Source: Thermoanaerobacterium xylanolyticum LX-11 (GTDB lineage: Bacteria > Bacillota > Thermoanaerobacteria > Thermoanaerobacterales > Thermoanaerobacteraceae). From it: DNA of 64,000 nucleotides. The stretch covers positions 144,501 through 208,500 of the forward strand of contig NC_015555.1 in the NCBI RefSeq assembly GCF_000189775.2, in the 5' to 3' direction. Position numbers and translations under genes: made by a program. The notes beneath the pieces were generated by a model, which was given only the letters and a program-made list of their open reading frames with translations, did not search any database and was not told the origin of the DNA. Below, piece after piece: positions 1-64,000 of the stretch; positions within the stretch are counted from its first letter, which is position 1; each line of letters opens with the position of its first letter.

Positions 1-1
1 A

Positions 2-856
2 AGAGAATTGCGTGAAGCATCTCGCTATCGCAAAAGCCTAATTGAGGAACGAGCACGTGAATTGAATCGACTGCAAAAAATGTTAGAAGGAGCTAATATC
101 AAATTATCTAGCTTTACTTCCGATATCAATGGCAAAAGCTCCAGGAGAATATTAAATGCTCTTTTAGAAGGCAAGAAATTAGATGAAGAACAACTTCAAG
201 AATTGCTTCACGGTTCAATGCATAAAAAAATTCCTGAAATTATGAAAGCAGTGGATGGTGTACTTACTCCCCTTCAGAAACAATTAATTAAAAATATCAT
301 TGACCATATAGATGATATGGGTAGACGTATAGAAGATATGGATAAACTAATTTCGAATTACTTGGACAAATATCAAAAAGCAATTAAACAGATTGATGAA
401 GTTCCAGGCATAGGAATACAAAGTGCAGAAACGATTCTAGCGGAAATTGGATTAGAAATGAAGCGCTTTCCGAGTGATGCGCATATATCAAGTTGGGCAG
501 GGCTTTCCCCAGGCAACAATGAAAGTGCAGGCAAACGACGAAACAGCAAAACGACGAAGGGGAATAAGACATTAAAAACCACCCTAATTCAATGTGCAAA
601 ATCTGCAGTAAAAAAAGAAGGAACATTCTTTTATGCACAATATCAACGTTTAGTTGTAAGACGCGGAAAGAACCGTGCAATTGTAGCAGTAGCTCACTCA
701 ATGTTGATTGCCATTTACCATATGCTTAAAGAAAATAAACCGTATAAAGAGCTTGGAGAAGATTATTATAATCAGTTTAACAAGGAGCGAAAGATTAATT
801 CCTACCTAAAAAAACTATATGCATTAGGATGGGAACCTGAAATTGCCACACAATAA
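2..856 (+). CDS. IS110-family transposase, 5' end outside window
   Basis: DEDD-type recombinase of the IS110 family, which now includes the bridge-RNA-guided recombinases. The frame is already open at base 2, so the N-terminal RuvC-like domain is mostly missing from the window. What is visible is a helical linker (about the first 120 residues), then the Transposase_20 domain with the helix-hairpin-helix-like VPGIGIQSAETILAEIG, the SSWAGLSPGNNESAGKRR block that carries the candidate catalytic serine, and the conserved KSAVKKEGTFF and VAVAHSML segments. The frame ends normally with no internal stop, so the element may be intact. It is followed by 240 bp without genes. The family call is firm; the subgroup (IS110 or IS1111) cannot be settled without the left end. 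Confidence 0.93.
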   Translation, partial: RELREASRYRKSLIEERARELNRLQKMLEGANIKLSSFTSDINGKSSRRILNALLEGKKLDEEQLQELLHGSMHKKIPEIMKAVDGVLTPLQKQLIKNIIDHIDDMGRRIEDMDKLISNYLDKYQKAIKQIDEVPGIGIQSAETILAEIGLEMKRFPSDAHISSWAGLSPGNNESAGKRRNSKTTKGNKTLKTTLIQCAKSAVKKEGTFFYAQYQRLVVRRGKNRAIVAVAHSMLIAIYHMLKENKPYKELGEDYYNQFNKERKINSYLKKLYALGWEPEIATQ

Positions 857-997
857 ATATAAATATTACCATTAATTCCCTTTAAAAGTCTATTTTTAAA
901 GCTGTAGGGGAAGTCTGCGCTTTTTTAGCTACTTATATAATAAGTTTTCATAGTAAATCATATTTGTACATAGATACACCATCTGGATGTCAGTTCT

Positions 998-1035
998 GAA
1001 ATTCGGCCCCTATTAAAGAAAATGTGCTGAATTTC
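998..1035. other. Intergenic hairpin in the 857-1094 gap
   Basis: The gap between the IS110 transposase and the HepT gene has no credible ORF. It holds an inverted repeat, GAAATTCGGC (998-1007) against GCTGAATTTC (1026-1035), ten pairs with one G.U. A second weak hairpin, AAAACC/GGTTTT, lies at about 1050-1070. These could be part of the right end of the IS element or a terminator for the minus-strand toxin-antitoxin pair. The exact IS end is not visible because the other end lies outside the window. Confidence 0.35.
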
Positions 1036-1094
1036 GAAATTTCTCTAAAACCGGATTGAGGTTTTTGTTGTCAAATGAGTAGAATCCAAAATAT

Positions 1095-1493
1095 CTATAT
1101 TTGATTTAACCTCTCAAGTATTTTATCTTTTAGCTCTTCTAATTTGTCGATATATATTTCATTTATTCTTTTACATATTTCTATTGCATTACTTTGACTA
1201 TATATGTGCGATGTAGCATTTCTGTCTACAAGCATATCAAGCCATATTTTTTCATCATCAATTAATCCTGATGAATATGCTTCTCTTAATACGGTTTTTG
1301 GTGAATTTAATCCAACTAAGCCTTCATCTTCAAAAACTTCTTTTAAAGTTTTCCAAGCAAGTTCAAAAGTAAATTCATACCTTTGAATTATCCCATCCCT
1401 TTGAAGTTCGTCTTCCTCATCATATTGTAACAAGCCTTCTTTTAATCTATCTAATGCCTTTATAAAATTTTCAAGTTTATTATTGTTTTTCAT
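1095..1493 (-). CDS. hepT: HepT-like HEPN toxin (HI0074 family)
   Basis: HEPN-domain protein of about 132 aa, of the type once annotated as nucleotidyltransferase substrate-binding protein (HI0074). It contains RNATSHIY, an exact RX4HXY motif, the RNase signature of HepT toxins. In the characterised MntA-HepT systems the antitoxin AMPylates the tyrosine of this motif. Here the HEPN gene lies downstream of, and overlaps, the nucleotidyltransferase gene, so the two are co-translated. The start is taken at 1493, behind GGATGGTG; an ATG at 1508 is also possible. The family assignment is strong; toxicity is inferred from the family. Confidence 0.85.
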   Translation of the reverse strand: MKNNNKLENFIKALDRLKEGLLQYDEEDELQRDGIIQRYEFTFELAWKTLKEVFEDEGLVGLNSPKTVLREAYSSGLIDDEKIWLDMLVDRNATSHIYSQSNAIEICKRINEIYIDKLEELKDKILERLNQI

Positions 1494-1779
1494 ATATAAT
1501 AACACCATCCCGGTTAATATTATCTAATAACTTTTTGTCAGTATTATCATCTATAAAAACTATATCAAGTTTTAACAGAGTATTTATATCATCTAAATCG
1601 CAATAAATTGCACCTTTATGTGAATTATCTTTGCAGTATACAGCAATATCTACATCACTGGTCTTTCTATTATCTCCTCTTGCTCTTGAACCATATATTA
1701 CAATTTTATCAATATTATTATATTTTTCACCTATAAATTTAATTGAATCTATTATTCTATCATCTAAAGTTAATTTCAT
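1480..1779 (-). CDS. mntA: MntA-like nucleotidyltransferase antitoxin (HI0073 family)
   Basis: Minimal nucleotidyltransferase of 99 aa. The active-site signature GSRARGDNRKTSDVD fits GSX10DXD exactly, at about residues 30-44. The start is ATG 1779, behind a GGAGGC ribosome binding site. In characterised pairs MntA transfers AMP to a tyrosine of the HEPN toxin and so neutralises it. It overlaps the HepT gene by 14 bp, the usual order for this module. It sits within 1 kb of an IS110 element, which fits an accessory, mobile origin. Confidence 0.88.
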   Translation of the reverse strand: MKLTLDDRIIDSIKFIGEKYNNIDKIVIYGSRARGDNRKTSDVDIAVYCKDNSHKGAIYCDLDDINTLLKLDIVFIDDNTDKKLLDNINRDGVIIYEKQ

Positions 1780-1872
1780 AATATGCCTCCAAGTATCGTT
1801 CTTTAGATTGATTATACAATAATATAAAATACACTACAATCGGTGTTTTGTTTAAAAATTTTATCGAATCTA

Positions 1873-1901
1873 TTTACAACGTAACAGTGTTATGTTACAC
1901 T
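1873..1901 (+). promoter_or_regulatory. Promoter with palindromic operator before the yhbD-like gene
   Basis: TTTACA (1873-1878) and TACACT (1896-1901) are separated by 17 bp. The spacer and -10 edge carry a perfect inverted repeat, GTAACA-N6-TGTTAC (1881-1898). An operator overlapping the promoter suggests regulation by the DNA-binding protein encoded just downstream, which is inference. Confidence 0.55.
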
Positions 1902-1923
1902 ATTTATGTGGAGGTGAGTGTTA

Positions 1924-2571
1924 GTGGATAACAATGATTTAATATCGAAAAAGGAGTTGCTTGAGATTACTGGTATTTCCTACGGGCAGCTTTACAGGTG
2001 GAAAAGAAAAAATCTTATTCCGGAGGAATGGTTTATAAGAAAGTCTACATTTACAGGACAAGAGACATTTTTCCCTAAAGCTAAGATTCTTGAAAGAGTA
2101 AATAAAATTCTAAGCATGAAAGATGATTTATCATTGGACGATCTTGCAAATATGCTTTCGCCTAATCCAGCAGAGATTGTATTAAGCTTAGATGAGATAA
2201 AAAAACGCAACATTGTTTCGTTAATATCTTTGGAGCTGTATATAAAGACGTTTGGAGAAGAAAAAGAGTTTTCATTTAACTCCATTCTATATATTTACAT
2301 TGTTGATGAAATGATAATTGCAGGAGATATAAATCTTGAAGAAGGAAAAATTATTTTAGAAACTTTGAAAGAAAATTACAATAAATTCAATGGGAAGAAT
2401 TGTGATCTATTATTTGTGAGAAAGTTTGGAGTATCTACATGTTTTTTGGTATCAAGTGGGTCTGAAGTTTATTTCGAGTCAGGTGCGAAAATCATTAAAA
2501 GGCTGAATGTTGCGGGAATTATTGAAGAATTAAAAATAAATTTAGTAAATGGGGGCGAGCTTAATGAGTAG
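1924..2571 (+). CDS. YhbD-like MerR-type HTH regulator (DUF4004)
   Basis: Protein of about 215 aa whose N-terminus, with the segments LISKKELLEITGISYGQLYR and WKRKNLIPEEWF, is a MerR-like winged helix. The rest resembles YhbD/DUF4004 proteins and has no obvious ligand-binding motif. In Bacillus, yhbD is followed by the bactofilin genes yhbE and yhbF, and the same order occurs here. GGAGGTG at 1910-1916 fits GTG 1924 best; GTG 1918 and TTG 1921 are alternatives. The stop overlaps the next ATG, so translation is coupled. A palindrome lies in its promoter, which suggests autoregulation. Confidence 0.8.
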   Translation: MDNNDLISKKELLEITGISYGQLYRWKRKNLIPEEWFIRKSTFTGQETFFPKAKILERVNKILSMKDDLSLDDLANMLSPNPAEIVLSLDEIKKRNIVSLISLELYIKTFGEEKEFSFNSILYIYIVDEMIIAGDINLEEGKIILETLKENYNKFNGKNCDLLFVRKFGVSTCFLVSSGSEVYFESGAKIIKRLNVAGIIEELKINLVNGGELNE

Positions 2572-3247
2572 TGAAAACTTAAATGATTTAATTGGCAGTG
2601 GCGTAGGAGACTCTGCTGGTGGTAAGTATCGAAACGTCATAATCAGCGGTGTTATGGGAATAAAAGGCGATGTAGAATGCACAGATTTTAAATGCAGTGG
2701 TGTTTCGAAAGTAGATGGCAACATAAAAGCAGATAGCATCCTTGTAAGTGGGGTCAATAATGTAAATGGAGATATTAAGTGCCAAGAATTAACTGTCGAA
2801 GGCTCATTAAATGTGGCTGATGGTGTAAATGCTGAAAAAGTCAAGATATATGGTGTGCTTAAGGTAAATGATGACTTAAATTCAGAGATATTTATTTCAC
2901 GAGGTGGTTTTACCATAAACGGACTTTTAAATGCGGAAAATATAGATATAAGCCTCTTTGCAAAATGTAAAGTGAGAGAAATTGGTGGTCAAAGTATCAA
3001 TGTTTACAAAGACAATACAAACAATATAAATTTCTTTGGAAAAATCTTGGAGACATTTTCTACATCACAAAGATTGATTGTGGACACTGTTGAAGGCGAT
3101 GATATTTATATAGAGTACACCAATGCAAAAATTGTAAGAGGTAAAAACGTCAAAATTGGCCCGGGTTCAAATATCGACATTGTAGAATACAAGGATAAAT
3201 TTGAAAAAGATGATAATGCGAATGTTAAGGAATTTAAAAAGATGTAA
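2564..3247 (+). CDS. Bactofilin / polymer-forming protein (YhbE-like)
   Basis: Protein of 227 aa made largely of short beta repeats with the rhythm GDVECTDFKCSG, VDGNIKADSILVSG, VNGDIKCQELTVEG, typical of the right-handed beta-helix of bactofilins (DUF583). The C-terminal part has the TVEGDDIYIEYTNAKIVRGK block shared with its neighbour. Bactofilins polymerise without nucleotide; BacE/BacF of B. subtilis are needed for flagellar assembly. The start at 2564 follows GGGGGCGAG and overlaps the upstream stop. It forms an operon with the next gene, 13 bp away. Confidence 0.88.
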   Translation: MSSENLNDLIGSGVGDSAGGKYRNVIISGVMGIKGDVECTDFKCSGVSKVDGNIKADSILVSGVNNVNGDIKCQELTVEGSLNVADGVNAEKVKIYGVLKVNDDLNSEIFISRGGFTINGLLNAENIDISLFAKCKVREIGGQSINVYKDNTNNINFFGKILETFSTSQRLIVDTVEGDDIYIEYTNAKIVRGKNVKIGPGSNIDIVEYKDKFEKDDNANVKEFKKM

Positions 3248-3260
3248 AGGAGTGCTTATC

Positions 3261-4010
3261 ATGGATTTTGAGAAAAGGCAAGATATAAAGATTGTTGGCG
3301 ATAATACTTCTGCAGGCGGCTTATTTAATCATGTTTCGGTAGTAGGAAATGGGATTTTTAATAGCTCTGTTGACTGTGCATACATCAAAACTACCGGGGA
3401 TTGTACAATAAATGGAGACTTAAAAACTGCTTCCGGGGTAGTTGCAGGAAGTATAGCTATAAAAGGCAGTTTATCTGCTGGTATATTTAAAGTTGCAGGT
3501 AACATGACAGTAGATGATAATACATCTATTAAAAATTTAATAACGCACGGCAACATGACTATTAATGGAAATATTTCATCTGAAAAAATAGATGCAAATG
3601 GTTATTTTACAGTAGAAGGAAATTGCAATTCTGATGTTTTTAAATCAAATAGCATTGTCCTGAAATTAAATGGACTATTGAACGCTGATGACATAGACAT
3701 CTATATCTATGGCAATAATTTTGTCAAAGAAATTGGCGGAGAGAAAATTATGATAAAAAGGGGTTCTGAATCAATATTTAAGAGGCTTAAGCTTATCAAA
3801 TCGATGATTTATGATGTGTGCAAAGGCAACCTTACAACAGATGTCATTGAAGGTGATGAAATATACCTGGAGTATACGACGGCGAAAGCTGTGAGAGGTA
3901 AAAATGTCACAATTGGTAGAGGGTGCAATATAGAGCTTGTAGAATATGTGGATAACTTTAATCAACACAATGATTCTTTTATAAGAGAAAGCAAGAAGAT
4001 AATATTATAG
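3261..4010 (+). CDS. Second bactofilin (YhbF-like)
   Basis: Paralogue of the preceding gene, 249 aa, with the same beta-solenoid rhythm (CTINGDLKTASGVVAGSIAI, MTVDDNTSIKNL, MTINGNISSEKIDANG). It shares the C-terminal block VIEGDEIYLEYTTAKAVRGK and the GRGCNIELVEY tail. The start ATG 3261 follows AAAGGAGTG. The two paralogues probably co-polymerise, by analogy with BacE/BacF. Transcription ends at the hairpin directly over its stop codon. Confidence 0.88.
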   Translation: MDFEKRQDIKIVGDNTSAGGLFNHVSVVGNGIFNSSVDCAYIKTTGDCTINGDLKTASGVVAGSIAIKGSLSAGIFKVAGNMTVDDNTSIKNLITHGNMTINGNISSEKIDANGYFTVEGNCNSDVFKSNSIVLKLNGLLNADDIDIYIYGNNFVKEIGGEKIMIKRGSESIFKRLKLIKSMIYDVCKGNLTTDVIEGDEIYLEYTTAKAVRGKNVTIGRGCNIELVEYVDNFNQHNDSFIRESKKIIL

Positions 4011-4047
4011 CCAAACACAGGTGTCCTGCGTCTGGCTTTATTTTTTT
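4009..4047. terminator. Terminator between convergent bactofilin and hsp20 genes
   Basis: A 13-bp stem (4009-4021 with 4025-4037) and loop TGT are followed by TTTATTTTTTT on the plus strand. The two A.C mismatches on the plus strand become G.U pairs on the minus strand, so the hairpin can also serve the hsp20 transcript, although that side has a weaker U-tract. Confidence 0.75.
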
Positions 4048-4456
4048 ACTGTATATCTATTTTCCTGCCCTTTGGCTTATCTGGATGCAATTTTGGCATT
4101 ACGATGGTCAATATGCCGTTTTCAAATTTTGCAGTCGTCCTTTCTGAGTCTACTTCAGCGGGAAGTCCTATTCTTCTTTCAAATGAACCATAATACCTTT
4201 CATTTAAATAATAGCTTTGGTTTTTTCTTTCGGTTTCTTTTGATGTCTGTCCTTTTATCTCAAGTACATCATCGTGGACGCTTATTTCTATATCTTTTTT
4301 GTCAACGCCGGGCAATTCGGCTGTTGCTGTAATTTCAGTTTCAGATTCCATAATATCTATTCTGGGACGTGCAAATATATTTGAAAGAGCAGGTAAGTTA
4401 AAATCAAAATTAAAATCCGGCCACATGTCGTTGCCGCGCCATTTTATCAAGCTCAT
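4046..4456 (-). CDS. hsp20: Small heat-shock protein Hsp20
   Basis: ATP-independent holdase of 136 aa. The alpha-crystallin domain covers about residues 35-125, with ELPGVDKKDIEISV near its start and GILTIVMPK near its end. The C-terminal IDI is the IXI motif that docks into neighbouring subunits. The start ATG 4456 follows GGAGGTGTC; an upstream ATG at 4471 lies in the ribosome binding site. No CIRCE element is visible upstream, so HrcA control is not supported. It is divergent from the CPBP gene. Confidence 0.95.
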   Translation of the reverse strand: MSLIKWRGNDMWPDFNFDFNLPALSNIFARPRIDIMESETEITATAELPGVDKKDIEISVHDDVLEIKGQTSKETERKNQSYYLNERYYGSFERRIGLPAEVDSERTTAKFENGILTIVMPKLHPDKPKGRKIDIQ

Positions 4457-4576
4457 AAATGACACCTCCAAAAATTTTTACAAAAATATTTTGCGAAAAA
4501 TAGGTTTTTTTATTCTTACATTTTTAGTATATGTATGGTAAAATCTATTGTAGACACGATGAAAAGGAGTTTTGGT

Positions 4577-5524
4577 ATGAGGCCGTCTGAAAAAGATGCT
4601 AATAAGATCTACTTGTTAATATTAGTTCTGTTTGTTTTTGTAGGCTCATACGTTCAAAGGAAATCATTGTACGTGGGGCTTATCATAACAGAGTTTGGTA
4701 TTGTTTTGCTGCCTGTGGTTCTTTTTTTGATTTATAAAAAGTACGACATAAGATACGTATTAAGGTTAAATAAACTTAACTTAAATCATGTGTTTTTAAT
4801 AATAGCTATAATGATATGCGGTATGTTTGTATCCAGTTTTTTTAGCATCTTGACAAATTACATACTAAGTAAATTTGGGAAAATACCTATACCGCCTATA
4901 AATGCTGCCAGCGATGTTGGAGGATTGATAAAACAGATATTGATAATTTCAGGTACTGCAGCTTTATGTGAGGAGATACTTACGAGAGGGCTTATTTTGA
5001 GAAGTTATGAGATGAGAGGCTCTATAAAGGCTGTCGTCATATCAGGTATAATGTTTGCAGCATTGCATCTTAATGTGCAGAATTTTTTAAGTGTAGTCTT
5101 TTTAGGGTGCTTATTGGGTTTTCTCGTTCAAAGGACTGATTCAATTTACGCTTCAATGTTAGGACATTTTACAAACAATACTATGGTACTGATATTGCAA
5201 TATGCGTCAAATAAAGTTTCAAGTGCGGCAGGGCTTAAGCCTGGAACCATGGTAAAAATGAATATTCCATTTTTATCTGTAGTGGTGTATGGATTCATCG
5301 CTATAGCGGCAGGTACGATTCTTTACATGCTTCTTGAAAAACTCGTGAAAACTACAGATCCATACATTATTCACAGCACTACAACTTTAAAAGATGATCT
5401 TAAGATATTGCTTCAATGGCCTCTTTTTTTGTCTTTATTTATCTTTTTAGCCATGATAGGTTTGGAACTATTGGGAATATCGGGATCTCAGTATTACGGA
5501 AGAATTGTCAAGTTCATCTATTGA
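4577..5524 (+). CDS. CPBP-family intramembrane protease
   Basis: Integral membrane protein of 315 aa with about eight hydrophobic segments. All the Abi/CPBP motifs are present: EEILTR (EExxxR), FAALH (FxxxH) and HFTNN, from about residue 130 to 215. Family members act as glutamate-type proteases or in bacteriocin self-protection; the substrate here is unknown. ATG 4577 follows AAAAGGAG at a good distance, so the upstream ATG 4535 is less likely. It is a single gene divergent from hsp20. Confidence 0.87.
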   Translation: MRPSEKDANKIYLLILVLFVFVGSYVQRKSLYVGLIITEFGIVLLPVVLFLIYKKYDIRYVLRLNKLNLNHVFLIIAIMICGMFVSSFFSILTNYILSKFGKIPIPPINAASDVGGLIKQILIISGTAALCEEILTRGLILRSYEMRGSIKAVVISGIMFAALHLNVQNFLSVVFLGCLLGFLVQRTDSIYASMLGHFTNNTMVLILQYASNKVSSAAGLKPGTMVKMNIPFLSVVVYGFIAIAAGTILYMLLEKLVKTTDPYIIHSTTTLKDDLKILLQWPLFLSLFIFLAMIGLELLGISGSQYYGRIVKFIY

Positions 5525-5536
5525 GGCTTTTGCGAG

Positions 5537-5565
5537 TTGACAACAATTCTAAATTGATATAAAAT
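5537..5565 (+). promoter_or_regulatory. SigA promoter of the LacI-family gene
   Basis: TTGACA (5537-5542), a 17-bp spacer, then TAAAAT (5560-5565). It lies about 40 bp upstream of the LacI-type regulator start. Confidence 0.7.
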
Positions 5566-5574
5566 ATAGGTAAC

Positions 5575-5588
5575 TGCAATCGGTTTCA
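5575..5588. promoter_or_regulatory. LacI/CRE-type operator
   Basis: TGCAATCGGTTTCA fits the cre consensus TGNAANCGNWNNCW at every position and has the central CG of LacI-family operators. It lies just downstream of the -10, about 17 bp before the regulator start, where binding would block transcription. It may bind the encoded protein (autoregulation) or CcpA. Confidence 0.65.
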
Positions 5589-5604
5589 CTAAGGTGGTGT
5601 TAAA

Positions 5605-6618
5605 ATGAATGTAACAATAAAAGATGTTGCACAAAGAGCACATGTTGCACCTTCGACTGTGTCAAGGGTTATTGCGGATAATCCAAGGATAAGCAAAGAG
5701 ACGAAGGAAAGAGTTTTTAAAGCGATGGAAGAGTTGGGATATTACCCCAATGCTATTGCGAGAAGTTTAGCCAGCAAGATGACTTATACTATAGGTCTTA
5801 TAATGCCACGTTCTGCAGAAGATGCGTTTTCCAATCCTTTCTTTCCTGAAGTCATGAGAGGCATAAGCGTCGTCGCCCATAACGAAAAGTACGATTTGCT
5901 TATATCGACATCAGGCAATGAAGAGGAAGAAAAACAGGCTGTCATAGATATGGTAAAAGGAAGAAGAGTTGATGGCATCGTGCTTCTTTGTTCAAGGACT
6001 ACAGATGAGCTAATACCTTGGCTTAGGGAAGAGAAGTTTCCTTTTACTGTAATAGGAAAGCCTTTAGATTCTAAGGGTGTATGCTGGGTAGATAACGACA
6101 ATATTGGAGCATCAAGGCTTGCTACCAATTACCTTATAAAACATGGTCACAGAGAGATAGCATTTATAAGTGGTTCGCTGGAATTCGTAGTAAGTTTAGA
6201 CAGACTTGATGGATATAAATTAGCATTAGAGGAGAATAATATTCCGTTTGACAAAGAATTGGTTGCTCAAGATGAATTTTCAGAAGATGGCGGTTACAAT
6301 GCCATGATGAGGATTTTGAAGCAAAAGAAGCCTACTGCAGTTGTTGTGACAGACGATATAATGTCATTTGGCGTCATAAGGGCAGCTATAGATTATGGAT
6401 TGAAGGTGCCACAAGACGTATCACTTATCGGGTTTAACAATATTCCTCTTTCTGCTTATGCAAATCCGCCTCTTACAACGATAGACATTTCTACTTTTGA
6501 TTTAGGTGTGAAATCTGCAGAGCTGTTGCTTAAAAACATTAAAAATAAAGACTTTGTTGCAGATCACATAATTGTACCAGTAAAATTGATCGAAAGAAAG
6601 TCATGCATAAAAAGATAA
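5605..6618 (+). CDS. LacI-family transcriptional regulator (MalR-like)
   Basis: 337 aa. The N-terminal lac-type helix-turn-helix is TIKDVAQRAHVAPSTVSRVI (residues 4-23), followed by a hinge helix (ARSLASK) and a periplasmic-binding-protein-like sensor domain from about residue 60. The HTH and start of the sensor domain (TIGLIMPRSAEDAFSNPFFP) are closer to MalR-type maltose regulators than to CcpA. No sugar operon adjoins it, so the effector cannot be deduced. Its promoter carries a 14-bp LacI-type operator. Confidence 0.9.
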   Translation: MNVTIKDVAQRAHVAPSTVSRVIADNPRISKETKERVFKAMEELGYYPNAIARSLASKMTYTIGLIMPRSAEDAFSNPFFPEVMRGISVVAHNEKYDLLISTSGNEEEEKQAVIDMVKGRRVDGIVLLCSRTTDELIPWLREEKFPFTVIGKPLDSKGVCWVDNDNIGASRLATNYLIKHGHREIAFISGSLEFVVSLDRLDGYKLALEENNIPFDKELVAQDEFSEDGGYNAMMRILKQKKPTAVVVTDDIMSFGVIRAAIDYGLKVPQDVSLIGFNNIPLSAYANPPLTTIDISTFDLGVKSAELLLKNIKNKDFVADHIIVPVKLIERKSCIKR

Positions 6619-6642
6619 ATAGGCTAAATGCCTATTTATTTT
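6617..6642. terminator. Terminator between LacI gene and murC
   Basis: AAATAGGC-TAAAT-GCCTATTT is followed by ATTTTTA. The hairpin sits between two convergent genes and ends the LacI transcript at its stop; on the other strand it can serve murC. Confidence 0.7.
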
Positions 6643-8039
6643 TATGCGCCTATTGCCGCTTTTTTGTTGAAGTTTAAAAGCATGTTTCCTATTTCGTAAA
6701 CATCGCCTGCGCCAATTGTTATTACAAGATCGCCATTTTTTATAGTGCCTTTGAGATAGTCTACTATGTCAGAGAATTCCTTTATGTAGTATACTTCGTT
6801 TCCTCTATCTTTTATAAGGTTGGCCAGATCTTCTGCCCGTACGATTCCTGTATCCTTTTCCCTCGCAGCATATATATCTGTTATTATCGTAATATCGGCA
6901 TCATCAAAAGAGGCAGCGAAGTCATTCAAAAGCGAATAAGTCCTCGTATATGTGTGAGGCTGAAATACGCATATTATTCTATTGTGAGGGTAATTTAATG
7001 CGGAAGATAACGTAGCTTTGATTTCTGTTGGGTGGTGGGCATAGTCGTCGATTATTACTGCTCCATCTATTGTACCTTTAAATTCAAATCTTCTGTGGGT
7101 GCCTTTAAACTTTTTTATGATATCTGGAGTCTTTTTTATGTCTACACCTAAAAGGTGACACACTGACAGTGTTGCCAATGCGTTTAATATGTTGTGCTTT
7201 CCTACAATGGACAGCTCAAAACGTTCTACAAATGTACCATTGTGGTACACATCAAATGAAGGAAATCCTTTTTCATCAAATTTTATATTTTTAGCATTCC
7301 ATGTACAGTTGCTGTCAAGTCCAAACGTGATGATATTGCGGTTTACATTTTTAAGCACGCTCATTGTATTAGGATCATCGCCACATGCCACTACAAATCC
7401 ATCATTTGGGACGAGGTTTGCAAACTGCGTGAATGACTGCTTTATGTTGTCGATGTTTTTAAAGTAATCAAGGTGGTCTGAATCAACATTTAAAATGACC
7501 GCAATGTACGGATAGAACTTTAAAAAACTGTCTGTGTATTCACACGCTTCTGTTATGAAGTATTCTGAATTGCCTACTCTTACATTTCCGCCGATTATGT
7601 CGACTTCACCGCCAACTAAGACCGTTGGATCGTAATTCATCTCTTCCAGCAAAACGGATATAAGCGAAGTTGTCGTGGTTTTGCCATGGCTTCCAGCGAC
7701 TCCGACGCCGTACGTGTATTTTTTCATTATTTCACCTAAAAGCGTTGCCCTATCTATTGTAGGTATGTTAAGCTCTCTCGCTCTTATCATTTCAGGATTG
7801 TCTTCTTTTACGGCTGCTGTGTATACGACTAAGTCTGCTCCATCTACATTTGAAGCGCTATGGGGGATATTAATTATTGCACCTTCATTTCTTAATTTTT
7901 TTATTATATGAGAATCCTTTATGTCTGACCCTGTTACAATGTGTCCAGAATTTAGCATTATATGTGCAAGGCCGCTCATGCTTATGCCACCAATTCCTAT
8001 GAAATGAACTCTTTTAAAATTTTCGATGTCTATTATCAT
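6642..8039 (-). CDS. murC: UDP-N-acetylmuramate--L-alanine ligase
   Basis: Cytoplasmic Mur ligase of 465 aa that adds L-alanine to UDP-MurNAc, the first amino acid of the peptidoglycan stem peptide. It has the N-terminal Rossmann motif GIGGISMSGLA (about 15-25), the ATP-binding loop GSHGKTTTT (116-124), and the C-terminal HRRFEFKG and DDYAHHPTEI motifs. ATG 8039 follows AGAGGTG; the frame extends upstream to 8081 without a better start. It is monocistronic and divergent from purR, a common clostridial arrangement. Confidence 0.97.
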   Translation of the reverse strand: MIIDIENFKRVHFIGIGGISMSGLAHIMLNSGHIVTGSDIKDSHIIKKLRNEGAIINIPHSASNVDGADLVVYTAAVKEDNPEMIRARELNIPTIDRATLLGEIMKKYTYGVGVAGSHGKTTTTSLISVLLEEMNYDPTVLVGGEVDIIGGNVRVGNSEYFITEACEYTDSFLKFYPYIAVILNVDSDHLDYFKNIDNIKQSFTQFANLVPNDGFVVACGDDPNTMSVLKNVNRNIITFGLDSNCTWNAKNIKFDEKGFPSFDVYHNGTFVERFELSIVGKHNILNALATLSVCHLLGVDIKKTPDIIKKFKGTHRRFEFKGTIDGAVIIDDYAHHPTEIKATLSSALNYPHNRIICVFQPHTYTRTYSLLNDFAASFDDADITIITDIYAAREKDTGIVRAEDLANLIKDRGNEVYYIKEFSDIVDYLKGTIKNGDLVITIGAGDVYEIGNMLLNFNKKAAIGA

Positions 8040-8134
8040 TAATATAGCACCTCTTTCAAATTTTGTTATTATTATTGCCAAAAAACGGTCTCTTTATGAA
8101 GATAAAATACTATACAAAAAGATTATATCACATA

Positions 8135-8163
8135 TTGCAAATTAATGAACTTTAAAATATAAT
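8135..8163 (+). promoter_or_regulatory. SigA promoter of purR
   Basis: TTGCAA (8135-8140), a 17-bp spacer and TATAAT (8158-8163). It lies about 30 bp before the purR start codon. Confidence 0.7.
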
Positions 8164-8196
8164 GTTAATTAAAAGTTTGTCTTTGGAGGTTTTTCG

Positions 8197-9015
8197 ATGA
8201 ATTCATACAAAAGGTACGAGAGGATCAGTGTCATACTTAAGATATTGACCGAAAACCCCAATAAATTGTATAACTTGAATTATTTTATGGACTTATTTAA
8301 TGTGGCAAAGTCCACTGCATCAGAAGACATGGATATATTACAAGGTATCTTAGAAAAGTTCGGCTTAGGCAAGATAAAGACTGTTGCAGGGGCTGGCGGT
8401 GGTATAAAGTACATTCCTATAAATAATATAGATAATTATCGCGAATTTATGATAGATATATGCAATAAGCTTCAAGATCCAAAAAGGATTATTCCAGGAG
8501 GTTTTTTGTACACTGCCGACATTATTTATTCTCCACAGTACGCCAGTAAGATAGGCGAAATTCTATCGTATCCATTTCAAGATAAAGATGTCGATGCTGT
8601 TGTCACAGTTGAGACAAAAGGGATACCTATTGCTATCATGTGCGCTAAAGCATTAAACGTTCCATTGGTGATTATAAGGCAGGACAATAGAGTAACTGAA
8701 GGTTCATCTGTTTCGATAAACTACGTTTCAGGTTCTCAAAAGCAGATAAAAGCTATGTCTCTTTCAAGGAGATCTTTAGAGAGGAATTCAAAAGTGGTTT
8801 TGATAGATGACTTCATGAAGGCGGGCGGCACTATAAAGGGCATGATTGAGCTTATGAATGAGTTTGATGCAGAAGTGATAGGCGCTGGTGTCATGATATC
8901 TACAAAAGAGCCTGAGAATAAGGTTGTGAAAAACTATTTTTCCATATTTACACTTGTAGACATGAATGAAGAGAAAGAAACTGTGAAGATGGAGATAAGC
9001 GATTGGTTAAAATAA
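8197..9015 (+). CDS. purR: Pur operon repressor PurR
   Basis: 272 aa, the usual length. An N-terminal winged-helix domain (about 1-75) precedes a phosphoribosyltransferase-fold domain with the PRPP signature VVLIDDFMKAGGT (200-212). PurR represses purine synthesis genes; PRPP relieves this. GGAGG precedes ATG 8197. As in Bacillus it precedes spoVG, although yabJ is absent here. Confidence 0.97.
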   Translation: MNSYKRYERISVILKILTENPNKLYNLNYFMDLFNVAKSTASEDMDILQGILEKFGLGKIKTVAGAGGGIKYIPINNIDNYREFMIDICNKLQDPKRIIPGGFLYTADIIYSPQYASKIGEILSYPFQDKDVDAVVTVETKGIPIAIMCAKALNVPLVIIRQDNRVTEGSSVSINYVSGSQKQIKAMSLSRRSLERNSKVVLIDDFMKAGGTIKGMIELMNEFDAEVIGAGVMISTKEPENKVVKNYFSIFTLVDMNEEKETVKMEISDWLK

Positions 9016-9103
9016 TGTATAATATGCATAATAATGGAAATAATAGTGTGGTGGCATAAAATGAATTTTTTTATCAAAATTTTTCTAAATTTTAATTTTT
9101 TAT

Positions 9104-9132
9104 GGAGGAAATTTTGATTTAATGGCGAATAA
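9104..9132 (+). promoter_or_regulatory. SigH-type promoter of spoVG
   Basis: GGAGGAAAT (9104-9112) and GGCGAATAA (9124-9132) match the SigH consensus RNAGGAWWW / RNNGAATWW at every position, separated by 11 bp. This is the same architecture as the classic SigH-dependent spoVG promoter of B. subtilis, and it lies about 85 bp before this spoVG. Confidence 0.75.
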
Positions 9133-9217
9133 TATTAAGGTAAGAAATTTTATTTAATTTTTCTTATGTTTAAAAGTCATAAATTATTGGCTTATATTGC
9201 AGGAAGGTGGTGAGCTT

Positions 9218-9499
9218 ATGGAAATTACAGACGTTAGGGTGAGAAAAATAAACGAGGAAGGCAAAATGAGAGCTGTGGTTTCTGTAACCTTCGATAATGA
9301 ATTTGTTGTTCATGATATAAAGGTTATTGAGGGACAGAATGGTTTGTTTATAGCTATGCCTAGCCGCAAGACACCCGAAGGAGAGTTTAAAGATATTGCA
9401 CATCCAATAAATTCAGAGACAAGAGCAAAGATTCAATCTGCTATACTTAGCGAATACGAAAAAGCTAAAGAGCAGGACAAGCCGCAAGGACAGGAATAA
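9218..9499 (+). CDS. spoVG: SpoVG, RNA-binding sporulation/division regulator
   Basis: 93 aa. The start [10 protein letters not shown] and the [20 protein letters not shown] block are diagnostic of SpoVG. In Firmicutes the protein binds nucleic acid and affects asymmetric septation and many post-transcriptional targets. ATG 9218 follows GGAAGGTGGTGAG. A SigH-type promoter lies upstream, and an intrinsic terminator follows the stop, so it can be transcribed alone. Confidence 0.97.
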
Positions 9500-9528
9500 A
9501 AAGGAGGTTTCTCCTTTTTATTTTTTTG
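9500..9528 (+). terminator. spoVG terminator
   Basis: AAAAAGGAG-GTTT-CTCCTTTTT followed by ATTTTTTT, directly after the spoVG stop. The promoter of glmU (TTGTCA 9536, TATAGG 9560) begins right after it. Confidence 0.75.
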
Positions 9529-9608
9529 TTGAACTTTGTCAAATTTATAGTTAAAATAGTATAGGAGTAAAGAGTTAAAATATTAAGAATGTATTAGAAG
9601 GTGTCGCG

Positions 9609-10982
9609 ATGGATAATTTTGTTACGCTAATACTTGCTGCAGGACTTGGAAAGAGGATGAAATCAAAGCATCCAAAAGTGATTCACAAAGTCTGTGGAAG
9701 GCCTATGGTTGAGTGGGTTGTAAGGAGTGCCAAAGAAGCTGGTTCACAGGATGTAGTCGTGGTTTTAGGACACGGTGCTAATGAGGTAAAGAATGTATTG
9801 GGTGACAGTGTTAAATATGCGTATCAAGAAAAGCAGCTTGGTACTGGACATGCTGTCATGGTTTCGAAGGATTTATTGCCTGATACAGGCAACGTAATGA
9901 TCTTGACTGGTGATACACCGCTTATAACGTCTGAGACATTGAAGAAATTCTATGACTTCCATTTAAGAGAGCAAAATTCTATCACAATATTATCTTCTTT
10001 TTTTGACGTTCCAGATGGGTATGGAAGAATTGTACGGGATTCAAATGGTAATGTTTTAAAAATTGTTGAGGACAAAGATGCCAATGATGTGGAAAAAGGT
10101 ATCCATGAGATAAATTCCGGAATGTACATTTTTAATTCTGACTATTTAAGGAAATCGCTTCAACATATAGGCAACAACAATGCACAAGGGGAATATTATC
10201 TGACGGATGCCATAGAGATAGTGATAAGATTAGGTGGAAAAGTTGGAGCATATCAAGCTTCAAGTGAGGAGATAATGGGAGTCAATACAAGAGTACAGCT
10301 AAAAGATGCCGAAAAGGTCATGAGAAAAAGGATAAATGAAAGGTTTATGTTAGACGGAGTTACCATAATCGACCCTGATAGCACTTACATCGGGCCTGAT
10401 GTCGTGATAGGAATGGACACGATTATATATCCTGGTACTATAATAGAAGGCAAGACTACGATTGGAGAAGACTGTGAAATAGGACCCAATTCATACATCA
10501 TCGATTCGGAAATAGGAAATGGCTGCAAAATAGTTTTTTCTATGATCACTGAATCAAAACTTCACAACAATATAAAATTAGGACCGTTTGCTCAGATAAG
10601 GCCTGAAAGCGTAATACACGACAATGCTAAGCTTGGCAATTTCATAGAGATAAAGAAATCAGTCATAGGTGAAGGAACAAAAGTGCCTCATTTGACTTAT
10701 ATAGGCGATGCAGAAGTCGGGAAACGCGTAAACATGGGCTGTGGTTCTATAGTAGTCAATTACGATGGCAAAAACAAGCACAAGACCATCATAGGTGACG
10801 ATGTTTTTGTTGGATGCAATGTAAATTTGGTATCGCCTCTTAAAGTCAACGATAATGCTTTTATAGCTGCAGGCTCCACCATAACAGATGAAGTGCCGGA
10901 GGGAGCATTGGCGATAGCAAGATGTCGCCAGACTAACAAAGAAGGATGGGTAGAAGAAAGAAGAAAAAAAGGAGGACTATAG
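9609..10982 (+). CDS. glmU: Bifunctional GlcNAc-1-P uridyltransferase / GlcN-1-P acetyltransferase
   Basis: 457 aa. The N-terminal pyrophosphorylase domain starts with [15 protein letters not shown] (about 9-23) and has LTGDTPLIT. The C-terminal left-handed beta-helix acetyltransferase domain (about 250-450) contains hexapeptide repeats and [15 protein letters not shown]. It makes UDP-GlcNAc for peptidoglycan. Its C-terminal codons contain the AAGGAGG ribosome binding site of prs, and the two genes lie 2 bp apart. Confidence 0.98.
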
Positions 10983-10984
10983 GA

Positions 10985-11935
10985 GTGGTAAGACACGGAG
11001 GAGCAATAAAGATTTTTAGTGGCAACTCAAACCCTGAATTGGCGAGAGAGATTGCCGAAAACTTAGGGCTTACATTAGGTGATTCAGAAGTTGGTACATT
11101 TAGCGATGGTGAGATAAGCGTAAGGATCAAAGAAAGCATAAGAGGTGCAAATGTATTTGTCGTTCAATCCACGTGTTCACCAGTAAATGATAATTTGATG
11201 GAACTTCTCATAATGATAGATGCGTTTAAAAGGGCATCTGCTGGCGAGATAACTGCTGTCATACCTTATTACGGTTATGCCAGACAAGACAGGAAGTCTA
11301 AACCAAGAGATCCGATAACGGCTAAATTGGTAGCTGACCTTATTACAGTTGCAGGTGCCGACAGAGTTCTCACAATGGATCTCCACGCGGCACAGATTCA
11401 AGGATATTTCAATATACCAGTTGATCATCTTCTTGGCGGTCCAATACTGGCGAAATATTTCATGGAAAAGGATTTGGGCGGAGACGTGGTGGTTGTATCG
11501 CCAGATCACGGAAGTGTAGTAAGAGCAAGGAATTTTGCGGAAAAACTTAATGCGCCTATAGCCATAATAGATAAGAGAAGGCCAAAAGCTAATGTAGCAG
11601 AGATAATGAACCTTATAGGTGATGTAAGAGGGAAAATAGCCATATTGGTAGATGACCTTATTGATACAGCAGGGACGCTGCAACAAGGAGCGCAAGCACT
11701 TATTGACAACGGTGCAAAAGAGGTATATGCATGTGCTACACACGGTGTTTTGTCAGGTCCTGCGATAGAAAGGTTGATGGATTCTCCAATAAAAGAATTA
11801 GTCATAACAGATACTATTCCGCTTCCTGAAGAGAAGAAGATAAGCAAGATAAAGGTAAGGACTGTAGCTCCATTGTTGGCCGAAGCCATAATGCGAATAT
11901 ATGAAGGTATGTCTGTAAGCAAATTGTTTGTATAG
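10985..11935 (+). CDS. prs: Ribose-phosphate pyrophosphokinase
   Basis: 316 aa. It makes PRPP from ribose 5-phosphate and ATP. Visible motifs are [10 protein letters not shown] (N-terminus), the flexible loop [21 protein letters not shown], and the PRPP loop [14 protein letters not shown] 10985 lies 9 bp after GGAGG and gives the family length; the upstream ATG at 10946 lies inside glmU and would add a polybasic leader. In Bacillus this gene is followed by ctc and pth; here a two-component system follows after a terminator. Confidence 0.97.
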
Positions 11936-11955
11936 GCACTGAGGTGCCTTTTTTT
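11934..11955 (+). terminator. glmU-prs terminator
   Basis: AGGCAC-TGAG-GTGCCT followed by seven T, overlapping the prs stop codon. Confidence 0.85.
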
Positions 11956-11972
11956 GTATGCACAATCCATCA

Positions 11973-12001
11973 TTGCGGTTTTTAAATCAATTATGTATAA
12001 T
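11973..12001 (+). promoter_or_regulatory. SigA promoter of the two-component operon
   Basis: TTGCGG (11973-11978), a 17-bp spacer and TATAAT (11996-12001), 24 bp before the response regulator start. Confidence 0.7.
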
Positions 12002-12025
12002 AGTCTTAAAAAGAGGGGTGTTTAT

Positions 12026-12709
12026 ATGGGCGAAAACAAAAAAATATATATAGTTGACGATGATAGAAATATATGTGAAATAATTTCACTTTATCTTGAA
12101 AAAGAAGGTTTTGCAACAGTAAAGATCAGTGACGGGATTACAGCATTGAACAAAATAAAAGAGGAACTCCCCTTGCTTATAATACTTGATTTGATGCTTC
12201 CCGGCATTGATGGAATGACATTGTGCAAAGAGGTGAGGAAATTCACAAATGTGCCTATTATAATGCTTACAGCCAAAGGAGATACATTTGACAAGGTATT
12301 GGGGCTGGAGATAGGCGCCGATGATTACATCGTAAAGCCTTTTGATGGGAAAGAATTGGTTGCTCGTGTTAAAGCTGTGTTGAGAAGGTATGAACATGAG
12401 GAAAATGACAGCGACAGTGTCACATATCCTGATCTTTCTATAAGCTTAAGCGAGTACAAGGTGAAATACAAAGGCGAAAATGTTGACCTTACGCCGAAAG
12501 AATTGGAGCTTTTTTACTTCTTGTGTACTCATCCAAATAAAGTGTTTACGAGAGATCAATTGTTAGAAAACGTATGGGGATACGAGTACATGGGGGACAG
12601 CCGAACTGTCGATGTGCACATAAAACGTTTGAGAGAGAAAATAGGGGATGGTCCAAACTGGAAATTAACTACTGTATGGGGTGTGGGATATAAATTCGAG
12701 GTGAAATGA
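12026..12709 (+). CDS. OmpR/PhoB-family response regulator
   Basis: 227 aa. Receiver domain 1-120 with acidic pocket D11-D13, phosphoacceptor D55 (ILDLMLPG) and the conserved lysine of DDYIVKPF. The C-terminal winged helix (about 130-227) ends in RTVDVHIKRLREKIG. ATG 12026 follows AAGAGGGG. The partner kinase starts 1 bp after its stop. Two sets of three direct hexamers at 11-bp period lie downstream, in front of htrA, and are probable binding sites for this protein. Confidence 0.95.
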   Translation: MGENKKIYIVDDDRNICEIISLYLEKEGFATVKISDGITALNKIKEELPLLIILDLMLPGIDGMTLCKEVRKFTNVPIIMLTAKGDTFDKVLGLEIGADDYIVKPFDGKELVARVKAVLRRYEHEENDSDSVTYPDLSISLSEYKVKYKGENVDLTPKELELFYFLCTHPNKVFTRDQLLENVWGYEYMGDSRTVDVHIKRLREKIGDGPNWKLTTVWGVGYKFEVK

Positions 12710-12710
12710 T

Positions 12711-14132
12711 TTGAGCAGAAATAGGCTCTTTAGAAGGCTGCTTTTTACAAATATTGCAATAATACTGCTTACAATGTCGATACTTTCCGTCCTTTTTTAC
12801 ATCATGTTTGAAAATTACTATTTTCGCGATAAAGAAAAGATAATGGTAGAAGAAGGAAAGCAGATAAATACCGTGTTGAACGATTACCTCATAGGAGATA
12901 TAGATATCGACAGACTCAATCAGGATCTGAATGTCATTGACCGGCTTATAAACGCATCGATATGGGTTGTAAGTACAGATGGACGGATATATATACAGTC
13001 TAAGAATTTTGAAAAAAATTGGACAGGTGTCACATTAAGCAAAGATGACATCAAAAGCATTTTAAAAGGTGAGACAATTGTAAGAAGGGGATATTTTGGC
13101 GGCAGGTTTACGCAGCCTGTTTTGACTGTTGGATTTCCGCTTGTACTGGCTGGGAAGATTCAAGGTGCCATATTCATGCATGCTCCTATAGTAGAGATGC
13201 AGAAAACCTTGATGGACATATTTTTTATAATGCTTTTAGCCATAGCCATATCCATAATAATAGCATTTATACTTATTTCTTATACATCAAAGAGAATCTC
13301 TAATCCTTTAAAAGAGATGAGCATTGCAACAGAAAAAATGGCAAAAGGTGATTTTTCAACAAAGATAAACGTTGTAGATGACGATGAAATAGGAGATTTG
13401 GCTAAGTCTTTCAATATAATGTCAAGCGAATTGGGCAGGATGGATAATGCAAGGAAAGAGTTTGTGGCTAATGTTTCACATGAGCTTCGCTCGCCTTTGT
13501 CAACGATCCAAGGTTATATAGATGGCGTAGTGGATGGGACTATACCTGCGGAGAAATCCAAATTTTATTTGGAGATAGCTCAAAAAGAGACGAGACGAAT
13601 GTCTCGATTAATATCTGAACTTTTAGATATAACGAAAATGGAATCAGGGGCTTTTCCGTTAAACATATCGGAATTTGATATAAACGAGCTTATAAGGCTG
13701 ACCATAATAAAGATGGAAGCAAGGATAAGCGATAAAGATCTCATGGTTAAGGTGGACTTTGAAAGCGACAAAGAAATTGTAGAGGCAGATAAAGACAAAA
13801 TAGAACAAGTGCTTACTAATCTAATAGATAATGCAATTAAATTTTCAAATCCCGGTGGTTATATACACGTATCTACAGAGAAGGTGAAAGAAAAAGTTCA
13901 TGTAAGAGTCCAAAATAAAGGCAAGACGATACCACCTGATGAAATTGACCATATATGGGACAGGTTTTACAAAGTTGACAAGGCCAGAAGCGGTAGTCCC
14001 GGTGTCGGATTAGGGCTTTATATTGTGAGAAGCATCATAAATCTTCATAATGAGGATATATGGGCTACCAGTAGCGATGCAGACGGTACTACATTTACTT
14101 TTACACTTAAGTCAAAAAAAGTTAAGCAGTAA
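12711..14132 (+). CDS. Membrane sensor histidine kinase
   Basis: 473 aa with TTG start behind GAGGTGAAATGA. Transmembrane segments at about 10-31 and 166-190 flank an extracellular sensor of about 135 residues. HAMP (191-245) and HisKA follow, with the phospho-acceptor H257 in SHELRSPLSTIQGY. The HATPase domain has LTNLIDNAIKFS and SPGVGLGLYIV. With the downstream htrA, the module resembles the CssRS-HtrA secretion-stress circuit of Bacillus. That role is inferred from context. Confidence 0.94.
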   Translation: MSRNRLFRRLLFTNIAIILLTMSILSVLFYIMFENYYFRDKEKIMVEEGKQINTVLNDYLIGDIDIDRLNQDLNVIDRLINASIWVVSTDGRIYIQSKNFEKNWTGVTLSKDDIKSILKGETIVRRGYFGGRFTQPVLTVGFPLVLAGKIQGAIFMHAPIVEMQKTLMDIFFIMLLAIAISIIIAFILISYTSKRISNPLKEMSIATEKMAKGDFSTKINVVDDDEIGDLAKSFNIMSSELGRMDNARKEFVANVSHELRSPLSTIQGYIDGVVDGTIPAEKSKFYLEIAQKETRRMSRLISELLDITKMESGAFPLNISEFDINELIRLTIIKMEARISDKDLMVKVDFESDKEIVEADKDKIEQVLTNLIDNAIKFSNPGGYIHVSTEKVKEKVHVRVQNKGKTIPPDEIDHIWDRFYKVDKARSGSPGVGLGLYIVRSIINLHNEDIWATSSDADGTTFTFTLKSKKVKQ

Positions 14133-14143
14133 AATAAAATTTT

Positions 14144-14186
14144 TACAATTTGTTCATACTTTATTCATAAATTAAGGTTATAATAA
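14144..14186 (+). promoter_or_regulatory. First OmpR-type promoter (three direct hexamers plus -10)
   Basis: TTTACA (14144), TTCATA (14155) and TTCATA (14166) are spaced exactly 11 bp apart. Nine bases after the last hexamer comes TATAAT (14181-14186). There is no canonical -35. This is the layout of promoters activated by PhoB/PhoP-type regulators bound in place of the -35. Confidence 0.65.
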
Positions 14187-14191
14187 TAATC

Positions 14192-14266
14192 GAGAGAGAG
14201 AAAAGCCTCTCCTTGACCTCCCTTATTATAGCAGCTCGAGCCACCCCTCGGGCTGCATTTATTTTA
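14192..14266 (+). ncRNA. Candidate C-rich small RNA of about 75 nt
   Basis: Starts just after the first OmpR-type promoter and ends at a strong terminator (14231-14266). The leader contains CCTCTCC and GACCTCCC, unpaired C-rich stretches complementary to ribosome binding sites, and the terminator loop is also C-rich (CCACCC). No ORF fits. Such C-rich motifs are typical of Firmicute sRNAs such as RoxS/RsaE and FsrA. It could instead be only the trailer of the kinase operon. Confidence 0.45.
14231..14266 (+). terminator. Terminator of kinase operon / candidate sRNA
   Basis: GCAGCTCGAG (14231-14240) pairs with CTCGGGCTGC (14247-14256), 10 bp with one G.U, loop CCACCC, followed by ATTTATTTTA. 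Confidence 0.85.
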
Positions 14267-14294
14267 CCCATCGACATGAAATTATTAAAAATAA

Positions 14295-14337
14295 TTTACA
14301 ATATGTTCACAGTTTATTAAAAATTCTAATTTATAAT
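14295..14337 (+). promoter_or_regulatory. Second OmpR-type promoter, directly before htrA
   Basis: TTTACA (14295), TTCACA (14306) and TTAAAA (14317) at 11-bp period, then nine bases, then TATAAT (14332-14337). The architecture is identical to the promoter 151 bp upstream. It places the start site about 25 bp before the htrA codon. Confidence 0.68.
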
Positions 14338-14371
14338 GTAATCATGAGAGATGATAAGGAGGATGATGAAT

Positions 14372-15727
14372 ATGGATTTTGAAAATGAACAAAACAAAAA
14401 TATAGGCGAAAATGAAATAGATAATTTCAAGGCTGACGATGCCTTAGGTTCTGATGACATAAAAGGCGAAAATATAGATGACACTCAGGAAATTCCAGCA
14501 ACATATAGCGCCGCGGAAAGCGGAACCTATACGACACCAAGGGTAGAATTTAGAAGCAACAAAAAAAGCTTAGGCAAGATGGTTAAAAGATTCAGAAGAA
14601 GGATGCTTGTTTCATTTGTATCTGTTGCATTGATTGCAGCACTTATCGGTGGTGGAACTGTCGCAGGAATCATGAAATACACTAATTTAGGGCAACAGAC
14701 ACAGGTTATAAATAGGTACTTGCCACTTTCATCATCAGACAATAGCAATTTTAACTTGATTGCCAATATAGCTAAAATTGTAAGTCCTTCTGTTGTTGGA
14801 ATAGATACAAGCGTATCATACTCCAATGGATTTGGAAGTGCACTGGTGCCTGAAGGCAGTGGTTCTGGAATAATCATCGATTCACAAGGCTATATTGTAA
14901 CAAACAACCATGTTGTGGATGGTGCTTCTAAGATAACAGTAAATTTATCTGATGGTAGAAAGTTCCCTGCCCAACTTATAGGAAAGGATTCAAAGACTGA
15001 CTTGGCAGTATTGAAGATAAATGCTACGAATTTGGTTCCGGCAAAATTAGGTGATTCATCAAAACTTGAAGTGGGAGATCTGGCAGTTGCTATAGGAAAT
15101 CCTCTCGGTGAAAGCTTTGCAGGTACGGTTACAGCAGGTATAATAAGTGGTCTTAACAGAAATCTTCAAAGCGATTATGGCCCGGTTAACCTCATTCAGA
15201 CAGATGCAGCTATAAATCCTGGAAACAGTGGTGGACCTTTAGTAAATAGCAATGGTGAAGTTGTCGGGATAACAAGTGTAAAGTTAACATCTACAGGTGG
15301 TTCGAATACTCAAGATCCATTTGGAATGTTCCAGAGTCAAGGCACGCCTGTTGAAGGAATGGGATTTGCGATTCCGATAAATGAAGCAAAACCTATAATA
15401 GATGACTTGATAAAACACGGATATGTAGAAAGACCAATGATGGGTGTAAGCGTACAGGAAGTAACACAACAAGATGCAGCGCAGTACAATATACCAGTTG
15501 GACTTTATATAGCGCAAGTACAGCAAGGAAGCGGTGCTGATGAAGCTGGACTTCAACCAGGTGATGTGATAACAGCAGTAGATGGCACAAAAGTACAGAC
15601 TTTTGATGCACTGCAAAGCATAATAGCTAAGCATAAAGTTGGTGACACGATTACTGTTACATTCTGGAGAAATGGCAGGACAATGAGTACAAAAGTAAAG
15701 CTTATGAGCAGTTCAAATGCACAATAA
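14372..15727 (+). CDS. htrA: HtrA/DegP-like membrane-anchored serine protease
   Basis: 451 aa. An acidic cytoplasmic N-terminus (1-75) and one membrane segment (about 79-100) precede the trypsin-like domain, with catalytic H180 (TNNHVVDG), D210 (SKTDLAVLKI) and S286 (NPGNSGGPL). A C-terminal PDZ domain covers about 345-450. It degrades or refolds misfolded proteins at the outer face of the membrane. AAGGAGG at 14356-14362 fits ATG 14372; several upstream ATGs overlap the ribosome binding site. An OmpR-type promoter precedes it, so control by the neighbouring two-component system is likely. Confidence 0.95.
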   Translation: MDFENEQNKNIGENEIDNFKADDALGSDDIKGENIDDTQEIPATYSAAESGTYTTPRVEFRSNKKSLGKMVKRFRRRMLVSFVSVALIAALIGGGTVAGIMKYTNLGQQTQVINRYLPLSSSDNSNFNLIANIAKIVSPSVVGIDTSVSYSNGFGSALVPEGSGSGIIIDSQGYIVTNNHVVDGASKITVNLSDGRKFPAQLIGKDSKTDLAVLKINATNLVPAKLGDSSKLEVGDLAVAIGNPLGESFAGTVTAGIISGLNRNLQSDYGPVNLIQTDAAINPGNSGGPLVNSNGEVVGITSVKLTSTGGSNTQDPFGMFQSQGTPVEGMGFAIPINEAKPIIDDLIKHGYVERPMMGVSVQEVTQQDAAQYNIPVGLYIAQVQQGSGADEAGLQPGDVITAVDGTKVQTFDALQSIIAKHKVGDTITVTFWRNGRTMSTKVKLMSSSNAQ

Positions 15728-15746
15728 AATGTAAATAACGCTAAAT

Positions 15747-15788
15747 AGTTCTTTACCAGTCTCCTCCCGCTGGTAAGGAACTTTTTTT
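15747..15788 (+). terminator. htrA terminator
   Basis: AGTTCTTTACCAG pairs with CTGGTAAGGAACT over 13 bp (one G.U), followed by a T-run. Confidence 0.88.
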
Positions 15789-15860
15789 ATTGTTAAACTT
15801 AAACTTTTTTTCACAGTTTTTTGTGATATAATAAAAAATAGCATGACTGGAGGGGTTATG

Positions 15861-16433
15861 ATGTACATTGTTGTAGGACTTGGAAATCCCGGAAAAGAGT
15901 ATGAAAAGACGAGGCACAATGTAGGTTTTGAAGTGATAGATAGTCTTTCTAAAAAGTTAGACATAGCTGTAAATAAAATAAAATTCAAATCATTAATTGG
16001 TGAAGGTATTTATAAAGGAGAAAAAATAGTGCTGCAGAAGCCTCAGACATTTATGAATTCCAGTGGTGAAGCTGTTTACGATATAGTTGATTTTTACAAA
16101 TTACCACTTTCTAATTTGATTGTGGTATACGATGATAAAGACCTTGATGTGGGTAAAATAAGAGTGAGAAAGAAAGGCAGTGCAGGTGGGCATAATGGAA
16201 TGAAATCGATTATATATATATTAAATAGCGAGGACTTTCCAAGAGTGCGATTAGGCATAGGAAAGCCTAAAGGCGACATGATACAGCATGTTTTGGGTAA
16301 ATTTGAGGGAAGGGATATGGATATAGTTGCAAATTCTATCGATAATGCCGCAAATGCCGTCTTGGATATAATAGAGAATGGAGTTGAACATGCCATGAAT
16401 TTGTACAATGGCAACAATATATGTTTATCGTAG
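15861..16433 (+). CDS. pth: Peptidyl-tRNA hydrolase
   Basis: 190 aa. It recycles tRNA from drop-off peptidyl-tRNA. MYIVVGLGNPGKEYEKTRHN carries catalytic H19; YDDKDLDVGKIRVR and GSAGGHNGMKSI are also conserved. Two adjacent ATGs (15858, 15861) follow GGAGGGG; the second is used here. It overlaps the next gene by 13 bp. The order pth - (small gene) - mfd is that of Bacillus. Confidence 0.97.
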   Translation: MYIVVGLGNPGKEYEKTRHNVGFEVIDSLSKKLDIAVNKIKFKSLIGEGIYKGEKIVLQKPQTFMNSSGEAVYDIVDFYKLPLSNLIVVYDDKDLDVGKIRVRKKGSAGGHNGMKSIIYILNSEDFPRVRLGIGKPKGDMIQHVLGKFEGRDMDIVANSIDNAANAVLDIIENGVEHAMNLYNGNNICLS

Positions 16434-16789
16434 GTGGCTTTATAAGTGCCATTTTAGCGTACTTTTTGAATAAACTTGTTGTAGATATGTACGGTGACAA
16501 AGCTATAATATACGGCGTGCCACTTATTGAGGAATCGTCTAAAACTGTCATGGGATACATCTTTGGCAGTGTCATTGGTGCTCATTTCGTATTTGGGGTT
16601 GTGGAAGCCTTTAAGGATTTTGTTGCATCACCAAAAGAAATAAATTTTAAGGCATCAGTTTTAAGCATTGTCACACACCTTGTTTTTGGAGTTGTTGCTT
16701 TTTACGTTTTAAGACAGGTAAATATATATGCAGCTATTTTTATGACAGCCGTCATTCATGGGTGCTGGAATTGGATTATGTTGAGGTGA
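16421..16789 (+). CDS. Small PrsW-like integral membrane protein
   Basis: 122 aa with three to four hydrophobic segments. It contains VPLIEESSKTV (EExxK), FVFGVVEAF (FxxxE), THLVFG and AVIHGCWNW, which match in order the glutamate and histidine motifs of the PrsW branch of ABI-type membrane proteases. It is much shorter than usual PrsW proteins (about 200-350 aa). It overlaps pth and ends 5 bp before mfd, so it is translationally coupled. The Bacillus gene in this position is fin (yabK), an unrelated anti-sigma factor. Protease activity is unproven. Confidence 0.6.
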   Translation: MFIVGGFISAILAYFLNKLVVDMYGDKAIIYGVPLIEESSKTVMGYIFGSVIGAHFVFGVVEAFKDFVASPKEINFKASVLSIVTHLVFGVVAFYVLRQVNIYAAIFMTAVIHGCWNWIMLR

Positions 16790-16794
16790 TTGCA

Positions 16795-19700
16795 TTGTTT
16801 ATAAAGCCTATAGAAAATTTGAGAGAGGTTGGAGAAATAAATGAGGCTCTCACAGATGAGAGGTTACCGCTTTTAATATATGGATTAACTGATTCTCAAA
16901 AAGCACACATTGCTCACTACATTGTAAAGAAATTAAATAAGAAGGTGCTTTTCATAACATACAACGATGTGGAAGCTAAATTGATGCATGAAGATTTAAG
17001 TTCGCTGTTAAATGGCGATGCATATTTGATTCCATCAAGAGATGCGCTTTTTTACAAAGTGGATGCGTCCAGTTTAGACATCACAGGCAAAAAACTTGCT
17101 GCTATTAGGAGAATCATTGATGATAAGCCTTATGCATTTGTTGCTTCAATAGATGGAGTGCTAAACAAAGTTGCGCCTAAAGACGTGTTTTTAAAGTATA
17201 AAAGGAATTACAAGATTGGCGATAAGGTGGACTTAAATGAGATTTCATCATTTTTTGTCACCATGGGATATGAAAGAGTCCCTATGGTGGAGGGGAAAGG
17301 GCAGTTTAGCATACGTGGCGGTATAATTGACTTTTTTTCTCCCATGGAAGAAGAAGGTTTTAGGATAGAGCTTTTTGACGATGAAATTGACTCTATAAGA
17401 AGCTTTGATACATTCACGCAAAGGTCTTTGGACAATGTAGACGAAGTTGAGTTGTTTCCTGCCAGAGAGTTTATTTTGGAAGATGAGAATATCAAAAAGG
17501 GGCTTTCCAATTTAAGCAGTAAGGTGAATTCGTACATCTCTAAAATAAAAGAGACTCAAAGCGGCAGAGCAGAAAAGATCAAGAAGAAATTTGATGAGAT
17601 AATGGAGAATATTTCTGAAACCAGGAATATAACAAATATAGGGGAATTGATAGGCTTCTTTTACGATAATCTTTATTCCATCGTTGATTATTTTGATGAT
17701 GCTTTTATAATAGTCGATGAAAATATGAGAGTGAAAGAAAGGGCCTCAAATATTCTTAAAGAGTTTAATGAGAATTTTAAGTCGTTGCTTTTGTCTGGTG
17801 AAGTCATACCTGAGCAGTCAAATCTTTTGTTTGGTTATGATGACATCCTTAGGAAGCTTTCGGGTAAGTCGCTGATTTTAATGAACACAATTGTAAAGTC
17901 TGATGAAAATATACAGGCAAAAGAAATCGTTAATTTTGTATCAAGAACGATGCACCCTTTTCACGGCAAATTGGATCTTTTGGCAGATGACCTTAAGTTT
18001 TACAGAAGTTCTGGTTACAAGGTTGTCATGCTTTCCAGCAATTTAGAGAGAGGAAAATTATTGAGAAATTCCCTTATAGGATATGGATTAGAGGTTCCTA
18101 TCATTGAAGACGAAGAGTACGACATACCAGAAGGCGGTGTGTTAATATATCCAGGTACAATCAGCAAAGGGTTTGAGTACGTAGATGCTAAATTTGCTTT
18201 AATAAGCGATGTTGAGATTTTTGGCCAATCAAGGAGACCTAAAAGATCCGTTAAAGTTAAAAGTGATGGAAGGATTAAGAATTTTACAGAGCTTACTGTT
18301 GGTTCATACGTGGTCCATGTAAATTATGGCATAGGCAAATATGAAGGAATAGAGAAAATAACTGTCGACGGTGTCACGAAAGATTACCTTAAGATAAAAT
18401 ACGCTGGCGATGATAAGCTGTTTGTGCCTGTTGAACAGTTGGATTTGGTGCAAAAATACATTGGACCAGAGGACAAACCGCCAAAGTTAAATAAGTTAGG
18501 CAGCAGTGATTGGTCTAAGCTTAAGAAAAGGGCCAAAAAAGCTGTTGAAGATATAGCGAAGGATTTGATTAAGCTTTATGCGAAAAGGCAGACAATGAAA
18601 GGATATGCTTTTTCTAAGGATACACCGTGGCAGAAAGACTTCGAAGAAAAGTTTCCGTATGAAGAGACAGAAGATCAGCTTAGGTGCATAGAAGAAATAA
18701 AGAAAGATATGGAAAGCGATAAACCTATGGACAGATTGCTTTGCGGTGATGTAGGATACGGTAAGACAGAAGTAGCACTTAGAGCTGCGTTTAAAGCTGT
18801 TGCAGATGGGAAGCAGGTGGCTTTTTTATGTCCCACGACGATATTAGCCGAACAGCACTACAATAATTTTGTACAAAGGTTTAAAGATTTTCCAGTCAAG
18901 ATTGAGATGCTTTCTCGTTTTAGAAGCAACAAGGAACAATCGCAAATAATTAAAATGGTAGCTGATGGTACCGTAGACATTCTGGTGGGGACACACAAGA
19001 TTTTGCAAAACGATGTGAAGTTTAAAGACCTTGGACTTTTAATCATAGATGAAGAGCAGAGATTTGGTGTAAAACATAAGGAGAAGATTAAAAAACTTAA
19101 GGAAAACATCGATGTATTATCTCTTTCTGCGACACCTATTCCAAGGACACTTCACATGTCCCTTATCGGTATAAGAGACATGAGCGTATTGGAGAATCCT
19201 CCAGAAGATAGGTATCCAGTTCAGACATATGTGGTAGAATTTAATGAAGACCTCATAAGAGATGCAATTTTGAGGGAATTAGGGCGTGGAGGACAAGTTT
19301 ACTTTGTCTACAACAGAATTGATGGCATTGAAAGAATTGCTTCGATTTTAAAAGAGTTAGTGCCTGAAGCTCGTATTGCTGTTGCACATGGTCAGATGGA
19401 TGAAGGAAAACTGGAAGATATCATGATAGGATTCTTAAACAGGGAATATGACATATTAGTGTGTACTACAATAATTGAAACGGGCTTGGACATACCAAAT
19501 GTAAATACCATAATAGTGTATGATTCGGATAAGATGGGGCTTTCGCAATTGTATCAATTAAGAGGAAGAGTTGGAAGGTCTAATAGATTAGCTTATGCGT
19601 ATTTTACTTACAGGAAAGATAAAGTTATTTCAGAAGTGGCAGAAAAGAGGCTTGAGGCAATAAAGGAATTTACGGAGTTTGGCTCAGGGTTTAAAATCGC

Positions 19701-20295
19701 CATGAGAGATTTAGAGATAAGAGGTGCTGGAAATCTTTTGGGAGCTGAGCAACATGGGCATATAGATGCTGTAGGGTATGACATGTACCTGAGGCTTCTC
19801 GATGAGGCAATCAAAAACTTAAAAGGGGTATCTGAAGAAGACAAGCCCAATACAGCAATCGACATTAAAGTTAGCGCTTATATAGATAAAGAGTATATTG
19901 AAGATGAAAATCAAAGGCTTGAGATTTATAAAAAGATTTCTTCTATCGAAAACGAAAAAGACGTTGAAGATATAAAGGACGAGCTTATTGACAGGTTTAA
20001 AGAGTATCCGAAAGCCGTAGAAGCTCTTATAGATGTGGCTTATTTAAAAGCGCTGGCAAGAGATGCAAACATATTGGAGATTACTGAAAGAGGAAATTCC
20101 GTAATCTTGAAGTTTAAGGACAATAAGTCTATAAATTCAAGCATAGTTGATGCTTTAGTTAATGAATTTAAAGGTAAAATAATGTTTTCAGGTCAAATTC
20201 CGCCATACATCACCTATAAATATGGCAAAAAGGAAGACTTATTGAAGGAATTGATCGATTTGGTCAGCAAGATTAAATGTTTGCAGATAAATTAA
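16795..20295 (+). CDS. mfd: Transcription-repair coupling factor Mfd
   Basis: 1166 aa, full family length. It releases stalled RNA polymerase and recruits UvrA. UvrB-like N-terminal domain (about 1-350), the CarD-like RNA polymerase interaction domain around TVGSYVVHVNYGIGKYEGI, then RecG-like helicase motifs: GDVGYGKTEVALRA (Walker A), DEEQRFGV (Walker B), SATPIPRTLHMS, and the TRG region. TTG 16795 is placed 6 bp after GAGGTG; an ATG at 16762 lies inside the preceding gene. Confidence 0.97.
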   Translation: MFIKPIENLREVGEINEALTDERLPLLIYGLTDSQKAHIAHYIVKKLNKKVLFITYNDVEAKLMHEDLSSLLNGDAYLIPSRDALFYKVDASSLDITGKKLAAIRRIIDDKPYAFVASIDGVLNKVAPKDVFLKYKRNYKIGDKVDLNEISSFFVTMGYERVPMVEGKGQFSIRGGIIDFFSPMEEEGFRIELFDDEIDSIRSFDTFTQRSLDNVDEVELFPAREFILEDENIKKGLSNLSSKVNSYISKIKETQSGRAEKIKKKFDEIMENISETRNITNIGELIGFFYDNLYSIVDYFDDAFIIVDENMRVKERASNILKEFNENFKSLLLSGEVIPEQSNLLFGYDDILRKLSGKSLILMNTIVKSDENIQAKEIVNFVSRTMHPFHGKLDLLADDLKFYRSSGYKVVMLSSNLERGKLLRNSLIGYGLEVPIIEDEEYDIPEGGVLIYPGTISKGFEYVDAKFALISDVEIFGQSRRPKRSVKVKSDGRIKNFTELTVGSYVVHVNYGIGKYEGIEKITVDGVTKDYLKIKYAGDDKLFVPVEQLDLVQKYIGPEDKPPKLNKLGSSDWSKLKKRAKKAVEDIAKDLIKLYAKRQTMKGYAFSKDTPWQKDFEEKFPYEETEDQLRCIEEIKKDMESDKPMDRLLCGDVGYGKTEVALRAAFKAVADGKQVAFLCPTTILAEQHYNNFVQRFKDFPVKIEMLSRFRSNKEQSQIIKMVADGTVDILVGTHKILQNDVKFKDLGLLIIDEEQRFGVKHKEKIKKLKENIDVLSLSATPIPRTLHMSLIGIRDMSVLENPPEDRYPVQTYVVEFNEDLIRDAILRELGRGGQVYFVYNRIDGIERIASILKELVPEARIAVAHGQMDEGKLEDIMIGFLNREYDILVCTTIIETGLDIPNVNTIIVYDSDKMGLSQLYQLRGRVGRSNRLAYAYFTYRKDKVISEVAEKRLEAIKEFTEFGSGFKIAMRDLEIRGAGNLLGAEQHGHIDAVGYDMYLRLLDEAIKNLKGVSEEDKPNTAIDIKVSAYIDKEYIEDENQRLEIYKKISSIENEKDVEDIKDELIDRFKEYPKAVEALIDVAYLKALARDANILEITERGNSVILKFKDNKSINSSIVDALVNEFKGKIMFSGQIPPYITYKYGKKEDLLKELIDLVSKIKCLQIN

Positions 20296-20344
20296 AACTG
20301 ATATATAATGAGTATATAAATAGTAATGTGAAAGGATGAATGCA

Positions 20345-21250
20345 TTGAAGCTTAAAAGATTAGGAGCATTTTTAGCATTGACGTTGGTCCTTACTACACT
20401 GACTTCTTGCGGTGTAAACAAAAACATTGTTGCGAAAGTTGATGGTCAAGACATAACGTTAAAAGAATATCAGGATTCATTTAATCAGGTTAAGGCGCAG
20501 ATAGAAAGCGATCCACAGTACACTAAAGATATCTGGAATCAAAACTACAATGAGCAAAAGTTTATTGACGTAGTTGAGAATTCTGTATTGGACAATCTGA
20601 TTCTGGAGAAGCTTTTACTGAAAGAAGCTGAAAAAGAGAAGTTTACAGCGAAAGACAAAGAAATAACCGATGAATACAGTGCGGAAAAAGCCACAAACAG
20701 CAAAGTCACCAAAGAGATGGCGAAAGACAATGTCCTTATAAATAAGCTTGTAGATAGCTGGACGAAAAATGTAAAAGTTACTGACAGTGAAGCTTTAAAA
20801 TACTATAACGACAATAAAAGTCAGTTTGAGGTTGTTAAAGCCAGCCATATATTGGTTTCTGACGAGAAAACTGCCAATGAAATATACGATAAGCTTATGA
20901 AGGGCGCTAACTTTGCGGATCTTGCAAAACAATATTCGATAGATACTTCCACAAAGGACAATGGCGGTGAACTTGGAGAGTTTACAAGAGGCACAATGGT
21001 AAAAGAATTTGAAGATGCTGCATTTGCTCTAAAGCCGGGAGAAATATCGAAGCCGGTTAAGACACAGTATGGATATCACATAATAAAATCAGAAGCAAAG
21101 TACACAAAGTCTTTTGATGAAGCAAAAAGCAGCATAATATCCTACTTGGAAAACAACAAAAAGCAAGACATATTTAATCAGAAATCAGAAGCTTTAAAGA
21201 AAGCAGCTAAGATTGAGAAATTTCCTCAGAATATAAAAGTAACAATATAA
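20345..21250 (+). CDS. prsA: PrsA-like foldase lipoprotein
   Basis: About 301 aa. A lipoprotein signal (KLKRLGAFLALTLVLTTLTSC) with lipobox LTSC anchors it outside the membrane. A SurA-like N-terminal helical region precedes a parvulin PPIase domain (about 160-260: ASHILVSDEKTA, NGGELGEFTRGTMV, TQYGYHIIK). It assists folding of secreted proteins. TTG 20345 fits AAAGGATG better than ATG 20336, which touches it. It is followed by its own terminator. Confidence 0.93.
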   Translation: MKLKRLGAFLALTLVLTTLTSCGVNKNIVAKVDGQDITLKEYQDSFNQVKAQIESDPQYTKDIWNQNYNEQKFIDVVENSVLDNLILEKLLLKEAEKEKFTAKDKEITDEYSAEKATNSKVTKEMAKDNVLINKLVDSWTKNVKVTDSEALKYYNDNKSQFEVVKASHILVSDEKTANEIYDKLMKGANFADLAKQYSIDTSTKDNGGELGEFTRGTMVKEFEDAAFALKPGEISKPVKTQYGYHIIKSEAKYTKSFDEAKSSIISYLENNKKQDIFNQKSEALKKAAKIEKFPQNIKVTI

Positions 21251-21277
21251 AAGACACTTAAAGAAGTGTCTTTTTTA
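21250..21277 (+). terminator. prsA terminator
   Basis: AAAAGACACTT-AAAG-AAGTGTCTTTTTT, immediately after the prsA stop. Confidence 0.88.
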
Positions 21278-21347
21278 TGTATAAAATTATGGAAATGCAT
21301 AAATACTAATCTTGAACTTAAAATTTCAGGAAATGGAGGTACATAAT

Positions 21348-21899
21348 TTGAAAGCGACTGGAATTGTTAGAAGAATAGATGACCTTGGAAGAGTTGTAAT
21401 TCCAAAGGAAATAAGAAGAACATTGAGGATTAGAGAAGGTGATCCGTTAGAGATTTTCACTGACAGAGAAGGTGAAATAATATTAAAGAAGTACTCTCCT
21501 ATAAGTGAACTTGGAGACTTTGCACAAGAATATGCAGACAGCATATATCAATCAACAAAACAACCTGTTTGCATAACAGATGGTGACAATGTCATTGCTG
21601 TTGCAGGGATGCCTAAAAAAGAATTGATTGACAAACCGATAAGTCCAGAGTTAGAAAAGTACATGGAGGAAAAGAGGACTGTTATACTTGGCGAAGGCAA
21701 AGATAAAGGCACTATTGCAATAGCAGAAGGACAGGAATTTATGCCAGTATCACAGGTTATAGTTCCGATTATTTCACGAGGTGATACGATTGGAACTGTA
21801 ATAATCTTTACGAGAGAAAGCGGCGTTGTTCTTACTGATGTTGAGGCTAAAATAGCTGAAACTGCTGCTACATTCTTAGGAAAACAAATGGAAGAATAA
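21348..21899 (+). CDS. spoVT: Stage V sporulation protein T
   Basis: 183 aa. An N-terminal AbrB-type swapped-hairpin domain (GIVRRIDDLGRVVIPKEIRR, residues 4-23) is followed by a GAF-like domain (about 55-183). SpoVT modulates SigG-dependent forespore genes. TTG 21348 follows GGAGGTAC; ATG 21312 would add twelve residues not seen in the family. It is separated by 72 bp from yabG. Confidence 0.96.
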   Translation: MKATGIVRRIDDLGRVVIPKEIRRTLRIREGDPLEIFTDREGEIILKKYSPISELGDFAQEYADSIYQSTKQPVCITDGDNVIAVAGMPKKELIDKPISPELEKYMEEKRTVILGEGKDKGTIAIAEGQEFMPVSQVIVPIISRGDTIGTVIIFTRESGVVLTDVEAKIAETAATFLGKQMEE

Positions 21900-21971
21900 T
21901 ATATAACAAGTATATAGAACCCTGCATATTATAGTATATGAAAATGACTATAATGTTGTGGGGGGATCTTT

Positions 21972-22820
21972 ATGCCTTTTAAAGTCAATGACATAGTAGT
22001 GAGGAAATCACACGGTTTTGATTTGCTGTTTAAAGTTATAGATGTCATAGAAAATAGAGGAACGAGACATTATCTGTTACACGGACTAAATATGCGCATT
22101 ATTGCTGATGCACCTGAAGATGATCTTATGCCGGCTTCATTGACCAGGATTAACGAATACGATGAACCATATCAGAAAAAAGCAAATTATCTAATTAAAA
22201 AGATTGCTCAATCAAAAGATTTTAGAAAATCAAATGTGATGCGATCAAACCGAAGTGAGCCGTACGGCAAACCTGGCACGGTTCTCCATATAGATGGCGA
22301 TGAAGGATATCTAAATATTTGCTTAGATGCATACAAGAAGGCAAATATAATAGCTTATGGAGAAATAGTAGATGAAAAAGAGCAGCCTGATAAAGTGGTG
22401 GCTTTACTAAATAAATACAAACCGGATATATTGGTACTGACAGGACATGATGGCGTGAAAAACACCAGAAACTATTCAGATCTAAACAACTATAGAAACT
22501 CAAAGTATTTTGTAGAAGCTGTAAAAAAAGCCAGAAGCTATGAGCCATCGTTGGATGATTTGGTGATTTTTGCAGGTGCTTGCCAGTCTAATTACGAAGC
22601 GTTAATATCATCAGGAGCAAATTATGCAAGTTCACCTGAAAGAGTGCTGATACACTGTCTTGATCCTGTTTTGGTGTGTGAAAAAGTAGCTTACGCTCAT
22701 ATAAATGAGATAGTAAAAATTGAAGAACTTATTCAGGATACCATCACAGGTTCGGCAGGGATTGGCGGATTGCAGACGATGGGAAAGTTTAGATATGGCG
22801 TTCCAAAGGCTAAATTTTAG
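21972..22820 (+). CDS. yabG: YabG, sporulation-specific protease
   Basis: 282 aa, similar in length to B. subtilis YabG. Typical segments are NDIVVRKSHGFDLLFKV at the N-terminus, TVLHIDGDEGYLNICLDAYK, LVLTGHDGV, and FAGACQSNYEALISSGANY. YabG is a SigK-controlled cysteine protease that processes spore coat proteins; the C of FAGACQS is a plausible nucleophile (inference). GGGGGATC precedes ATG 21972. Confidence 0.95.
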   Translation: MPFKVNDIVVRKSHGFDLLFKVIDVIENRGTRHYLLHGLNMRIIADAPEDDLMPASLTRINEYDEPYQKKANYLIKKIAQSKDFRKSNVMRSNRSEPYGKPGTVLHIDGDEGYLNICLDAYKKANIIAYGEIVDEKEQPDKVVALLNKYKPDILVLTGHDGVKNTRNYSDLNNYRNSKYFVEAVKKARSYEPSLDDLVIFAGACQSNYEALISSGANYASSPERVLIHCLDPVLVCEKVAYAHINEIVKIEELIQDTITGSAGIGGLQTMGKFRYGVPKAKF

Positions 22821-22846
22821 CGAGTCAACTGACTCGCTATTAATTT
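22819..22846 (+). terminator. yabG terminator
   Basis: AGCGAGTC-AACT-GACTCGCT followed by ATTAATTTTT, overlapping the yabG stop. Confidence 0.85.
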
Positions 22847-23015
22847 TTCTCGGTATATATCGGATATTTCTCTATTTAGCGCATTTATTTGTGTTTTTAA
22901 GCATGTATTGATTTGTTGACAAACTACTTTTTCACTGGTATAATAATATATTTTATTTGACAGGAGATGAAAAATGTGTTATAATATTTTCAGAATTTTG
23001 TAAGGAGTGATAAAA

Positions 23016-23279
23016 TTGGCCGATAGATTAGCCCTACATGAGATTAAAAAGAAGCTGGATGACCATGTTGGCTCCAGAGTCCGGCTAAAAACTAACGGTG
23101 GTAGAAAGAAGACAATAATCCGTGAAGGATTTTTAGAAAAAACATATCCCAGTATTTTTATTATTGTCATAGATGGACATGGAACAACCCGCAGGGTCTC
23201 ATATAGTTATTCTGACATTTTGACAGATACAGTTGAGCTTACACTTATGAAAGGTGAAAAGGAAATACGATGCATGTAA
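23016..23279 (+). CDS. veg: Veg protein
   Basis: 87 aa. ADRLALHEIKKKLDDHVGSR and GRRK-type basic stretches, with SYSYSDILTDTVEL at the end, match Veg, a small conserved protein linked in B. subtilis to biofilm matrix expression. TTG 23016 follows AAGGAGTGAT. It lies in the conserved yabG-veg order, with its own promoter region upstream and a terminator after it. Confidence 0.93.
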   Translation: MADRLALHEIKKKLDDHVGSRVRLKTNGGRKKTIIREGFLEKTYPSIFIIVIDGHGTTRRVSYSYSDILTDTVELTLMKGEKEIRCM

Positions 23280-23313
23280 CAAAAAACCGATTGTCGTCGG
23301 TTTTTTGTTTTTA
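23279..23313 (+). terminator. veg terminator
   Basis: AACAAAAAACCGA-TTGTCG-TCGGTTTTTTGTT: 13-bp stem with a T-run in the 3' arm. Confidence 0.88.
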
Positions 23314-23402
23314 GCATATTTTGTGACCTCCTTTTATATTATTATATTAGATAAATATAGCTTCTATATTTGATCATATATTTAATATGAGGAGGTAAAA
23401 AA

Positions 23403-24935
23403 ATGTTACAAGGTGCATTGACAAACCCCATAAGCTATGACAGATTTGTAGGAGGGGAAGATAGTCAGGCGCTTATAGAAAGCGACGTAATAGTACCGGA
23501 AGACATGCCTGATGCTATAAATGTTATTGCAGTATTAGGAGAATCTGTAATAAATGATGTTGTTGAAAGCGACGGCAAGATTCAAGTTGATGGGCAGCTT
23601 AAGCTGAACATAATATACGTAGCTGACAAAGACAAAAAACTCGCTAAAATTAACAAGTCGGTGGATTTTACGCATTTTTTAGAGATTGACGGTGTTGATT
23701 CAAAGTGCAAATCAATTGTCAACTGCCGGGTAGAACATGTAGATTTTTCTCTTATCAATAGCCGAAAAATGAATGTAAAGGCAATAGTTAGCGTATACGG
23801 AAGGGCATTTGCAAAAGAAAAGAAAGAAGCCATAGTGGGAATACAAGGCGATGAAGGGGTAGAATATTTGAAAAAGACCATCAAATTGGCAAATATCGTA
23901 GGTCAAAACAGCGCAGAGACTTTCTTGAAAGAGCAAATTAAAATTTCTGACGGTGAACCTAATGTTTCTAAGGTATTGAAAGTTGACATGGTTATAAAGC
24001 CTGATGAGCCTAAAATAACAGATAATCGCGTCATAATACAGGGCAGCGTCCATGTCTATATAGTGTACGAAGGCGATTCGAAAGATGAGTACGGCTATGA
24101 AGAATGTGACCTAAACTATGCTAATTTTATAGACGTGCCTGGTGCATTAAGCTATATGAATGCCAATACTTATGAAAGAATAATTGAGAAAAACATAGAG
24201 ATATTGCCTGATGAAAGCGGAGATAACAGGATGATCGACATAGAATTGGTTTTAAAGACTGATACTATTGTGACAGAGAAAGATGAAACTGAAATTCCAG
24301 TAGACATATACGGCATCAACAGAAACGTTGAGCCTGTAATCGAGAAAATAGAAGCCATAAGTCAGCAAGGGCGCTTTAAATCACAAGCCATATTTAAAGA
24401 AAATGTGGAGTTTAAAAACAATATCCGTAGAATAATTGATGTTGTTGCATATCCTGTCCTTTCAGACTATGCTTTAAAAGACGGAAAAGCCATCTTAGAG
24501 GGTGTGATTGATTATAATATCATATATATAGGCGATAATGGAAATCCGATGTCATATAAAGATGAAGCACAGTTTAAGACGTTTTTAGATGTACCGATGG
24601 ATGACGGAGATCTTTTTGTTGATCTAAAAGTAACGCATATTACCTATGACATTATGGCAATGAAAGAGGCAGAACTTAAATTTGTAGTCGATGCGACTGT
24701 AGATGCCTTTAAAATTAGCAAGTACGATGTGCTTATAGATGCAAAAGAAGCTGAAGATGTAAGAAGCGAAGAAAATAGGCACAGCATTACGATATACATG
24801 GTTCAAAAAGACGATGAGCTTTGGGACATAGCTAAAAGGTACAGGACTTCTAAAGAAGAAATAATTAAAGTAAATGAATTAAAAGATGAGAGGATTTTGG
24901 CTGGCTCAAAGCTTATAATACCTAATAAAATATGA
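23403..24935 (+). CDS. sipL: SPOCS (DUF3794) and LysM spore coat protein, SipL-like
   Basis: 510 aa. Repeated DUF3794/SPOCS-type segments fill residues 30-440, and a single LysM domain ends the protein (VQKDDELWDIAKRYRTSKEE ... GSKLIIPNK). The N-terminus with ESDVIVPEDMPDAI is typical. This architecture is that of SipL of Clostridioides difficile, which links SpoIVA to the forespore surface; it serves where Bacillus uses SpoVID. It sits among spore genes. GAGGAGG precedes ATG 23403. Confidence 0.85.
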   Translation: MLQGALTNPISYDRFVGGEDSQALIESDVIVPEDMPDAINVIAVLGESVINDVVESDGKIQVDGQLKLNIIYVADKDKKLAKINKSVDFTHFLEIDGVDSKCKSIVNCRVEHVDFSLINSRKMNVKAIVSVYGRAFAKEKKEAIVGIQGDEGVEYLKKTIKLANIVGQNSAETFLKEQIKISDGEPNVSKVLKVDMVIKPDEPKITDNRVIIQGSVHVYIVYEGDSKDEYGYEECDLNYANFIDVPGALSYMNANTYERIIEKNIEILPDESGDNRMIDIELVLKTDTIVTEKDETEIPVDIYGINRNVEPVIEKIEAISQQGRFKSQAIFKENVEFKNNIRRIIDVVAYPVLSDYALKDGKAILEGVIDYNIIYIGDNGNPMSYKDEAQFKTFLDVPMDDGDLFVDLKVTHITYDIMAMKEAELKFVVDATVDAFKISKYDVLIDAKEAEDVRSEENRHSITIYMVQKDDELWDIAKRYRTSKEEIIKVNELKDERILAGSKLIIPNKI

Positions 24936-24948
24936 GGCTTAAGCTAAA

Positions 24949-24987
24949 GTTGGAATTTATGATTTATTCCAACTTTATTTTATTTCA
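24949..24987 (+). terminator. sipL terminator
   Basis: AAAGTTGGAATTTAT and ATTCCAACTTT form a hairpin followed by ATTTTATTT. Confidence 0.8.
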
Positions 24988-25089
24988 TGGAGAAAATTTA
25001 TTTGTCGATTTAAACATATGTAGAAGGATTTTCGTGTATAATGTATAATATATAATATAGCGTAAATTTTTTGTGGAAGTGAACTGGTT

Positions 25090-25956
25090 ATGGATAAATT
25101 AAAGGCGAAATCGTACGCAAAAATAAATTTGGCACTTGATGTCAAAGGGAAAAGAGATGATGGATACCACTTTGTTGAGATGGTTTTGCAATCGATAGAT
25201 TTATATGATAAATTAGAATTTGAGATGTGTGATGACATATTTCTCGAATGCGATAGGAAGGATATACCTACAGATAGATCTAATTTAATCATAAAAGCAG
25301 CAGATTTATTAAAAAGGGAATTTGGTGGATACGGTGTTCACATTAGGCTTGAAAAAAACATACCAATTGCTGCAGGACTTGCTGGTGGCAGCTCAAATGC
25401 CGCGGCAACTTTAGTCGCTCTAAACAAACTTTGGAATCTCAATATAAAGTTGTCTGTCTTAAAAGATTTGGCCGTTTCTTTAGGGGCTGACGTTCCTTTT
25501 TGCATAGATGGTGGTACTAAAGTGGCTTCTGGTATAGGCGACGTGCTTCAAGACTTACATACGCCCAATTTGAAATTGCTAATAGTAAAGCCTCATATAT
25601 CTGTATCGACAAAGGATGTATATACTGAATATGATAATCTTTCTTTCATAGAAAATAATTATACTAAAAATATGGTTGATGCTATAAACTCAGGAAGTAT
25701 CATGAATATATGTATGAGTCTAGGAAATGACTTGGAGCGGATAACCATCAAAAAATATCCTATTATAGGCGATATAAAAAAGACGATGGTTGAAAGAGGT
25801 GCATTAGGTACTCTTATGAGTGGCAGTGGACCAACGGTATTCGGTGTTTTTGATGATAGCGCAAAATTAGGGGTTGCTTATGATTCTTTTGTGGCTGATG
25901 GATTTTATGCATATATTTCTAATACTATTGATAAGGGGATAGAACTTTATGAATAA
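25090..25956 (+). CDS. ispE: 4-diphosphocytidyl-2-C-methyl-D-erythritol kinase
   Basis: 288 aa GHMP kinase of the non-mevalonate isoprenoid pathway. N-terminal AKINLALDVKGKRDDGYH, ATP loop PIAAGLAGGSSNAAATL, and C-terminal LMSGSGPTVFGVF. The start ATG 25090 follows GGAAGTGAAC. It overlaps the downstream GntR gene by 8 bp and heads a three-gene operon. Confidence 0.97.
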   Translation: MDKLKAKSYAKINLALDVKGKRDDGYHFVEMVLQSIDLYDKLEFEMCDDIFLECDRKDIPTDRSNLIIKAADLLKREFGGYGVHIRLEKNIPIAAGLAGGSSNAAATLVALNKLWNLNIKLSVLKDLAVSLGADVPFCIDGGTKVASGIGDVLQDLHTPNLKLLIVKPHISVSTKDVYTEYDNLSFIENNYTKNMVDAINSGSIMNICMSLGNDLERITIKKYPIIGDIKKTMVERGALGTLMSGSGPTVFGVFDDSAKLGVAYDSFVADGFYAYISNTIDKGIELYE

Positions 25957-26626
25957 CTATTTGCCATTAGAAAATTACAAACCGCTTAGAGATATCGTAT
26001 TTGATTACATGAAAAATGCTATTATAACAGGCGAATTTAAGCCAGGAGAAAGGCTTATGGAGGTACAGTTGGCGGAGAAACTGGGAGTTAGCAGGACTCC
26101 TGTAAGGGAAGCCATAAGAAAGCTGGAGTTGGACGGGCTTGTCGTCATGGTGCCTAGAAAAGGTGCATATGTGTCAGATCTTAGTACGAAGGATCTGCTC
26201 AATGCGTTTGAAGTCAGGCAGTCTTTAGAAGGACTTGCAGCATCACTTGCTGCTGAAAGGATAACAGACGATGAACTAAAAAAGCTAAAAGAAATATTGG
26301 ACAAATTTTATGAGGGGATACAAGAAAACGACGTAGAAAAGTTGATTAAATACGATCAGGAATTTCACGATTTGATATTTAATGCTTCAAGAAATGAAAA
26401 ACTGGTGCAAATAATGAACAATCTTCAGGAGCATGTTCATAGGTTTAGAGTAAGGTATATAAGCGATTTTAAAAAATCAAAGAAGCTGTATCAGGAGCAC
26501 AAGAAGATACTGGAGTCATTGGAGATGCGTAGTTCTGACAATGCTCAAAAGTGGGCGGAGAAACACATACAGAATTTTCAAAATGATTTAGTGAAAGATA
26601 TGAAGCATTTTAGCAATGGAGAGTGA
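25949..26626 (+). CDS. GntR-family regulator, FadR/FCD type
   Basis: 225 aa. Winged helix at about 10-78 (GVSRTPVREAIRKLELDGLV), then an all-helical FCD ligand domain with metal-binding-type residues in YDQEFHDLIF and the histidines of EHVHRF. The effector is not deducible. Its overlap with ispE and 7-bp gap to the next gene indicate one transcript. Confidence 0.92.
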   Translation: MNNYLPLENYKPLRDIVFDYMKNAIITGEFKPGERLMEVQLAEKLGVSRTPVREAIRKLELDGLVVMVPRKGAYVSDLSTKDLLNAFEVRQSLEGLAASLAAERITDDELKKLKEILDKFYEGIQENDVEKLIKYDQEFHDLIFNASRNEKLVQIMNNLQEHVHRFRVRYISDFKKSKKLYQEHKKILESLEMRSSDNAQKWAEKHIQNFQNDLVKDMKHFSNGE

Positions 26627-26633
26627 ATGAATT

Positions 26634-27356
26634 ATGAATGCTTTAATACTGGCTGGGAGCACTGGCGATGAGAAGCTTCCGGAAAAGGCTCTTATTAAGA
26701 TAAAGGATAGGTACATGATATCGTACGTCATTGATGCATTAAGAGGTTCTGGGAAAGTAGATAAGATTGCTGTAGTAGGCGACAGGGAGAAGCTCCAATG
26801 TATAGATGGCATAGATATATTGATAGATCAAGGAAATTCCATAATAGAAAATGTCGTCAAGGGAATCGAACCTTTTAAAAATGATAGGCGTGTATTGATA
26901 TTGACGTGCGATATTCCTATGCTTACAAAAGAAGCAGTAATAGATTTTGTAGAGCAGTCTGAAGCCTTGAATGCGGATTTGTGTTATCCAATAGTTAAAA
27001 GAGAGGACAACGAGAGGAAATTTCCAGATGCAAAGAGGACCTACGCTAAAATCAAAGAAGGTACTTTCACCGGTGGAAATATATTTTATATAAATCCTCA
27101 AATTGTCGATGCCTGCATTGAAGCGGCAAAACAATTTATAGCGTTTAGAAAAAAACCGTGGAAGTTAGGACAGTTGCTGGGCTTTAGGATTCTCATATTG
27201 TTCGCTTTTGGGCGTGTAACTATAAGCCAGCTTGAGAGAAAGGTGTCAGAGCTTTTCAATATTAACGCAAAAGCCGTAATATCTAAATACCCTGAGATAG
27301 GCAATGATGTAGATAAGGACGAAGACGTGGAAATGGCAAATAAGTATATAGCTTAA
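26634..27356 (+). CDS. MobA-like nucleotidyltransferase family protein
   Basis: 240 aa, GT-A-type NTP transferase fold. MNALILAGSTGDEKLPEKAL replaces the usual LAAGxGxRM loop, and LILTCDIPMLT is the metal-binding DxP motif. The ending DVDKDEDVEMA is typical of MobA/MocA-like proteins. The same ispE-gntR-NTP transferase order recurs in clostridia, but the substrate is unknown. The N-terminal loop has lost the usual arginine, so catalytic competence is uncertain. Confidence 0.75.
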   Translation: MNALILAGSTGDEKLPEKALIKIKDRYMISYVIDALRGSGKVDKIAVVGDREKLQCIDGIDILIDQGNSIIENVVKGIEPFKNDRRVLILTCDIPMLTKEAVIDFVEQSEALNADLCYPIVKREDNERKFPDAKRTYAKIKEGTFTGGNIFYINPQIVDACIEAAKQFIAFRKKPWKLGQLLGFRILILFAFGRVTISQLERKVSELFNINAKAVISKYPEIGNDVDKDEDVEMANKYIA

Positions 27357-27368
27357 TATATATGCATG

Positions 27369-27395
27369 AGAATAGGCGAAGGCCTATTTTTTTTG
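27369..27395 (+). terminator. Terminator of the ispE operon
   Basis: AATAGGC-GAAG-GCCTATT followed by eight T. Confidence 0.85.
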
Positions 27396-27441
27396 TATAT
27401 ATTTTTTTTATTGTGAAATACTTAAAAAAGGTGATGTGGAT

Positions 27442-27654
27442 ATGATGAATGTATTTCTTTTTTTGAAACAAGTTTTTAACGTGTATCTGGTTACCGTACT
27501 TTTCATAACAGGTTTTTATGAATCGGTGTTTGAGCCTAAAGATTTGAAGAAAAAAGGTCTTGATAAAGATTCAAAAATCTGCAGAAATATAGGCATAGCG
27601 TATCTTTTAATTGATGCTGTTATGTACATAATCATTAAATTTTCACCGATTTGA
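27442..27654 (+). CDS. CLC_0170-like small membrane protein
   Basis: 70 aa with two hydrophobic segments (about 4-25 and 48-66) around a lysine-rich linker (EPKDLKKKGLDKDSK). It resembles the uncharacterised CLC_0170 family found near clostridial germination genes. It lies 19 bp before the gerA-type receptor operon and is probably cotranscribed with it. ATG 27442 is chosen from AAGGTGATG spacing. Confidence 0.72.
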   Translation: MMNVFLFLKQVFNVYLVTVLFITGFYESVFEPKDLKKKGLDKDSKICRNIGIAYLLIDAVMYIIIKFSPI

Positions 27655-27673
27655 TGAGAAAGGGGTGCTTTTT

Positions 27674-29287
27674 TTGGGATTTTTTAATAAACTTTTTAAA
27701 AATAAAAACAATGATAATAGGGAAGGCAAAGATGTGGAAAGTCCAAAGGTTAAAGAAGATATTGAAGAAAATATAAAGTACATAAAGGATATGTTAAAAG
27801 ATTCTGATGACATAATTTACAGAGAATTTTGGGTTGGGGAGGAATTCCAGCACAAATTAGAGTTAGTATTTGTGGATGGGCTTGTGGACAAAGGCATCAT
27901 AAACGAGCACGTGATGCATTCCCTTATGCTTGATTCAAGGCAGGCAAAACCTTCAATTGATGAGATCAAAAAAAACATATACGAAGTAATTAAAAAGGCA
28001 GCCATAACTGGCGGCGACATAAAGGAAATTGACGATTTAGACAAATGTATAACATCTATACTTTCAGGTGATACTGCTCTTTTCTTAGATGGACATTCTA
28101 AAGTTGTCATTATATCCAGCAGAGGATGGCAGATGAGATCTGTTGCACCTCCTGAGACAGAAATGGTTGTAAGGGGAGCAAGAGAAGGTTTTACTGAGAC
28201 TTTGAGGGTGAATACAGCTCTTGTCAGAAGGTGGATAAGGGATCCAAAGTTTAAGATAAAGCAGATGCAAATAGGAAAAAGGTCTAAGACGGATATTGCT
28301 TTACTTTACATAGATGACATAGTCAATAAAGATTTATTGTCATTGATAAAAGAAAGGCTTAATCAGATAGACATAGACGGTGTTTTAGAAAGCGGCTACA
28401 TTGAGCAGCTTATAGAAGAAGACTGGCATTCACCATTTCCACAGATGCTTAACACCGAAAGACCTGATAAAGTGGCTGCGTCAGTGTTGGAGGGAAGGAT
28501 TGCCATACTAATAGATAATTCACCCTTTGCCCTGATAATACCTACAACGTTGGCTACACTATTCCAATCGCCTGAAGACTATTTTGAGAGATGGATGATT
28601 TCCTCACTTCTCAGGATACTAAGGTTTACGGCGGCAATCATTGCCCTTGTAGGTCCATCTATATACATAGCTTTTACATCATACCATCCTGGCATGATAC
28701 CTACAAAATTAGCTCTTTATATAGCGTCAACAAGGCAAGGTGTCCCATTTCCTGCCTTTATGGAAGCATTGATAATGGAAGCGACTTTTGAACTTTTAAG
28801 AGAAGCCGGAATAAGGCTTCCTGTTCCAATAGGTCAGACGATAGGTATAGTAGGCGGTTTGATCATCGGTCAGGCTGCTGTAATGGCAGGAATCGTAAGC
28901 CCGCTGATGGTAATAGTGGTAGCAGTTACTGCCGTTTCGTCTTTTTCTATACCCAGTTACAGCGCTGCCATTGCCTTTAGACTTTTAAGGTTTGCTTTTA
29001 TGCTATTAGCGGCTGTATTGGGGTTATACGGCATAATGCTTGGCTTTATAATTATGCTGACACATTTAGTTGTGCTTAAAAGCTTTGGACTACCATATTT
29101 ATCTCCATTTGTAGAGATAAATTTAAGCGATTTGGCAGACACAATTATAAGAGCGCCGCTAATGGTCTTTAAAAAGAGGCCCCCTACACTTGATACTCAG
29201 GATAAGAAGCGGATGAAAGATTTAAGGCCGGAAAAGATCGAAAGCGTAGAAGTAGACCGGAGGGATAATAATGATAAAAAACAATGA
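27674..29287 (+). CDS. gerKA: Spore germination receptor subunit A
   Basis: 537 aa. A large hydrophilic N-terminal part (1-310) includes SRGWQMRSVAPPETEMVVRG and LNTERPDKVAASVLEGR; about five membrane segments follow to residue 500, with the conserved PFPAFMEALIMEATFELLREAG. The A subunit sits in the spore inner membrane and forms part of the nutrient-gated ion-conducting receptor. TTG 27674 lies 8 bp after AGGGG. It overlaps the B subunit gene by 17 bp. Confidence 0.95.
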   Translation: MGFFNKLFKNKNNDNREGKDVESPKVKEDIEENIKYIKDMLKDSDDIIYREFWVGEEFQHKLELVFVDGLVDKGIINEHVMHSLMLDSRQAKPSIDEIKKNIYEVIKKAAITGGDIKEIDDLDKCITSILSGDTALFLDGHSKVVIISSRGWQMRSVAPPETEMVVRGAREGFTETLRVNTALVRRWIRDPKFKIKQMQIGKRSKTDIALLYIDDIVNKDLLSLIKERLNQIDIDGVLESGYIEQLIEEDWHSPFPQMLNTERPDKVAASVLEGRIAILIDNSPFALIIPTTLATLFQSPEDYFERWMISSLLRILRFTAAIIALVGPSIYIAFTSYHPGMIPTKLALYIASTRQGVPFPAFMEALIMEATFELLREAGIRLPVPIGQTIGIVGGLIIGQAAVMAGIVSPLMVIVVAVTAVSSFSIPSYSAAIAFRLLRFAFMLLAAVLGLYGIMLGFIIMLTHLVVLKSFGLPYLSPFVEINLSDLADTIIRAPLMVFKKRPPTLDTQDKKRMKDLRPEKIESVEVDRRDNNDKKQ

Positions 29288-30365
29288 CAAGATTTCAGAA
29301 AATCAGCTTTCTATATTGCTTTTTACTACTATGTTGGGAGCTGGCGTATTAAGCTTGCCTGCAGACGTGGCTAAAGCAGCAGGACCCAATGGTCTTATTG
29401 TGATACTTTTAGGGGGACTTGTGGCATTGGTATTTGCCAGGATTATAAGTTATGTAGCGTCAAGATTTCCGACGGAGACATTTGTAGAGTATTCCGAAAA
29501 GCTTCTGACTAAGCCTGTGTCTATTTTGCTTACAATATTCTTAATAGTGTATTTTTTGATTTTTTGCAGTTTGAATTTAAGGATATTCGGTGAAGTTGCA
29601 AAGTCATACCTACTGAATAGCACCCCTATAGAGGTTATAATGATAACTTTGCTTTTCACATCAGCGTACATTGTGCGATATGGGATAGAACCCATTGCAA
29701 GGATGTCAGAGATACTTTTCCCTATAATGGTTATACCTGCAATTATCATCCTTTTGCCAGCCATTACAGATATAGATTTAAGCAATTTTTTGCCTGTGCT
29801 TAGGATTTCACCTTTAAGGCTTGCAAAAGGTGTTTTGCAGACTACCTACAGTTTTATCGGATTTGAAATATTGTACGTCATATTTCCATATATTCAATTA
29901 GGAAACAAGCTAAAAAAAAGCATAAATGTATCATTTTTTTCTATAATATTTTTTTATCTTTACATCACGTTTTTTACCATAGGCATATTTGGATACAAGG
30001 AAACAAGTGTTCAATTATGGCCATTGCTTACAGTCATAAAATCCATAAATTTTCCGGGCTTTTTTATTGAAAATCTTGAAAGCCTTATAATGGGTATCTG
30101 GACGTTTGCGGTGTTTACATCTATATCGGCTTTTCATTATGCTGCTACACTGAGCTTGTCAAAGCTTATAAAGGCGAGGGAACATTCATATCTGGTTATA
30201 CCGCTCATACCCATCATATACTTCATGGCACTTATACCTGAATCAATCGTAGAGGTATACAGATACGCATCATACGCCATATATTTAGCTCTGTTTTTTG
30301 TGATCATCCTTCCTTTGTTAATGTGGGCTATAGTGAAAATAAGGCATGGAGGTGAAAAGCAATGA
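29271..30365 (+). CDS. gerKB: Spore germination receptor subunit B (endospore germination permease)
   Basis: 364 aa, ten predicted membrane segments, APC-superfamily fold. It starts with KISENQLSILLFTTMLGAGV, the typical GerAB N-terminus. This subunit binds the germinant. The AGGGATAATA region before ATG 29271 lies inside gerKA, and its own end overlaps gerKC by 4 bp (ATGA type). Confidence 0.95.
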   Translation: MIKNNDKISENQLSILLFTTMLGAGVLSLPADVAKAAGPNGLIVILLGGLVALVFARIISYVASRFPTETFVEYSEKLLTKPVSILLTIFLIVYFLIFCSLNLRIFGEVAKSYLLNSTPIEVIMITLLFTSAYIVRYGIEPIARMSEILFPIMVIPAIIILLPAITDIDLSNFLPVLRISPLRLAKGVLQTTYSFIGFEILYVIFPYIQLGNKLKKSINVSFFSIIFFYLYITFFTIGIFGYKETSVQLWPLLTVIKSINFPGFFIENLESLIMGIWTFAVFTSISAFHYAATLSLSKLIKAREHSYLVIPLIPIIYFMALIPESIVEVYRYASYAIYLALFFVIILPLLMWAIVKIRHGGEKQ

Positions 30366-31510
30366 AGAAACTCATTATCACATTGATACTGATTATACCG
30401 TTAATTTTGACAGGATGCTGGGACAAAGTAGAAATAGAAGACAGAGCATTTGTGATGGCTATAGGGATTGACACGTCGAATCAAGCCAAAAATTACGTAG
30501 TGACTTTCCAATTTCCAAATGTAAAACAGGTGTCCAGTGCTGCAGGTGGCGGTGGTGGCGGTGGTGGACAGCCTAATTTTTCCATTTCAGAAATTGGGGA
30601 TACAGTTTTTTCTGCATCCCGTCATGTAAGCACAAGGCTTGATAAAAGGCTTTTTTTAGGTCATACGAAAGCTGTAATATTAGGCAAGGATGTAGTCAGC
30701 AATAGGGATAAATTCCTTGAAGTGTTGGATACTTTAGATAGAAGCTATGAATTAAGCAGGAAGTTAAGGTTGCTGGTGACAAATGGCAAGGCACAAGATA
30801 TACTGCTTAAAAATTACAAATTTGATCCAGATATTGGTGCATATATTGATGATATATTTAAACAGTACAACAGGACGTCAATATTTCCTAATATAGATTA
30901 CAATAAAATAACTAAATCGTTGCATGACACAAATGGAAATGCCATAATTCCAGTCATATCAGCGGGAAAAGATGAACTAAAAATTGCTGGTTCTGCCATC
31001 ATAAAAAATTACAGACTGGCGGGATGGCTGTCAGATGGGGAAAACATGGGGTACATGTGGCTTATGGGCTTTGTAAAAGGTGGAGACATTACGTTTAACA
31101 TGCCTACAACTGACGGTAAGGAAGTAAAGGTGCCATTTAACATCACAAATACAGTTATGAAGAGACAGGTTACTGAACAAAATGGAAAAATAATATACAA
31201 ATTAAAATACGATGTTGAAGGAGAAGTGACAGAATACAGCTTTCAAAAGCATGGACAGATGTTTGACACAAATGTATTAAGCACAATGGAGAAAAAAGCT
31301 GACGGCGTAATTAAAAAAATGATAAATGAGTCACTTAAAAAATTTCAGAAGGACTTAAAAGTCGACATGATTGGTGTAGGAGACTACATTGAGAAGTACA
31401 ATCCTTCGCTTTGGAGCAAAGTTGGGCCAACTTGGAATGAGAAATTTCCGGATGTTGTGGTGGAGCCTATTGTGACTACGCACATTAGGCGGATAGGTTT
31501 ATTTAGATAA
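30362..31510 (+). CDS. gerKC: Spore germination receptor subunit C lipoprotein
   Basis: 382 aa. The signal peptide ends in LTGC with lipidated C19, followed by the family hallmark WDKVEIEDRAFVMAIGID. An eight-glycine run (about 62-69) lies in a surface loop and is unusual. Domain order follows Ger(x)C. It completes the A-B-C receptor operon. Confidence 0.95.
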   Translation: MKKLIITLILIIPLILTGCWDKVEIEDRAFVMAIGIDTSNQAKNYVVTFQFPNVKQVSSAAGGGGGGGGQPNFSISEIGDTVFSASRHVSTRLDKRLFLGHTKAVILGKDVVSNRDKFLEVLDTLDRSYELSRKLRLLVTNGKAQDILLKNYKFDPDIGAYIDDIFKQYNRTSIFPNIDYNKITKSLHDTNGNAIIPVISAGKDELKIAGSAIIKNYRLAGWLSDGENMGYMWLMGFVKGGDITFNMPTTDGKEVKVPFNITNTVMKRQVTEQNGKIIYKLKYDVEGEVTEYSFQKHGQMFDTNVLSTMEKKADGVIKKMINESLKKFQKDLKVDMIGVGDYIEKYNPSLWSKVGPTWNEKFPDVVVEPIVTTHIRRIGLFR

Positions 31511-31515
31511 ATTTT

Positions 31516-31544
31516 GTATAATTCCCATTTTGTTTGGCAATAAT
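31516..31544 (+). promoter_or_regulatory. SigF-type promoter of spoIIR
   Basis: GTATA (31516-31520), a 15-bp spacer and GGCAATAAT (31536-31544) match the SigF pattern GYATA / GGNNANANT. spoIIR is SigF-dependent in B. subtilis. An AATTGTC hairpin (about 31555-31576) lies in the leader. Confidence 0.65.
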
Positions 31545-31605
31545 TGAAATCGAAGACAATTTTAATTGCAATTGTCAAATAAAAATAATTGGGGGATTAT
31601 ACATA

Positions 31606-32241
31606 ATGAAGCGTTTTTTTGCAATTGTTCTGATAATTTCTACAGTATTCCTCTTTGAGATAAGTAAAAACGATGACACATACGCCATGAAAAAAGATAT
31701 CTCAAATAAGCTTATCAGATTTCACGTTATAGCCAACAGCGATTCTAAAGAGGACCAAAGCCTAAAGCTAAAAGTGAGAGATGCTGTAATCAAAAGCATG
31801 AACGATAAATTCATCGGTGTGACGAATCTAAAGGAGTCAGAAGAAATAATAAAGAAGAACATACCATACATACAAAAGATAGCGCAAGATGCTGTTTACG
31901 CCAATGGGAAAAATTATGGTGTCAAAGTCATGTACGGTCGCTTTGATTTTCCTACAAAATACTACGGAACAATCACACTGCCTGCAGGAAATTATAATGC
32001 ACTTAAGATTGTTATAGGCAAAGGAGAGGGGAAAAATTGGTGGTGTGTGATGTTTCCGCCACTGTGTTTTATCGATATAACACATGGGCTTACAAGTGAA
32101 GAAACGAAGAAGGAATTAAGCAGGTTCTTGTCAGAAGATGAATTGTCCATGATAGAGACAGAAAAACCACAGGTAAAATTTAAAGTTGTGGAAGTGTTGG
32201 AAAGATATTTTAATGAAATAAGAATGGCATTAAAAGATTAG
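31606..32241 (+). CDS. spoIIR: Stage II sporulation protein R
   Basis: 211 aa. A hydrophobic N-terminal segment (about 3-20) is followed by LIRFHVIANSDSKEDQSLKL and VRDAVIKSM, diagnostic of SpoIIR. It is made in the forespore and signals across the septum to SpoIIGA for pro-SigE processing. GGGGGA precedes ATG 31606. A SigF-type promoter lies about 60 bp upstream. Confidence 0.95.
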   Translation: MKRFFAIVLIISTVFLFEISKNDDTYAMKKDISNKLIRFHVIANSDSKEDQSLKLKVRDAVIKSMNDKFIGVTNLKESEEIIKKNIPYIQKIAQDAVYANGKNYGVKVMYGRFDFPTKYYGTITLPAGNYNALKIVIGKGEGKNWWCVMFPPLCFIDITHGLTSEETKKELSRFLSEDELSMIETEKPQVKFKVVEVLERYFNEIRMALKD

Positions 32242-32254
32242 GAGGAAAACTTAG

Positions 32255-33712
32255 ATGACGAAGTACACACAGAATGATGCGCCTTTATTTGAGGCGCTTA
32301 AAAATTATGTAGAGGAAAATGTGTATGCCTTTCATGTTCCAGGGCATAAGCACGGGAAGGGAAATAGAGAATTTACCCAATACGTTGGAAGTGCAGTGAT
32401 GGGCATTGACGTCAACAGCATGGAGGATTTGGACAATCTTGCAAATCCAGTAGGTGTAATAGAAGAAGCACATAAACTTGCAGCAAAGGCCTTTGGTGCG
32501 GATTATGCCTATTTTTTGGTCAACGGCACTACGTCTGGAATACAGGCTATGATAATGGCGGCTACAGAGCCGGGTGACAAGATAATCATGCCGAGGAATG
32601 CTCACAAATCAGCTTTTTCAGCCCTCATTCTATCAGGTGCAGTACCTGTTTACCTGTATCCTGAAATAGATGAAGATTTGGATATAGCATTAGGAATTAG
32701 CGCCGACAAGGTACAAGAGGCAATTTTAGCCAACCCTGACGCTAAAGCAGTTCTCATATTGAATCCTACGTATTACGGCATTACGTCAGAATTAGAAAAG
32801 ATAATCAATGTGGCACACGAGAATAATATGGCGGTTTTGTGCGATGAAGCGCATGGAAGCCATTTTTATTTTCATCCTGACATGCCTCATGGTGGTATTA
32901 CACTTGGCGCTGACATTTGTGCCCTTAGTATACATAAAACGGGTGGCTCAATGACACAAAGCTCTCTTCTTTTGTCTAAGGGCAATAGAGTAGAAGTGTC
33001 TTCAATAAAGTCAATTTTAAACCTTTTGCAGTCTACGTCTGCTTCATACGTTTTGATGGCATCACTGGATGTGGCGAGAAAACAGTTGGCTACTAAAGGT
33101 GAAGAAATGCTCATGAAAGTCATAGAACTTTCAGAATACGCTCGTGAGGAAATCAACAAGATAGATGGATTAAAAGCCATTACTCAAAAAGATATAATGA
33201 GCCCATATATGTTAGATCCAACTAAACTTGTCATAAATGTATCAAAGACAGGCATGACGGGATACGAGATAATGAGAGAATTGAGGCTTAAATATCACAT
33301 CCAGTTGGAGATGGCGGATCTTAGCAATATAATGGCAATAATAAGCCTTGGCGATGAAAAGGATGATGTAGAGCATCTAATACGCAGTTTAAAGGAATTT
33401 GCCAAGATGAATAAAAACAACGGTGAAATAACAACAGGAAACATAATAAGGCCGGAAGTCATCGTTGCTCCGAGAGATGCGTATTACAGCAAAAGCAGGT
33501 CAATTCTTTTGGATGATGCAGAGGGTGAAATATGTGCTGAGATGATTATGGCATATCCGCCGGGAATACCAATGATTTGCCCAGGTGAGAGGATAACAAA
33601 AGACATAATTGAAAGAGTAAAGCTGCTTAAAAGGCAGCATTGTCAGCTTCAGGGTACTGAAGATCCAAACATAGATCATATAAAAGTTTTGGGACACGTG
33701 TATAAAGTTTGA
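32255..33712 (+). CDS. Orn/Lys/Arg decarboxylase family protein (SpeA/YaaO-like)
   Basis: 485 aa, fold-type I PLP enzyme. N-terminal FHVPGHKHGKG, VNGTTSGIQAMIMA, DEAHGSHF and the PLP lysine of SIHKTGGSMTQSS are all present; the C-terminal domain has PPGIPMICPGE. Likely an arginine or lysine decarboxylase for polyamine synthesis. It starts 13 bp after spoIIR behind TTAGGAGG, but it need not share its regulation. Substrate cannot be fixed from sequence alone. Confidence 0.9.
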   Translation: MTKYTQNDAPLFEALKNYVEENVYAFHVPGHKHGKGNREFTQYVGSAVMGIDVNSMEDLDNLANPVGVIEEAHKLAAKAFGADYAYFLVNGTTSGIQAMIMAATEPGDKIIMPRNAHKSAFSALILSGAVPVYLYPEIDEDLDIALGISADKVQEAILANPDAKAVLILNPTYYGITSELEKIINVAHENNMAVLCDEAHGSHFYFHPDMPHGGITLGADICALSIHKTGGSMTQSSLLLSKGNRVEVSSIKSILNLLQSTSASYVLMASLDVARKQLATKGEEMLMKVIELSEYAREEINKIDGLKAITQKDIMSPYMLDPTKLVINVSKTGMTGYEIMRELRLKYHIQLEMADLSNIMAIISLGDEKDDVEHLIRSLKEFAKMNKNNGEITTGNIIRPEVIVAPRDAYYSKSRSILLDDAEGEICAEMIMAYPPGIPMICPGERITKDIIERVKLLKRQHCQLQGTEDPNIDHIKVLGHVYKV

Positions 33713-33728
33713 TTCTCTACAAAAAATA

Positions 33729-33750
33729 TCTACAAATACTAATTTGTAGA
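33729..33750 (+). promoter_or_regulatory. Hairpin abutting the sleB ribosome binding site
   Basis: TCTACAAAT-ACTA-ATTTGTAGA is a perfect 9-bp stem ending exactly where the GGAGG of sleB begins. A second copy of the left arm, CTCTACAAA (33715-33723), can compete for the same right arm. It may be an operator or a translational control element; it lacks a T-run. Confidence 0.5.
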
Positions 33751-33761
33751 GGAGGAAAGAG

Positions 33762-34478
33762 ATGAAAAACTATTCTATTTCAAGGATAAAAGTAGTTTTG
33801 CTTATATTAATATTATTTACGACTTTTTGCGTCGAGCTAAGCACATTAAACATGTCCATGAAGACAATGGCGAATTTGTATTGGGGCAATTCTGGTTCAG
33901 ACGTATCGAGAGTCCAATCAAGGTTAAAAGATTGGGGATATTACGACGGACCTGTAGATGGATTTTTCGGAGTCAGAACATGGCTGGCTGTGAGAAAATT
34001 TCAGGCCAATAATGGACTTAATGTGACTGGAATTGTAGACGATCAGACGAAGGTGGCTTTGGGATTTAATATTAGCCAATACACTTCAATATCAAGTACA
34101 TACACTCCAACGACATCTACTACTACAAACGACGATGTATACCTTTTGGCAATGCTTATAAACGGTGAAGCGAGAGGTGAGCCTTTTATAGGCAAAGTGG
34201 CCGTTGGAGCGGTTGTGATGAACAGAGTAAGGTCACCGATGTTTCCACATACAATTGCAGGCGTGATTTTCCAACCTGGAGCATTTTCTGCGGTTGATGA
34301 TGGGCAAATGTGGCTTCCTCCCACTCAGGACTGCATAAGAGCTGCTCAGGATGCAATAGCAGGATGGGATCCAACAGGTGGAGCACTATATTATTACAAT
34401 GCATCGAGAGTACAAAATTACTGGATTTTTAACAGGCCAATAATAACTCAGATTGGCAACCATATATTTGCAAGGTAG
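33762..34478 (+). CDS. sleB: Spore cortex-lytic enzyme SleB
   Basis: 238 aa. Signal peptide/anchor (about 7-28), PG_binding_1 domain (about 40-100: SGSDVSRVQSRLKDWGYYDG), a Ser/Thr linker, then the Hydrolase_2 lytic transglycosylase domain with E136 in INGEARGEP as catalytic residue. It degrades muramic-lactam-containing cortex during germination. ypeB follows 9 bp later, the standard pair. Confidence 0.96.
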   Translation: MKNYSISRIKVVLLILILFTTFCVELSTLNMSMKTMANLYWGNSGSDVSRVQSRLKDWGYYDGPVDGFFGVRTWLAVRKFQANNGLNVTGIVDDQTKVALGFNISQYTSISSTYTPTTSTTTNDDVYLLAMLINGEARGEPFIGKVAVGAVVMNRVRSPMFPHTIAGVIFQPGAFSAVDDGQMWLPPTQDCIRAAQDAIAGWDPTGGALYYYNASRVQNYWIFNRPIITQIGNHIFAR

Positions 34479-34487
34479 GTGATGTAA

Positions 34488-35822
34488 ATGAAGAGAGTAT
34501 CAACAGTCGTGATGCTTCTTTTGCTTTTAGTAGTAGGTGCATGGGGATACAATCAGTACATGCAGAAAGTAACGTACCATAGATATTTACAGGCACAGTA
34601 CGATAGGTCTTTTTATCAGCTTGTAAACAGCATAGAAAATATAGAGACATCAACAGGTAAGTTGATGGTTTCATCTCAGGAAAATACTACAATACCAATT
34701 CTAAGCGATGTATGGAGGCAGGCTTTTGAGGCACAGGAAAACTTAAGCCAGCTTCCCATAAGCCAGCCTGAATTAGACAACACTTCAAAGTTTTTGTCTC
34801 AAATCGGCGATTATTCTTACAGCCTTACAAAAAACGTCGCTGACGGCAAAAAATTGACAGACAAAGATTTAAAGACAATATCAGAGTTACACAACTACGC
34901 AGTGTATCTTGGCAAAAGTTTGCAAGATTTAAGAAGCAAAATACAAGGCGGGTACGATTTGGACAATTTAAATAAAAAAGGCACTCAGAAGATGAGCCAG
35001 ATAGATAGCAAAATATTGAATGTGAATATGAATACTGTAAATCAACAGATGTCTAACTATCCAACACTTATATACGATGGACCTTTTTCTGAAAGTCAAG
35101 CAAAGCTGACGCCAAAAGGATTGACTGGCAGCAATGTTTCGTACGATAACGCAGTGTCAATAGCAAAAAGGTTTTTAGGAAAACCAATATTGTCTGCGAT
35201 TAAATACAGTCCTAACAATGGAAAGATAGACGCGTATGGAGTAGAATTAAAGCTGACTCAAAATGCTCCTTCTATATATGTGAATGTAAGCAAGAAGGGC
35301 GGGCATGTAATATGGCTTATGGATCAAAGGGCAGTTTCTAAAGTGAACATATCAGAGACACAAGCACTAAACTATGCTACGAAGTTTTTAAAATCACATG
35401 GTTTCAGCAATATGGAAAATACTTATTCTATAAAGGCCAATGGAACGGTCCAATTTAATTTTACTCCTGTTCAGGATAACGTAAGAATATATCCTGACAT
35501 TGTCAAAGTAAAAATTGCATTGGACAATGGCGACATAGTAGGTTTTGACGCTACATCGTACTATATGTCACACGTTGATAGGAAAATAGAAAAACCAAAT
35601 CTTACTGAAGCTGAAGCGCAAAGCAAAGTTAGCAAAAATTTGAAGATTGAAAGTAGCCGATTATGCATAATACCATTAGATGGTGGCAAAGAAGTTTTGG
35701 CTTATGAATTTAAAGGAACCTACAGCGGTGATACATTTTACGTGTACATTAACGCGGAAAATGGCGTCGAAGAAAAGATTTTAAAAGTCATAAAGACAAA
35801 TCAAGGCAATCTGACGATGTAA
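34488..35822 (+). CDS. ypeB: Germination protein YpeB
   Basis: 444 aa. One N-terminal membrane segment (about 5-23), a helical region, then PepSY-like domains (SYDNAVSIAKRFLGKP, ISETQALNYATKFL, LTEAEAQSKVSKNL). YpeB is needed for stable deposition of SleB in the spore. GTAGGTGATG precedes ATG 34488. Confidence 0.95.
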   Translation: MKRVSTVVMLLLLLVVGAWGYNQYMQKVTYHRYLQAQYDRSFYQLVNSIENIETSTGKLMVSSQENTTIPILSDVWRQAFEAQENLSQLPISQPELDNTSKFLSQIGDYSYSLTKNVADGKKLTDKDLKTISELHNYAVYLGKSLQDLRSKIQGGYDLDNLNKKGTQKMSQIDSKILNVNMNTVNQQMSNYPTLIYDGPFSESQAKLTPKGLTGSNVSYDNAVSIAKRFLGKPILSAIKYSPNNGKIDAYGVELKLTQNAPSIYVNVSKKGGHVIWLMDQRAVSKVNISETQALNYATKFLKSHGFSNMENTYSIKANGTVQFNFTPVQDNVRIYPDIVKVKIALDNGDIVGFDATSYYMSHVDRKIEKPNLTEAEAQSKVSKNLKIESSRLCIIPLDGGKEVLAYEFKGTYSGDTFYVYINAENGVEEKILKVIKTNQGNLTM

Positions 35823-35888
35823 TCTCTTTTAGAATAAAAAAGCGTTTAGCAGGAAAAATATAAATGGGCCCAAAAGGAGGAATTGAAA

Positions 35889-36074
35889 ATGAGTAGACGT
35901 CGCAATAGCCTCATGTCAGATAACCTGAAAGAGGAATTGGCAAAAGAGTTAGGCGTTTACGACATTGTAAAGACTGAAGGTTGGGGAAGTGTATCATCTC
36001 GTGACTGCGGCAATCTTGTAAAACTCGCTATCAAGAAAGCCGAGGAAAGCATGGTACAGAACAATAACTTCTAA
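35889..36074 (+). CDS. sspF: Alpha/beta-type SASP, SspF-like
   Basis: 61 aa. MSRRRNSLMSDNLKEELAKE and YDIVKTEGWGSVSSRDCGNL are close to SspF of Bacillus. It coats forespore DNA. ATG 35889 follows AAAGGAGG. A SigG-like GAATA ... TATA arrangement (35832 and 35856) is possible upstream but not convincing. In Bacillus sspF follows veg; here it has moved next to ypeB. Confidence 0.93.
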   Translation: MSRRRNSLMSDNLKEELAKELGVYDIVKTEGWGSVSSRDCGNLVKLAIKKAEESMVQNNNF

Positions 36075-36095
36075 GTCTCCTCATTTAAAGCCCAG

Positions 36096-36136
36096 AAAGG
36101 CCGGGGAAGATAAATTTCTTCTCTGGCCTTTTAACG
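36096..36136 (+). terminator. sspF terminator
   Basis: AAAGGCCGGGGAAGA pairs with TCTTCTCTGGCCTTTT; arms of about 14 bp and an A-rich loop. Confidence 0.82.
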
Positions 36137-36267
36137 TTTATAATGACTTAAAAAATTTTTAATGCTAAACTAAAATTGTAGACATTTAATAGCAAACGCG
36201 ATAAAATTATTGTGTAAAAAATGTTTAAAAATAATCAATAAATTTGTAGAGATTTGAGGTGAGTTAT

Positions 36268-36756
36268 ATGACAAAGCTGGATCGCCACAACAAAATATTA
36301 AAAATCATCAAAGAGAAAGATATTGAGAATCAAGAGGAATTAGTCAATGAATTGCAAAAAGAAGGGTTCATTGTGACTCAAGCAACCATATCGAGAGATA
36401 TAAAAGAATTGAAGTTAGTAAAAATATTAAGCAGTGATGGGAAAAGATACAAATATTCCACCAGAGACGTAAATGAAAATATCACGTTGGATAAATTTTT
36501 ATCGCTTCTTTCTAAAGTAATTGTAGATATAGATTATTCAGGCAATATAATTGCAATTAAAACGTTGTCTGGTGCTGCATCCAGTGCTGCTGAAGCTATC
36601 GATGAATTGAATTGGAGTGAAATCGTAGGCACTATTGCAGGAAATAATACTATTTTTGTGCTTATCGATAAAGATGATAATGTAAAAGAGGTAATAGATA
36701 GATTAAGAAAAATAGTCGATACACAAATTGGGGAAAATATTAAAGAATTAGGCTGA
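36268..36756 (+). CDS. argR: Arginine repressor ArgR (copy 1)
   Basis: 162 aa. Winged-helix DNA-binding domain with [17 protein letters not shown] (the SR recognition helix), and a C-terminal hexamerisation/arginine-binding core with [14 protein letters not shown] and [16 protein letters not shown] 36268 follows GAGGTGAG. It lies 30 bp before an amino acid permease and 6.6 kb before a second argR at the other end of the arc operon. Confidence 0.94.
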
Positions 36757-36786
36757 TTTTAAAAACGATATAGGAGGCAAAATTAG

Positions 36787-38163
36787 ATGAATTTATTCAG
36801 AAAGAAGTCGGCAGATCAACTGCTTGAGACTGCTGAGAAGACGAATTTAAACAAAAAACTTACTGCCATTGATTTGGCTGCATTGGCCATTGGTTCTGTC
36901 GTCGGAACAGGAGTGTTTGTGTCAACTGGTGAAGGTGCTTTAAAAGCGGGTCCAGCAGTGATTATCTCTTATATAATTGGTGGCGTGACGGCTGTATTAG
37001 CTGCTTTTATATTTGCTGAGTTGGTTACAATGTTTCCGGTAGCTGGCAGCACATATACTTATTCTTATGTTGCTTTTGGTGAAATAATTGCTTGGATAAT
37101 AGGATGGGATTTACTCTTGGAATATCTTATATCTGCAAGCGCTGTGGCGTCAGGATGGTCTGGCACGTTTATCGGATTTTTAAAAACTCTTGGCATCACA
37201 TTGCCTAAAGTCATAACTACACCTCCAATTTCTGGCGGTATCATGGATTTGCCTGCAATTTTGATTACTGCGTTTGTGACATGGATTTTGTACGTTGGCG
37301 TAAGGGAAAGTGCCACTGTAAATAATTTGATAGTTCTCCTAAAAATTGCTGTCATAGGATTGTTTGTATTTTTAGGGTTTAGTCATATTAAGATAGCCAA
37401 TTTTACCCCATTTGCACCGTATGGATTTAAGGGAATAATGACTGCAGCAGCTATCATATTTTTTGCATATGTAGGCTTTGATGCTGTTTCTACTGCGGCA
37501 GAGGAGACGAAAAATCCTACAAGAGATGTTCCTTTAGGACTTATGGTAGCGGTGGTATTGATTCTTGTCATATATATGGCTGTTGCTATAACATTGGTTG
37601 GGATGGTACCTTTCAAACATATAGATCCAAACAATGCACTTCCTGGTGCTCTTTTAAGTGTTGGGATTAACTGGGGTTCTGCACTGGTTGCTACAGGTGC
37701 TATTGTAGGCATGGTTTCGACGCTTTTAGTGACTTTGTATGGTCAGATAAGAATTTTTATGGTGATGGCACGTGATGGTCTTTTGCCAGAGGTTTTTTCA
37801 AAAGTTCATCCAAAGTACAAAACTCCTCACATAAATACATTGATTACATGTGTTTTGACTGCTATTATTGCTGGGTTTCTTCCATTAGATGAAATAATTG
37901 AGCTTACCAACATCGGTACATTAAGTGCTTTTATCATTGTATCGATTGGCGTATTGGTGCTAAGAGTAAAGATGCCAAATGCTGAAAGAAAGTTTAAAGT
38001 GCCGTTCGTGTGGATTGTAGCGCCTCTTACGATGATATTTAGCTTGTACCTTATCATCAATCTTCCGATGGTGACCCTTGCGAGATTTGTGATATGGATG
38101 ATAGTAGGCTTAATCATTTATTTCGCGTACAGCAGATATCACAGCACTTTAAATGTAAGATAA
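36787..38163 (+). CDS. APC-family amino acid permease (CAT/YfnA-like)
   Basis: 458 aa, twelve predicted membrane segments. IDLAALAIGSVVGTGVFVSTG near the N-terminus is the family signature of cationic amino acid transporter-like APC proteins; FFAYVGFDAVSTAAEETKNP is the conserved central motif. Its place between argR and arcA suggests cationic amino acid uptake, an inference from context. Confidence 0.88.
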   Translation: MNLFRKKSADQLLETAEKTNLNKKLTAIDLAALAIGSVVGTGVFVSTGEGALKAGPAVIISYIIGGVTAVLAAFIFAELVTMFPVAGSTYTYSYVAFGEIIAWIIGWDLLLEYLISASAVASGWSGTFIGFLKTLGITLPKVITTPPISGGIMDLPAILITAFVTWILYVGVRESATVNNLIVLLKIAVIGLFVFLGFSHIKIANFTPFAPYGFKGIMTAAAIIFFAYVGFDAVSTAAEETKNPTRDVPLGLMVAVVLILVIYMAVAITLVGMVPFKHIDPNNALPGALLSVGINWGSALVATGAIVGMVSTLLVTLYGQIRIFMVMARDGLLPEVFSKVHPKYKTPHINTLITCVLTAIIAGFLPLDEIIELTNIGTLSAFIIVSIGVLVLRVKMPNAERKFKVPFVWIVAPLTMIFSLYLIINLPMVTLARFVIWMIVGLIIYFAYSRYHSTLNVR

Positions 38164-38198
38164 GATCATTAAAAATCAAATTTTTCTGAATAAGAATA

Positions 38199-38228
38199 AC
38201 CGGGCTTAAAACCTGGTTATTTTTTTGT
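38199..38228 (+). terminator. Terminator after the permease
   Basis: AATAACCGGG-CTTAAAA-CCTGGTTATT followed by TTTTTG. It separates argR-permease from the arc operon. Confidence 0.85.
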
Positions 38229-38320
38229 AAAAAATTCGAATTAATATTTTATGCAGTGAATGTATAAAAGTTTGTATAGGTTTGTATATTTTGTAACAAT
38301 TAGCGACATTAAAAGACATT

Positions 38321-38360
38321 TATGAATAAAAATCAATCAGTATGCAAGTAAAAATTCATA
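38321..38360. promoter_or_regulatory. Two ARG boxes before arcA
   Basis: TATGAATAAAAATCAATC (38321-38338) and TATGCAAGTAAAAATTCATA (38341-38360) resemble the ArgR/AhrC consensus CATGAATAAAAATKCAAK. Their centres are about two helical turns apart, as for one ArgR hexamer binding two boxes. They lie about 150 bp upstream of the -10, a position more typical of activation than of simple repression. Confidence 0.65.
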
Positions 38361-38430
38361 TTTTTTTATAAAAATCGGATAAATACATAAATTTCAGAGA
38401 ATATACGCATATTTAAGAGGTAAACCGTTA

Positions 38431-38445
38431 TTTCTCTCAGAGAAA
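38431..38445. repeat. Perfect palindrome in the arcA leader
   Basis: TTTCTCT-C-AGAGAAA, a 15-bp perfect inverted repeat about 70 bp upstream of the -10-like TATAAT (38512-38517). Possible operator for another regulator; no match to ArgR or to an FNR site. Otherwise the 38229-38565 gap holds only AT-rich DNA. Confidence 0.4.
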
Positions 38446-38565
38446 ACCATATCATATAAAATTAAAATATTTTAAGATTATTGCTGCTTTATTGAATAAG
38501 CATTTTAGATGTATAATTGCGATGAACAGATGATGATAAATAAATTTAGAAATGGAGGTAGCAAT

Positions 38566-39813
38566 ATGGAATCCTGTGTCAGTATTGATTCTTTGAGCAT
38601 AAACGTCTATTCTGAAATAGGCGTATTAAAAAAAGTTTTACTACACAGACCTGGGAAAGAAATTGAGAATCTAGTTCCAGACTATTTAGGAAGGCTTTTG
38701 TTTGATGATATACCATATCTCAAAGTGGCTCAACAAGAGCATGATAAATTTTCAGACGTATTGCGAGAAAATGGAGTAGAGGTATTATATGTTGAAAATT
38801 TGATTGCAGATGTCTTAAATGACGATAATATCAAAAATGAATTCATTGAAGAATTTTTGAATGAAAGCGGCATAATTTTACCTGTTTTAAAGGATGCTTT
38901 GAAAGAATATCTTCTTAGCATGAATACAGAAGAAATGATTGACACGATAATTGCTGGAATACGAAAAGATGATGTAAAGCTTAAAAATGTCAATTCTCTT
39001 TCAGGTATAATTAAAGATGATTACCCGTTTTACCTTGATCCGATGCCAAATCTATATTTTACCAGAGACATTGGTGCTTCAATTGGAAATGGTCTTTCCA
39101 TAAGCAGAATGAAAACTGAAGCAAGAAGAAGAGAAACGCTTTTTATAAAGTACATTCATAAATATCATGATCTTTTTAAAGATGCAAATATTCCTCTTTG
39201 GTACGACAGAACAATGCCTTTTTCCATCGAAGGAGGAGATGAACTGATATTATCAGATGAAGTGATGGCAATTGGATGCAGCGAAAGAACATCGTCGGAG
39301 GCAATTGAGATTTTAGCTAAAAATTTATTGAATGGTAACACAAGTTTTAAAAAAATATTAGTCTTTGAAATTCCTAAAGCCCGCTCTTTTATGCATTTAG
39401 ATACTGTATTTACAATGGTTGATTACGACAAATTTACTATACATTCAGGTATACAGGGAACTCTCAGTGTTTATGAAATTTCAAATGGAATGGATGGTAC
39501 TCTAAAGTACAGGAATGATACAAATTCACTTGAAAACATTTTAAGCAACGCATTAGGATTAGATTATGTTGAACTTATAAAATGCGGTGGCGGTGATCCA
39601 ATAATCTCAGGGAGAGAGCAATGGAATGATGGATCTAATACGCTGGCAATAGCACCTGGTGTTGTTGTAACATACGAAAGAAATTATGTTTCTAACGAAT
39701 TGTTGGAGAAAAGAGGTATAAAAGTTCTAAGAATACCAAGTGCAGAGCTTTCAAGAGGTAGAGGTGGCCCAAGATGCATGAGTATGCCTCTCGTTAGAGA
39801 AAGTTTAAGATAA
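38566..39813 (+). CDS. arcA: Arginine deiminase
   Basis: 415 aa. Converts arginine to citrulline and ammonia, first step of ATP-yielding arginine fermentation. Motifs: PNLYFTRDIGASIGNG, EGGDEL, CGGGDP, and the C-terminal RGGPRCMSMPL with the catalytic cysteine C404. ATG 38566 follows AATGGAGGT; an in-frame ATG at 38509 would lack a ribosome binding site. First gene of arcA-arcB-arcD-arcC-argR. Confidence 0.97.
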   Translation: MESCVSIDSLSINVYSEIGVLKKVLLHRPGKEIENLVPDYLGRLLFDDIPYLKVAQQEHDKFSDVLRENGVEVLYVENLIADVLNDDNIKNEFIEEFLNESGIILPVLKDALKEYLLSMNTEEMIDTIIAGIRKDDVKLKNVNSLSGIIKDDYPFYLDPMPNLYFTRDIGASIGNGLSISRMKTEARRRETLFIKYIHKYHDLFKDANIPLWYDRTMPFSIEGGDELILSDEVMAIGCSERTSSEAIEILAKNLLNGNTSFKKILVFEIPKARSFMHLDTVFTMVDYDKFTIHSGIQGTLSVYEISNGMDGTLKYRNDTNSLENILSNALGLDYVELIKCGGGDPIISGREQWNDGSNTLAIAPGVVVTYERNYVSNELLEKRGIKVLRIPSAELSRGRGGPRCMSMPLVRESLR

Positions 39814-39842
39814 AAACTAAAAAAATTTAAGGAGGAATTGTT

Positions 39843-40832
39843 ATGCCAATAAATTTAAAAGGAAGAAGCTTTTTAACACTTAAGGATTTCACAACAGAGG
39901 AAATTAGGTATTTGCTGGATCTATCGCACGATCTAAAAGCAAAAAAGAGAAATGGACTAAAAGATAAACTTCTTGATGGTAAAAATATAGTTCTCTTGTT
40001 TGAGAAGACATCTACGAGGACAAGATGTGCGTTTGAAGTGGCTGCATTAGATGAAGGAGCGCATGTGACGTATTTGGATATGAACAGCTCTCAGATGGGC
40101 AAGAAAGAATCGCTGGAAGATACAGCAAAAGTTCTTGGCAGATTCTATGATGGAATCGAGTATAGAGGTTTTGAACAAAAAGTTGTTGAAGATCTCGCAA
40201 AATATTCTGGAGTTCCTGTTTTTAATGGGCTTACAGATGTGGATCATCCTACACAAATATTGGCAGATATGCTTACAATAGAAGAACATGTAGCAAAACC
40301 ACTTAACAAAGTAAAAATAGTTTTTGTAGGTGATACAAGAAACAACATGTCTTATGCATGGCTGTATGGATGTGCAAAAATGGGAATGCATTTTGTGGCT
40401 TACGGACCTAAAGAACTGTGGCCAGATAGATCTGTTCTTGATGAGGCAAATAAAATTGCAGAGGAAACGGGCGCTATACTTGAAGTTACGGATGATATCG
40501 AAAAAATTAAAGGTGCAGATGTCATATACACAGATATATGGGCTTCAATGGGAGAAGAAGATAAACTGGCTGATAGAGTAAAACTTCTTACACCTTTTAG
40601 AGTTGATATGGAAATGTTAGAAGCCACACAGAATCCAGAAGTTATATTCATGCATTGCTTGCCATCTTTCCATGATTTTGAAACGAAAATGGCTAAGGAT
40701 GCAAAAGAGAAAATGAATCTTGATATTAGAGAAGTTACTGATGAGGTTTTCAGAAGCAAACATTCAGTTGTTTTCGATGAAGCAGAGAATAGAATGCATA
40801 CAATTAAAGCAGTGATGGTTGCTACTCTATAA
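39843..40832 (+). CDS. arcB: Ornithine carbamoyltransferase, catabolic
   Basis: 329 aa. Carbamoyl-phosphate site STRTR (57-61), DHPTQ, and the ornithine-binding HCLPSFHD (most homologues have HCLPAFHD). In this operon it works in the phosphorolytic direction, splitting citrulline into ornithine and carbamoyl phosphate. GGAGGAATTGTT precedes ATG 39843. Confidence 0.96.
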
Positions 40833-40900
40833 TGTATTTTACAATGGGTTAGGTTATATACCTATCCCATTGTAAAAATAAATGTATAGGAGGGAAATAT

Positions 40901-42328
40901 ATGGATGGCAGTGTTGGGAAGCAAAAAAAGTTGGGGCTAATGCTTTTAATAGCATTAGGAGTGGGTTCGATGATTGGTGGAGGTATATTCAATAGCCCTA
41001 CTGATCTTATTGGTGTATCAAATCCGCAGTCGGCTCTTATTGCATGGCTGATTGGTGGTATTGGCATAGTGTCGCTGGCGCTTGTGTTTCAGATGCTGGC
41101 CAATAAAAGGCCCAGTTTAACAGGTGGAATTTATTCTTACGCAAGAGCAGGTTTTGGAGAATTTGTAGGATTTAATTCTGCATGGGGTTACTGGTTAAGT
41201 GCTTGGCTTGGTAATGTTGCATTTTTGGTTTTACTTTTCAAAACATTTAATAGTTTGCTTGGAAAAGGACATGAATTAAAACCAGTAGTTACTTTTATAG
41301 TTGCTTCAATTTTACTTTGGATAATACATTATATTATTACAAGAGGAATTAAAGATGCTGGCGTTGTAAATGCGATTGTAACAGTTGCAAAACTGCTTCC
41401 ATTGATTTTAGTCATCATATTTGGATTGATAGTTTTCAAGGTTCCAATTTTCAATGTACACAACTGGACAACAACACTTGCATCCGATGGCAGTGCAAGC
41501 AGCTTAATAGGACAAATAAAAGGTGCAATGGGAACCATATTGTGGTGCTTCATAGGTGTTGAAGCCGCAACAGTATTGTCTGAAAGAGCTGAATCTCAAA
41601 AAATAGTAGGTAAAGCAACAGTTTTAAGCATTTTAATTACACTTTTGATTTACATGCTTATATCGACTATTGCAATGGGCGTTGTGCCTGCAAAGGTTTT
41701 AGCAAAAGCCAGCACTCCATTGGCAAATGTACTTCAAGCTACAATATTAGGAGGCGCTGGTGGAGTTATCGTAAAGCTTGGTCTTATAGTATCACTTTTA
41801 GGGGCAACTTTAAGCTGGATACTGTTAGCTGCAGAAATTCCTTATGTAGCAGCAAAGGATGGAGTAATGCCCAAGTGGTTTTCCAAGGAAAATAAAAACG
41901 GAGTTCCAATCAATTCTCTTATTTTGACTAATGTGTTAACTCAAATATTTTTGGTGTCATTGTTATCTGACAAATTACAATCTGCATACTACACATTGTA
42001 TTATATGGCAACTACATTGATACTTGTACCATATCTTTTTTCAGCATTGTTTTCTTTAAAAGTATGTAATGAAGATAAATCTATAGTTGCTGATACGGTA
42101 ATTTCTTTGATAGCTACTATATATTCTTTATACGTAATTTATGCCGTAGGCATATCCTACTTAGGTCTTGCATTCATTATGTATGCAATAGGCATAATTC
42201 CTTATTATATAGCAAAAAGAGAAAGAGGAGAAAAAGTCAGTAAAGCTGAAGTCATATCTATGATAATAATGATTTTAATAGCGATTATCATGATTTATGA
42301 AGTTGCGACAGGAAAAATAACACCGTAG
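40901..42328 (+). CDS. arcD: Arginine/ornithine antiporter
   Basis: 475 aa APC-family transporter with about twelve membrane segments. LIALGVGSMIGGGIFNSPTD is the typical ArcD N-terminus. It exchanges external arginine for ornithine without energy cost. GGAGGGAA precedes ATG 40901. A short inverted repeat (CCCATTGT) lies in the arcB-arcD gap and may process or attenuate the transcript. Confidence 0.94.
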   Translation: MDGSVGKQKKLGLMLLIALGVGSMIGGGIFNSPTDLIGVSNPQSALIAWLIGGIGIVSLALVFQMLANKRPSLTGGIYSYARAGFGEFVGFNSAWGYWLSAWLGNVAFLVLLFKTFNSLLGKGHELKPVVTFIVASILLWIIHYIITRGIKDAGVVNAIVTVAKLLPLILVIIFGLIVFKVPIFNVHNWTTTLASDGSASSLIGQIKGAMGTILWCFIGVEAATVLSERAESQKIVGKATVLSILITLLIYMLISTIAMGVVPAKVLAKASTPLANVLQATILGGAGGVIVKLGLIVSLLGATLSWILLAAEIPYVAAKDGVMPKWFSKENKNGVPINSLILTNVLTQIFLVSLLSDKLQSAYYTLYYMATTLILVPYLFSALFSLKVCNEDKSIVADTVISLIATIYSLYVIYAVGISYLGLAFIMYAIGIIPYYIAKRERGEKVSKAEVISMIIMILIAIIMIYEVATGKITP

Positions 42329-42343
42329 AGAGGAGAAAGTAAC

Positions 42344-43333
42344 ATGGCAAGAATTGTTGTAGCACTTGGAGGAAATGCACTTCAGGAAAATCCAAAAGAT
42401 ACATCGGCAGAAGCACAGCTTAAGACAGCACATAGCACTGCAAAAGCAATTGTGGATCTTATAGAAGATGGACATGAGGTTATCATTTCTCATGGCAATG
42501 GACCGCAGGTAGGACAAATTGTATCAACCTATGAAACCGCCAATTCTGTAAATAAAAATATACCTGTTATGCCTTTTCCTGAATGCGGTGCATTTAGTCA
42601 AGGATACATTGGTTATCACCTGCAACAGGCGATTAGAGACGAGATGATAAAAAGAGGCATCAATAAGGACGTTGCGTCTGTGGTTACACAGGTGGTGGTT
42701 GATAAAGATGATCCAGGGTTTAAAAATCCGACAAAACCTGTAGGTTCATTCTTCACTGAAGAACAGGCTAAAAAATTAATGGAAGAGAAAGGATATGTAA
42801 TGAAAGAAGATGCTGGCAGAGGTTATAGGAGAGTTGTCGCATCGCCAATGCCGAAAAAGATCGTTGAAGAGGAATTGATAAAAACGATTGTCAATGCAGG
42901 ACATGTGGTTATTGCGGTAGGCGGTGGTGGCGTGCCAGTAATTGAAAATGAAGATGGAAGCTTAAAAGGCGTTCCAGCAGTTATAGATAAGGATTTGGCT
43001 TCTGAAAAGTTGGCTGAAATTTTAAATGCGGATATTCTCATGATACTTACGGCTGTAGAACAAGTTGCGATAAACTTCAACAAGCCAGATCAGAAAGACT
43101 TATCGCTGTTGACGGTAGAAGAAGCCAAAAGATATATAGAAGAAGGACATTTTGCAGAAGGTTCAATGTTGCCTAAGGTCAAAGCGGCAATAATGTTTGC
43201 AGAGTCTAAGACGGGACGAAAGTCGATAATAGCATCATTAAGCAAAGCGAAATTGGCAGTAATGGGTAGAAGTGGAACTTCCATAATCTTAAGTCCTGTT
43301 GTCGAAAGAAAACTTGCCGATTTAAAAGCTTAA
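42344..43333 (+). CDS. arcC: Carbamate kinase
   Basis: 329 aa. It transfers phosphate from carbamoyl phosphate to ADP, the ATP-yielding step. Motifs ALGGNALQ, SHGNGPQVGQI, GYRRVVASPMPK, VIAVGGGGVPV and GSMLPKVKAA. GAGAGGAGA precedes ATG 42344, 15 bp after arcD. Confidence 0.96.
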   Translation: MARIVVALGGNALQENPKDTSAEAQLKTAHSTAKAIVDLIEDGHEVIISHGNGPQVGQIVSTYETANSVNKNIPVMPFPECGAFSQGYIGYHLQQAIRDEMIKRGINKDVASVVTQVVVDKDDPGFKNPTKPVGSFFTEEQAKKLMEEKGYVMKEDAGRGYRRVVASPMPKKIVEEELIKTIVNAGHVVIAVGGGGVPVIENEDGSLKGVPAVIDKDLASEKLAEILNADILMILTAVEQVAINFNKPDQKDLSLLTVEEAKRYIEEGHFAEGSMLPKVKAAIMFAESKTGRKSIIASLSKAKLAVMGRSGTSIILSPVVERKLADLKA

Positions 43334-43377
43334 AAGATTGTAAAGTGCTATGGATACTTACGAAGGTGGTTTTTATA

Positions 43378-43830
43378 ATGATGGCTTATAATCAAAAGGC
43401 TTTAAGACAATCAAAGATAATCGAGATAATAAGAGAAAAGGAAATAATAAACCAGAAACAGCTTATTGAAGAGCTTAAGTTAAATAAAATTATAGCCACA
43501 CAATCGACGATTTCTCAGGACATTAAAGAGCTAAGATTGATAAAAGTTCCAAGCACTGATATGAAATCATACAAATATGCTTTTAACGAAGACTGTAGTC
43601 TTCCACAAAACAATTTTTTAAAATCCATAGTCGATATTAAATGCAATGGGAATATCATTGTCATAAAAACATTGTCTGGAGCGGCATCTGCCGTAGCCGA
43701 GATGATAGATCTATTAAAGTGCGATGACATCGTTGGCTCTGTGGCCGGTGACAATACAATTTTTGTATTGGTGAGAAAAGCAGGCAGTACAGTGGTCAAA
43801 GAAATTTTTAAAAGCGAAATGACAAATTAA
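43378..43830 (+). CDS. ArgR-family regulator (copy 2, ArcR/AhrC-like)
   Basis: 150 aa. DNA-binding helix IATQSTISQDIKELRLIK and core TLSGAASAVAEMIDLL and VGSVAGDNTIFVL. It is diverged from the ArgR at 36268. As the last gene of the arc operon it is the likely dedicated regulator, analogous to the paired ArgR proteins of lactic acid bacteria. Two adjacent ATGs (43378, 43381) follow GAAGGTGG. Confidence 0.9.
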   Translation: MMAYNQKALRQSKIIEIIREKEIINQKQLIEELKLNKIIATQSTISQDIKELRLIKVPSTDMKSYKYAFNEDCSLPQNNFLKSIVDIKCNGNIIVIKTLSGAASAVAEMIDLLKCDDIVGSVAGDNTIFVLVRKAGSTVVKEIFKSEMTN

Positions 43831-43836
43831 CTTATT

Positions 43837-43863
43837 GAAGGCGGATTTATCCGCCTTAATATT
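43837..43863 (+). terminator. arc operon terminator
   Basis: AAGGCGGA-TTTA-TCCGCCTT followed by AATATTTT. A nearly identical stem ends argS at 47191. Confidence 0.8.
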
Positions 43864-43976
43864 TTACCATATTGAAAACTTTAGCTTGAATCCATATTTC
43901 TAAAGGGTTAGAATATAATTAATAAATGATACATAATTAATTATATGTATACTATTTGAAAGGAATGAATTCTTCT

Positions 43977-45065
43977 ATGGATAAGCTTAAAGTAGCTGTA
44001 TTATTTGGGGGGCAGTCTGGAGAGCATGAAGTATCAAGGGTTTCAGCCACTTCTATAATTAACAATATAGATAGAGAAAAATATGAAGTTTACATGGTAG
44101 GCATAACCAAAAGGGGTCAATGGTATTTATACAGCGGCGATGTTGACAAGATTGCCACAGGAGAATGGGAAAAAGAAGCTGTGCCTGCTTTGATAGGGCC
44201 TTCAACTATGTACAAAGGAATAATTGCATTTAAAGACAAAAGTTATGAATTTTATCCAATTGATGTAGTTTTTCCAGTTTTGCATGGCCCCAATGGGGAA
44301 GATGGAACAGTACAGGGCCTTATGGAGCTTTTGGAGATGCCGTATGTTGGACCTAATGTGCTTTCATCATCATTGTGTATGGATAAAGTATTTTCAAAGA
44401 GGATATTTTTGGAGTCTGGCATACCGACGCCGAAGTTTACGGTAGTATACAGAAAAAATCTAAATGATGTAGATAAACATGAAAAGATAAGAAGTGAAAT
44501 ATCAGAAAAGATTGGATATCCTTGCTTTGTAAAACCTGCAAATATGGGTTCAAGTGTAGGGATATCAAAAGTTCACAATGAGGGTGAGCTAATTGATGCC
44601 TTGAAAATTGCAGCAAAGTATGATAGAAAGATTATTGTGGAAGAAGGTATTGATGCAAGGGAGATAGAGTGTTCCGTTTTAGGCAATGACAATCCTGAAG
44701 CATCTGTCGCTGGTGAGATTGTTCCAGCACATGAATTTTACGATTATGATGCAAAATATTTTGATGAAGCATCAAAACTTTTTATTCCAGCGCCTATACC
44801 TGATGCTAAGATGGAGGAGATAAGGGAGTTAGCCATAAAAGCGTATACGGCGTTAGACGTGAGAGGAATGGCCAGAGTAGACTTTTTGATGGATAAAAAT
44901 ACAGGTAAAGTCTACTTGAATGAATTAAATACGATCCCAGGATTTACGCAAATCAGCATGTATCCTAAGCTTTGGGAGGCATCGGGGAAACCATACAGCG
45001 AACTGATTGATGAGCTTATACAGTTGGCTTTATCTGTCCACAATGAAAAATGTACAAACTGGTAA
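43977..45065 (+). CDS. ddl: D-alanine--D-alanine ligase
   Basis: 362 aa ATP-grasp enzyme making the D-Ala-D-Ala of peptidoglycan. AVLFGGQSGEHEVSRVSA, FPVLHGPNGEDGTVQGLMEL, the ATP-grasp loop KPANMGSSVGISKV, and EINTIPGFT-like ELNTIPGFTQISMYP. ATG 43977 follows GAAAGGAATG. It forms a compact operon with the next two genes. Confidence 0.97.
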   Translation: MDKLKVAVLFGGQSGEHEVSRVSATSIINNIDREKYEVYMVGITKRGQWYLYSGDVDKIATGEWEKEAVPALIGPSTMYKGIIAFKDKSYEFYPIDVVFPVLHGPNGEDGTVQGLMELLEMPYVGPNVLSSSLCMDKVFSKRIFLESGIPTPKFTVVYRKNLNDVDKHEKIRSEISEKIGYPCFVKPANMGSSVGISKVHNEGELIDALKIAAKYDRKIIVEEGIDAREIECSVLGNDNPEASVAGEIVPAHEFYDYDAKYFDEASKLFIPAPIPDAKMEEIRELAIKAYTALDVRGMARVDFLMDKNTGKVYLNELNTIPGFTQISMYPKLWEASGKPYSELIDELIQLALSVHNEKCTNW

Positions 45066-45078
45066 AGGGGAGTTTAGC

Positions 45079-45501
45079 TTGAAAAAAGCTTTGATTACAG
45101 TTAAAGGCACACAGAAGAATGCTCAAAATGAAACAGATACGATAGAACTTATAACAGAGGGTGAATTTTTGAAAAAAGGTGAATACTACTATATAAAGTA
45201 CGATGAATCGGAGCTTTCAGGCTTAGACAAGACGACAACTACATTGAAAGTTGGTGAAGATTCAGTAATATTAATGAGATTTGGAGACAATCAATCAAAG
45301 ATGGTATTTGAAAAGAACACAAGGCATGAATCAAACTATGTGACTCCTTACGGAAATATAATGCTTGGCGTAAAATCTGATGAAATCAAAGTAAATTTGA
45401 CAGAAAATGGTGGAGAGTTGAAACTCAAATATGCCATTGATTTAGATGAAAGAGTATTAAGCGATAATGAACTATATTTAACGGTGCGGGAGGTTAATTG
45501 A
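45079..45501 (+). CDS. DUF1934 (YwiB-like) beta-barrel protein
   Basis: 140 aa, conserved in Firmicutes directly upstream of argS (YwiB in B. subtilis). The fold is a lipocalin-like beta barrel: alternating strands such as YYYIKYDESELSG, TTLKVGEDSVILMR and ELKLKYAIDL. No catalytic motif is visible and the function is unknown. TTG 45079 follows AAAGGGGAG; 1 bp separates it from argS. Confidence 0.88.
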   Translation: MKKALITVKGTQKNAQNETDTIELITEGEFLKKGEYYYIKYDESELSGLDKTTTTLKVGEDSVILMRFGDNQSKMVFEKNTRHESNYVTPYGNIMLGVKSDEIKVNLTENGGELKLKYAIDLDERVLSDNELYLTVREVN

Positions 45502-45502
45502 T

Positions 45503-47191
45503 TTGGATAATATTGTACAAAAGGTAAAAAATCAGATAACTGAAATGGTGATAAACTCTATAGAGGAAGCTAAAAAGAATGGCCTTTTAAATATTGAAGA
45601 AATTCCATCAGTGGAAATAGAAGAACCTAAGGAAAAACAATTTGGAGATTTAGCTATAAACACAGCCATGATAATGGCAAAACCTGCAAAGATGCCGCCA
45701 AGAAAGATCGCAGAGATAATTAAAGATGGACTTAAGCTTGAAGGTACAATGATTGAAAAAGTGGAAATAGCAGGTCCAGGATTTATGAATTTTTACTTGA
45801 ATGATGATTATAACGTTGAAGCATTGATGCTTATAAAAGAAAAAGGTCCAGATTACGGCAGAGTGAATATTGGAAATGGCAAGAGAGTACAAGTAGAATT
45901 TGTATCGGCAAATCCAACTGGACCCATGCACATGGGAAATGCCAGAGGTGGTGCATTAGGCGATGCACTTTCATCTATATTGGACTATGCAGGATACGAT
46001 GTCACGAGAGAGTTTTACATAAACGATGCAGGCAACCAGATAGAAAAATTTGGCTTGTCATTGGAAGCTCGCTATTTGCAATTATTAGGTGAAGATGCCG
46101 AAGTGCCTGAGGGCGGTTATCACGGCGATGATATAATTGAAAGGGCAAAAGAATTTTTAGAATTATACGGTGATAAGTACAAAGATGCAGATCCTGAAGA
46201 AAGGAGAAAAGCATTAATACAGTATGGACTTAAAAAGAATATAGCTAAACTTAAAGAGGACCTTGAAGCGTACGGGATAGAGTATGACGTATGGTTTTCT
46301 GAAAATACGCTGCATGAAAGCGGTGAGGTACAATCAGTCATAGAAGAACTTAAGGAAAAAGGTTATACGTATGAAAAAGATGGTGCTCTTTGGTTTAAAG
46401 AGACGCTTTTTGGTGCTGAAAAAGATGACGTATTAGTAAGGGCAAATGGTTTTCCTACATATTTAGCATCTGATATAGCCTACCACAAGAATAAATTTGT
46501 GACTCGTGGCTTTGATTGGGTCATCGATATATGGGGTGCCGATCATCATGGACATGTGGCACCGATGAAGGGTGCCATGAAAGCACTGGGTATTGACCCT
46601 GATAGGCTTGATGTGCTTTTGATGCAGCTTGTAAGGCTTATGAAGGGCAAAGAAGTAGTGAGGATGTCAAAAAGGACAGGCAAAATGGTGACATTGAGAG
46701 ATTTGATTGATGAAGTCGGCAAAGACGCCGCGAGATTTTTCTTTAACATGCGTTCTGCTGATAGTGCTGTTGACTTTGATATGGACTTAGCTGTTGAGCA
46801 GTCAAATGAAAATCCAGTTTTTTACGTTCAATATGCCCATGCCAGAATATGTTCTATATTGAGGCAATTAAAGGAAGATGGGATTGATACAGACAATTTA
46901 AAAGAAGTCAACTTAAAATTGTTGAGTGAAGATACAGAGATTAGTTTGATTAAAAAACTGGCATATCTGCCTGAAGAAATTACAATAGCAGCAAATACCA
47001 TGGCTCCTCACAGAATCACGCGGTATATACTCGATGTATCATCATTGTTTCACACTTTTTACAATAGCTGCAGGGTGAGAGGTGTTGATGAAGAACTGAT
47101 GAAAGCGAGGATAGTCCTAATCGATGCTACAAGAATTGTAATAAAGAATGTGCTGGATATGTTGAAGATAACAGCACCAGAGAAAATGTAA
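45503..47191 (+). CDS. argS: Arginyl-tRNA synthetase
   Basis: 562 aa class I synthetase. N-terminal Add-1 domain; HIGH-like motif SANPTGPMHMGNARGG; GADHHGHVAPMKGAM; the class-I second loop KEVVRMSKRTGKMVTL; DALR anticodon domain at the end. TTG 45503 follows GGGAGGTTAA. No T-box leader precedes it. Its position near the arc genes concentrates arginine functions here. Confidence 0.97.
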   Translation: MDNIVQKVKNQITEMVINSIEEAKKNGLLNIEEIPSVEIEEPKEKQFGDLAINTAMIMAKPAKMPPRKIAEIIKDGLKLEGTMIEKVEIAGPGFMNFYLNDDYNVEALMLIKEKGPDYGRVNIGNGKRVQVEFVSANPTGPMHMGNARGGALGDALSSILDYAGYDVTREFYINDAGNQIEKFGLSLEARYLQLLGEDAEVPEGGYHGDDIIERAKEFLELYGDKYKDADPEERRKALIQYGLKKNIAKLKEDLEAYGIEYDVWFSENTLHESGEVQSVIEELKEKGYTYEKDGALWFKETLFGAEKDDVLVRANGFPTYLASDIAYHKNKFVTRGFDWVIDIWGADHHGHVAPMKGAMKALGIDPDRLDVLLMQLVRLMKGKEVVRMSKRTGKMVTLRDLIDEVGKDAARFFFNMRSADSAVDFDMDLAVEQSNENPVFYVQYAHARICSILRQLKEDGIDTDNLKEVNLKLLSEDTEISLIKKLAYLPEEITIAANTMAPHRITRYILDVSSLFHTFYNSCRVRGVDEELMKARIVLIDATRIVIKNVLDMLKITAPEKM

Positions 47192-47217
47192 AGGCGGATT
47201 ATCCGCCTAATATTTTT
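47191..47217 (+). terminator. argS terminator
   Basis: AGGCGGA-T-TATCCGCCT followed by AATATTTTTA. Confidence 0.72.
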
Positions 47218-47326
47218 ATGGAGGTCAGGCTATCCGGAGGAAATTTATGATAAAGCTATGAATCGTGCCAATGATATTAATATAGGACAAGATAATGTGT
47301 TATAATATGGCATAGGAGGTGTTAAT

Positions 47327-47968
47327 ATGAAAATACGGTATTTTGGACATTCATGCTTCAAGATAACATTAGAAAATGGTATAAGCATAGTGACAGATCC
47401 ATTTGATCAGACTGTAGGATATCCGCTGCCTGAGACAGAAGCCGACATTGTGACATCATCTCATTCTCATTTTGACCACAATTACTTTAAAGCTGTAAAG
47501 GGTGACTTTAAAATCGTGAATACTCCTGGTGAACATGATGTAGATGGTGTTCACATAAAAGGAGTAAGTGTATTTCACGATGACGAGCATGGTGCTAAAA
47601 GAGGGAAGAACATAATATTCGTAATAGAGGCTGATGGCATGAAAGTGTGCCATGCAGGGGATCTTGGACACATACTTACAGACGATATGGTGAAAGAAGT
47701 AGGAGATGTTGACGTATTGATGGTGCCAGTTGGTGGGTATTACACGATTGATGATAGACAGGCAGTAAAAGTAGTTGAGCAGCTTAAACCAAAGTTGACC
47801 ATTGCAATGCACTTTAGGACAAGCAACGTTAATTTGCCAATTGAGACGGAGGATAATTTCTTGAAGATGACAGGCGGACGGAAGGTACAGTCTAATGAAA
47901 TTGAAATTGACAGAAATTATTTAGAAGGCAGAAGCGATGTGGTCGCTTTGAATTATGAAAATTCATAA
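47327..47968 (+). CDS. UPF0173 metallo-beta-lactamase-fold hydrolase
   Basis: 213 aa. SHSHFDHN is the HxHxDH metal motif; HAGDLGH and AMHFRT supply the further ligands. The FGHSCFKI start is typical of UPF0173 (YtkL-like). The substrate is unknown. GGAGGTG precedes ATG 47327. Confidence 0.92.
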   Translation: MKIRYFGHSCFKITLENGISIVTDPFDQTVGYPLPETEADIVTSSHSHFDHNYFKAVKGDFKIVNTPGEHDVDGVHIKGVSVFHDDEHGAKRGKNIIFVIEADGMKVCHAGDLGHILTDDMVKEVGDVDVLMVPVGGYYTIDDRQAVKVVEQLKPKLTIAMHFRTSNVNLPIETEDNFLKMTGGRKVQSNEIEIDRNYLEGRSDVVALNYENS

Positions 47969-48000
47969 ATTTACCATATATTTTTAGGTATATTATGTTG

Positions 48001-48470
48001 TAATGGGGACAATATAATATCGTAAGGTTCGCAATGGTTGAGCCAAGATCATCTAAGGACGAAAGTTCTTAGATGATCGGCCAAAGATTGATATTGGATC
48101 AAGTGGTCCAATATCAGTCGGCGGGCAGACTGTGATATGTCTTGTAAGGCTTTATATTAGTCATATAGATTAATATAAGGTTAAAAGAGATGTATTATAG
48201 TCGAGCTAAGATCATTATAAGTTCCGCAGGCCAGATGTATAGCTTAGTGTTGTACTTAGGCTGGAGGTCTAATATGGTCGAGAGATTATATTAGGTTTCT
48301 AAGGTATTTATAATGGTCGAGCAAAGGTCTATATGGGTTTTGAGATGCTTGTATTAAGTCATAAGATTTGATTTAATACAGGTGTGCAAAGATTTATATA
48401 GGCTGAAGCGAAGATCATTGCGGGCCTTTTTATATATAATTATGGAGACGGTTCTTGCCGTCTCTTTTTT
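48001..48470 (+). ncRNA. Large structured non-coding RNA of unknown class
   Basis: This 470-bp stretch has no plausible ORF. The ends pair: GGTTCGCAATG (48026-48036) with CATTGCGGGCC (48416-48426), 11 bp. Between them lie a 14-bp stem with GAAA loop (48047-48078), a 15-bp stem with AAGT loop (48086-48119), an 11-bp stem (48150-48180), a 9-bp stem (about 48268-48293) and a 13-bp stem (48348-48382). Variants of GTCGAGCNAAGATCAT recur at 48037, 48200, 48316 and 48402. About ten G.U pairs support the plus strand. An intrinsic terminator ends it at 48470. A possible promoter is TTTACC/TATTAT at 47970-47996 (15-bp spacer). I do not recognise it as tmRNA, RNase P, SRP or 6S RNA; OLE, ROOL or another large ornate RNA remains possible. 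Confidence 0.72.
48445..48470 (+). terminator. Terminator of the structured RNA
   Basis: GAGACGG-TTCTTG-CCGTCTC followed by six T. The group IIC intron remnant starts at the very next base. Confidence 0.92.
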
Positions 48471-49023
48471 GTGCGCCCGGCATGGGCGGTAACTTGGCAG
48501 GGAAAGTCCGCTGTGGGCTTGGTAGTGGGAACCACGTGTCCATCGTGAGGTGGAATCTGAAGGAAGCGGTAGGCAAACTCTCGGTCTGATGAACAAAAAC
48601 CAGATAAGAGGCTGAATTAGGGCGGACGAGTTTGCAAGTCAAAACGAAGTCCAACACTACCCGAACCCCATACAGTAAATCTGGCAGATATATGAGATGA
48701 AGGTTATCGTTCTTACCCGGGGAGTTCTCAAGGACAAGTCATTAAAGTGAACTCTGAAATGACAACCCATGCAGTGATGTATGGCTGAACCTTGAGAAGT
48801 CAGCAGAGGTCATAGTACTTGTCTAGTCATGAATAGATAAGGAAGGACCGAACATTAGGAGGTTTTGGCGAGGGATATGCAGTTCTTAAGACAACTCAAC
48901 AAAGAGGCTATCCGCTCAATCAAGAAATGGAATTTAAAGAGAGAGGGGGATATATCATCGGCGTCAAAAGATAGAAGAAACAATGTACAAATATACACCA
49001 GTAATATGCTTGAAATGATACTA
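48471..49023 (+). mobile_element. Truncated group IIC intron (5' part only)
   Basis: Starts GTGCGCCCGGCATGGGCGG and stays nearly identical to the full-length intron at 55899 until the twentieth-odd codon block of the reverse transcriptase, where homology stops after GAAATGATACTA. Domains II-VI and almost all of the reverse transcriptase are missing, so it is dead. Relative to the full copy it lacks about 17 nt after GGGAACCAC. It sits directly behind a terminator T-run, the normal IIC target. Confidence 0.9.
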
Positions 49024-49062
49024 TATAGCTATCAATGCTCATTCTTAGAGCGATGGTGAGGT
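48865..49062 (+). pseudogene. Remnant of the group IIC intron reverse transcriptase
   Basis: Encodes a decayed version of the intron protein N-terminus (SASKDRRNNVQIYTSNMLEM) and then runs into unrelated sequence and stops. It also differs from the full copy by changes before that point (an altered start region). No catalytic domain remains. Confidence 0.8.
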
Positions 49063-49125
49063 CTTTTTTCAAAAAAACATAAAAATACTTGACACGATCG
49101 GGAAAAACCAGTTTAAATGACATCG

Positions 49126-49147
49126 ATATTGTGGTATACTACAATAT
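49126..49147. promoter_or_regulatory. 22-bp palindromic operator over a promoter
   Basis: ATATTGTGGTA and TACTACAATAT form an inverted repeat (10 of 11 positions) that covers the -10-like TATACT (49135-49140). TTTAAA lies 17 bp upstream of that -10. The core GTGGTATACTAC resembles GntR-family operators. It precedes the TIM-barrel gene by 35 bp. Confidence 0.5.
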
Positions 49148-49181
49148 GCCCTTTAAAACTTTATTTTTGGAGGTGATATAT

Positions 49182-49853
49182 ATGGATAATTTGTCAATAC
49201 CTGAGATAGTGTCGCCTTTGAGACAGAAGATGGTTAGAGTTCCGGAGGTTATACAAAATGTTTCAGGCATAAAAATACATGGCAAAGTTATAAAGTCAAT
49301 ACTTTTTACTACAGACATAGCTATAATAAGAAACACAAATGCAAATGCCATATTAGCAGTTTATCCTTTTACACCACAGCCTGTCATTACACACGCTATA
49401 ATTATGGCGTCAGACATTCCTGTGTTTAGCGGTGTCGGGGGTGGACTTACACAAGGCAAGAGAGTGGTCAATTTGGCACTTGATGCGGAATTCCAAGGCG
49501 CTATGGGTGTTGTCGTCAATGCACCTACTGCAAATGATATAATCAAAAAGATAAGGGCTACAATCGACATACCGATAATAGTAACCATCGTCTCAGAAAA
49601 TGAAGACATAAAAGGCCGCGTAGATGCAGGGGCAACGATTTTAAATATTTCAGGCGCAAAAAAGACGCCGCAGATTGTGAAAAGGGTAAGAGACATTTGC
49701 CCAAATATACCGATAATTGCTACAGGAGGGCCTACAGATGAGACGATAATGGAGACGATAGAAGCTGGTGCAAATGCTATTTCGTACACACCCCCAACAA
49801 ATGCGGAGATATTTTCACACGTAATGGATAAATACAGAGAGGAAAGGCAGTAA
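49182..49853 (+). CDS. TIM-barrel protein of unknown function (NanE/ThiG-like fold)
   Basis: 223 aa with regular beta-alpha units. IIATGGPTDETIMETIEAGA is a phosphate-binding loop of the type found in NanE, ThiE and IMPDH-like barrels; GVGGGLTQGKRVVNLALDAE is a second conserved element. No clear catalytic pattern identifies a reaction. ATG 49182 follows GGAGGTGATAT. A palindrome overlaps its promoter, so it is probably regulated. Confidence 0.65.
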   Translation: MDNLSIPEIVSPLRQKMVRVPEVIQNVSGIKIHGKVIKSILFTTDIAIIRNTNANAILAVYPFTPQPVITHAIIMASDIPVFSGVGGGLTQGKRVVNLALDAEFQGAMGVVVNAPTANDIIKKIRATIDIPIIVTIVSENEDIKGRVDAGATILNISGAKKTPQIVKRVRDICPNIPIIATGGPTDETIMETIEAGANAISYTPPTNAEIFSHVMDKYREERQ

Positions 49854-49882
49854 AAATAGTAAAATATATAAATAAATTGATA

Positions 49883-49911
49883 TTGATAAATAATTAATAA
49901 TGATTTATAAT
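49883..49911 (+). promoter_or_regulatory. SigA promoter of the kimA-like gene
   Basis: TTGATA (49883-49888), a 17-bp spacer and TATAAT (49906-49911). Only about 25 bp separate the expected start site from the codon, so there is no room for a c-di-AMP (ydaO) riboswitch. Confidence 0.68.
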
Positions 49912-49941
49912 AGGTTATTATTAATAAGCGGAGGCGTTATG

Positions 49942-51807
49942 ATGTTTAATAGACTTAAGAGGGCTTTAATAGGTAGACCACTGACAAATAAGGCTATTAA
50001 AAACGAGAAATACGGCGTAATATGGGGACTTCCTATACTGTCCAGCGATGCGATTTCTTCTGTGGCTTATGCCGGCGAGGAAATCTTATTAGTTTTGCTG
50101 CCTGCAATAGGCTTTATGGCATATAAAAATCTGCTTTATATTTCTGCCGCTATTATCAGTCTATTATTGATACTTACTTTTTCTTACATACAGACGATAG
50201 AAAACTACCCAAATGGAGGAGGCGCCTACATAGTTGCGTCTGATAACTTAGGGAAGACCGCAGGAGTAGTAGCTGGTGCTGCACTATCTGTCGACTATAT
50301 TTTGACAGTGGCAGTTAGTGTGTCATCAGGTGTTGATCAGATAACATCTGCATTTTTATTTTTAAGGCCTTACTCAATACTTATATGTATCGCAATTGTG
50401 CTGATTTTGATGATAGGCAATTTGAGAGGTATACGTGAATCATCCAGAATTTTTGGTGTTCCTACGTATGCTTTTGTTTTTGGCATAGTTGCGATGCTTA
50501 TTGCAGGTATTGTAAAGATAAAAGGAGGATATGTGCCTCCTACTACACCTTTAAAAGCCGTTGAACCAGTCACACTGTTCTTACTTTTAAGAGCTTTTTC
50601 AAATGGATGTTCTGCTTTGACTGGCGTTGAAGCTGTAAGCAATGCGGTGCCGAATTTTAAAGAGCCATCTGTTAAACGAGCAATTACTGTCTTGATTTTG
50701 CTATCTTCTATTGTCTTGATTTCATTTGGCGGCATATCTGTCCTTATAAGCATGTATCACGTTACTGCAGGAGACAAAGCTGTAATCATACAGTTAGCAA
50801 ACGAAATATTTGGTAGAGGCTTCATGTTCTACTACATTACAGCAACAACATTTATCATATTGGTAATGGCATCTAATACTGCTTATTCAGGATTTCCACT
50901 CTTACTTGCGATAATGGCAAAAGAAGGACACATGCCGAGACAGCTTAACAAAAGAGGCGACAGGCTAAGCTATTCAAACGGCATAATATTGCTTTCAGTT
51001 TTGGCTACTGTTCTTATTGTGGCATTCAGGGCTAATGTCACTTCCTTGATAGGACTTTATGCAATTGGCGTTTTCATATCATTTACTTTGTCGCAGACAG
51101 GCATGGCAAAGAGATGGATAACAACGAGAAGCAAAAATTGGGTTATAAAGGCGATTATAAATGGTACAGGTGCTATTGTCACGGCTTTAGTTGTCGTAAT
51201 TGTAGGAATAACCAAATTTAGAGAAGGTGCTTGGATCGTAATAATAGTTATACCTGTTTTGGTATTTATGATGCTTAAGATAAATAAGCATTACAGGGCT
51301 GTGGCTGTACAGCTTAGAGTAAGTCCAGAAGATCTTCAGTGCATAAAGATCTCTGAAAGTCACTATCGAAACAGAGTAATAGTGCCTATAGAGAGCATCA
51401 ATAAGGCCAGTATCAGAGCGTTAAGGTATGCCAGGACGATATCTGAGCATGTCATCGCTTTTAATGTGTCTATAGATGAGGAAAGCGGTGAAAAAATTAA
51501 AAAGAGGTATGCCATGCTTAATACGGACATACCGCTTATTGTCAAATATTCACCATTTAGGAGAATCGTTGAGCCGCTTCTTAAATTTATAGAATCGGAA
51601 GAGTACAACTATAAAAAAGGAGATATGATAACAGTAATATTGCCGCAGTTTGTAGTTAGGAAAAGGTGGCACAACATTCTTCATAATAAGACGAGAGTTT
51701 ATATAGAAAAAGAACTGTTAAAACACAAACACATCGTCGTTGCGACCATGCCGCTGCAGCTTCACGATGATGATGATATTGAAGATAAATGCAAAAAAGA
51801 GCAATAA
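49942..51807 (+). CDS. kimA: KimA-like potassium importer (APC superfamily)
   Basis: 621 aa. N-terminal ALIGRPLTNKAIKNEKYG and LSSDAISSVAYAGEEILLVL, YPNGGGAYIVASDNLG, and LLLRAFSNGCSALTGVEAVSNA match B. subtilis KimA (YdaO) along the whole membrane domain (twelve segments). The C-terminal cytoplasmic domain (about 450-621), with PQFVVRKRWHNILHNKTR, is also shared. KimA is a high-affinity K+ transporter inhibited by c-di-AMP. ATG 49942 lies 7 bp after GGAGG. Confidence 0.88.
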   Translation: MFNRLKRALIGRPLTNKAIKNEKYGVIWGLPILSSDAISSVAYAGEEILLVLLPAIGFMAYKNLLYISAAIISLLLILTFSYIQTIENYPNGGGAYIVASDNLGKTAGVVAGAALSVDYILTVAVSVSSGVDQITSAFLFLRPYSILICIAIVLILMIGNLRGIRESSRIFGVPTYAFVFGIVAMLIAGIVKIKGGYVPPTTPLKAVEPVTLFLLLRAFSNGCSALTGVEAVSNAVPNFKEPSVKRAITVLILLSSIVLISFGGISVLISMYHVTAGDKAVIIQLANEIFGRGFMFYYITATTFIILVMASNTAYSGFPLLLAIMAKEGHMPRQLNKRGDRLSYSNGIILLSVLATVLIVAFRANVTSLIGLYAIGVFISFTLSQTGMAKRWITTRSKNWVIKAIINGTGAIVTALVVVIVGITKFREGAWIVIIVIPVLVFMMLKINKHYRAVAVQLRVSPEDLQCIKISESHYRNRVIVPIESINKASIRALRYARTISEHVIAFNVSIDEESGEKIKKRYAMLNTDIPLIVKYSPFRRIVEPLLKFIESEEYNYKKGDMITVILPQFVVRKRWHNILHNKTRVYIEKELLKHKHIVVATMPLQLHDDDDIEDKCKKEQ

Positions 51808-51824
51808 GATTATTGCTCTTTTAA
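51795..51824. terminator. Bidirectional terminator kimA / ltaE
   Basis: AAAAGAGCAAT and ATTGCTCTTTT form a stem between the convergent genes. T-runs are present in both directions. Confidence 0.85.
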
Positions 51825-52847
51825 TATTGTGCTTATGGCGTGAAGGACCTTGTCAATATGGTCTTTTTTGATGTAATAGTGTGTTACAAATCTTACGGCG
51901 TAGTCATTGCCGCCGTTTACCTTAATCCCGTAATTTAAAAGTTTTGAGGATAATTGTGCTCCTGTAAGACCTGTTGCAGATATGTCAGACATGACGATAT
52001 TTGTTTGAACTGTCGACATGTCAACTTTTATGCCTTTTATGTTATTTAAGCCTTCTGCTAAAAGCCTTGCGTTTTCGTGATCTTCTGCTAATCTCTTTGT
52101 CATCTTTTCAAGTGCTACAATTCCTGCTGCAGCTAAAATCCCAGCTTGTCTTAAACCACCACCCAACATTTTGCGGTACTTTCTGGCCTTTTTAATGAAA
52201 TCTTTACTGCCGGCCACAATGGAACCTACGGGTGCACAAAGTCCTTTTGACAGACAAAACATTACGCTGTCAGCGTATCTTGCTATTTCCTTTACGTCCA
52301 CATTTAGGTATGTGGCTGCGTTGAAAATCCTTGCTCCGTCTAAATGAACAGGTATATCGTGTTCTTTTGCTATCTCATAAATTTCCTTCATATTGCTTAG
52401 TGGTATAACTGTACCACCTGCTTTATTGTGGGTGTTTTCCAGACATATAAGACTTGTCTTTGGAAAATGGATGTCATCTGTCCTGATGGAGTTTAGAACA
52501 TCTTTCGGGTCCATAATACCATTTATTCCTCGTATAGTTTTAGCTTGCACCCCTGATAGATATCCTATTCCACCGACTTCATACGTAATTATATGGCATT
52601 TTTCTTCCAGTATTATTTCGTTGCCGTGATGTGTATGTGTCATGACAGATACTTGGTTTCCTTGTGTCCCGCTTGTCACAAACATTGCATCTTCTTTTCC
52701 CATAATATCTGCTGCCATTTCTTCAAGCTTCTTTACAGTGGGATCTTCACCATAAACATCGTCGCCTACTAAAGCTTTGTACATGGCATCTCTCATTTCC
52801 TGAGTTGGCAACGTGACTGTGTCGCTTCTTAAATCGATGTATTCCAT
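51810..52847 (-). CDS. ltaE: Low-specificity L-threonine aldolase
   Basis: 345 aa, fold-type I PLP enzyme. IDLRSDTVTLPTQEMRDAM at the start, VTSGTQGNQVS, HLDGARIFNAA and the PLP lysine of FCLSKGLCAPVGS. It cleaves threonine to glycine and acetaldehyde. ATG 52847 lies 9 bp after GGAGG on the minus strand. Confidence 0.95.
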   Translation of the reverse strand: MEYIDLRSDTVTLPTQEMRDAMYKALVGDDVYGEDPTVKKLEEMAADIMGKEDAMFVTSGTQGNQVSVMTHTHHGNEIILEEKCHIITYEVGGIGYLSGVQAKTIRGINGIMDPKDVLNSIRTDDIHFPKTSLICLENTHNKAGGTVIPLSNMKEIYEIAKEHDIPVHLDGARIFNAATYLNVDVKEIARYADSVMFCLSKGLCAPVGSIVAGSKDFIKKARKYRKMLGGGLRQAGILAAAGIVALEKMTKRLAEDHENARLLAEGLNNIKGIKVDMSTVQTNIVMSDISATGLTGAQLSSKLLNYGIKVNGGNDYAVRFVTHYYIKKDHIDKVLHAISTILKEQ

Positions 52848-52996
52848 ATGCAATTACCTCCTATCTATTAGCTTAATTTAAGATTAACATTGTTGAAAAG
52901 CTAAAGCAATAGATGCGATTACGGGAATTTTGTTATTTAAAGCAATGGTGTTATAATCAAATAAGAAATTTAAATTTTAAGATACGGAGGGGTTGT

Positions 52997-54136
52997 ATGC
53001 AGTATAGAGAATTTGGCAATACAGGTGTTAAGGTTTCAGCATTGGGTTTTGGCGCAATGAGATTGCCTACAATAGGCGGAGACAACAGCAAGATCGATGA
53101 AGAAGAAGCTATAAAGATGATAAGATATGCTATAGATAATGGCGTTAACTACGTTGATACTGCATATCCGTACCACAATGGGCAAAGTGAGATTGTGGTA
53201 GGCAAAGCTTTAAAAGACGGATACAGGGAAAAGACGTATTTAGCTACAAAACTTCCGTCATGGCTTGTTAATGAAAAAGAAGATATGGATAAATACCTGA
53301 ATGAACAACTAAAAAAACTGGACGTTGACTACATAGATTTTTACCTTCTACACGCATTGGATAAAGAGAGATGGGAGAAGTACAAAAGACTTGATGTGTT
53401 TAGCTGGATGGAAAAGGTCAAGAAAGAAGGCAAAGTCAAATTCATAGGTTTTTCTTTCCATGACGAATACAACGTTTTTAAAGGCATAATCGATGATTAC
53501 GATAAATGGGATTTTTGTCAGATACAGTACAACTACATGGATATAAACAATCAAGCGGGCTTAAAAGGGCTTAAGTATGCTGCGTCAAAGGGATTAGCCG
53601 TTATTGTAATGGAACCAATAAGAGGTGGCAAGCTTGCTGGAGATCCGCCAGAGGCTATCAAAGAGCTTTGGAACAGTGCAAGTGTAAAAAGGACACCTGC
53701 AGAATGGGCTTTGCAGTGGGTGTGGAATCATCCTGAAGTTTCCCTTGTATTAAGTGGAATGAGCACGATGGAACAAGTGAAACAAAATATAGAAAGTGCA
53801 TCAAGATCAAAAGCAAATGGTTTAACCGAGAACGAGGTAAAACTTGTAGATAAAGTCAGAGAAACTTATGAAAGGCTTTCGCCTGTAGGATGTACTGCTT
53901 GTAACTACTGTATGCCATGTCCAAATGGTGTGAATATACCTAAGAATTTTGCCGTATACAATGAAGCCCACATGTACAACAATTATGATGAAGCACTTAG
54001 AAATTATAATAACTTAAATGAAGGTAAAGCAAGTTCTTGCATAGAATGCGGAGAGTGCGAGACAAAATGCCCTCAACACTTGACAATAATTGATTATCTA
54101 AAGGATGTAAGAAGATATTTTAAAGATGCTGTTTAA
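52997..54136 (+). CDS. Aldo/keto reductase with C-terminal ferredoxin-like domain
   Basis: 379 aa. The AKR barrel (1-290) has DTAYPYHNG with the catalytic tyrosine, and LPSW/FYLLHAL motifs. The C-terminal region carries two cysteine clusters, CTACNYCMPCPNG and CIECGECETKCP, for Fe-S binding. Such fusions are common in anaerobes and may couple NADPH or flavin chemistry to Fe-S electron transfer. ATG 52997 follows GGAGGGG. TTGTTA/TATAAT (52930/52952) is a likely promoter. Confidence 0.9.
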   Translation: MQYREFGNTGVKVSALGFGAMRLPTIGGDNSKIDEEEAIKMIRYAIDNGVNYVDTAYPYHNGQSEIVVGKALKDGYREKTYLATKLPSWLVNEKEDMDKYLNEQLKKLDVDYIDFYLLHALDKERWEKYKRLDVFSWMEKVKKEGKVKFIGFSFHDEYNVFKGIIDDYDKWDFCQIQYNYMDINNQAGLKGLKYAASKGLAVIVMEPIRGGKLAGDPPEAIKELWNSASVKRTPAEWALQWVWNHPEVSLVLSGMSTMEQVKQNIESASRSKANGLTENEVKLVDKVRETYERLSPVGCTACNYCMPCPNGVNIPKNFAVYNEAHMYNNYDEALRNYNNLNEGKASSCIECGECETKCPQHLTIIDYLKDVRRYFKDAV

Positions 54137-54140
54137 AAAT

Positions 54141-54191
54141 AAGCCATATTGATGAAACTTAAGTTTCACCAATATGGCTTTACTTTTAGTA
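54141..54191 (+). terminator. Terminator of the aldo/keto reductase gene
   Basis: AAGCCATATTG, an inner GAAAC-TTAA-GTTTC hairpin and CAATATGGCTT, followed by TACTTTT. Confidence 0.85.
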
Positions 54192-54289
54192 GAAAAAACT
54201 ATGTATAATATTTTTTATAATACTTGCTTTGATAGTTTACTTGTGAAATAATAAATAGTGAATATCTTATTTAGAAGGGAGTGTCAAGA

Positions 54290-54535
54290 ATGGTTCAAAG
54301 TGGATTTATGCTATTTCTGCAGTATTTTGTGGCTTTAGCTACACCGATTGTATCAGTTATCTTTTTGGTATTTTACATAGTTTATACATTGAAAAAAATG
54401 AAAAAGATTGATTCAATAGAAAAAAGTTTAGCAAAAATAGCAACTTCAGGCAAATCAGAATCAAGTGAATCTTCTTATAAATCTAATGAAGATTTTGAAA
54501 TTGAAGATGAAGTCGAAGAAGTAGTTGTTAAATAG
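54290..54535 (+). CDS. Small membrane protein with acidic tail, unknown
   Basis: 81 aa. One long hydrophobic segment (about 7-33), a lysine-rich stretch (TLKKMKKIDS), a serine-rich part and a strongly acidic C-terminus (EDFEIEDEVEEVV). It looks like a one-pass membrane protein with a cytoplasmic acidic tail. I do not recognise a family. AAGGGAGTG precedes ATG 54290. ogt follows after 24 bp. Confidence 0.65.
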   Translation: MVQSGFMLFLQYFVALATPIVSVIFLVFYIVYTLKKMKKIDSIEKSLAKIATSGKSESSESSYKSNEDFEIEDEVEEVVVK

Positions 54536-54559
54536 CAAAATGCATCAGGATGTGATAAT

Positions 54560-55027
54560 GTGGTATGGGATGACTTAGATACACCGATTGGAACGCTAAG
54601 AATATATTCAAGCGAAGATGGCATAACGAGGATAGATTTTCCTAATGAAGAACATTTACAATGTTTAAGGAGTACGAATTCATTTATAGCTGATTGCAAA
54701 GAACAGCTTAAATTGTACTTTGAGGGTCACTTGAAAGAATTTAGCGTAAAGTTAGATTTAGAAGGGACAGACTTTCAAAAATCTGTTTGGCGAGAGCTTA
54801 TGAAGATACCGTATGGCTTTTACGCTACATACGGTGAAATCGCAAGAAGAATAGGTAAGCCAAATGCATCAAGAGCTGTAGGAAATGCCCTCAATAAAAA
54901 TCCTATTCCGATTATCATACCGTGTCATAGGGTCATCGGTTCAGATATGACACTGAAAGGCTTTGCAGGAGGACTTAATGTCAAGTCATTACTGCTTCAA
55001 CATGAAGGTATTGCATTTAAAAAGTAA
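54560..55027 (+). CDS. ogt: Methylated-DNA--protein-cysteine methyltransferase
   Basis: 155 aa. PCHRVIG with acceptor C122, and the YATYGEIARRIGKPNASRAV helix that flips the damaged base. It removes alkyl groups from O6-methylguanine. The start is GTG 54560 with a weak AGGATGTGAT ribosome binding site; it is probably cotranscribed with the preceding small gene. Confidence 0.94.
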   Translation: MVWDDLDTPIGTLRIYSSEDGITRIDFPNEEHLQCLRSTNSFIADCKEQLKLYFEGHLKEFSVKLDLEGTDFQKSVWRELMKIPYGFYATYGEIARRIGKPNASRAVGNALNKNPIPIIIPCHRVIGSDMTLKGFAGGLNVKSLLLQHEGIAFKK

Positions 55028-55039
55028 TTTTATTATAAT
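55011..55039 (+). promoter_or_regulatory. SigA promoter of the thiT leader
   Basis: TTGCAT (55011-55016), a 17-bp spacer and TATAAT (55034-55039), overlapping the end of ogt. It places the transcript start about 20 nt before the riboswitch. Confidence 0.68.
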
Positions 55040-55066
55040 TAGATAATAAATTAATCAATAGACTAT

Positions 55067-55150
55067 GTCCGCTGGGGGTGCTTTTAGCTGAGATGGCAGA
55101 TGCCAAACCCCTAGAACCTGATTAGGTTAATACCTACGAAGGGAATGCGG
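55067..55150 (+). ncRNA. TPP riboswitch (THI element)
   Basis: GGGGGTGC, GCTGAGA, ACCCCTAGAACCTGAT and TAATACCTACGAAGGGAA follow in order, the invariant core of the THI element. It binds thiamine pyrophosphate and controls the thiT gene downstream. Confidence 0.96.
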
Positions 55151-55184
55151 CAAAAGACCGCATCAGTGTGCGGTTTTTTTGTTT
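55146..55184 (+). terminator. Riboswitch expression platform (terminator/antiterminator)
   Basis: ACCGCA and TGCGGT form the terminator stem followed by TTTTTTT. TGCGG just upstream (about 55147-55151) can pair with the same CCGCA and so acts as antiterminator. TPP binding is expected to hold that TGCGG within the aptamer end and favour termination. Confidence 0.8.
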
Positions 55185-55219
55185 TAAGCGGTACATAGCC
55201 TCAAAAGGAGGTTATTTTT

Positions 55220-55858
55220 ATGTCCTACATTGTAAGCATTTTTTCTGATTTTACAAAGATAAAGCCTGCCACACTTTCCATAATAATTGCGATTCTATTT
55301 GCTGCCTTTTTGTTTTACATTTTAAGAAACAGCGTGAAATTTAATGCAAAGATGCTTGTGTACGGTGGATTAGCAATAGCCATATCATTTGTATTGTCGT
55401 ATATAAGGTTTTACCATTGGCCTCAAGGTGGCTCTATAACGCCAGCCAGTATGCTTCCGCTGTTTGTCTTTGCATACTATTACGGTGCAGGGCCTGGTAT
55501 AGCGGTGGGAATGGCCTATGGAATGCTTCAGCTAATACAAGATCCTTATGTTGTGCATTGGATACAGCTTCTATTAGATTATCCATTGGCGTTTGGTGCC
55601 TTAGGACTTGCAGGATTCTTTAAAAAGAATTTAAGTCTGGGAATCTTAGTTGGTGGTTTTGGCAGGTTTTTTTCACATTTTCTATCAGGTGTCTTCTTCT
55701 TTGCCAGCTATGCACCAAAAGGTATGAATCCTATTGTCTATTCGCTTCTTGTTAATGGTATATTAGTAGGTGTGGAGGTCTTGATTTGTTTTGTGGTTTC
55801 TATTATTCCGCAAGTTAGAAATGCAATTGAGATGATAAAGAAAAAAGCATTAGCGTAA
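55220..55858 (+). CDS. thiT: Thiamine transporter ThiT (ECF S component)
   Basis: 212 aa, six to seven membrane segments. RFYHWPQGGSITPASMLPLF and AYGMLQLIQDPYVVHWIQLL are the thiamine-binding and EcfT-contact regions of ThiT/YuaJ. It relies on an EcfA-EcfT module encoded elsewhere. Control by the upstream TPP riboswitch confirms the substrate. AAAAGGAGG precedes ATG 55220. Confidence 0.96.
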   Translation: MSYIVSIFSDFTKIKPATLSIIIAILFAAFLFYILRNSVKFNAKMLVYGGLAIAISFVLSYIRFYHWPQGGSITPASMLPLFVFAYYYGAGPGIAVGMAYGMLQLIQDPYVVHWIQLLLDYPLAFGALGLAGFFKKNLSLGILVGGFGRFFSHFLSGVFFFASYAPKGMNPIVYSLLVNGILVGVEVLICFVVSIIPQVRNAIEMIKKKALA

Positions 55859-55865
55859 AATTTAT

Positions 55866-55897
55866 AAAAACCCTCTTTTTAACGGAAGAGGGTTTTT
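55866..55897 (+). terminator. thiT terminator
   Basis: AAAAACCCTCT and AGAGGGTTTTT form an 11-bp stem with a T-run in its 3' arm. The group IIC intron begins two bases later. Confidence 0.9.
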
Positions 55898-55898
55898 A

Positions 55899-57806
55899 GT
55901 GCGCCCGGCATGGGCGATAACTTGGCGGTGAAAGTCCGCTGTGGGCTTGGTAGTGGGAACCACTAGCTGAACCGCAAGGGTGTCCATCGTGAGGTGGAAT
56001 CTGAAGGAAGCGGTAGGCAAAATCTCGGTCTGAGGAATACGAACCAGATAAGAGGCTGAATTGGGGCGGACGAGTTTGCTGAACAAAACGAAGTCCAACA
56101 CTACCCGAACCCCATACAGTAAATCTGGCAGATAGACGAGATGAAGGTTATCGTTCTTACCCGGGGAGGTCTCAAGGATAAGTCATTAAAGTGAACTCTG
56201 AAATGACAACCCATGCAGTGATGTATGGCTGAACCTTGAGAAGTCAGCAGAGGTCATAGTACTTATCTAGTCATGAATAGATAAGGAAGGACCGAACATT
56301 AGGAGGTTTTGGAAATCTTATGAACTCGAAAGATATGCAGAGACTGCAGACAACTCAACAAAGAGGCTATCCGCTCAATCAAGAAATGGAATTTCAAGAG
56401 AGAGCGGAAGTGCATAGTATATCATCGGCGTCAAAAGATAGAAGAAACAATGTACAAAGATACACCAGTAATATGCTTGAAATGATACTAGACCGAGAAA
56501 ACATGAAAGAAGCATACAAACGAGTAGTTGCAAATAAAGGAAGCCATGGAGTCGATGGGATGGAAGTAGATGAACTTCTACCGTATCTCAAAGAAAACTG
56601 GCCGACCATAAAGCAACAATTACTGGAAGGAAAATATAAACCACAACCAGTGTTGAGAGTAGAAATACCAAAACCAGATGGAGGAACAAGACTACTAGGG
56701 ATACCTACAGTACTAGACAGACTAATACAACAAGCAATAGCCCAAATACTAAGTGGAATATACGACCATACATTCTCTGATAACAGTTATGGTTTCAGAC
56801 CTAGACGCAGTGCAAAAGACGCAGTAATAGCCGCAGAAGTATATATAAACGAAGGATGCACATGGGTAGTAGATATAGACTTAGAAAAGTTCTTTGACAG
56901 AGTAAACCACGACATACTAATGTCCAAATTAGAAAAGCGGATAGGAGACAAACGAGTACTGAAGCTAATACGAAGATACTTAGAATCAGGAGTAATGATA
57001 AATGGAATCAAAGTAGCAACAGAAGAAGGGACACCACAAGGAGGGCCATTAAGTCCGCTACTAGCAAACATAATGTTAGATGAACTAGACAAAGAACTAG
57101 AAAGAAGAGGACATAAATTCTGTCGATATGCAGATGATTGCAACATATACGTAAAAAGCAGGTCAGCAGGAAACAGAGTAATGAAAAGCATAAAGAAATT
57201 CATAGAAACCAAATTAAAACTAAAAGTCAATGAAACAAAAAGTGCTGTAGATAGACCATGGAAAAGAAAATTCTTAGGATTTTCGTTTTATACAAAAGAA
57301 AACGAAGTAAGAATAAGGATTCATGAAAAATCCATCAAAAGGTTTAAGGAAAAAGTAAGAGAAATAACCAATCGAAACAAGGGAATAAGCATGGAATACA
57401 GAATACGTAGATTGAATCAGATAACGACAGGATGGGTTAACTATTTTGGATTAGCAGATGCGAAAGGAATAATGAAAGCTCTTGACGAATGGATAAGGCG
57501 TAGACTAAGAGCATGTATATGGAAGCAATGGAAGAAGACAAAAACAAAGTATGACAATCTGATAAAATTAGGAGTAGAAAAACAAAAAGCCTGGGCATAC
57601 GCCAATACGAGGAAAGGCTACTGGAGAATATCCAATAGCCAAATACTCAATATGACTCTTACAAATAAATACTTCGAAGACATAGGTTATAGAAGTTTAT
57701 CAAAAAGGTATCTAATCGTACATTAAATCTTAATGAACCGCCGTATACCGAACGGTACGTACGGTGGTGTGAGAGGACGGCGGTTAGTCACCGCCTCCTA
57801 CTCGAT
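55899..57806 (+). mobile_element. Full-length group IIC intron, about 1.9 kb
   Basis: 5' end GTGCGCCCGG behind the thiT terminator T-run; 3' end CTACTCGAT. Domain V is at about 57737-57768 (ACCGCCGTA with TACGGTGGT), with CGC at its base in the place of the catalytic triad. Domain VI follows (GGCGG-TTAGTCA-CCGCC region, 57773-57798). The encoded protein lacks an endonuclease domain, as in class C. Insertion just after an intrinsic terminator is the class C target preference. It looks intact and possibly mobile. Confidence 0.93.
56320..57726 (+). CDS. ltrA: Group IIC intron reverse transcriptase/maturase
   Basis: 468 aa. The RT fingers-palm carry IPKPDGGTRLLGIPTVLDRL, SYGFRPRRSAKDAV, VVDIDLEKFFDRVNHDIL, GTPQGGPLSPLLANI and the active site YADD (270-273). 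The maturase X/DNA-binding region follows (WKRKFLGFSF, YWRISNSQILN). It ends without an HNH endonuclease. It resembles the GsI-IIC RT of Geobacillus closely. The N-terminal 50 residues are extra. AGGAGG precedes ATG 56320. Confidence 0.96.
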   Translation: MNSKDMQRLQTTQQRGYPLNQEMEFQERAEVHSISSASKDRRNNVQRYTSNMLEMILDRENMKEAYKRVVANKGSHGVDGMEVDELLPYLKENWPTIKQQLLEGKYKPQPVLRVEIPKPDGGTRLLGIPTVLDRLIQQAIAQILSGIYDHTFSDNSYGFRPRRSAKDAVIAAEVYINEGCTWVVDIDLEKFFDRVNHDILMSKLEKRIGDKRVLKLIRRYLESGVMINGIKVATEEGTPQGGPLSPLLANIMLDELDKELERRGHKFCRYADDCNIYVKSRSAGNRVMKSIKKFIETKLKLKVNETKSAVDRPWKRKFLGFSFYTKENEVRIRIHEKSIKRFKEKVREITNRNKGISMEYRIRRLNQITTGWVNYFGLADAKGIMKALDEWIRRRLRACIWKQWKKTKTKYDNLIKLGVEKQKAWAYANTRKGYWRISNSQILNMTLTNKYFEDIGYRSLSKRYLIVH

Positions 57807-57967
57807 TAAATTTTATACAATAAATTGATTTTGATGGTATAATATTAGATAGCAAATAAAAATAAACTATATTGATGGATAGATTTTAACGCATTTTTAA
57901 TACAAATTTAATTTAAATTTAATGTTTAAATGCCATAATCAATATAGTGATTGTGAGGGTCTTTTTG

Positions 57968-59083
57968 ATGGATAAAATAAAGATTTTAATACTTTATGAA
58001 GATATAGGAACTGGACATAAAAGAACGGCGATGGCTTTAAAAAAAGCCTTCGAAAAAAGAGATGGCGTTGAAGCCTTCGTGGAAAATCCACTTGGGGAGA
58101 AGTTTCCCAGCCTGTCTTACTTGACAACGAGAATTTACTTAAAGACGCTAAAATTGACACCTGAATTATGGGGGTATCTTTATGAGATGGAAAGGGACAA
58201 GATAGAAAGGCGTATAAATAAGCTGGTAGGCATGTCTGTTTATACATTTATAAAAGATTACGTGTTAAATTTAAAGCCTAACGCAGTAATATGCACCCAT
58301 CCGTTTTCTTGCTCTATTCTGTCACATATAAAAAGAGATCTCAACATTCCGATATTTGCCATATTGACTGATTACGATGTCCATGCCTATTGGATACATC
58401 ACCAGATAGATGGGTATTTTGTTGGATCTCGAGAGATGAAAAGTCAGATGAATTTGATGGGTGTTTCCGATGACAAAATAAATGTGACTGGCATACCTAT
58501 TGATGAAGAATTTTACGTCAAAAAAGATAAAAATGAGATGAGAGAAAAATTGGGTTTTCAATTAGATAGACCATTGGTGATGGTGATGGGCGGTGGACTT
58601 GGACTGGGAAACATAAAAAAAGCCGTCAATGTTATACAGAGGCATAAAGATTTGCAGATTGCTGTAATATGTGGATTAAATAAGAATTTAAAGGCTAAAA
58701 TAGAGGAGATATCGGATGATAATGTATTTGTGTATGGTCATGTAGACAACGTGCATGAATTTATGGAGGCTGCTGATGTCTTAGTAACTAAAAGTGGTGG
58801 TCTTACTGTCACCGAAGCCATAATTAAGAAATTGCCTATGATAATTTTTGATCCTATACCTGGACAAGAAGAGAGAAATCTCGAATTTTTGCTTAAAAAG
58901 AGGATTGCCTTAAGAATTAAAGATATAGAAAAGTTAGACAAAAAGATATTAGATCTCTTATCTGACAAGAAAAAGATAGATGAAATGAAGGAGCGCATGG
59001 AGGAAATTGGCATATACAATTCAGCAGACAAGGTATGCAGCGTAGTTATAAATAATATAAAGAATGATGCTTTGAAGGTGTAA
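57968..59083 (+). CDS. MGDG-synthase/UgtP-like glycosyltransferase
   Basis: 371 aa, GT28-type GT-B fold. ILILYEDIGTGHKRTAMALKKAF (N-terminal MGDG synthase domain), ILTDYDVHAYWIHHQIDGYF, GIPIDEEF, and the UDP-sugar motif TKSGGLTVTEAIIKKLPMII. Probable diacylglycerol glucosyltransferase for glycolipid or lipoteichoic acid anchors. ATG 57968 follows GAGGGTC. The PAP2 phosphatase gene follows 13 bp later, which supports a lipid role. Confidence 0.88.
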   Translation: MDKIKILILYEDIGTGHKRTAMALKKAFEKRDGVEAFVENPLGEKFPSLSYLTTRIYLKTLKLTPELWGYLYEMERDKIERRINKLVGMSVYTFIKDYVLNLKPNAVICTHPFSCSILSHIKRDLNIPIFAILTDYDVHAYWIHHQIDGYFVGSREMKSQMNLMGVSDDKINVTGIPIDEEFYVKKDKNEMREKLGFQLDRPLVMVMGGGLGLGNIKKAVNVIQRHKDLQIAVICGLNKNLKAKIEEISDDNVFVYGHVDNVHEFMEAADVLVTKSGGLTVTEAIIKKLPMIIFDPIPGQEERNLEFLLKKRIALRIKDIEKLDKKILDLLSDKKKIDEMKERMEEIGIYNSADKVCSVVINNIKNDALKV

Positions 59084-59096
59084 GGAGGTTTCATTT

Positions 59097-59639
59097 GTGT
59101 CGGGAGTGAAGAAATTGATTATTGCGGAGGACAGGAATGTATTTTTCCTTTTAAATGAAAGGATAAAGTGCAAAACTCTTGATAAGATTATGCCTAAAAT
59201 AACCCATATAGGAGGACCGTATTTTACGATTTTATCTTGTTTGCTGCTGATTTTGTTTGGAAAAAGCAGCGTTAAGCTTTCTGCCATTCAAGCCCTTACT
59301 ACTTTGACAAGTAGCCACTTAGTTGTGCAAATTTTAAAGAGAATATGCACGAGGCCAAGGCCTTACATGGTTTTGCCTGAAGCCAATACATTCAAATATT
59401 TGTTGAGAGATTATTCTTTCCCGTCAGGTCACGCTACAGCTATATTTTCTTTGGCGGTTTCTTTTTCATTTTTCTTTCCTGATTTGACGATTATTTTAGT
59501 CAGTCTGGCTATTTTAGTGAGTCTTTCGAGGATTTACATGGGATTGCACTATCCTTCAGATGTCATAATAGGCTCTACGGTTGGTATCCTATTTTCATAT
59601 ATAACACATATGTATGGCTTGATGCTGCCTATTCTTTAA
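59097..59639 (+). CDS. PAP2-family membrane phosphatase
   Basis: 180 aa, five to six membrane segments. All three PAP2 motifs are present: KRICTRPRP, PSGH and SRIYMGLHYPSD. Likely dephosphorylates undecaprenyl pyrophosphate or phosphatidate outside the membrane. GTG 59097 follows AAGGAGGTTT. It overlaps the convergent downstream gene by 11 bp. Confidence 0.92.
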   Translation: MSGVKKLIIAEDRNVFFLLNERIKCKTLDKIMPKITHIGGPYFTILSCLLLILFGKSSVKLSAIQALTTLTSSHLVVQILKRICTRPRPYMVLPEANTFKYLLRDYSFPSGHATAIFSLAVSFSFFFPDLTIILVSLAILVSLSRIYMGLHYPSDVIIGSTVGILFSYITHMYGLMLPIL

Positions 59640-60066
59640 ACAAGTATTTATATTGAGCAGTTATAGCTAACAATGTGAAGATGTACGTTATGACTGAAAA
59701 GAAATAATTCCATCTGTTGTAAATAAGAAGCCCGTTTATGTGAAATACTGCTTCAACGGCAGTCAGAAACAATATCCATGCAGCCGTGTATATGATGTAG
59801 CGTATTTTTCCTTTTGGTATGTATTGTATAAAAATCATGCCATAAGGTGGTCCTATAAATGTTTCCATCAGGAATGACAAAACTCCATTTGGGACAGGTG
59901 CATCAATGTAATAGTAGTATTTCAAAGTAAAGTCAAATATCACATCCAAAGAAAAGCCTATCACAGATGAAAGCAGATACGCAGGTATTAGCACTTTTAA
60001 CTTTTTTCTGTCTATCAAAAAAAGCGATATAATTACCGTAAAAATTGAAAAAATTATGTACCACAT
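59629..60066 (-). CDS. CBO0543-like integral membrane protein
   Basis: 145 aa with five hydrophobic segments; ETFIGPPYGMIFIQYIPKG and a hydrophilic loop HINGLLIYNRWN are typical of the CBO0543 family. Function unknown. It is monocistronic, divergent from the rubrerythrin gene, and its end overlaps the PAP2 gene. Confidence 0.72.
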   Translation of the reverse strand: MWYIIFSIFTVIISLFLIDRKKLKVLIPAYLLSSVIGFSLDVIFDFTLKYYYYIDAPVPNGVLSFLMETFIGPPYGMIFIQYIPKGKIRYIIYTAAWILFLTAVEAVFHINGLLIYNRWNYFFSVITYIFTLLAITAQYKYLFKE

Positions 60067-60128
60067 AACATCACCTTGAATTATTTTGGCTTTTACAAAA
60101 ACAAATTATTAAAGTTTTTAAAAGCCAA

Positions 60129-60157
60129 TTGACTAGAAAATTTTGTAATGATAAAAT
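60129..60157 (+). promoter_or_regulatory. SigA promoter of the rubrerythrin gene
   Basis: TTGACT (60129-60134), a 17-bp spacer and TAAAAT (60152-60157), 38 bp before the start codon. Confidence 0.68.
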
Positions 60158-60194
60158 GATTAGTAGAAGATAATAATTTTCGGGAGGTGTTGTT

Positions 60195-60701
60195 ATGTTA
60201 AACAATATTGAGAAAAAATATTTGACCGATTTAGAAGTTGCAAGGCTTGCTATAGATATAGAAGAAAGAGGATACGAATTTTATACAAAAGCTTCAGAGA
60301 AATTTTCTAACGACGAGAAAATGAGAAAGTTTTTTGATGACATGGCGAAAGAGGAGCTTATACATAAATCCAGATTTGAAGAGCTTTATAATAAGCTTTT
60401 AGACGAAAAGAAAGGCGACGATAGCTTGTACTTTGACATAGAGGCATCTATTTATTTAACATTGCTTTACAATACATCTGTTTTTCCATCGAAAGATGCT
60501 GTTGACGAGGTATTAGAGAAAATAAATAAATTTGAAGATGCTGTAGAATTGGCAATAAGAGCGGAAAAAGATTCCATAATATTTTACGATGAGATAGTCA
60601 AAGATGCTAAATTTGACTCTACGAAAAAAGTTGCAATAACATTATTGAATGAGGAGATAAAGCACTTCATAGATCTAAGCAATATGATAAAAGCGATATA
60701 G
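60195..60701 (+). CDS. Rubrerythrin-like ferritin-fold protein
   Basis: 168 aa four-helix di-iron protein. Ligands are visible as EERGYEFY, EELIH, EKDSIIFY and EEIKH. The C-terminal rubredoxin domain of true rubrerythrins is absent, so it is an erythrin-type member. Likely role in peroxide or iron handling in an anaerobe. GGGAGGTG precedes ATG 60195. Confidence 0.87.
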   Translation: MLNNIEKKYLTDLEVARLAIDIEERGYEFYTKASEKFSNDEKMRKFFDDMAKEELIHKSRFEELYNKLLDEKKGDDSLYFDIEASIYLTLLYNTSVFPSKDAVDEVLEKINKFEDAVELAIRAEKDSIIFYDEIVKDAKFDSTKKVAITLLNEEIKHFIDLSNMIKAI

Positions 60702-60804
60702 AGATTTTTATTGGCGTATGAAGAGTTATGTTCTTTATATGCTTTTTTTCTTATATTTGATATAATTATTAATAACAAAAGTCATATTGATTGGGATGAT
60801 AGTT

Positions 60805-63800
60805 ATGGTTAAGTTAACTGATGCGGAGATTAAGAGCAGATGCGAAAATGATAGTGTCTATAGAAAAGGTCTTGAATATTATCTGTCAGGTAAGATACAC
60901 AATTTTACTTACAACAAAACTGGCACTGTATTTCAAGCTTTTGTAATGGGTACATCTTTGTACAGAGTAATGATACAAAAGTATAATGGTGAATTGTACA
61001 CAAGTTGTACATGCCCTGCAAAGGCAAGATATGGTGGTGATTGCAAACATATTGCGGCAGTTTTAATGTATATAAAAAATAATCAAGCTGAGATAGAGGA
61101 CAATCTAAAAAATAAGGCTGCGTATGATTTGTTTGAAGAATTTGAAAAAAGAGAATACATACCTGATGAATTGAAACAGCCTATTAACATAGAGATTACA
61201 TTAGAATCTTATCAAATGAATACATCTTTATGCCTTAGAATGGGTATTGACAAATTGTACGTAGTTAAAAGCATAAAGAAGTTTTTTGACGATATTGATG
61301 AAGGAATGATCGTTGAATTTGGCAAAGGATTTTCATTTGATCCAAGCGTAAATACTTTTAAAGAAGAAGATATGAAGCTTATAAAGTTTTTAAGAGAGAT
61401 ATACGAGATTGACAAAATCAATACTGAAAATTCATATTACAGAGTTGACTCGGTTATTTCCGGAAAGTATGTAAGGCTTACGCCATCAAATTTGGAAAAA
61501 TTTATTGAAGTGATGAAGGACAGTCATTTTAATTTGGTTTTGGATGGAAAAACTTATTATGATGTAGATGTGGTTTTTGATGATCTTCCTATTAGTTTTA
61601 AACTTGAGAAAGGGAATAACGACAAAAATATTAGACTTACCGTTGAGGGAATTGAAAAAGTAAAGGCGTTAGACAGCAGAGGTAATTTTTTTGTGTATGA
61701 TGGGAAAATATACAAGGTTTCTGATAAGCAGCGTTTTGCTTTAGCGCCATTTTACAATGTGTACATCACTAATAATACAAATAGCGTTGTATTTACTGAG
61801 AAGGATAAGCAGAAGTTTGCAGAAGTAATATTTCCGAATATAGATAAAGCAGGAAGCGTCGTCATCGATGATGATGTGAAATCGGAATTTTACAGTGAAC
61901 CACTTGTGGCGAAAATTTACCTTGATAAAGAAGGAGAAAGAATAACCGCTGATATAAATTTTACTTACGGCCAGTATAACGTAAATCTATACGATGATAC
62001 AAAGACGAAGATAAAGCATGACTGTATTTTAGTTAGGGACGAGGCTGCAGAAAAACGCATACTAGATATCTTTGAAAAGTGCGAATTTAAGGTAAAAGAT
62101 AAATTGGTTTACTTAGATGATGAAGACTCCATATTTGACTTTGTATCAAATTATTTACCTGTGCTTCAAAAATACGCTGATGTGTATTATTCTGAATCAT
62201 TTAAAAGGATGAAATTCTACAAAAGATCCTATAGCAGCAGCATTAGAATTCAGGACGATGATTTGTTGGGATTTAGCTTTTCTATTGATGATGTAGATAG
62301 AGATCTCATTCCAAAGATATTTGATTCGATAAAAATGAAGAAGAAATTTTTCAAGTTGCCTGATGGATCTTTTTTGCCTATTGATGATGAATTGGTGAAA
62401 ATCGCAAATTTCATTGATTCGTTGGATTTAAGCAGCAAAGATTTAAAGAAAGAAATTGTAAAAATTCCAAAATACAAAGCCCTTTATATTGACGAAAAAC
62501 TTGAAAGTGATAGATTAAAGATTGATAAGGATGAAAAATTAAATAGTTTAGTCAAAGCCATAAAAAATCCAATGGATACTGAATTTGAAGTGCCTAAGAA
62601 GTTAAATGGTGTCCTGAGAAAATATCAGGAAGTAGGGTTTAAATGGCTTAAAACATTGTCATCGTATGGTTTTGGCGGAATACTGGCAGATGACATGGGA
62701 TTAGGAAAGACGATACAGACTATAGCATTTTTGCTGGATGAAAAAGAAAAGCATAAAGAACCTGCAATAGTCATCTGTCCGACAACTCTTATCTACAATT
62801 GGGAAAGTGAGATACAAAAATTTGCGCCTTCTCTAAAGACTTTAGTGGTATCTGGCAGTAAAAGCGAAAGAGGAAGTCTTATTAAAAGCATAGAGGAATC
62901 TGACGTCGTCATAACTTCATATCCATTGATTAGGAGGGACATAGAAAGTTATGAAAATATTGAATTTAGCTATTGCATTTTGGATGAAGCGCAGCATATA
63001 AAAAATCCAAAGTCTCAGAATGCAGAATCTGTCAAAAGGATAAAAGCCAAAGGATATTTTGCGCTTACTGGTACGCCCATAGAAAATTCTTTGACTGAAT
63101 TGTGGTCTATATTTGATTTCTTAATGCCTGGATACCTTTTGTCACACAGAAAATTTGTTGAGAAGTATGAGAAGCCAATTGTAAGATACAAAAATGAAGA
63201 GGCGCTTAATGACTTAAGCAAACATATAAGGCCATTTATATTGCGAAGGCTAAAAAAAGACGTTTTAAAGGAGTTACCAACTAAGATAGAAACCACATCA
63301 TTTGCTGAACTTACGAAAGAGCAAAAGGAGTTGTACATGGCGTATCTGGAGAATGCAAAGACTGAAATAGAGGAAGAGATACGAAATAAAGGCTTTGAAA
63401 GAAGCCAGATAAAGATAATAACGGCTTTAACGAGGTTAAGGCAGATATGCTGCCATCCATCAATGTTTGTAGAAAATTACAAAGGTACCAGTGGCAAGAT
63501 GGAGCTTTTGATGGAACTGATTCAAGAATTGAAAGAAAGCGGACACAGGGCTCTGATTTTTTCCCAATTTACGACAGCGCTTAAGCTTATAGAAGACAAC
63601 TTAAAGAAAGAAAAAATTTCATACTTGTATTTAGACGGAGATACAAAAACGAAAGAGAGAGGGGAATTAGTCAAAGCCTTCAACAAAGGTGACTCGGATG
63701 TCTTTTTGATTTCATTGAAAGCAGGTGGAACTGGACTAAATTTGATAGGTGCAGATACTGTAATACACTTTGACCCGTGGTGGAATCCAGCCATAGAAGA

Positions 63801-64000
63801 TCAGGCCACAGATAGAGCCCACAGGATTGGGCAGGTGAATACAGTACAAGTCATAAAGCTTATAACGCAAGGTACAATTGAAGAAAAAATTGTAAAACTG
63901 CAAGAGAAGAAAAAAGAAATGATAAATTCTGTCATAAACCCAGGTGAGACCTTTATAACTAAGTTAAGTGAAGAAGAAGTAAAAGAGCTTTTTGCAATGT
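60805..64000 (+). CDS. SWIM zinc-finger SNF2-family helicase, 3' end outside window
   Basis: 1065 codons are visible, and the frame is still open at the edge. A SWIM zinc finger (C68, C70, C80, H82) opens the protein, a long family-specific region follows, then the SNF2 ATPase with [12 protein letters not shown] (about 625-640), DEAQ (727-730) and ALTGTPIEN. The helicase C domain has [20 protein letters not shown] and DRAHRIGQ. Given typical ends of this family, only a few residues are probably missing. It is a dsDNA translocase of RapA/SNF2 type with unknown role. ATG 60805 has a weak GGGATGAT ribosome binding site. Confidence 0.92.
   Translation, partial: [1065 protein letters not shown]

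Follow-up and report, generated by a model that had tools for sequence, protein, structure and literature searches.

In Bacillus, the two-component system CssRS together with HtrA constitutes a secretion or envelope stress response, and no small RNA is known to belong to it. In Streptococcus, the OmpR-type system CiaRH controls htrA and, in addition, several csRNAs, as described in PMC3091779. According to the same paper, the csRNAs consist of two stem-loops and an unpaired linker complementary to the Shine-Dalgarno sequence, the CiaR box has the form TTTAAG-N5-TTTAAG and lies 10 bp upstream of TATAAT, and homologues of CiaH are reported in streptococci only. In Listeria, the five copies of LhrC need LisRK, and their CUCCC motifs block a Shine-Dalgarno sequence in the context of envelope stress; PMC4132741 places three CU motifs in loop A, the linker and the terminator loop, and states that no LisR consensus is known.

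Organization of the kinase-htrA locus

The window analyzed here is a stretch of 64,000 nucleotides of the Thermoanaerobacterium xylanolyticum LX-11 genome, and all features given below in window coordinates lie on its forward strand. According to Pfam, it contains the genes for an OmpR/PhoB-type response regulator (12026-12709, hereafter regulator 12026), for a membrane sensor histidine kinase with HAMP, HisKA and HATPase domains (12711-14132), and for HtrA, a membrane-anchored trypsin-like protease with a PDZ domain (14372-15727; Trypsin_2 and PDZ_2), the last preceded by the Shine-Dalgarno sequence AAGGAGG (14356-14362). Regulator 12026, the presumed activator of the two promoters P1 and P2, matches PF00072 (Response_reg) and PF00486 (Trans_reg_C) above the cut-offs, that is, a receiver plus a winged-helix C-terminal domain; its best NCBIfam models, MtrA, YycF and PhoB, all score below the cut-offs, and its nearest solved structure is MtrA. 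The HtrA protein matches TIGR02037 and NF047968, both below the cut-offs. The htrA gene is followed by a terminator (15747-15782) whose loop carries TCTCCTCCC; the same loop position holds ATTCCTCCC in genome G005, and such a sequence is absent in G009. This loop is possibly part of an anti-Shine-Dalgarno RNA derived from the 3' end.

As the initial annotation had claimed, the gap between the kinase gene and the htrA start contains two promoters of one architecture, each with three hexamers at 5/5 spacing, followed by 9 bp and TATAAT. P1 (14142-14184), which starts two bases before the position first assigned to it, reads TTTACA-ATTTG-TTCATA-CTTTA-TTCATA-AATTAAGGT-TATAAT and is predicted to drive a small RNA, and P2 (14295-14337) reads TTTACA-ATATG-TTCACA-GTTTA-TTAAAA-ATTCTAATT-TATAAT and is predicted to drive htrA. 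Both lack a -35 element, again as annotated, the best match to TTGACA at spacers of 15 to 19 being 2 of 6 positions.

The argument that the matching spacing is not a product of chance was likewise upheld. With up to three mismatches, the window contains two matches and 100 dinucleotide shuffles contain a mean of 0.00; when 252 spacing combinations were compared using relaxed hexamers, 5/5/9 alone occurred, and it occurred twice. The genome scan that the annotation had proposed gave three exact matches in 2,534,358 bases against none in the reversed control, eight against none with up to three mismatches, and 18 against four with a looser pattern. The third exact match forms the promoter of another htrA gene (htrA2). 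The spacing and hexamers of P1 and P2 are kept in all 20 genomes examined from the family Thermoanaerobacteraceae, and the spacer letters vary. The pattern is real and far above chance.

A predicted small RNA behind P1

An intrinsic terminator, consisting of a stem-loop with a 10-pair stem (14231-14256) and a T-rich tail (14257-14265), parts P1 from htrA, its stem starting 46 bases 3' of the P1 -10 box. Because this covarying terminator stands between the two, P1 is not a plain htrA promoter, and the assumption in the initial annotation that both promoters serve htrA was abandoned. Judged from the sequence, htrA should be served by P2 alone, and P1 should yield a separate RNA of about 73 nt (14191-14263, predicted ends) made up of a 5' hairpin, a CU-rich linker and the terminator. 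Positions 14190-14268 have a predicted fold of -30.1 kcal/mol (z = -5.9), which comprises the 5' hairpin, the open linker CCUCCCUUAUUAUA and the terminator. Its conserved core in the alignment is CTCTCCTTGACCTCCCTT (14207-14224), which is near-exclusive to the family when searched as CTCTCCYTGACCTCCCTTWT. The anti-Shine-Dalgarno linker CCTCCCTTATTATA (14217-14230) is unpaired in the MFE and centroid structures, with a mean unpaired probability of 0.91 in the window copy and 0.88 over 26 copies, and its sequence is similar to the anti-Shine-Dalgarno tail of 16S rRNA.

By BLAST and a covariance model (R1, built from 20 sequences with the terminator helix only), the RNA was found in all 20 Thermoanaerobacteraceae genomes examined, each time with E < 1e-20; the E-values of this short-calibrated model are rough. 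The core CUCUCCYUGACCUCCC is identical in the 20 alignment rows. The terminator helix is paired in 95.6% of cells, and in five of its ten pairs both partners have changed between relatives. Only 70% of cells retain the 5' hairpin, which shows no two-sided change and is mostly lost in the copies termed B below. Beyond the family, none was detected in 17 other genomes of the class except for two weak matches in family f4 (E 3e-4 and 9e-4), which were rejected since the RNA architecture proved absent on reading. Further weak matches, in G001, in G007 and at position 933662 of the window genome, were inspected as well; the last is a look-alike in a 3' UTR. At L040:7163-7228, an exported-protein gene with a three-hexamer promoter has a 3' UTR that ends in ACCTCCCTATAAAGCAGCC and a terminator and looks similar to the small RNA (E 7.6e-4). 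An exact scan for the 20-base core in 84,980 species genomes returned 12 stretches: ten in Thermoanaerobacterium, Thermoanaerobacter, Caldanaerobacter or a Clostridia MAG, and two in Saccharibacteria, the latter number being about the estimated chance expectation. Rfam 15 has no family that matches at the RNA in any A, B or C copy that was scanned, which rules out a known identity within that release, and the openly licensed papers searched include none on the RNA.

There are up to three copies of the RNA per genome. In each of the 20 family genomes, an A copy occupies the gap between kinase and htrA, and P2 follows it. The B copy is present in four genomes, including that of the window, and stands upstream of an efflux-adaptor gene, which was called in the window genome only; there, it precedes an operon of a MacA/HlyD-like adaptor, an ABC ATPase and a permease, with a similar promoter of its own (L040:2720-6372). 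G005 has two further copies, about 1.1 kb apart, which appear to be a tandem duplication, the second with a decayed terminator (L103:3700-5600). All 26 copies carry the three-hexamer promoter at equal spacing, with 22-24 of 24 consensus positions. One of the extra G005 copies is followed on the same strand by no frame of at least 50 codons for about 0.6 kb, which favors action in trans.

Comparison with CiaRH and LisRK-LhrC

The initial annotation had likened the locus to CssRS-HtrA. The type of circuit, an envelope-stress system with htrA, agrees with this view, but since P1 is predicted to yield an RNA, the closest parallel is CiaRH or LisRK-LhrC. With the streptococcal system (PMC3091779), the locus shares direct repeats of N5 spacing placed about 10 bp before TATAAT. 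It also shares the plan of an RNA in which an unpaired, Shine-Dalgarno-complementary linker joins two stem-loops; the A copies follow this plan, and the B copies follow it mostly without the 5' stem. The site of the RNA promoter is found in the htrA promoter too, where the same regulator may act. The boxes are alike in geometry and not in letters: the CiaR box has two TTTAAG repeats, whereas the site described here, TTTACA-N5-TTCAYA-N5-TTMAWA-N9-TATAAT, has three TTHAYA-like hexamers. The recognition helices differ as well, VVEVYVSKVRKKL being given for CiaR in Table 1 of PMC3091779, against TVDVHIKRLREKI in regulator 12026.

With LisRK-LhrC (PMC4132741), the locus has in common a multicopy small RNA, a link to a two-component system, a proposed setting of envelope stress and CUCCC in an unpaired stretch. 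However, the RNA has no Rfam match, and compared with the three CU motifs of LhrC it has one that is surely open, in the linker; CCACCC occurs in the terminator loop in some rows of the genus, and loop A has none. By analogy, the locus most likely works like CiaRH with its csRNAs and LisRK with LhrC; since box, recognition helix and RNA sequence differ, it would be a system of the same kind that belongs to neither family.

The regulator of P1 and P2

The 330 bp behind the kinase gene were scanned at 14 loci outside the family, which comprised the best orthologues of the kinase (36-46% identity in other families); the paralogue and partial loci L116-L131, and hence G037, G039 and G040, were left out. 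The three-hexamer site with the 9-bp spacing and -10 box scored above all 2000 dinucleotide shuffles in eight of the 14 loci, and among the same 14 its score was reached by 2 of 2000 shuffles at one further locus and by 34 of 2000 at another. Four loci, from families f2 and f3 and with no htrA next to the kinase, were at shuffle background for the site. In the five f4 genomes read, the site lies directly 5' of htrA with no room for an RNA (htrA assigned by Pfam for two of them), and in G079 and G383 htrA is also the next gene after the kinase. The order regulator-kinase-htrA was read in the window, in G009 and in genomes of f4, f47 and f137. In other families, the unit behind the site is htrA or another small RNA. 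That the site follows the two-component pair while the downstream unit changes is the best support for regulator 12026 as its ligand.

Within the window genome, eight of the 18 sites found with the looser pattern have at most one mismatch. They precede sRNA-A, htrA, htrA2, sRNA-B, an ABC transporter ATPase gene and a gene for an exported protein of no recognized family; the assignment is less certain for the last two, a lipoprotein-like gene and a second exported-protein gene. The two-mismatch sites include the efflux-adaptor gene (MacA/HlyD type) behind sRNA-B and two related membrane-anchored genes, whose tentative designation as PIG-L-like was taken from their sequence and not from a family search. 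Collectively, these sites read as an envelope or export regulon. A further OmpR-type regulator gene and a kinase gene are found at a distance of about 4 kb from htrA2, which has the same promoter type (L004:1-4344).

The presence of 11 full-length OmpR-type regulators in the genome, one of them the regulator near htrA2, means that control by the neighboring regulator is supported and yet unproven, and it leaves room for the idea that the sites are bound mainly by a different one, for instance a PhoP-, YycF- or MtrA-like paralogue, and that the neighboring pair is not the controller. We take the TTHAYA repeats at an 11-bp period to resemble Pho-type boxes, which would suit such a paralogue, as would the sub-cut-off MtrA, YycF and PhoB models that lie nearest to regulator 12026. 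Against it, the site stays behind the orthologous kinase in other families despite the changing downstream unit, and the own-genome matches that were read belong to envelope or export genes, with no recognized phosphate genes among them; we therefore regard this explanation as improbable. The claim that regulator 12026 activates both promoters thus holds for the link to the adjacent system, which the site behind orthologous kinases supports; that regulator 12026 itself binds the P1 and P2 sites, we infer.

Two further explanations concern the product of P1. It might be a cis-acting htrA leader, an attenuator whose terminator is opened by a signal so that read-through adds to P2. The position of the RNA between kinase and htrA throughout the 20 family genomes and that of the B copies upstream of the efflux-adaptor gene are consistent with such a leader, kept synteny being, according to PMC2965389, the usual mark of a cis element. 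However, the downstream gene has a separate promoter of this type directly behind the terminator (P2, and 929128 for the B copy), the fold offers no alternative antiterminator, the best-conserved part is the linker and not a switching pair, and one extra G005 copy is followed by no same-strand frame of at least 50 codons for about 0.6 kb; this makes a leader rather unlikely. That P1 encodes a tiny peptide instead of a working RNA is far less probable still: a TTG-initiated frame does cross the linker, but no Shine-Dalgarno sequence lies ahead of it, the terminator loop varies in length by at least one base among relatives, which would break the frame, and the core is conserved at nearly every base rather than by codon.

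Proposed circuit and candidate targets

We consider it likely, on the sequence evidence above, that P1 and P2 both answer to one envelope-stress two-component system, by which HtrA and a translation-blocking small RNA are co-induced. Upon a presumed stress signal, the active OmpR-type regulator would bind the three tandem half-sites 9 bp 5' of the -10 box, standing in for a -35 element. Transcription from P2 would give htrA mRNA and hence HtrA, which would serve quality control beyond the membrane. Transcription from P1 would give the terminated RNA, about 73 nt long, with CCUCCCUUAUUA as the open CU-rich linker that would mimic the anti-Shine-Dalgarno sequence. By covering the ribosome-binding sites of other mRNAs in trans, the RNA would block their translation, and the net effect would be that protease capacity goes up and the synthesis of some proteins goes down at once.

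Candidate targets were sought by complementarity. By duplex energy, htrA ranks eighth among the 49 start regions of the window and is not preferred, so it was set aside as a cis target. Extended sites complementary to the linker showed no enrichment in the own genome (16 non-self sites against 10 in the control), and over 20 genomes they were fewer than in the reversed control (20 non-self against 73, with nine of the 20 loci read). The start site AATAAGGGAGATCRAG-ATG recurs in seven Thermoanaerobacterium genomes, two of which were read (L194 and L195, at 1501); it is a near-full complement of the linker, and the gene behind it has no assigned function. Start sites of folP-like genes, named from sequence and not by family search, were read in three genomes. 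Neither site exceeds general Shine-Dalgarno complementarity, and both were rejected as specific targets. By analogy with the csRNAs and LhrC, the RNA may act through short seeds that lie beyond the resolution of the searches described here. Since the A and B copies stand upstream of genes, a role in cis is also conceivable.

A different RNA in the same slot

In G038 (f6) and in G074 and G150 (both f42), the same promoter type stands behind the kinase gene; after it come an unrelated short predicted RNA with its own terminator and then a YdcZ-type exporter gene. These second RNAs lie around position 1501 on the minus strand of L165 (G038), L156 (G074) and L157 (G150). Their core GTGRCAGGAAGYACARGC is antisense to ...ACASCH... 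coding sequence of multihaem cytochrome c genes in the respective genome. Besides the RNA itself, G038 has three such sites and G074 two, all in frames with 7-12 CXXCH motifs, in a comparison biased by the use of a pattern taken from the RNAs themselves; G150 has two near matches to the core, in frames with six CXXCH motifs each. Over 39 aligned bases, for none of the three RNAs is the best cytochrome of its own genome surpassed in identities (30, 29 and 28; tied for G074). With G-U pairs included, the G150 RNA pairs better with a cytochrome of another genome, G198 (32), than with that of its own genome (30). A scan of 398 genomes with the pattern gave matches in seven; in the remaining four, G124, G155, G198 and G318, they fall in coding sequence, which contains CXXCH in three cases and lacks it in one.

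It is tempting, although rather doubtful on present sequence data, to regard the position behind the kinase as a recurrent small-RNA slot, in which the envelope-stress system has repeatedly recruited different RNAs. If this is true, a single RNA would reach many paralogous cytochrome mRNAs within their coding regions through the haem-binding CXXCH protein motif.

Implications

With the predicted RNA, the thermophilic anaerobes used in biofuel work would gain a small-RNA family that Rfam 15 lacks. It would also extend the protease-plus-small-RNA stress circuit of streptococci and Listeria to Clostridia, with a different regulator box and a different RNA. Moreover, across related families the regulator-kinase-htrA locus is found both with the RNA and lacking it, so that the entry of a small RNA into a two-component regulon is open to direct test.

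Follow-up and report, generated by a model that had tools for sequence, protein, structure and literature searches.

A conserved candidate small RNA between a two-component system and htrA in Thermoanaerobacterium and its relatives

Described systems and the Thermoanaerobacterium locus

In Streptococcus, the CiaRH two-component system (TCS) controls htrA together with several sibling small RNAs, the csRNAs or Ccn sRNAs (PMC3091779, PMC4507080, PMC11478796). The csRNAs are made from promoters of the regulon, often fold into two stem-loops, some having mainly the terminator hairpin, and carry an unpaired region complementary to the Shine-Dalgarno (SD) sequence (PMC3091779); compensatory mutations support their base-pairing at the comC start region (PMC4507080). 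The RoxS/RsaE sRNAs of Bacillus and Staphylococcus have C-rich single-stranded segments with CCCCUUUGUU repeats and are controlled by OmpR-family regulators in the respiratory context of ResD/SrrA (PMC4409812); induction by NO belongs to this control.

The locus described here lies in a stretch of 64,000 nucleotides of Thermoanaerobacterium xylanolyticum LX-11 (NC_015555.1, 144,501 to 208,500; hereafter the window, whose numbering is used for bare coordinates), part of a 2.53-Mb genome in a single contig. The gene order is a glmU-like gene, a prs-like gene, an OmpR-type response regulator, a membrane histidine kinase, a 230-bp intergenic region and htrA. The regulator (12026-12709, plus strand) has the receiver and winged helix of the OmpR/PhoB family (Pfam Response_reg, 4.9e-29; Trans_reg_C, 3e-28), the sensor kinase (12711-14132, plus strand) has HAMP, HisKA and HATPase_c domains, and htrA/degP (14363-15727, plus strand) encodes a serine protease with a PDZ domain. 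Beginning 60 bp past the end of the kinase gene is the sRNA gene (14192-14266, plus strand), with a predicted transcript of about 70-75 nt and no conserved ORF. An earlier note on this DNA had described a promoter, a body of about 75 nt, a terminator and no ORF here, all of which are present, and its broader proposal of a regulator-type sRNA gene is supported: the gene is conserved, with an exposed C-rich segment and a promoter in the style of OmpR-family targets. The gene has the marks of an independent sRNA gene with an intrinsic terminator (own promoter, no ORF, terminator, conserved body), and its sequence features point, almost with certainty, to a real and discrete sRNA. No description of the RNA emerged from literature searches. 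Elsewhere in the window are two group II intron copies about 7.4 kb apart (48539-48848 and 55983-56292, recognized by Rfam D1D4 domains), with a TPP riboswitch (55064-55162) between them.

Compared with the CiaR csRNAs, the likenesses are of layout. Here too htrA and sibling sRNAs form one regulon, joined by a shared promoter box (two sRNA copies in the window's genome, G000, and three in another Thermoanaerobacterium genome, G005), and I infer that one TCS controls all the siblings; here too an 11-bp-period direct repeat stands close to a TATAAT, and the htrA-linked copies combine two stem-loops with an unpaired SD-complementary segment. The differences are equally plain: the half-sites read TTTACA/TTCATA and number three, whereas the CiaR repeat is NTTAAG-N5-TTTAAG and is not matched; there is no Rfam match; the bacterial order is another one; there are usually one to two copies; and the sRNA sits between the TCS and htrA. 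By analogy, the CiaRH csRNAs appear to be the nearest working analogue, and I would say that the RNA works like a csRNA rather than that it is one, because the half-site differs and the likeness is one of layout rather than of demonstrated homology.

The earlier note had instead likened the RNA to RoxS/RsaE, with which it does share C-rich single-stranded segments and, very probably, control by an OmpR-family regulator. The likeness does not extend to membership. Rfam searches, both at the gathering threshold and with E values up to 10, gave no RsaE/RoxS match and nothing credible, the published repeat is absent from the sRNA sequence, and the neighbours are htrA and envelope-stress genes, not a ResD/SrrA context; on these three grounds the assignment was rejected.

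The promoter box and its putative regulon

The sRNA promoter box, TTTACA-N5-TTCATA-N5-TTCATA-AA (14142-14171, plus strand), comprises three half-sites with an 11-bp period, followed 9 nt past the third by a TATAAT -10 element (14179-14184, plus strand) and by a predicted start at 14191-14192. A diverged copy, TTTACA-N5-TTCACA-N5-TTAAAA (14295-14324, plus strand), with its own TATAAT (14332-14337, plus strand), precedes htrA. The two promoters reported in the earlier note (14142-14184 and 14295-14337) thus form a 43-bp direct repeat; the copies share 77% identity, lie 153 bp apart and are the only matches to the box in the window at up to three mismatches (two against 0.02 expected). The PhoP-type boxes of Bacillus are TT-A-CA-like hexamers repeated every 11 bp. 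The hexamers and spacing here are similar, but the regulon consists of htrA, efflux and cell-wall genes, and phosphate genes were not recognized among the box matches.

Genomes were searched with a pattern that excluded the -10 element, with the reversed pattern as control. Across 13 genomes of the family, matches with zero or one mismatch fell exclusively at sRNA genes and the control gave none; TATAAT, though outside the search pattern, stood at the identical offset in 10 of the 11 boxed promoters compared. With up to three mismatches allowed, the matches in the window's own genome comprise both sRNAs, htrA, a second htrA (964650-965834), an efflux operon with a MacA-type adaptor, a PIG-L deacetylase gene, with an M23 hydrolase gene and rodA behind it, and an ABC transporter. 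The other nine matches all have three mismatches and may be background, the reversed control having given seven. Judged by their sequences, the boxed genes (htrA, efflux, cell-wall genes) constitute a putative envelope-stress regulon. An ABC exporter operon is preceded by a box with TATAAT at the standard offset (G000:C1:523085-523114, locus L157); it is boxed in genome G006 as well (L155) and is likely a further member. G006, in which there is no second sRNA copy, also has on the minus strand (L145:3262-3402) a boxed promoter that leads into a short terminated RNA of different body (ACCUUCUUAUA, with a GCAGUCUAAC terminator).

What binds the box is suggested by gene linkage. The TCS adjoins the sRNA unit in three genera, and it very probably controls the sRNA, with the response regulator as the presumed activator of the box; this rests on linkage because no box was found ahead of the window's own regulator genes. 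Comparison of the TCS with curated equivalogs gave no match above cut-off. Boxed htrA genes occur also in two other families (f3 and f4), in neither of which does the covariance model find the sRNA at that place, and in three f4 genomes without a copy a kinase-like ORF directly precedes the boxed htrA. The simplest history would be an old TCS-htrA module whose htrA promoter was duplicated in the ancestor of the present family, the upstream copy coming to drive the sRNA.

Two rival readings concern this arrangement. The hairpin might be the terminator of the TCS operon beside a promoter duplicated by chance, with no functional RNA, as the 60-bp distance from the kinase gene and the tandem duplication of the htrA promoter would allow; yet the 20-nt core described below is under a constraint that refutes this reading in sequence as regards the core, copies elsewhere have their own promoter and terminator, and the covariance model scores below 1e-16 in every family genome, so that I regard it as extremely improbable. 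Alternatively, since the unit immediately precedes htrA and shares its strand, the hairpin might be a leader or attenuator through which the first promoter reads into htrA under some conditions. Against this, a separate boxed promoter serves htrA downstream of the terminator, copies of the sRNA precede unrelated genes, no upstream segment complementary to a terminator arm was seen, and it is the terminator, not the invariant core, that drifts; an attenuator is very unlikely.

Folding, conservation and copies of the RNA

The RNA folds at -26.5 kcal/mol (z -4.4), better than all 200 dinucleotide shuffles. A 5' hairpin (14192-14214, plus strand) pairs a GAGAG-type arm (14192-14200) with CUCUCC(UU) (14207-14214); the exposed candidate seed GACCTCCC follows (14215-14222, plus strand), 63-99% unpaired and invariant across the aligned copies, and then an intrinsic terminator (14231-14256, plus strand) with a GC-rich hairpin of 10 bp and the T-rich tail ATTTATTTTA. 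The predicted fold is most naturally read as two hairpins that leave a segment of anti-SD type on display. The earlier note had taken three C-rich elements to be exposed. GACCUCCC is 63-99% unpaired in every copy folded, whereas the CUCUCC box is mostly paired within the 5' hairpin (unpaired probability 0.00-0.30 in 11 of 12 htrA-linked sequences) and the Cs of the terminator loop are present in only part of the family. GACCUCCC is therefore the sole element of the three both exposed and conserved.

The 20-nt core CTCTCCTTGACCTCCCTTAT (14207-14226, plus strand) stands unchanged ahead of htrA in 19 of the 20 family genomes, drawn from Thermoanaerobacterium, Thermoanaerobacter, Caldanaerobacter and one further genus, and with one mismatch in the twentieth. 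In the alignment of these 20 htrA-linked loci 19 of the 20 core columns are invariant, and over six diverged genomes the core is 100% identical, compared with 84% for the promoter box, 79% for the 5' arm and loop, 69-79% for the terminator arms, 52% for the tail and spacer and 38% for the terminator loop. The C-rich boxes are thus conserved in related genomes, a check that the earlier note had itself proposed, and the outcome that it held would tell against an sRNA, conservation confined to the terminator stem, is the opposite of what is seen, the stem being less conserved than the core. The stem is kept by compensation: 95.3% of its cells are paired, against 27-44% when the columns are slid by one to three, with 19 two-sided changes and five pairs changed on both sides.

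The window's genome contains a second copy (G000:C1:929025-929100) between rodA and the gene for the MacA-type efflux adaptor; three other Thermoanaerobacterium genomes (G002, G003 and G008) have a second copy too, and G005 has three copies. All extra copies have the same promoter box and a terminator-like hairpin of their own, although the fold of the third copy in G005 is weak (z -0.8). The second copies consist mainly of the terminator hairpin; their 5' hairpin is weak or absent and their CUCUCC box is free (unpaired probability 0.87-0.88). One might also ask whether the conserved body encodes a small peptide, for the copies of genus g3 have an ATG within AAATGCCTCTCC; but the window, genus g2 and the second copies have none, 4-nt insertions in the second copies shift the frame, and the core lacks variation of synonymous type, all of which reduce that idea to a next to negligible chance.

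The covariance model reaches E 7.6e-27 at the window locus and stays below 1e-16 in 20 of 20 family genomes; nothing comparable was found in 17 other genomes of the class or in 399 sampled genomes of the phylum, the best match outside the family scoring 27.5 bits. A scan for the core in 84,980 species returned Thermoanaerobacterium, Thermoanaerobacter, Caldanaerobacter and a related MAG, besides two chance matches in Saccharibacteria, which were rejected since neither promoter box nor terminator was seen there and their score of 22.6 bits falls short of the 77-92 bits of true copies. Distant covariance-model matches of 25-27 bits within the phylum were likewise set aside, the core being absent from the loci checked, as were occurrences of CTCTCCTTAACCTCTCTTTT in four genomes of genus g3, which have no promoter box.

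Pairing, targets and a possible silencing arm

Taken together, the best explanation is probably a trans-acting, stand-alone sRNA, one member of a sibling family within the envelope-stress regulon that the adjacent TCS would control. What the sequence itself supplies is a putative regulon promoter, a short, terminated and apparently non-coding RNA, and a strongly constrained core duplicated elsewhere with its promoter. Under envelope stress, the phosphorylated OmpR-type regulator would bind the three half-sites and activate both the sRNA and htrA; single-stranded GACCUCCC would then pair with several mRNAs at their G-rich translation start regions and lower their translation, with CUCUCC joining the pairing once the 5' hairpin opens, so that the sRNA may complement the induced protease and efflux functions with a silencing arm. 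Repression through pairing of GACCUCCC at start regions is the outcome I would expect, with fair confidence, from precedent; the target searches gave no conserved target.

In those searches the mean pairing energy of the sRNA over the 58 start regions of the window was -13.9, against -13.75 +/- 0.77 for 200 shuffles. The capacity to pair with GGAGG ribosome binding sites, offered in the earlier note as evidence, is therefore uninformative alone and follows from C-richness. The duplex search of start regions in the window gave no target beyond what shuffles reach, patterns of longer complementarity found no conserved target at start regions, and GGGAGGTC-ATG sites were no commoner than in the reversed control. 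Among the patterns AAGGGAGGT-ATG, GGGAGGTC-ATG and AAGGAGAGG-ATG, the last alone gave orthologues recurring between genera, namely a phosphoglycerate mutase-like gene (G000 and G009) and an FMN-binding-type lipoprotein (G000 and G013), both named by eye from sequence; this recurrence is attributable to ordinary SD conservation. With TAAGGGAGGTCAAGG at up to two mismatches, the recurrent matches examined lay inside coding frames, besides the sRNA loci themselves (opposite strand). As a separate observation, G009 (C1:1220572-1245994) contains a cluster of small ORFs of 59-77 aa with ELTQTELLNINGG / MELTEDNLIAVDGGVNY leaders, each with the identical SD AAGGAGAGGAGGGAAAGA, which looks like a bacteriocin-like family of precursor peptides.

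The lack of targets also bears on the possibility that this is a real regulon sRNA whose C-rich core acts by binding a protein or as an RNA decoy and not by blocking ribosome binding sites. Such a role would fit the invariance of all 20 nt, which exceeds the needs of a 7-8 nt seed. However, in the two extra copies of G005 the sequence varies between the boxes (CTCTCC-C-TGACCTCCC) and past the second one, as two pairing boxes would predict, and pairing with mRNA is known for C-rich single-stranded segments of Bacillota sRNAs (PMC4409812). I therefore consider the protein or decoy role unlikely, and retain pairing at start regions as the working reading.

The CCUCCC motif of the candidate seed recurs at the 3' ends of regulon mRNAs. 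Of the three CCTCCC sites on the plus strand of the window, one is in the sRNA and another (15763-15768) in the C-rich loop UCUCCUCC(C) of the htrA terminator hairpin (15750-15779, plus strand), a loop conserved in the genus. In the 14-kb second locus the motif occurs twice on both strands taken together, once within the sRNA and once in the 3' UTR of the efflux region. That 3' UTR (L144:9663-9726, or G000:C1:933662-933725), conserved in G002, G003 and G008, consists of ATAACCTCCCTATAAAGCAGCC followed by a strong terminator; it resembles the second half of the sRNA and could possibly yield a 3'UTR-derived sRNA. CCTCCC, once shortened to CCTCC, also lies ahead of the htrA terminator in most genomes of genus g3 checked, and is absent from the htrA 3' UTR of G009 and G016. 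In most Thermoanaerobacter and Caldanaerobacter genomes checked, the htrA 3' UTR contains GCCUCCC or ACCUCCC, in a different structural position. CCTCCC is no commoner than chance in the window or in the second locus, and its placement is the notable part, suggesting, short of proof, that several regulon transcripts share a seed. A bolder version, that the regulon spreads a CCUCCC seed over sibling sRNAs and mRNA 3' ends (htrA, and the efflux 3' UTR with ATAACCUCCCUAUAAAGCAGCC and terminator), having evolved independently of the CiaRH csRNAs, is doubtful; if it were true, each induced gene would feed a shared silencing arm.

The locus represents a candidate post-transcriptional arm of the envelope-stress response, with a defined promoter code, in industrially used thermophilic anaerobes, and it apparently parallels the CiaRH-htrA-csRNA network of streptococci. 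With few copies and a nearly invariant core across 20 genomes, it is also a simple system for testing. Should it be confirmed, the joining of htrA induction to sibling sRNAs of anti-SD type would look like a design that recurs in the Bacillota.

Follow-up and report, generated by a model that had tools for sequence, protein, structure and literature searches.

The 64,000-nt stretch of Thermoanaerobacterium xylanolyticum LX-11 analysed here (the window) contains what is almost certainly the gene of a real, conserved non-coding RNA, whose body of about 405 nt (48024-48428, plus strand) folds as a six-way junction running from P1 to P1′. Judging by its sequence matches, the RNA is widespread in anaerobic spore formers, and its predicted promoter suggests that it is expressed solely within the developing spore. 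The best explanation as a whole, to which we give about half of our belief, is a trans-acting RNA made in the forespore that serves as a multivalent protein scaffold or sponge.

Fold, covariation and arm architecture

The minimum free energy calculated for 48001-48470 is -206.7 kcal/mol, and none of 100 dinucleotide shuffles folded as low (mean -111.6 kcal/mol; z = -15.2). Compensatory change among homologues is massive. In particular, double changes occur in 92 of the 130 predicted pairs across 24 homologues, and in 119/143 pairs of the main alignment, which holds 54 homologues that are less than 82% identical. In this alignment, standard pairs fill 97.1% of cells, as compared to 77.3 ± 0.3% after shuffling and at most 43% when slid, and the covariation score is 0.675, as compared to 0.261 ± 0.004 and at most 0.143, respectively; because the structure was derived from the same alignment, the slid control is somewhat favourable, though the margin is very large. 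Moreover, G.U pairs make up 24.5% of pair cells and A.C pairs 0.7%, indicating that selection acted on the plus-strand RNA.

An earlier sequence-only reading of this DNA had proposed a large structured RNA kept at the RNA level on the plus strand, which agrees with these calculations; it overlooked the forespore-type promoter, the six-fold repeated arms with their internal duplication, and the association with sporulation. Its count of roughly ten G.U pairs was too low, as the window copy has 33 on the consensus structure. The closing helix that it described (48026-48036/48416-48426) is real and is longer than 11 bp, sitting within a 16-bp P1 (48024-48039/48413-48428). It had also seen at least five inner hairpins, and five more arms (P2-P6) do stand on the same junction, with P4, P5 and P6 carrying a second helix; the one GAAA tetraloop that it mentioned caps P2, and a strong intrinsic terminator does end the element. 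Its statement that there is no ORF holds for the plus strand, whereas the minus strand carries the only ORFs that overlap the RNA (75-80 aa).

Two covariance models were used, R1 being built from the 3′ half (P5, P6 and the 3′ strand of P1) and R2 being more diverse. The features of the locus are listed below, where percentages are paired cells and fractions are pairs with double changes.

47988..47994, plus strand: predicted -35 element GTATATT, forespore sigma-F/G type, from the de novo promoter model
48007..48018, plus strand: predicted -10 element GGACAATATAAT, from the same model; 14 nt after GTATA, ending 5 nt before P1
48024..48428, plus strand: structured RNA body, from the fold, homologues and covariation
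48024..48039, plus strand: 5′ strand of P1, pairing with 48413-48428; 99.6%, 11/15
48040..48046, plus strand: linker 1, GAGCCAA, near-invariant; its GC pairs with the GC of linker 6 (88%)
48047..48078, plus strand: arm P2, 14 bp, with the GAAA loop at 48061-48064; 99.0%, 12/15
48079..48085, plus strand: linker 2, GGCCAAA; its GCC pairs with the GGC of linker 3 (81.5%)
48086..48119, plus strand: arm P3, 15 bp; 98.3%, 12/15
48120..48127, plus strand: linker 3, GGCGGGCA, near-invariant
48128..48202, plus strand: arm P4, outer helix 48128-48143/48187-48202; 95.6%, 14/16
48148-48162/48168-48182, plus strand: P4b, inner helix; 98.2%, 14/14
48203..48209, plus strand: linker 4, GAGCUAA, near-invariant in 54 homologues; its GCU pairs with the AGC of linker 5
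48210..48318, plus strand: arm P5, outer helix 48210-48222/48306-48318; 97.7% and 97.3%
48230-48261, plus strand: P5a, variable hairpin
48262-48301, plus strand: P5b, hairpin with a GAGA loop, which is GNRA in 47/54 homologues
48319..48325, plus strand: linker 5, GAGCAAA, near-invariant
48326..48404, plus strand: arm P6, outer helix 48326-48341/48389-48404 and inner hairpin P6b; 97.4%
48405..48412, plus strand: linker 6, GAAGCGAA, near-invariant
48413..48428, plus strand: 3′ strand of P1; in many homologues a U tract follows directly
48035..48143, plus strand: 5′ repeat unit (P2-P3), internal duplicate of 48198-48428 (P5-P6); R1 match of 57.3 bits, E = 1.4e-15
48444..48470, plus strand: intrinsic terminator, 9-bp stem (48444-48465) then T tract

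The linkers pair in the order 1-6, 2-3 and 4-5, forming helices of 2-3 bp, and the arms that they join share one register. Every arm of the six has a U.G at the third base pair from the junction (46-94% of sequences) and a G.U at the twelfth (74-94% of sequences), and P1-P3 also have a U.G at the fourteenth. Gaps in the outer helices occur in 0-2 of the 54 homologues, showing that arm lengths are fixed and near-equal. The loops of P2 and P3 vary among homologues, that of P6b is GNRA in 46/54, and the conserved unpaired stretches are the linkers and short purine-rich internal loops, which are near-invariant in P4, P5 and P6. Because R1, a model of the 3′ half, matches the 5′ half as well, the RNA holds an internal duplication; the same model also picks up the 5′ half in the copies of other genomes.

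Homologues, copy number and surroundings

BLAST located the RNA in 25 of 61 related genomes, with a few short matches, and profile searches found near full-length homologues reaching distant families. R1 matched about 40% of the genomes sampled from the phylum (166 of 399), in 117 of 267 genera, and the RNA is also present in the class of Propionispora, so that the label of orphan given by the sequence-only reading no longer applies. A profile check of 20 loci, mostly weaker matches, recovered the RNA in all 20 and near its whole length in 19. Carriers include Thermoanaerobacterium, Thermoanaerobacter, Moorella, Carboxydocella, Pelotomaculum, Desulfofundulus, Pelosinus, Propionispora and Lucifera; one class search, around genome G047, covered 10 genomes only. 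Two pattern matches, L090 and L136 (the latter in Porphyromonas), were discarded as chance, as the profile shows no homology.

At the gathering threshold, Rfam 15 has no family at 48024-48428, and at a relaxed threshold the best match is a chance one to a miRNA model (17 bits, E = 3.7); nor does any Rfam 15 family match the RNA at 25 homologous loci. The OLE covariance model (RF01071) does not match the RNA, and neither do the Rfam models of GOLLD and ROOL, provided that both are among the 4227 families, or that of the raiA motif RNA (ModT), provided that this family is in the library. The RNA was not found in phage, plasmid and viral collections. A search of the open literature, including that on Thermoanaerobacter, Moorella and Pelotomaculum and extending to papers outside subscription, returned no description, and the main text of the 50-genomes paper names no such RNA (PMC11109978). 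The earlier suggestion of a possibly new class, unmatched to OLE, ROOL or GOLLD, is supported by the absence from Rfam 15, by homology and covariation, and by the lack of a conserved context.

The genes around the RNA vary freely. At 38 diverse loci, the gene upstream falls into 33 distinct clusters and the one downstream into 31, the former diverging in 25 of the 38 and the latter converging in 23; no conserved neighbour or partner gene was found at the loci, and recurring neighbours reflect lineage-specific synteny. In the Thermoanaerobacterium locus, a metallo-hydrolase gene lies upstream on the same strand. As flanking genes are not conserved, the RNA is best read as a free-standing gene acting in trans, consistent with the earlier judgement that it is not a riboswitch leader.

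The similarity of the closest relatives stops at 48470. The next element, an ORF-less group II intron piece (48471 to ~49060; Rfam matches D1D4-3 and D1D4-1), starts with GTGCG right behind the T tract and looks like an insertion behind the intrinsic terminator, the way group IIC introns insert; the transcript thus has no downstream gene, as had been stated from the sequence. These intron domains (RF02001, RF01998) occur once more 7 kb further downstream, at 55983-56292, behind a TPP riboswitch (55064-55162).

Many genomes carry one copy of the RNA gene, Propionispora has three and Lucifera four. From the Sporomusa-like genome G429, seven full copies that are 97-100% identical were fetched, together with degenerate pieces. 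Such dispersed near-identical copies differ in their surroundings and keep the forespore-type promoter, which suggests that large amounts of the RNA are needed. The full copies in G429 and G468 (L170-L178) are likewise 97-100% identical despite differing surroundings, and their near-identity suggests recent spread or concerted evolution. Further, about seven degenerate 3′ fragments (~80-260 nt, one per 1-3 kb) lie in G429 at L169:5424-15540, amid clustered short genes and one haemagglutinin-like ORF (genes read by eye), and may be marks of recombining cassettes. Tandem full-length copies occur in a Pelotomaculum sp. (L080:219-620 and 2206-2607) and in G466 (L179:3900-4838).

Predicted promoter and link to sporulation

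A promoter model was learned de novo from 62 homologous upstream regions, starting from a weak -10 and a flat -35, and it converged on G[TA]ATA-N14-GGNNAYAMTA a few bases upstream of P1. In six-fold cross-validation its AUC was 0.997 against random genomic windows and 0.993 against shuffled upstream regions, with a sensitivity of 98% at 1% false positives and a spacing of 14 in about 50 of the 62 regions. A sigma-A pattern was present in 1 of the 62 upstream regions, and a sigma-70 scan showed nothing convincing at the 5′ end of the RNA. The motif agrees with the elements GTATA and GGGGAGGCTA of the csfB sigma-F promoter (PMC4383634). Promoters of sigma-F and sigma-G are alike, those of sigma-F keeping a G upstream of the -10 (PMC3789822). 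The putative promoter is, by sequence, of the forespore sigma-F/G type, within which the two factors are not separable here, and its function is predicted from sequence; transcription of the RNA in the forespore is very likely. A positive control in the same genome was partial: promoter-like sites akin to the RNA's own were seen at spoIIR and one SASP-like gene, both inside the window (~31705 and ~35919), and other spore genes resemble it less.

Presence of the RNA goes together with that of the sporulation gene spoIVA in each of two separate samples. In the first, using R1, all 40 genomes with the RNA have spoIVA, as compared to 27/40 without it; after R2 moved one genome, the counts became 41/41 and 26/39 (Fisher P = 2.6e-5, kinship ignored). 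The second sample is the class of Propionispora, which from the genus name we take to be Negativicutes, where sporulation is patchy. Here, spoIVA was found in 24/27 genomes with the RNA and in 10/50 without it (P = 4.4e-9, kinship ignored); the three carriers that have no spoIVA match may be incomplete genomes. As about two-thirds of the first-sample genomes without the RNA carry spoIVA, sporulation does not depend on the RNA in every organism.

Proposed role, alternatives and known systems

The proposal starts from computed features, namely the structure, its plus strand, the homologues, the duplication, the arm register, the promoter type and the association with sporulation. Forespore RNA polymerase carrying sigma-F, and possibly sigma-G too, would transcribe the RNA, and the transcript would fold into its six-way junction of near-equal arms, the two halves being related through duplication. 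The arms could then offer several equivalent binding sites for a forespore protein, and the RNA would either gather that protein into a spore ribonucleoprotein or titrate it, acting as a scaffold or sponge that is needed in bulk. From the same wobbles at the same distance in all arms, together with at least seven near-identical copies, we infer several equivalent sites and a need for large amounts. Taking the rest as given, the multivalent scaffold or sponge is an evenly balanced proposition, for which we infer both protein binding and a stoichiometric role; the repeated wobbles could instead serve tertiary packing.

In a different reading, copies of the RNA self-assemble through their arms, giving a protein-free particle that serves the spore for storage or as a structure. 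This would suit an RNA that is large and rigid, with several arms of fixed length, two conserved GNRA loops and many gene copies in some genomes, and it has a precedent in GOLLD, ROOL and OLE, each reported as homo-oligomeric (PMC12286853). However, the RNA matches none of those three families, and an unsystematic look noticed no conserved complementary loops, as P5b and P6b end in GNRA and P2 and P3 are variable; we regard this particle as unlikely. The near-invariant internal loops of P4, P5 and P6 and the six linkers, all purine-rich, along with the size and complexity of the RNA, would instead fit a ribozyme or small-molecule receptor acting in trans in the forespore. Six near-equal arms in one register would be unusual for a single active site, though, and no enzyme gene is associated with the 38 diverse loci, making this quite unlikely. 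An antisense regulator of the forespore, pairing with mRNAs (of small spore proteins, for example) in the manner of Bvs196 of Bacillus velezensis, is decidedly unlikely: most residues are paired and the hairpin loops are either GNRA (two) or variable, leaving no conserved exposed seed, and what is both conserved and unpaired amounts to linkers and short internal loops rich in purines.

Two further readings are disfavoured by the locus itself. The same-strand metallo-hydrolase gene that precedes the RNA in Thermoanaerobacterium would allow a riboswitch-like, cis-acting leader or 3′ UTR structure, but the RNA has its own predicted promoter and terminator, its neighbours vary freely, and a conserved co-directional downstream gene is absent, with 23 of 38 downstream genes in the opposite direction; such a role is highly improbable. 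That the hairpins act as DNA in a mobile or repetitive element, as the dispersed copies in one genome and the degenerate 3′ fragments within a gene cluster might suggest, is scarcely credible given the G.U excess of the plus strand, the single copy in most genomes, and the lack of matches in phages, plasmids and viral contigs.

Overall, the scaffold or sponge reading leads to a tentative proposal: the RNA may represent a new class of spore RNA machine, six-armed and grown by duplication, that nucleates a stoichiometric forespore ribonucleoprotein via equivalent sites, is widespread in anaerobic spore formers, and has at least seven gene copies in some Sporomusa-like genomes. To our knowledge, there are few large bacterial RNAs that lack an assigned function, most of them without a clue to when they act, and few forespore RNAs, none with a clear core role. 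Because the predicted promoter and phyletic pattern give a cell type and a time, genetic experiments in anaerobes that sporulate can be planned straight away. Moreover, the repeated arms are a clear case of an RNA built through internal duplication, the compact multi-arm design makes a good cryo-EM target, and the RNA is missing from Rfam despite its presence in so large a share of the phylum's sampled genomes.

Forespore non-coding RNAs (CsfG, Bvs196) and large ornate RNAs are already known as kinds; the present class and its repeated six-arm design match no known class that could be tested, and are set apart from Bvs196 by description only. CsrB-type RNAs sequester protein through many equivalent sites on one RNA and offer a works-like analogy, although their sites are loop motifs rather than paired arms with wobble signatures. 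GOLLD and ROOL are likewise large multi-arm non-coding RNAs whose function is not established, but the RNA has no match in viral, phage or plasmid collections and does not match their Rfam models. OLE RNA (RF01071), likewise large and ornate and found in anaerobic or extremophilic Bacillota, is a separate gene at 1256339 of the same genome; it is present in 39/40 genomes with the RNA and, as it is frequent in those without (23/40), its co-occurrence may only reflect shared ancestry. The smtA motif or Soda Lake RNA, of unknown function, shares a large size (>350 nt) and covariation support, and differs in host range, being reported only from Thioalkalivibrio (PMC11109978). CsfG, described as a small RNA of endospore formers, is restricted to the forespore under sigma-F and sigma-G, and is reported to have no identified mRNA target (PMC9147052); compared by description, the RNA resembles it in its predicted promoter type and differs in size. 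The Bvs196/S547-type RNA of Bacillus, which lies between hinT and ecsA, shares an independent forespore gene, a sigma-F/sigma-G promoter, an intrinsic terminator and a stable conserved fold (PMC9147052). A HIT-motif protein was not seen near the RNA loci by regular expression, a weak test of that context; compared by description, Bvs196 has 294 nt and -82 kcal/mol, whereas the six-armed RNA has about 405 nt and -207 kcal/mol.
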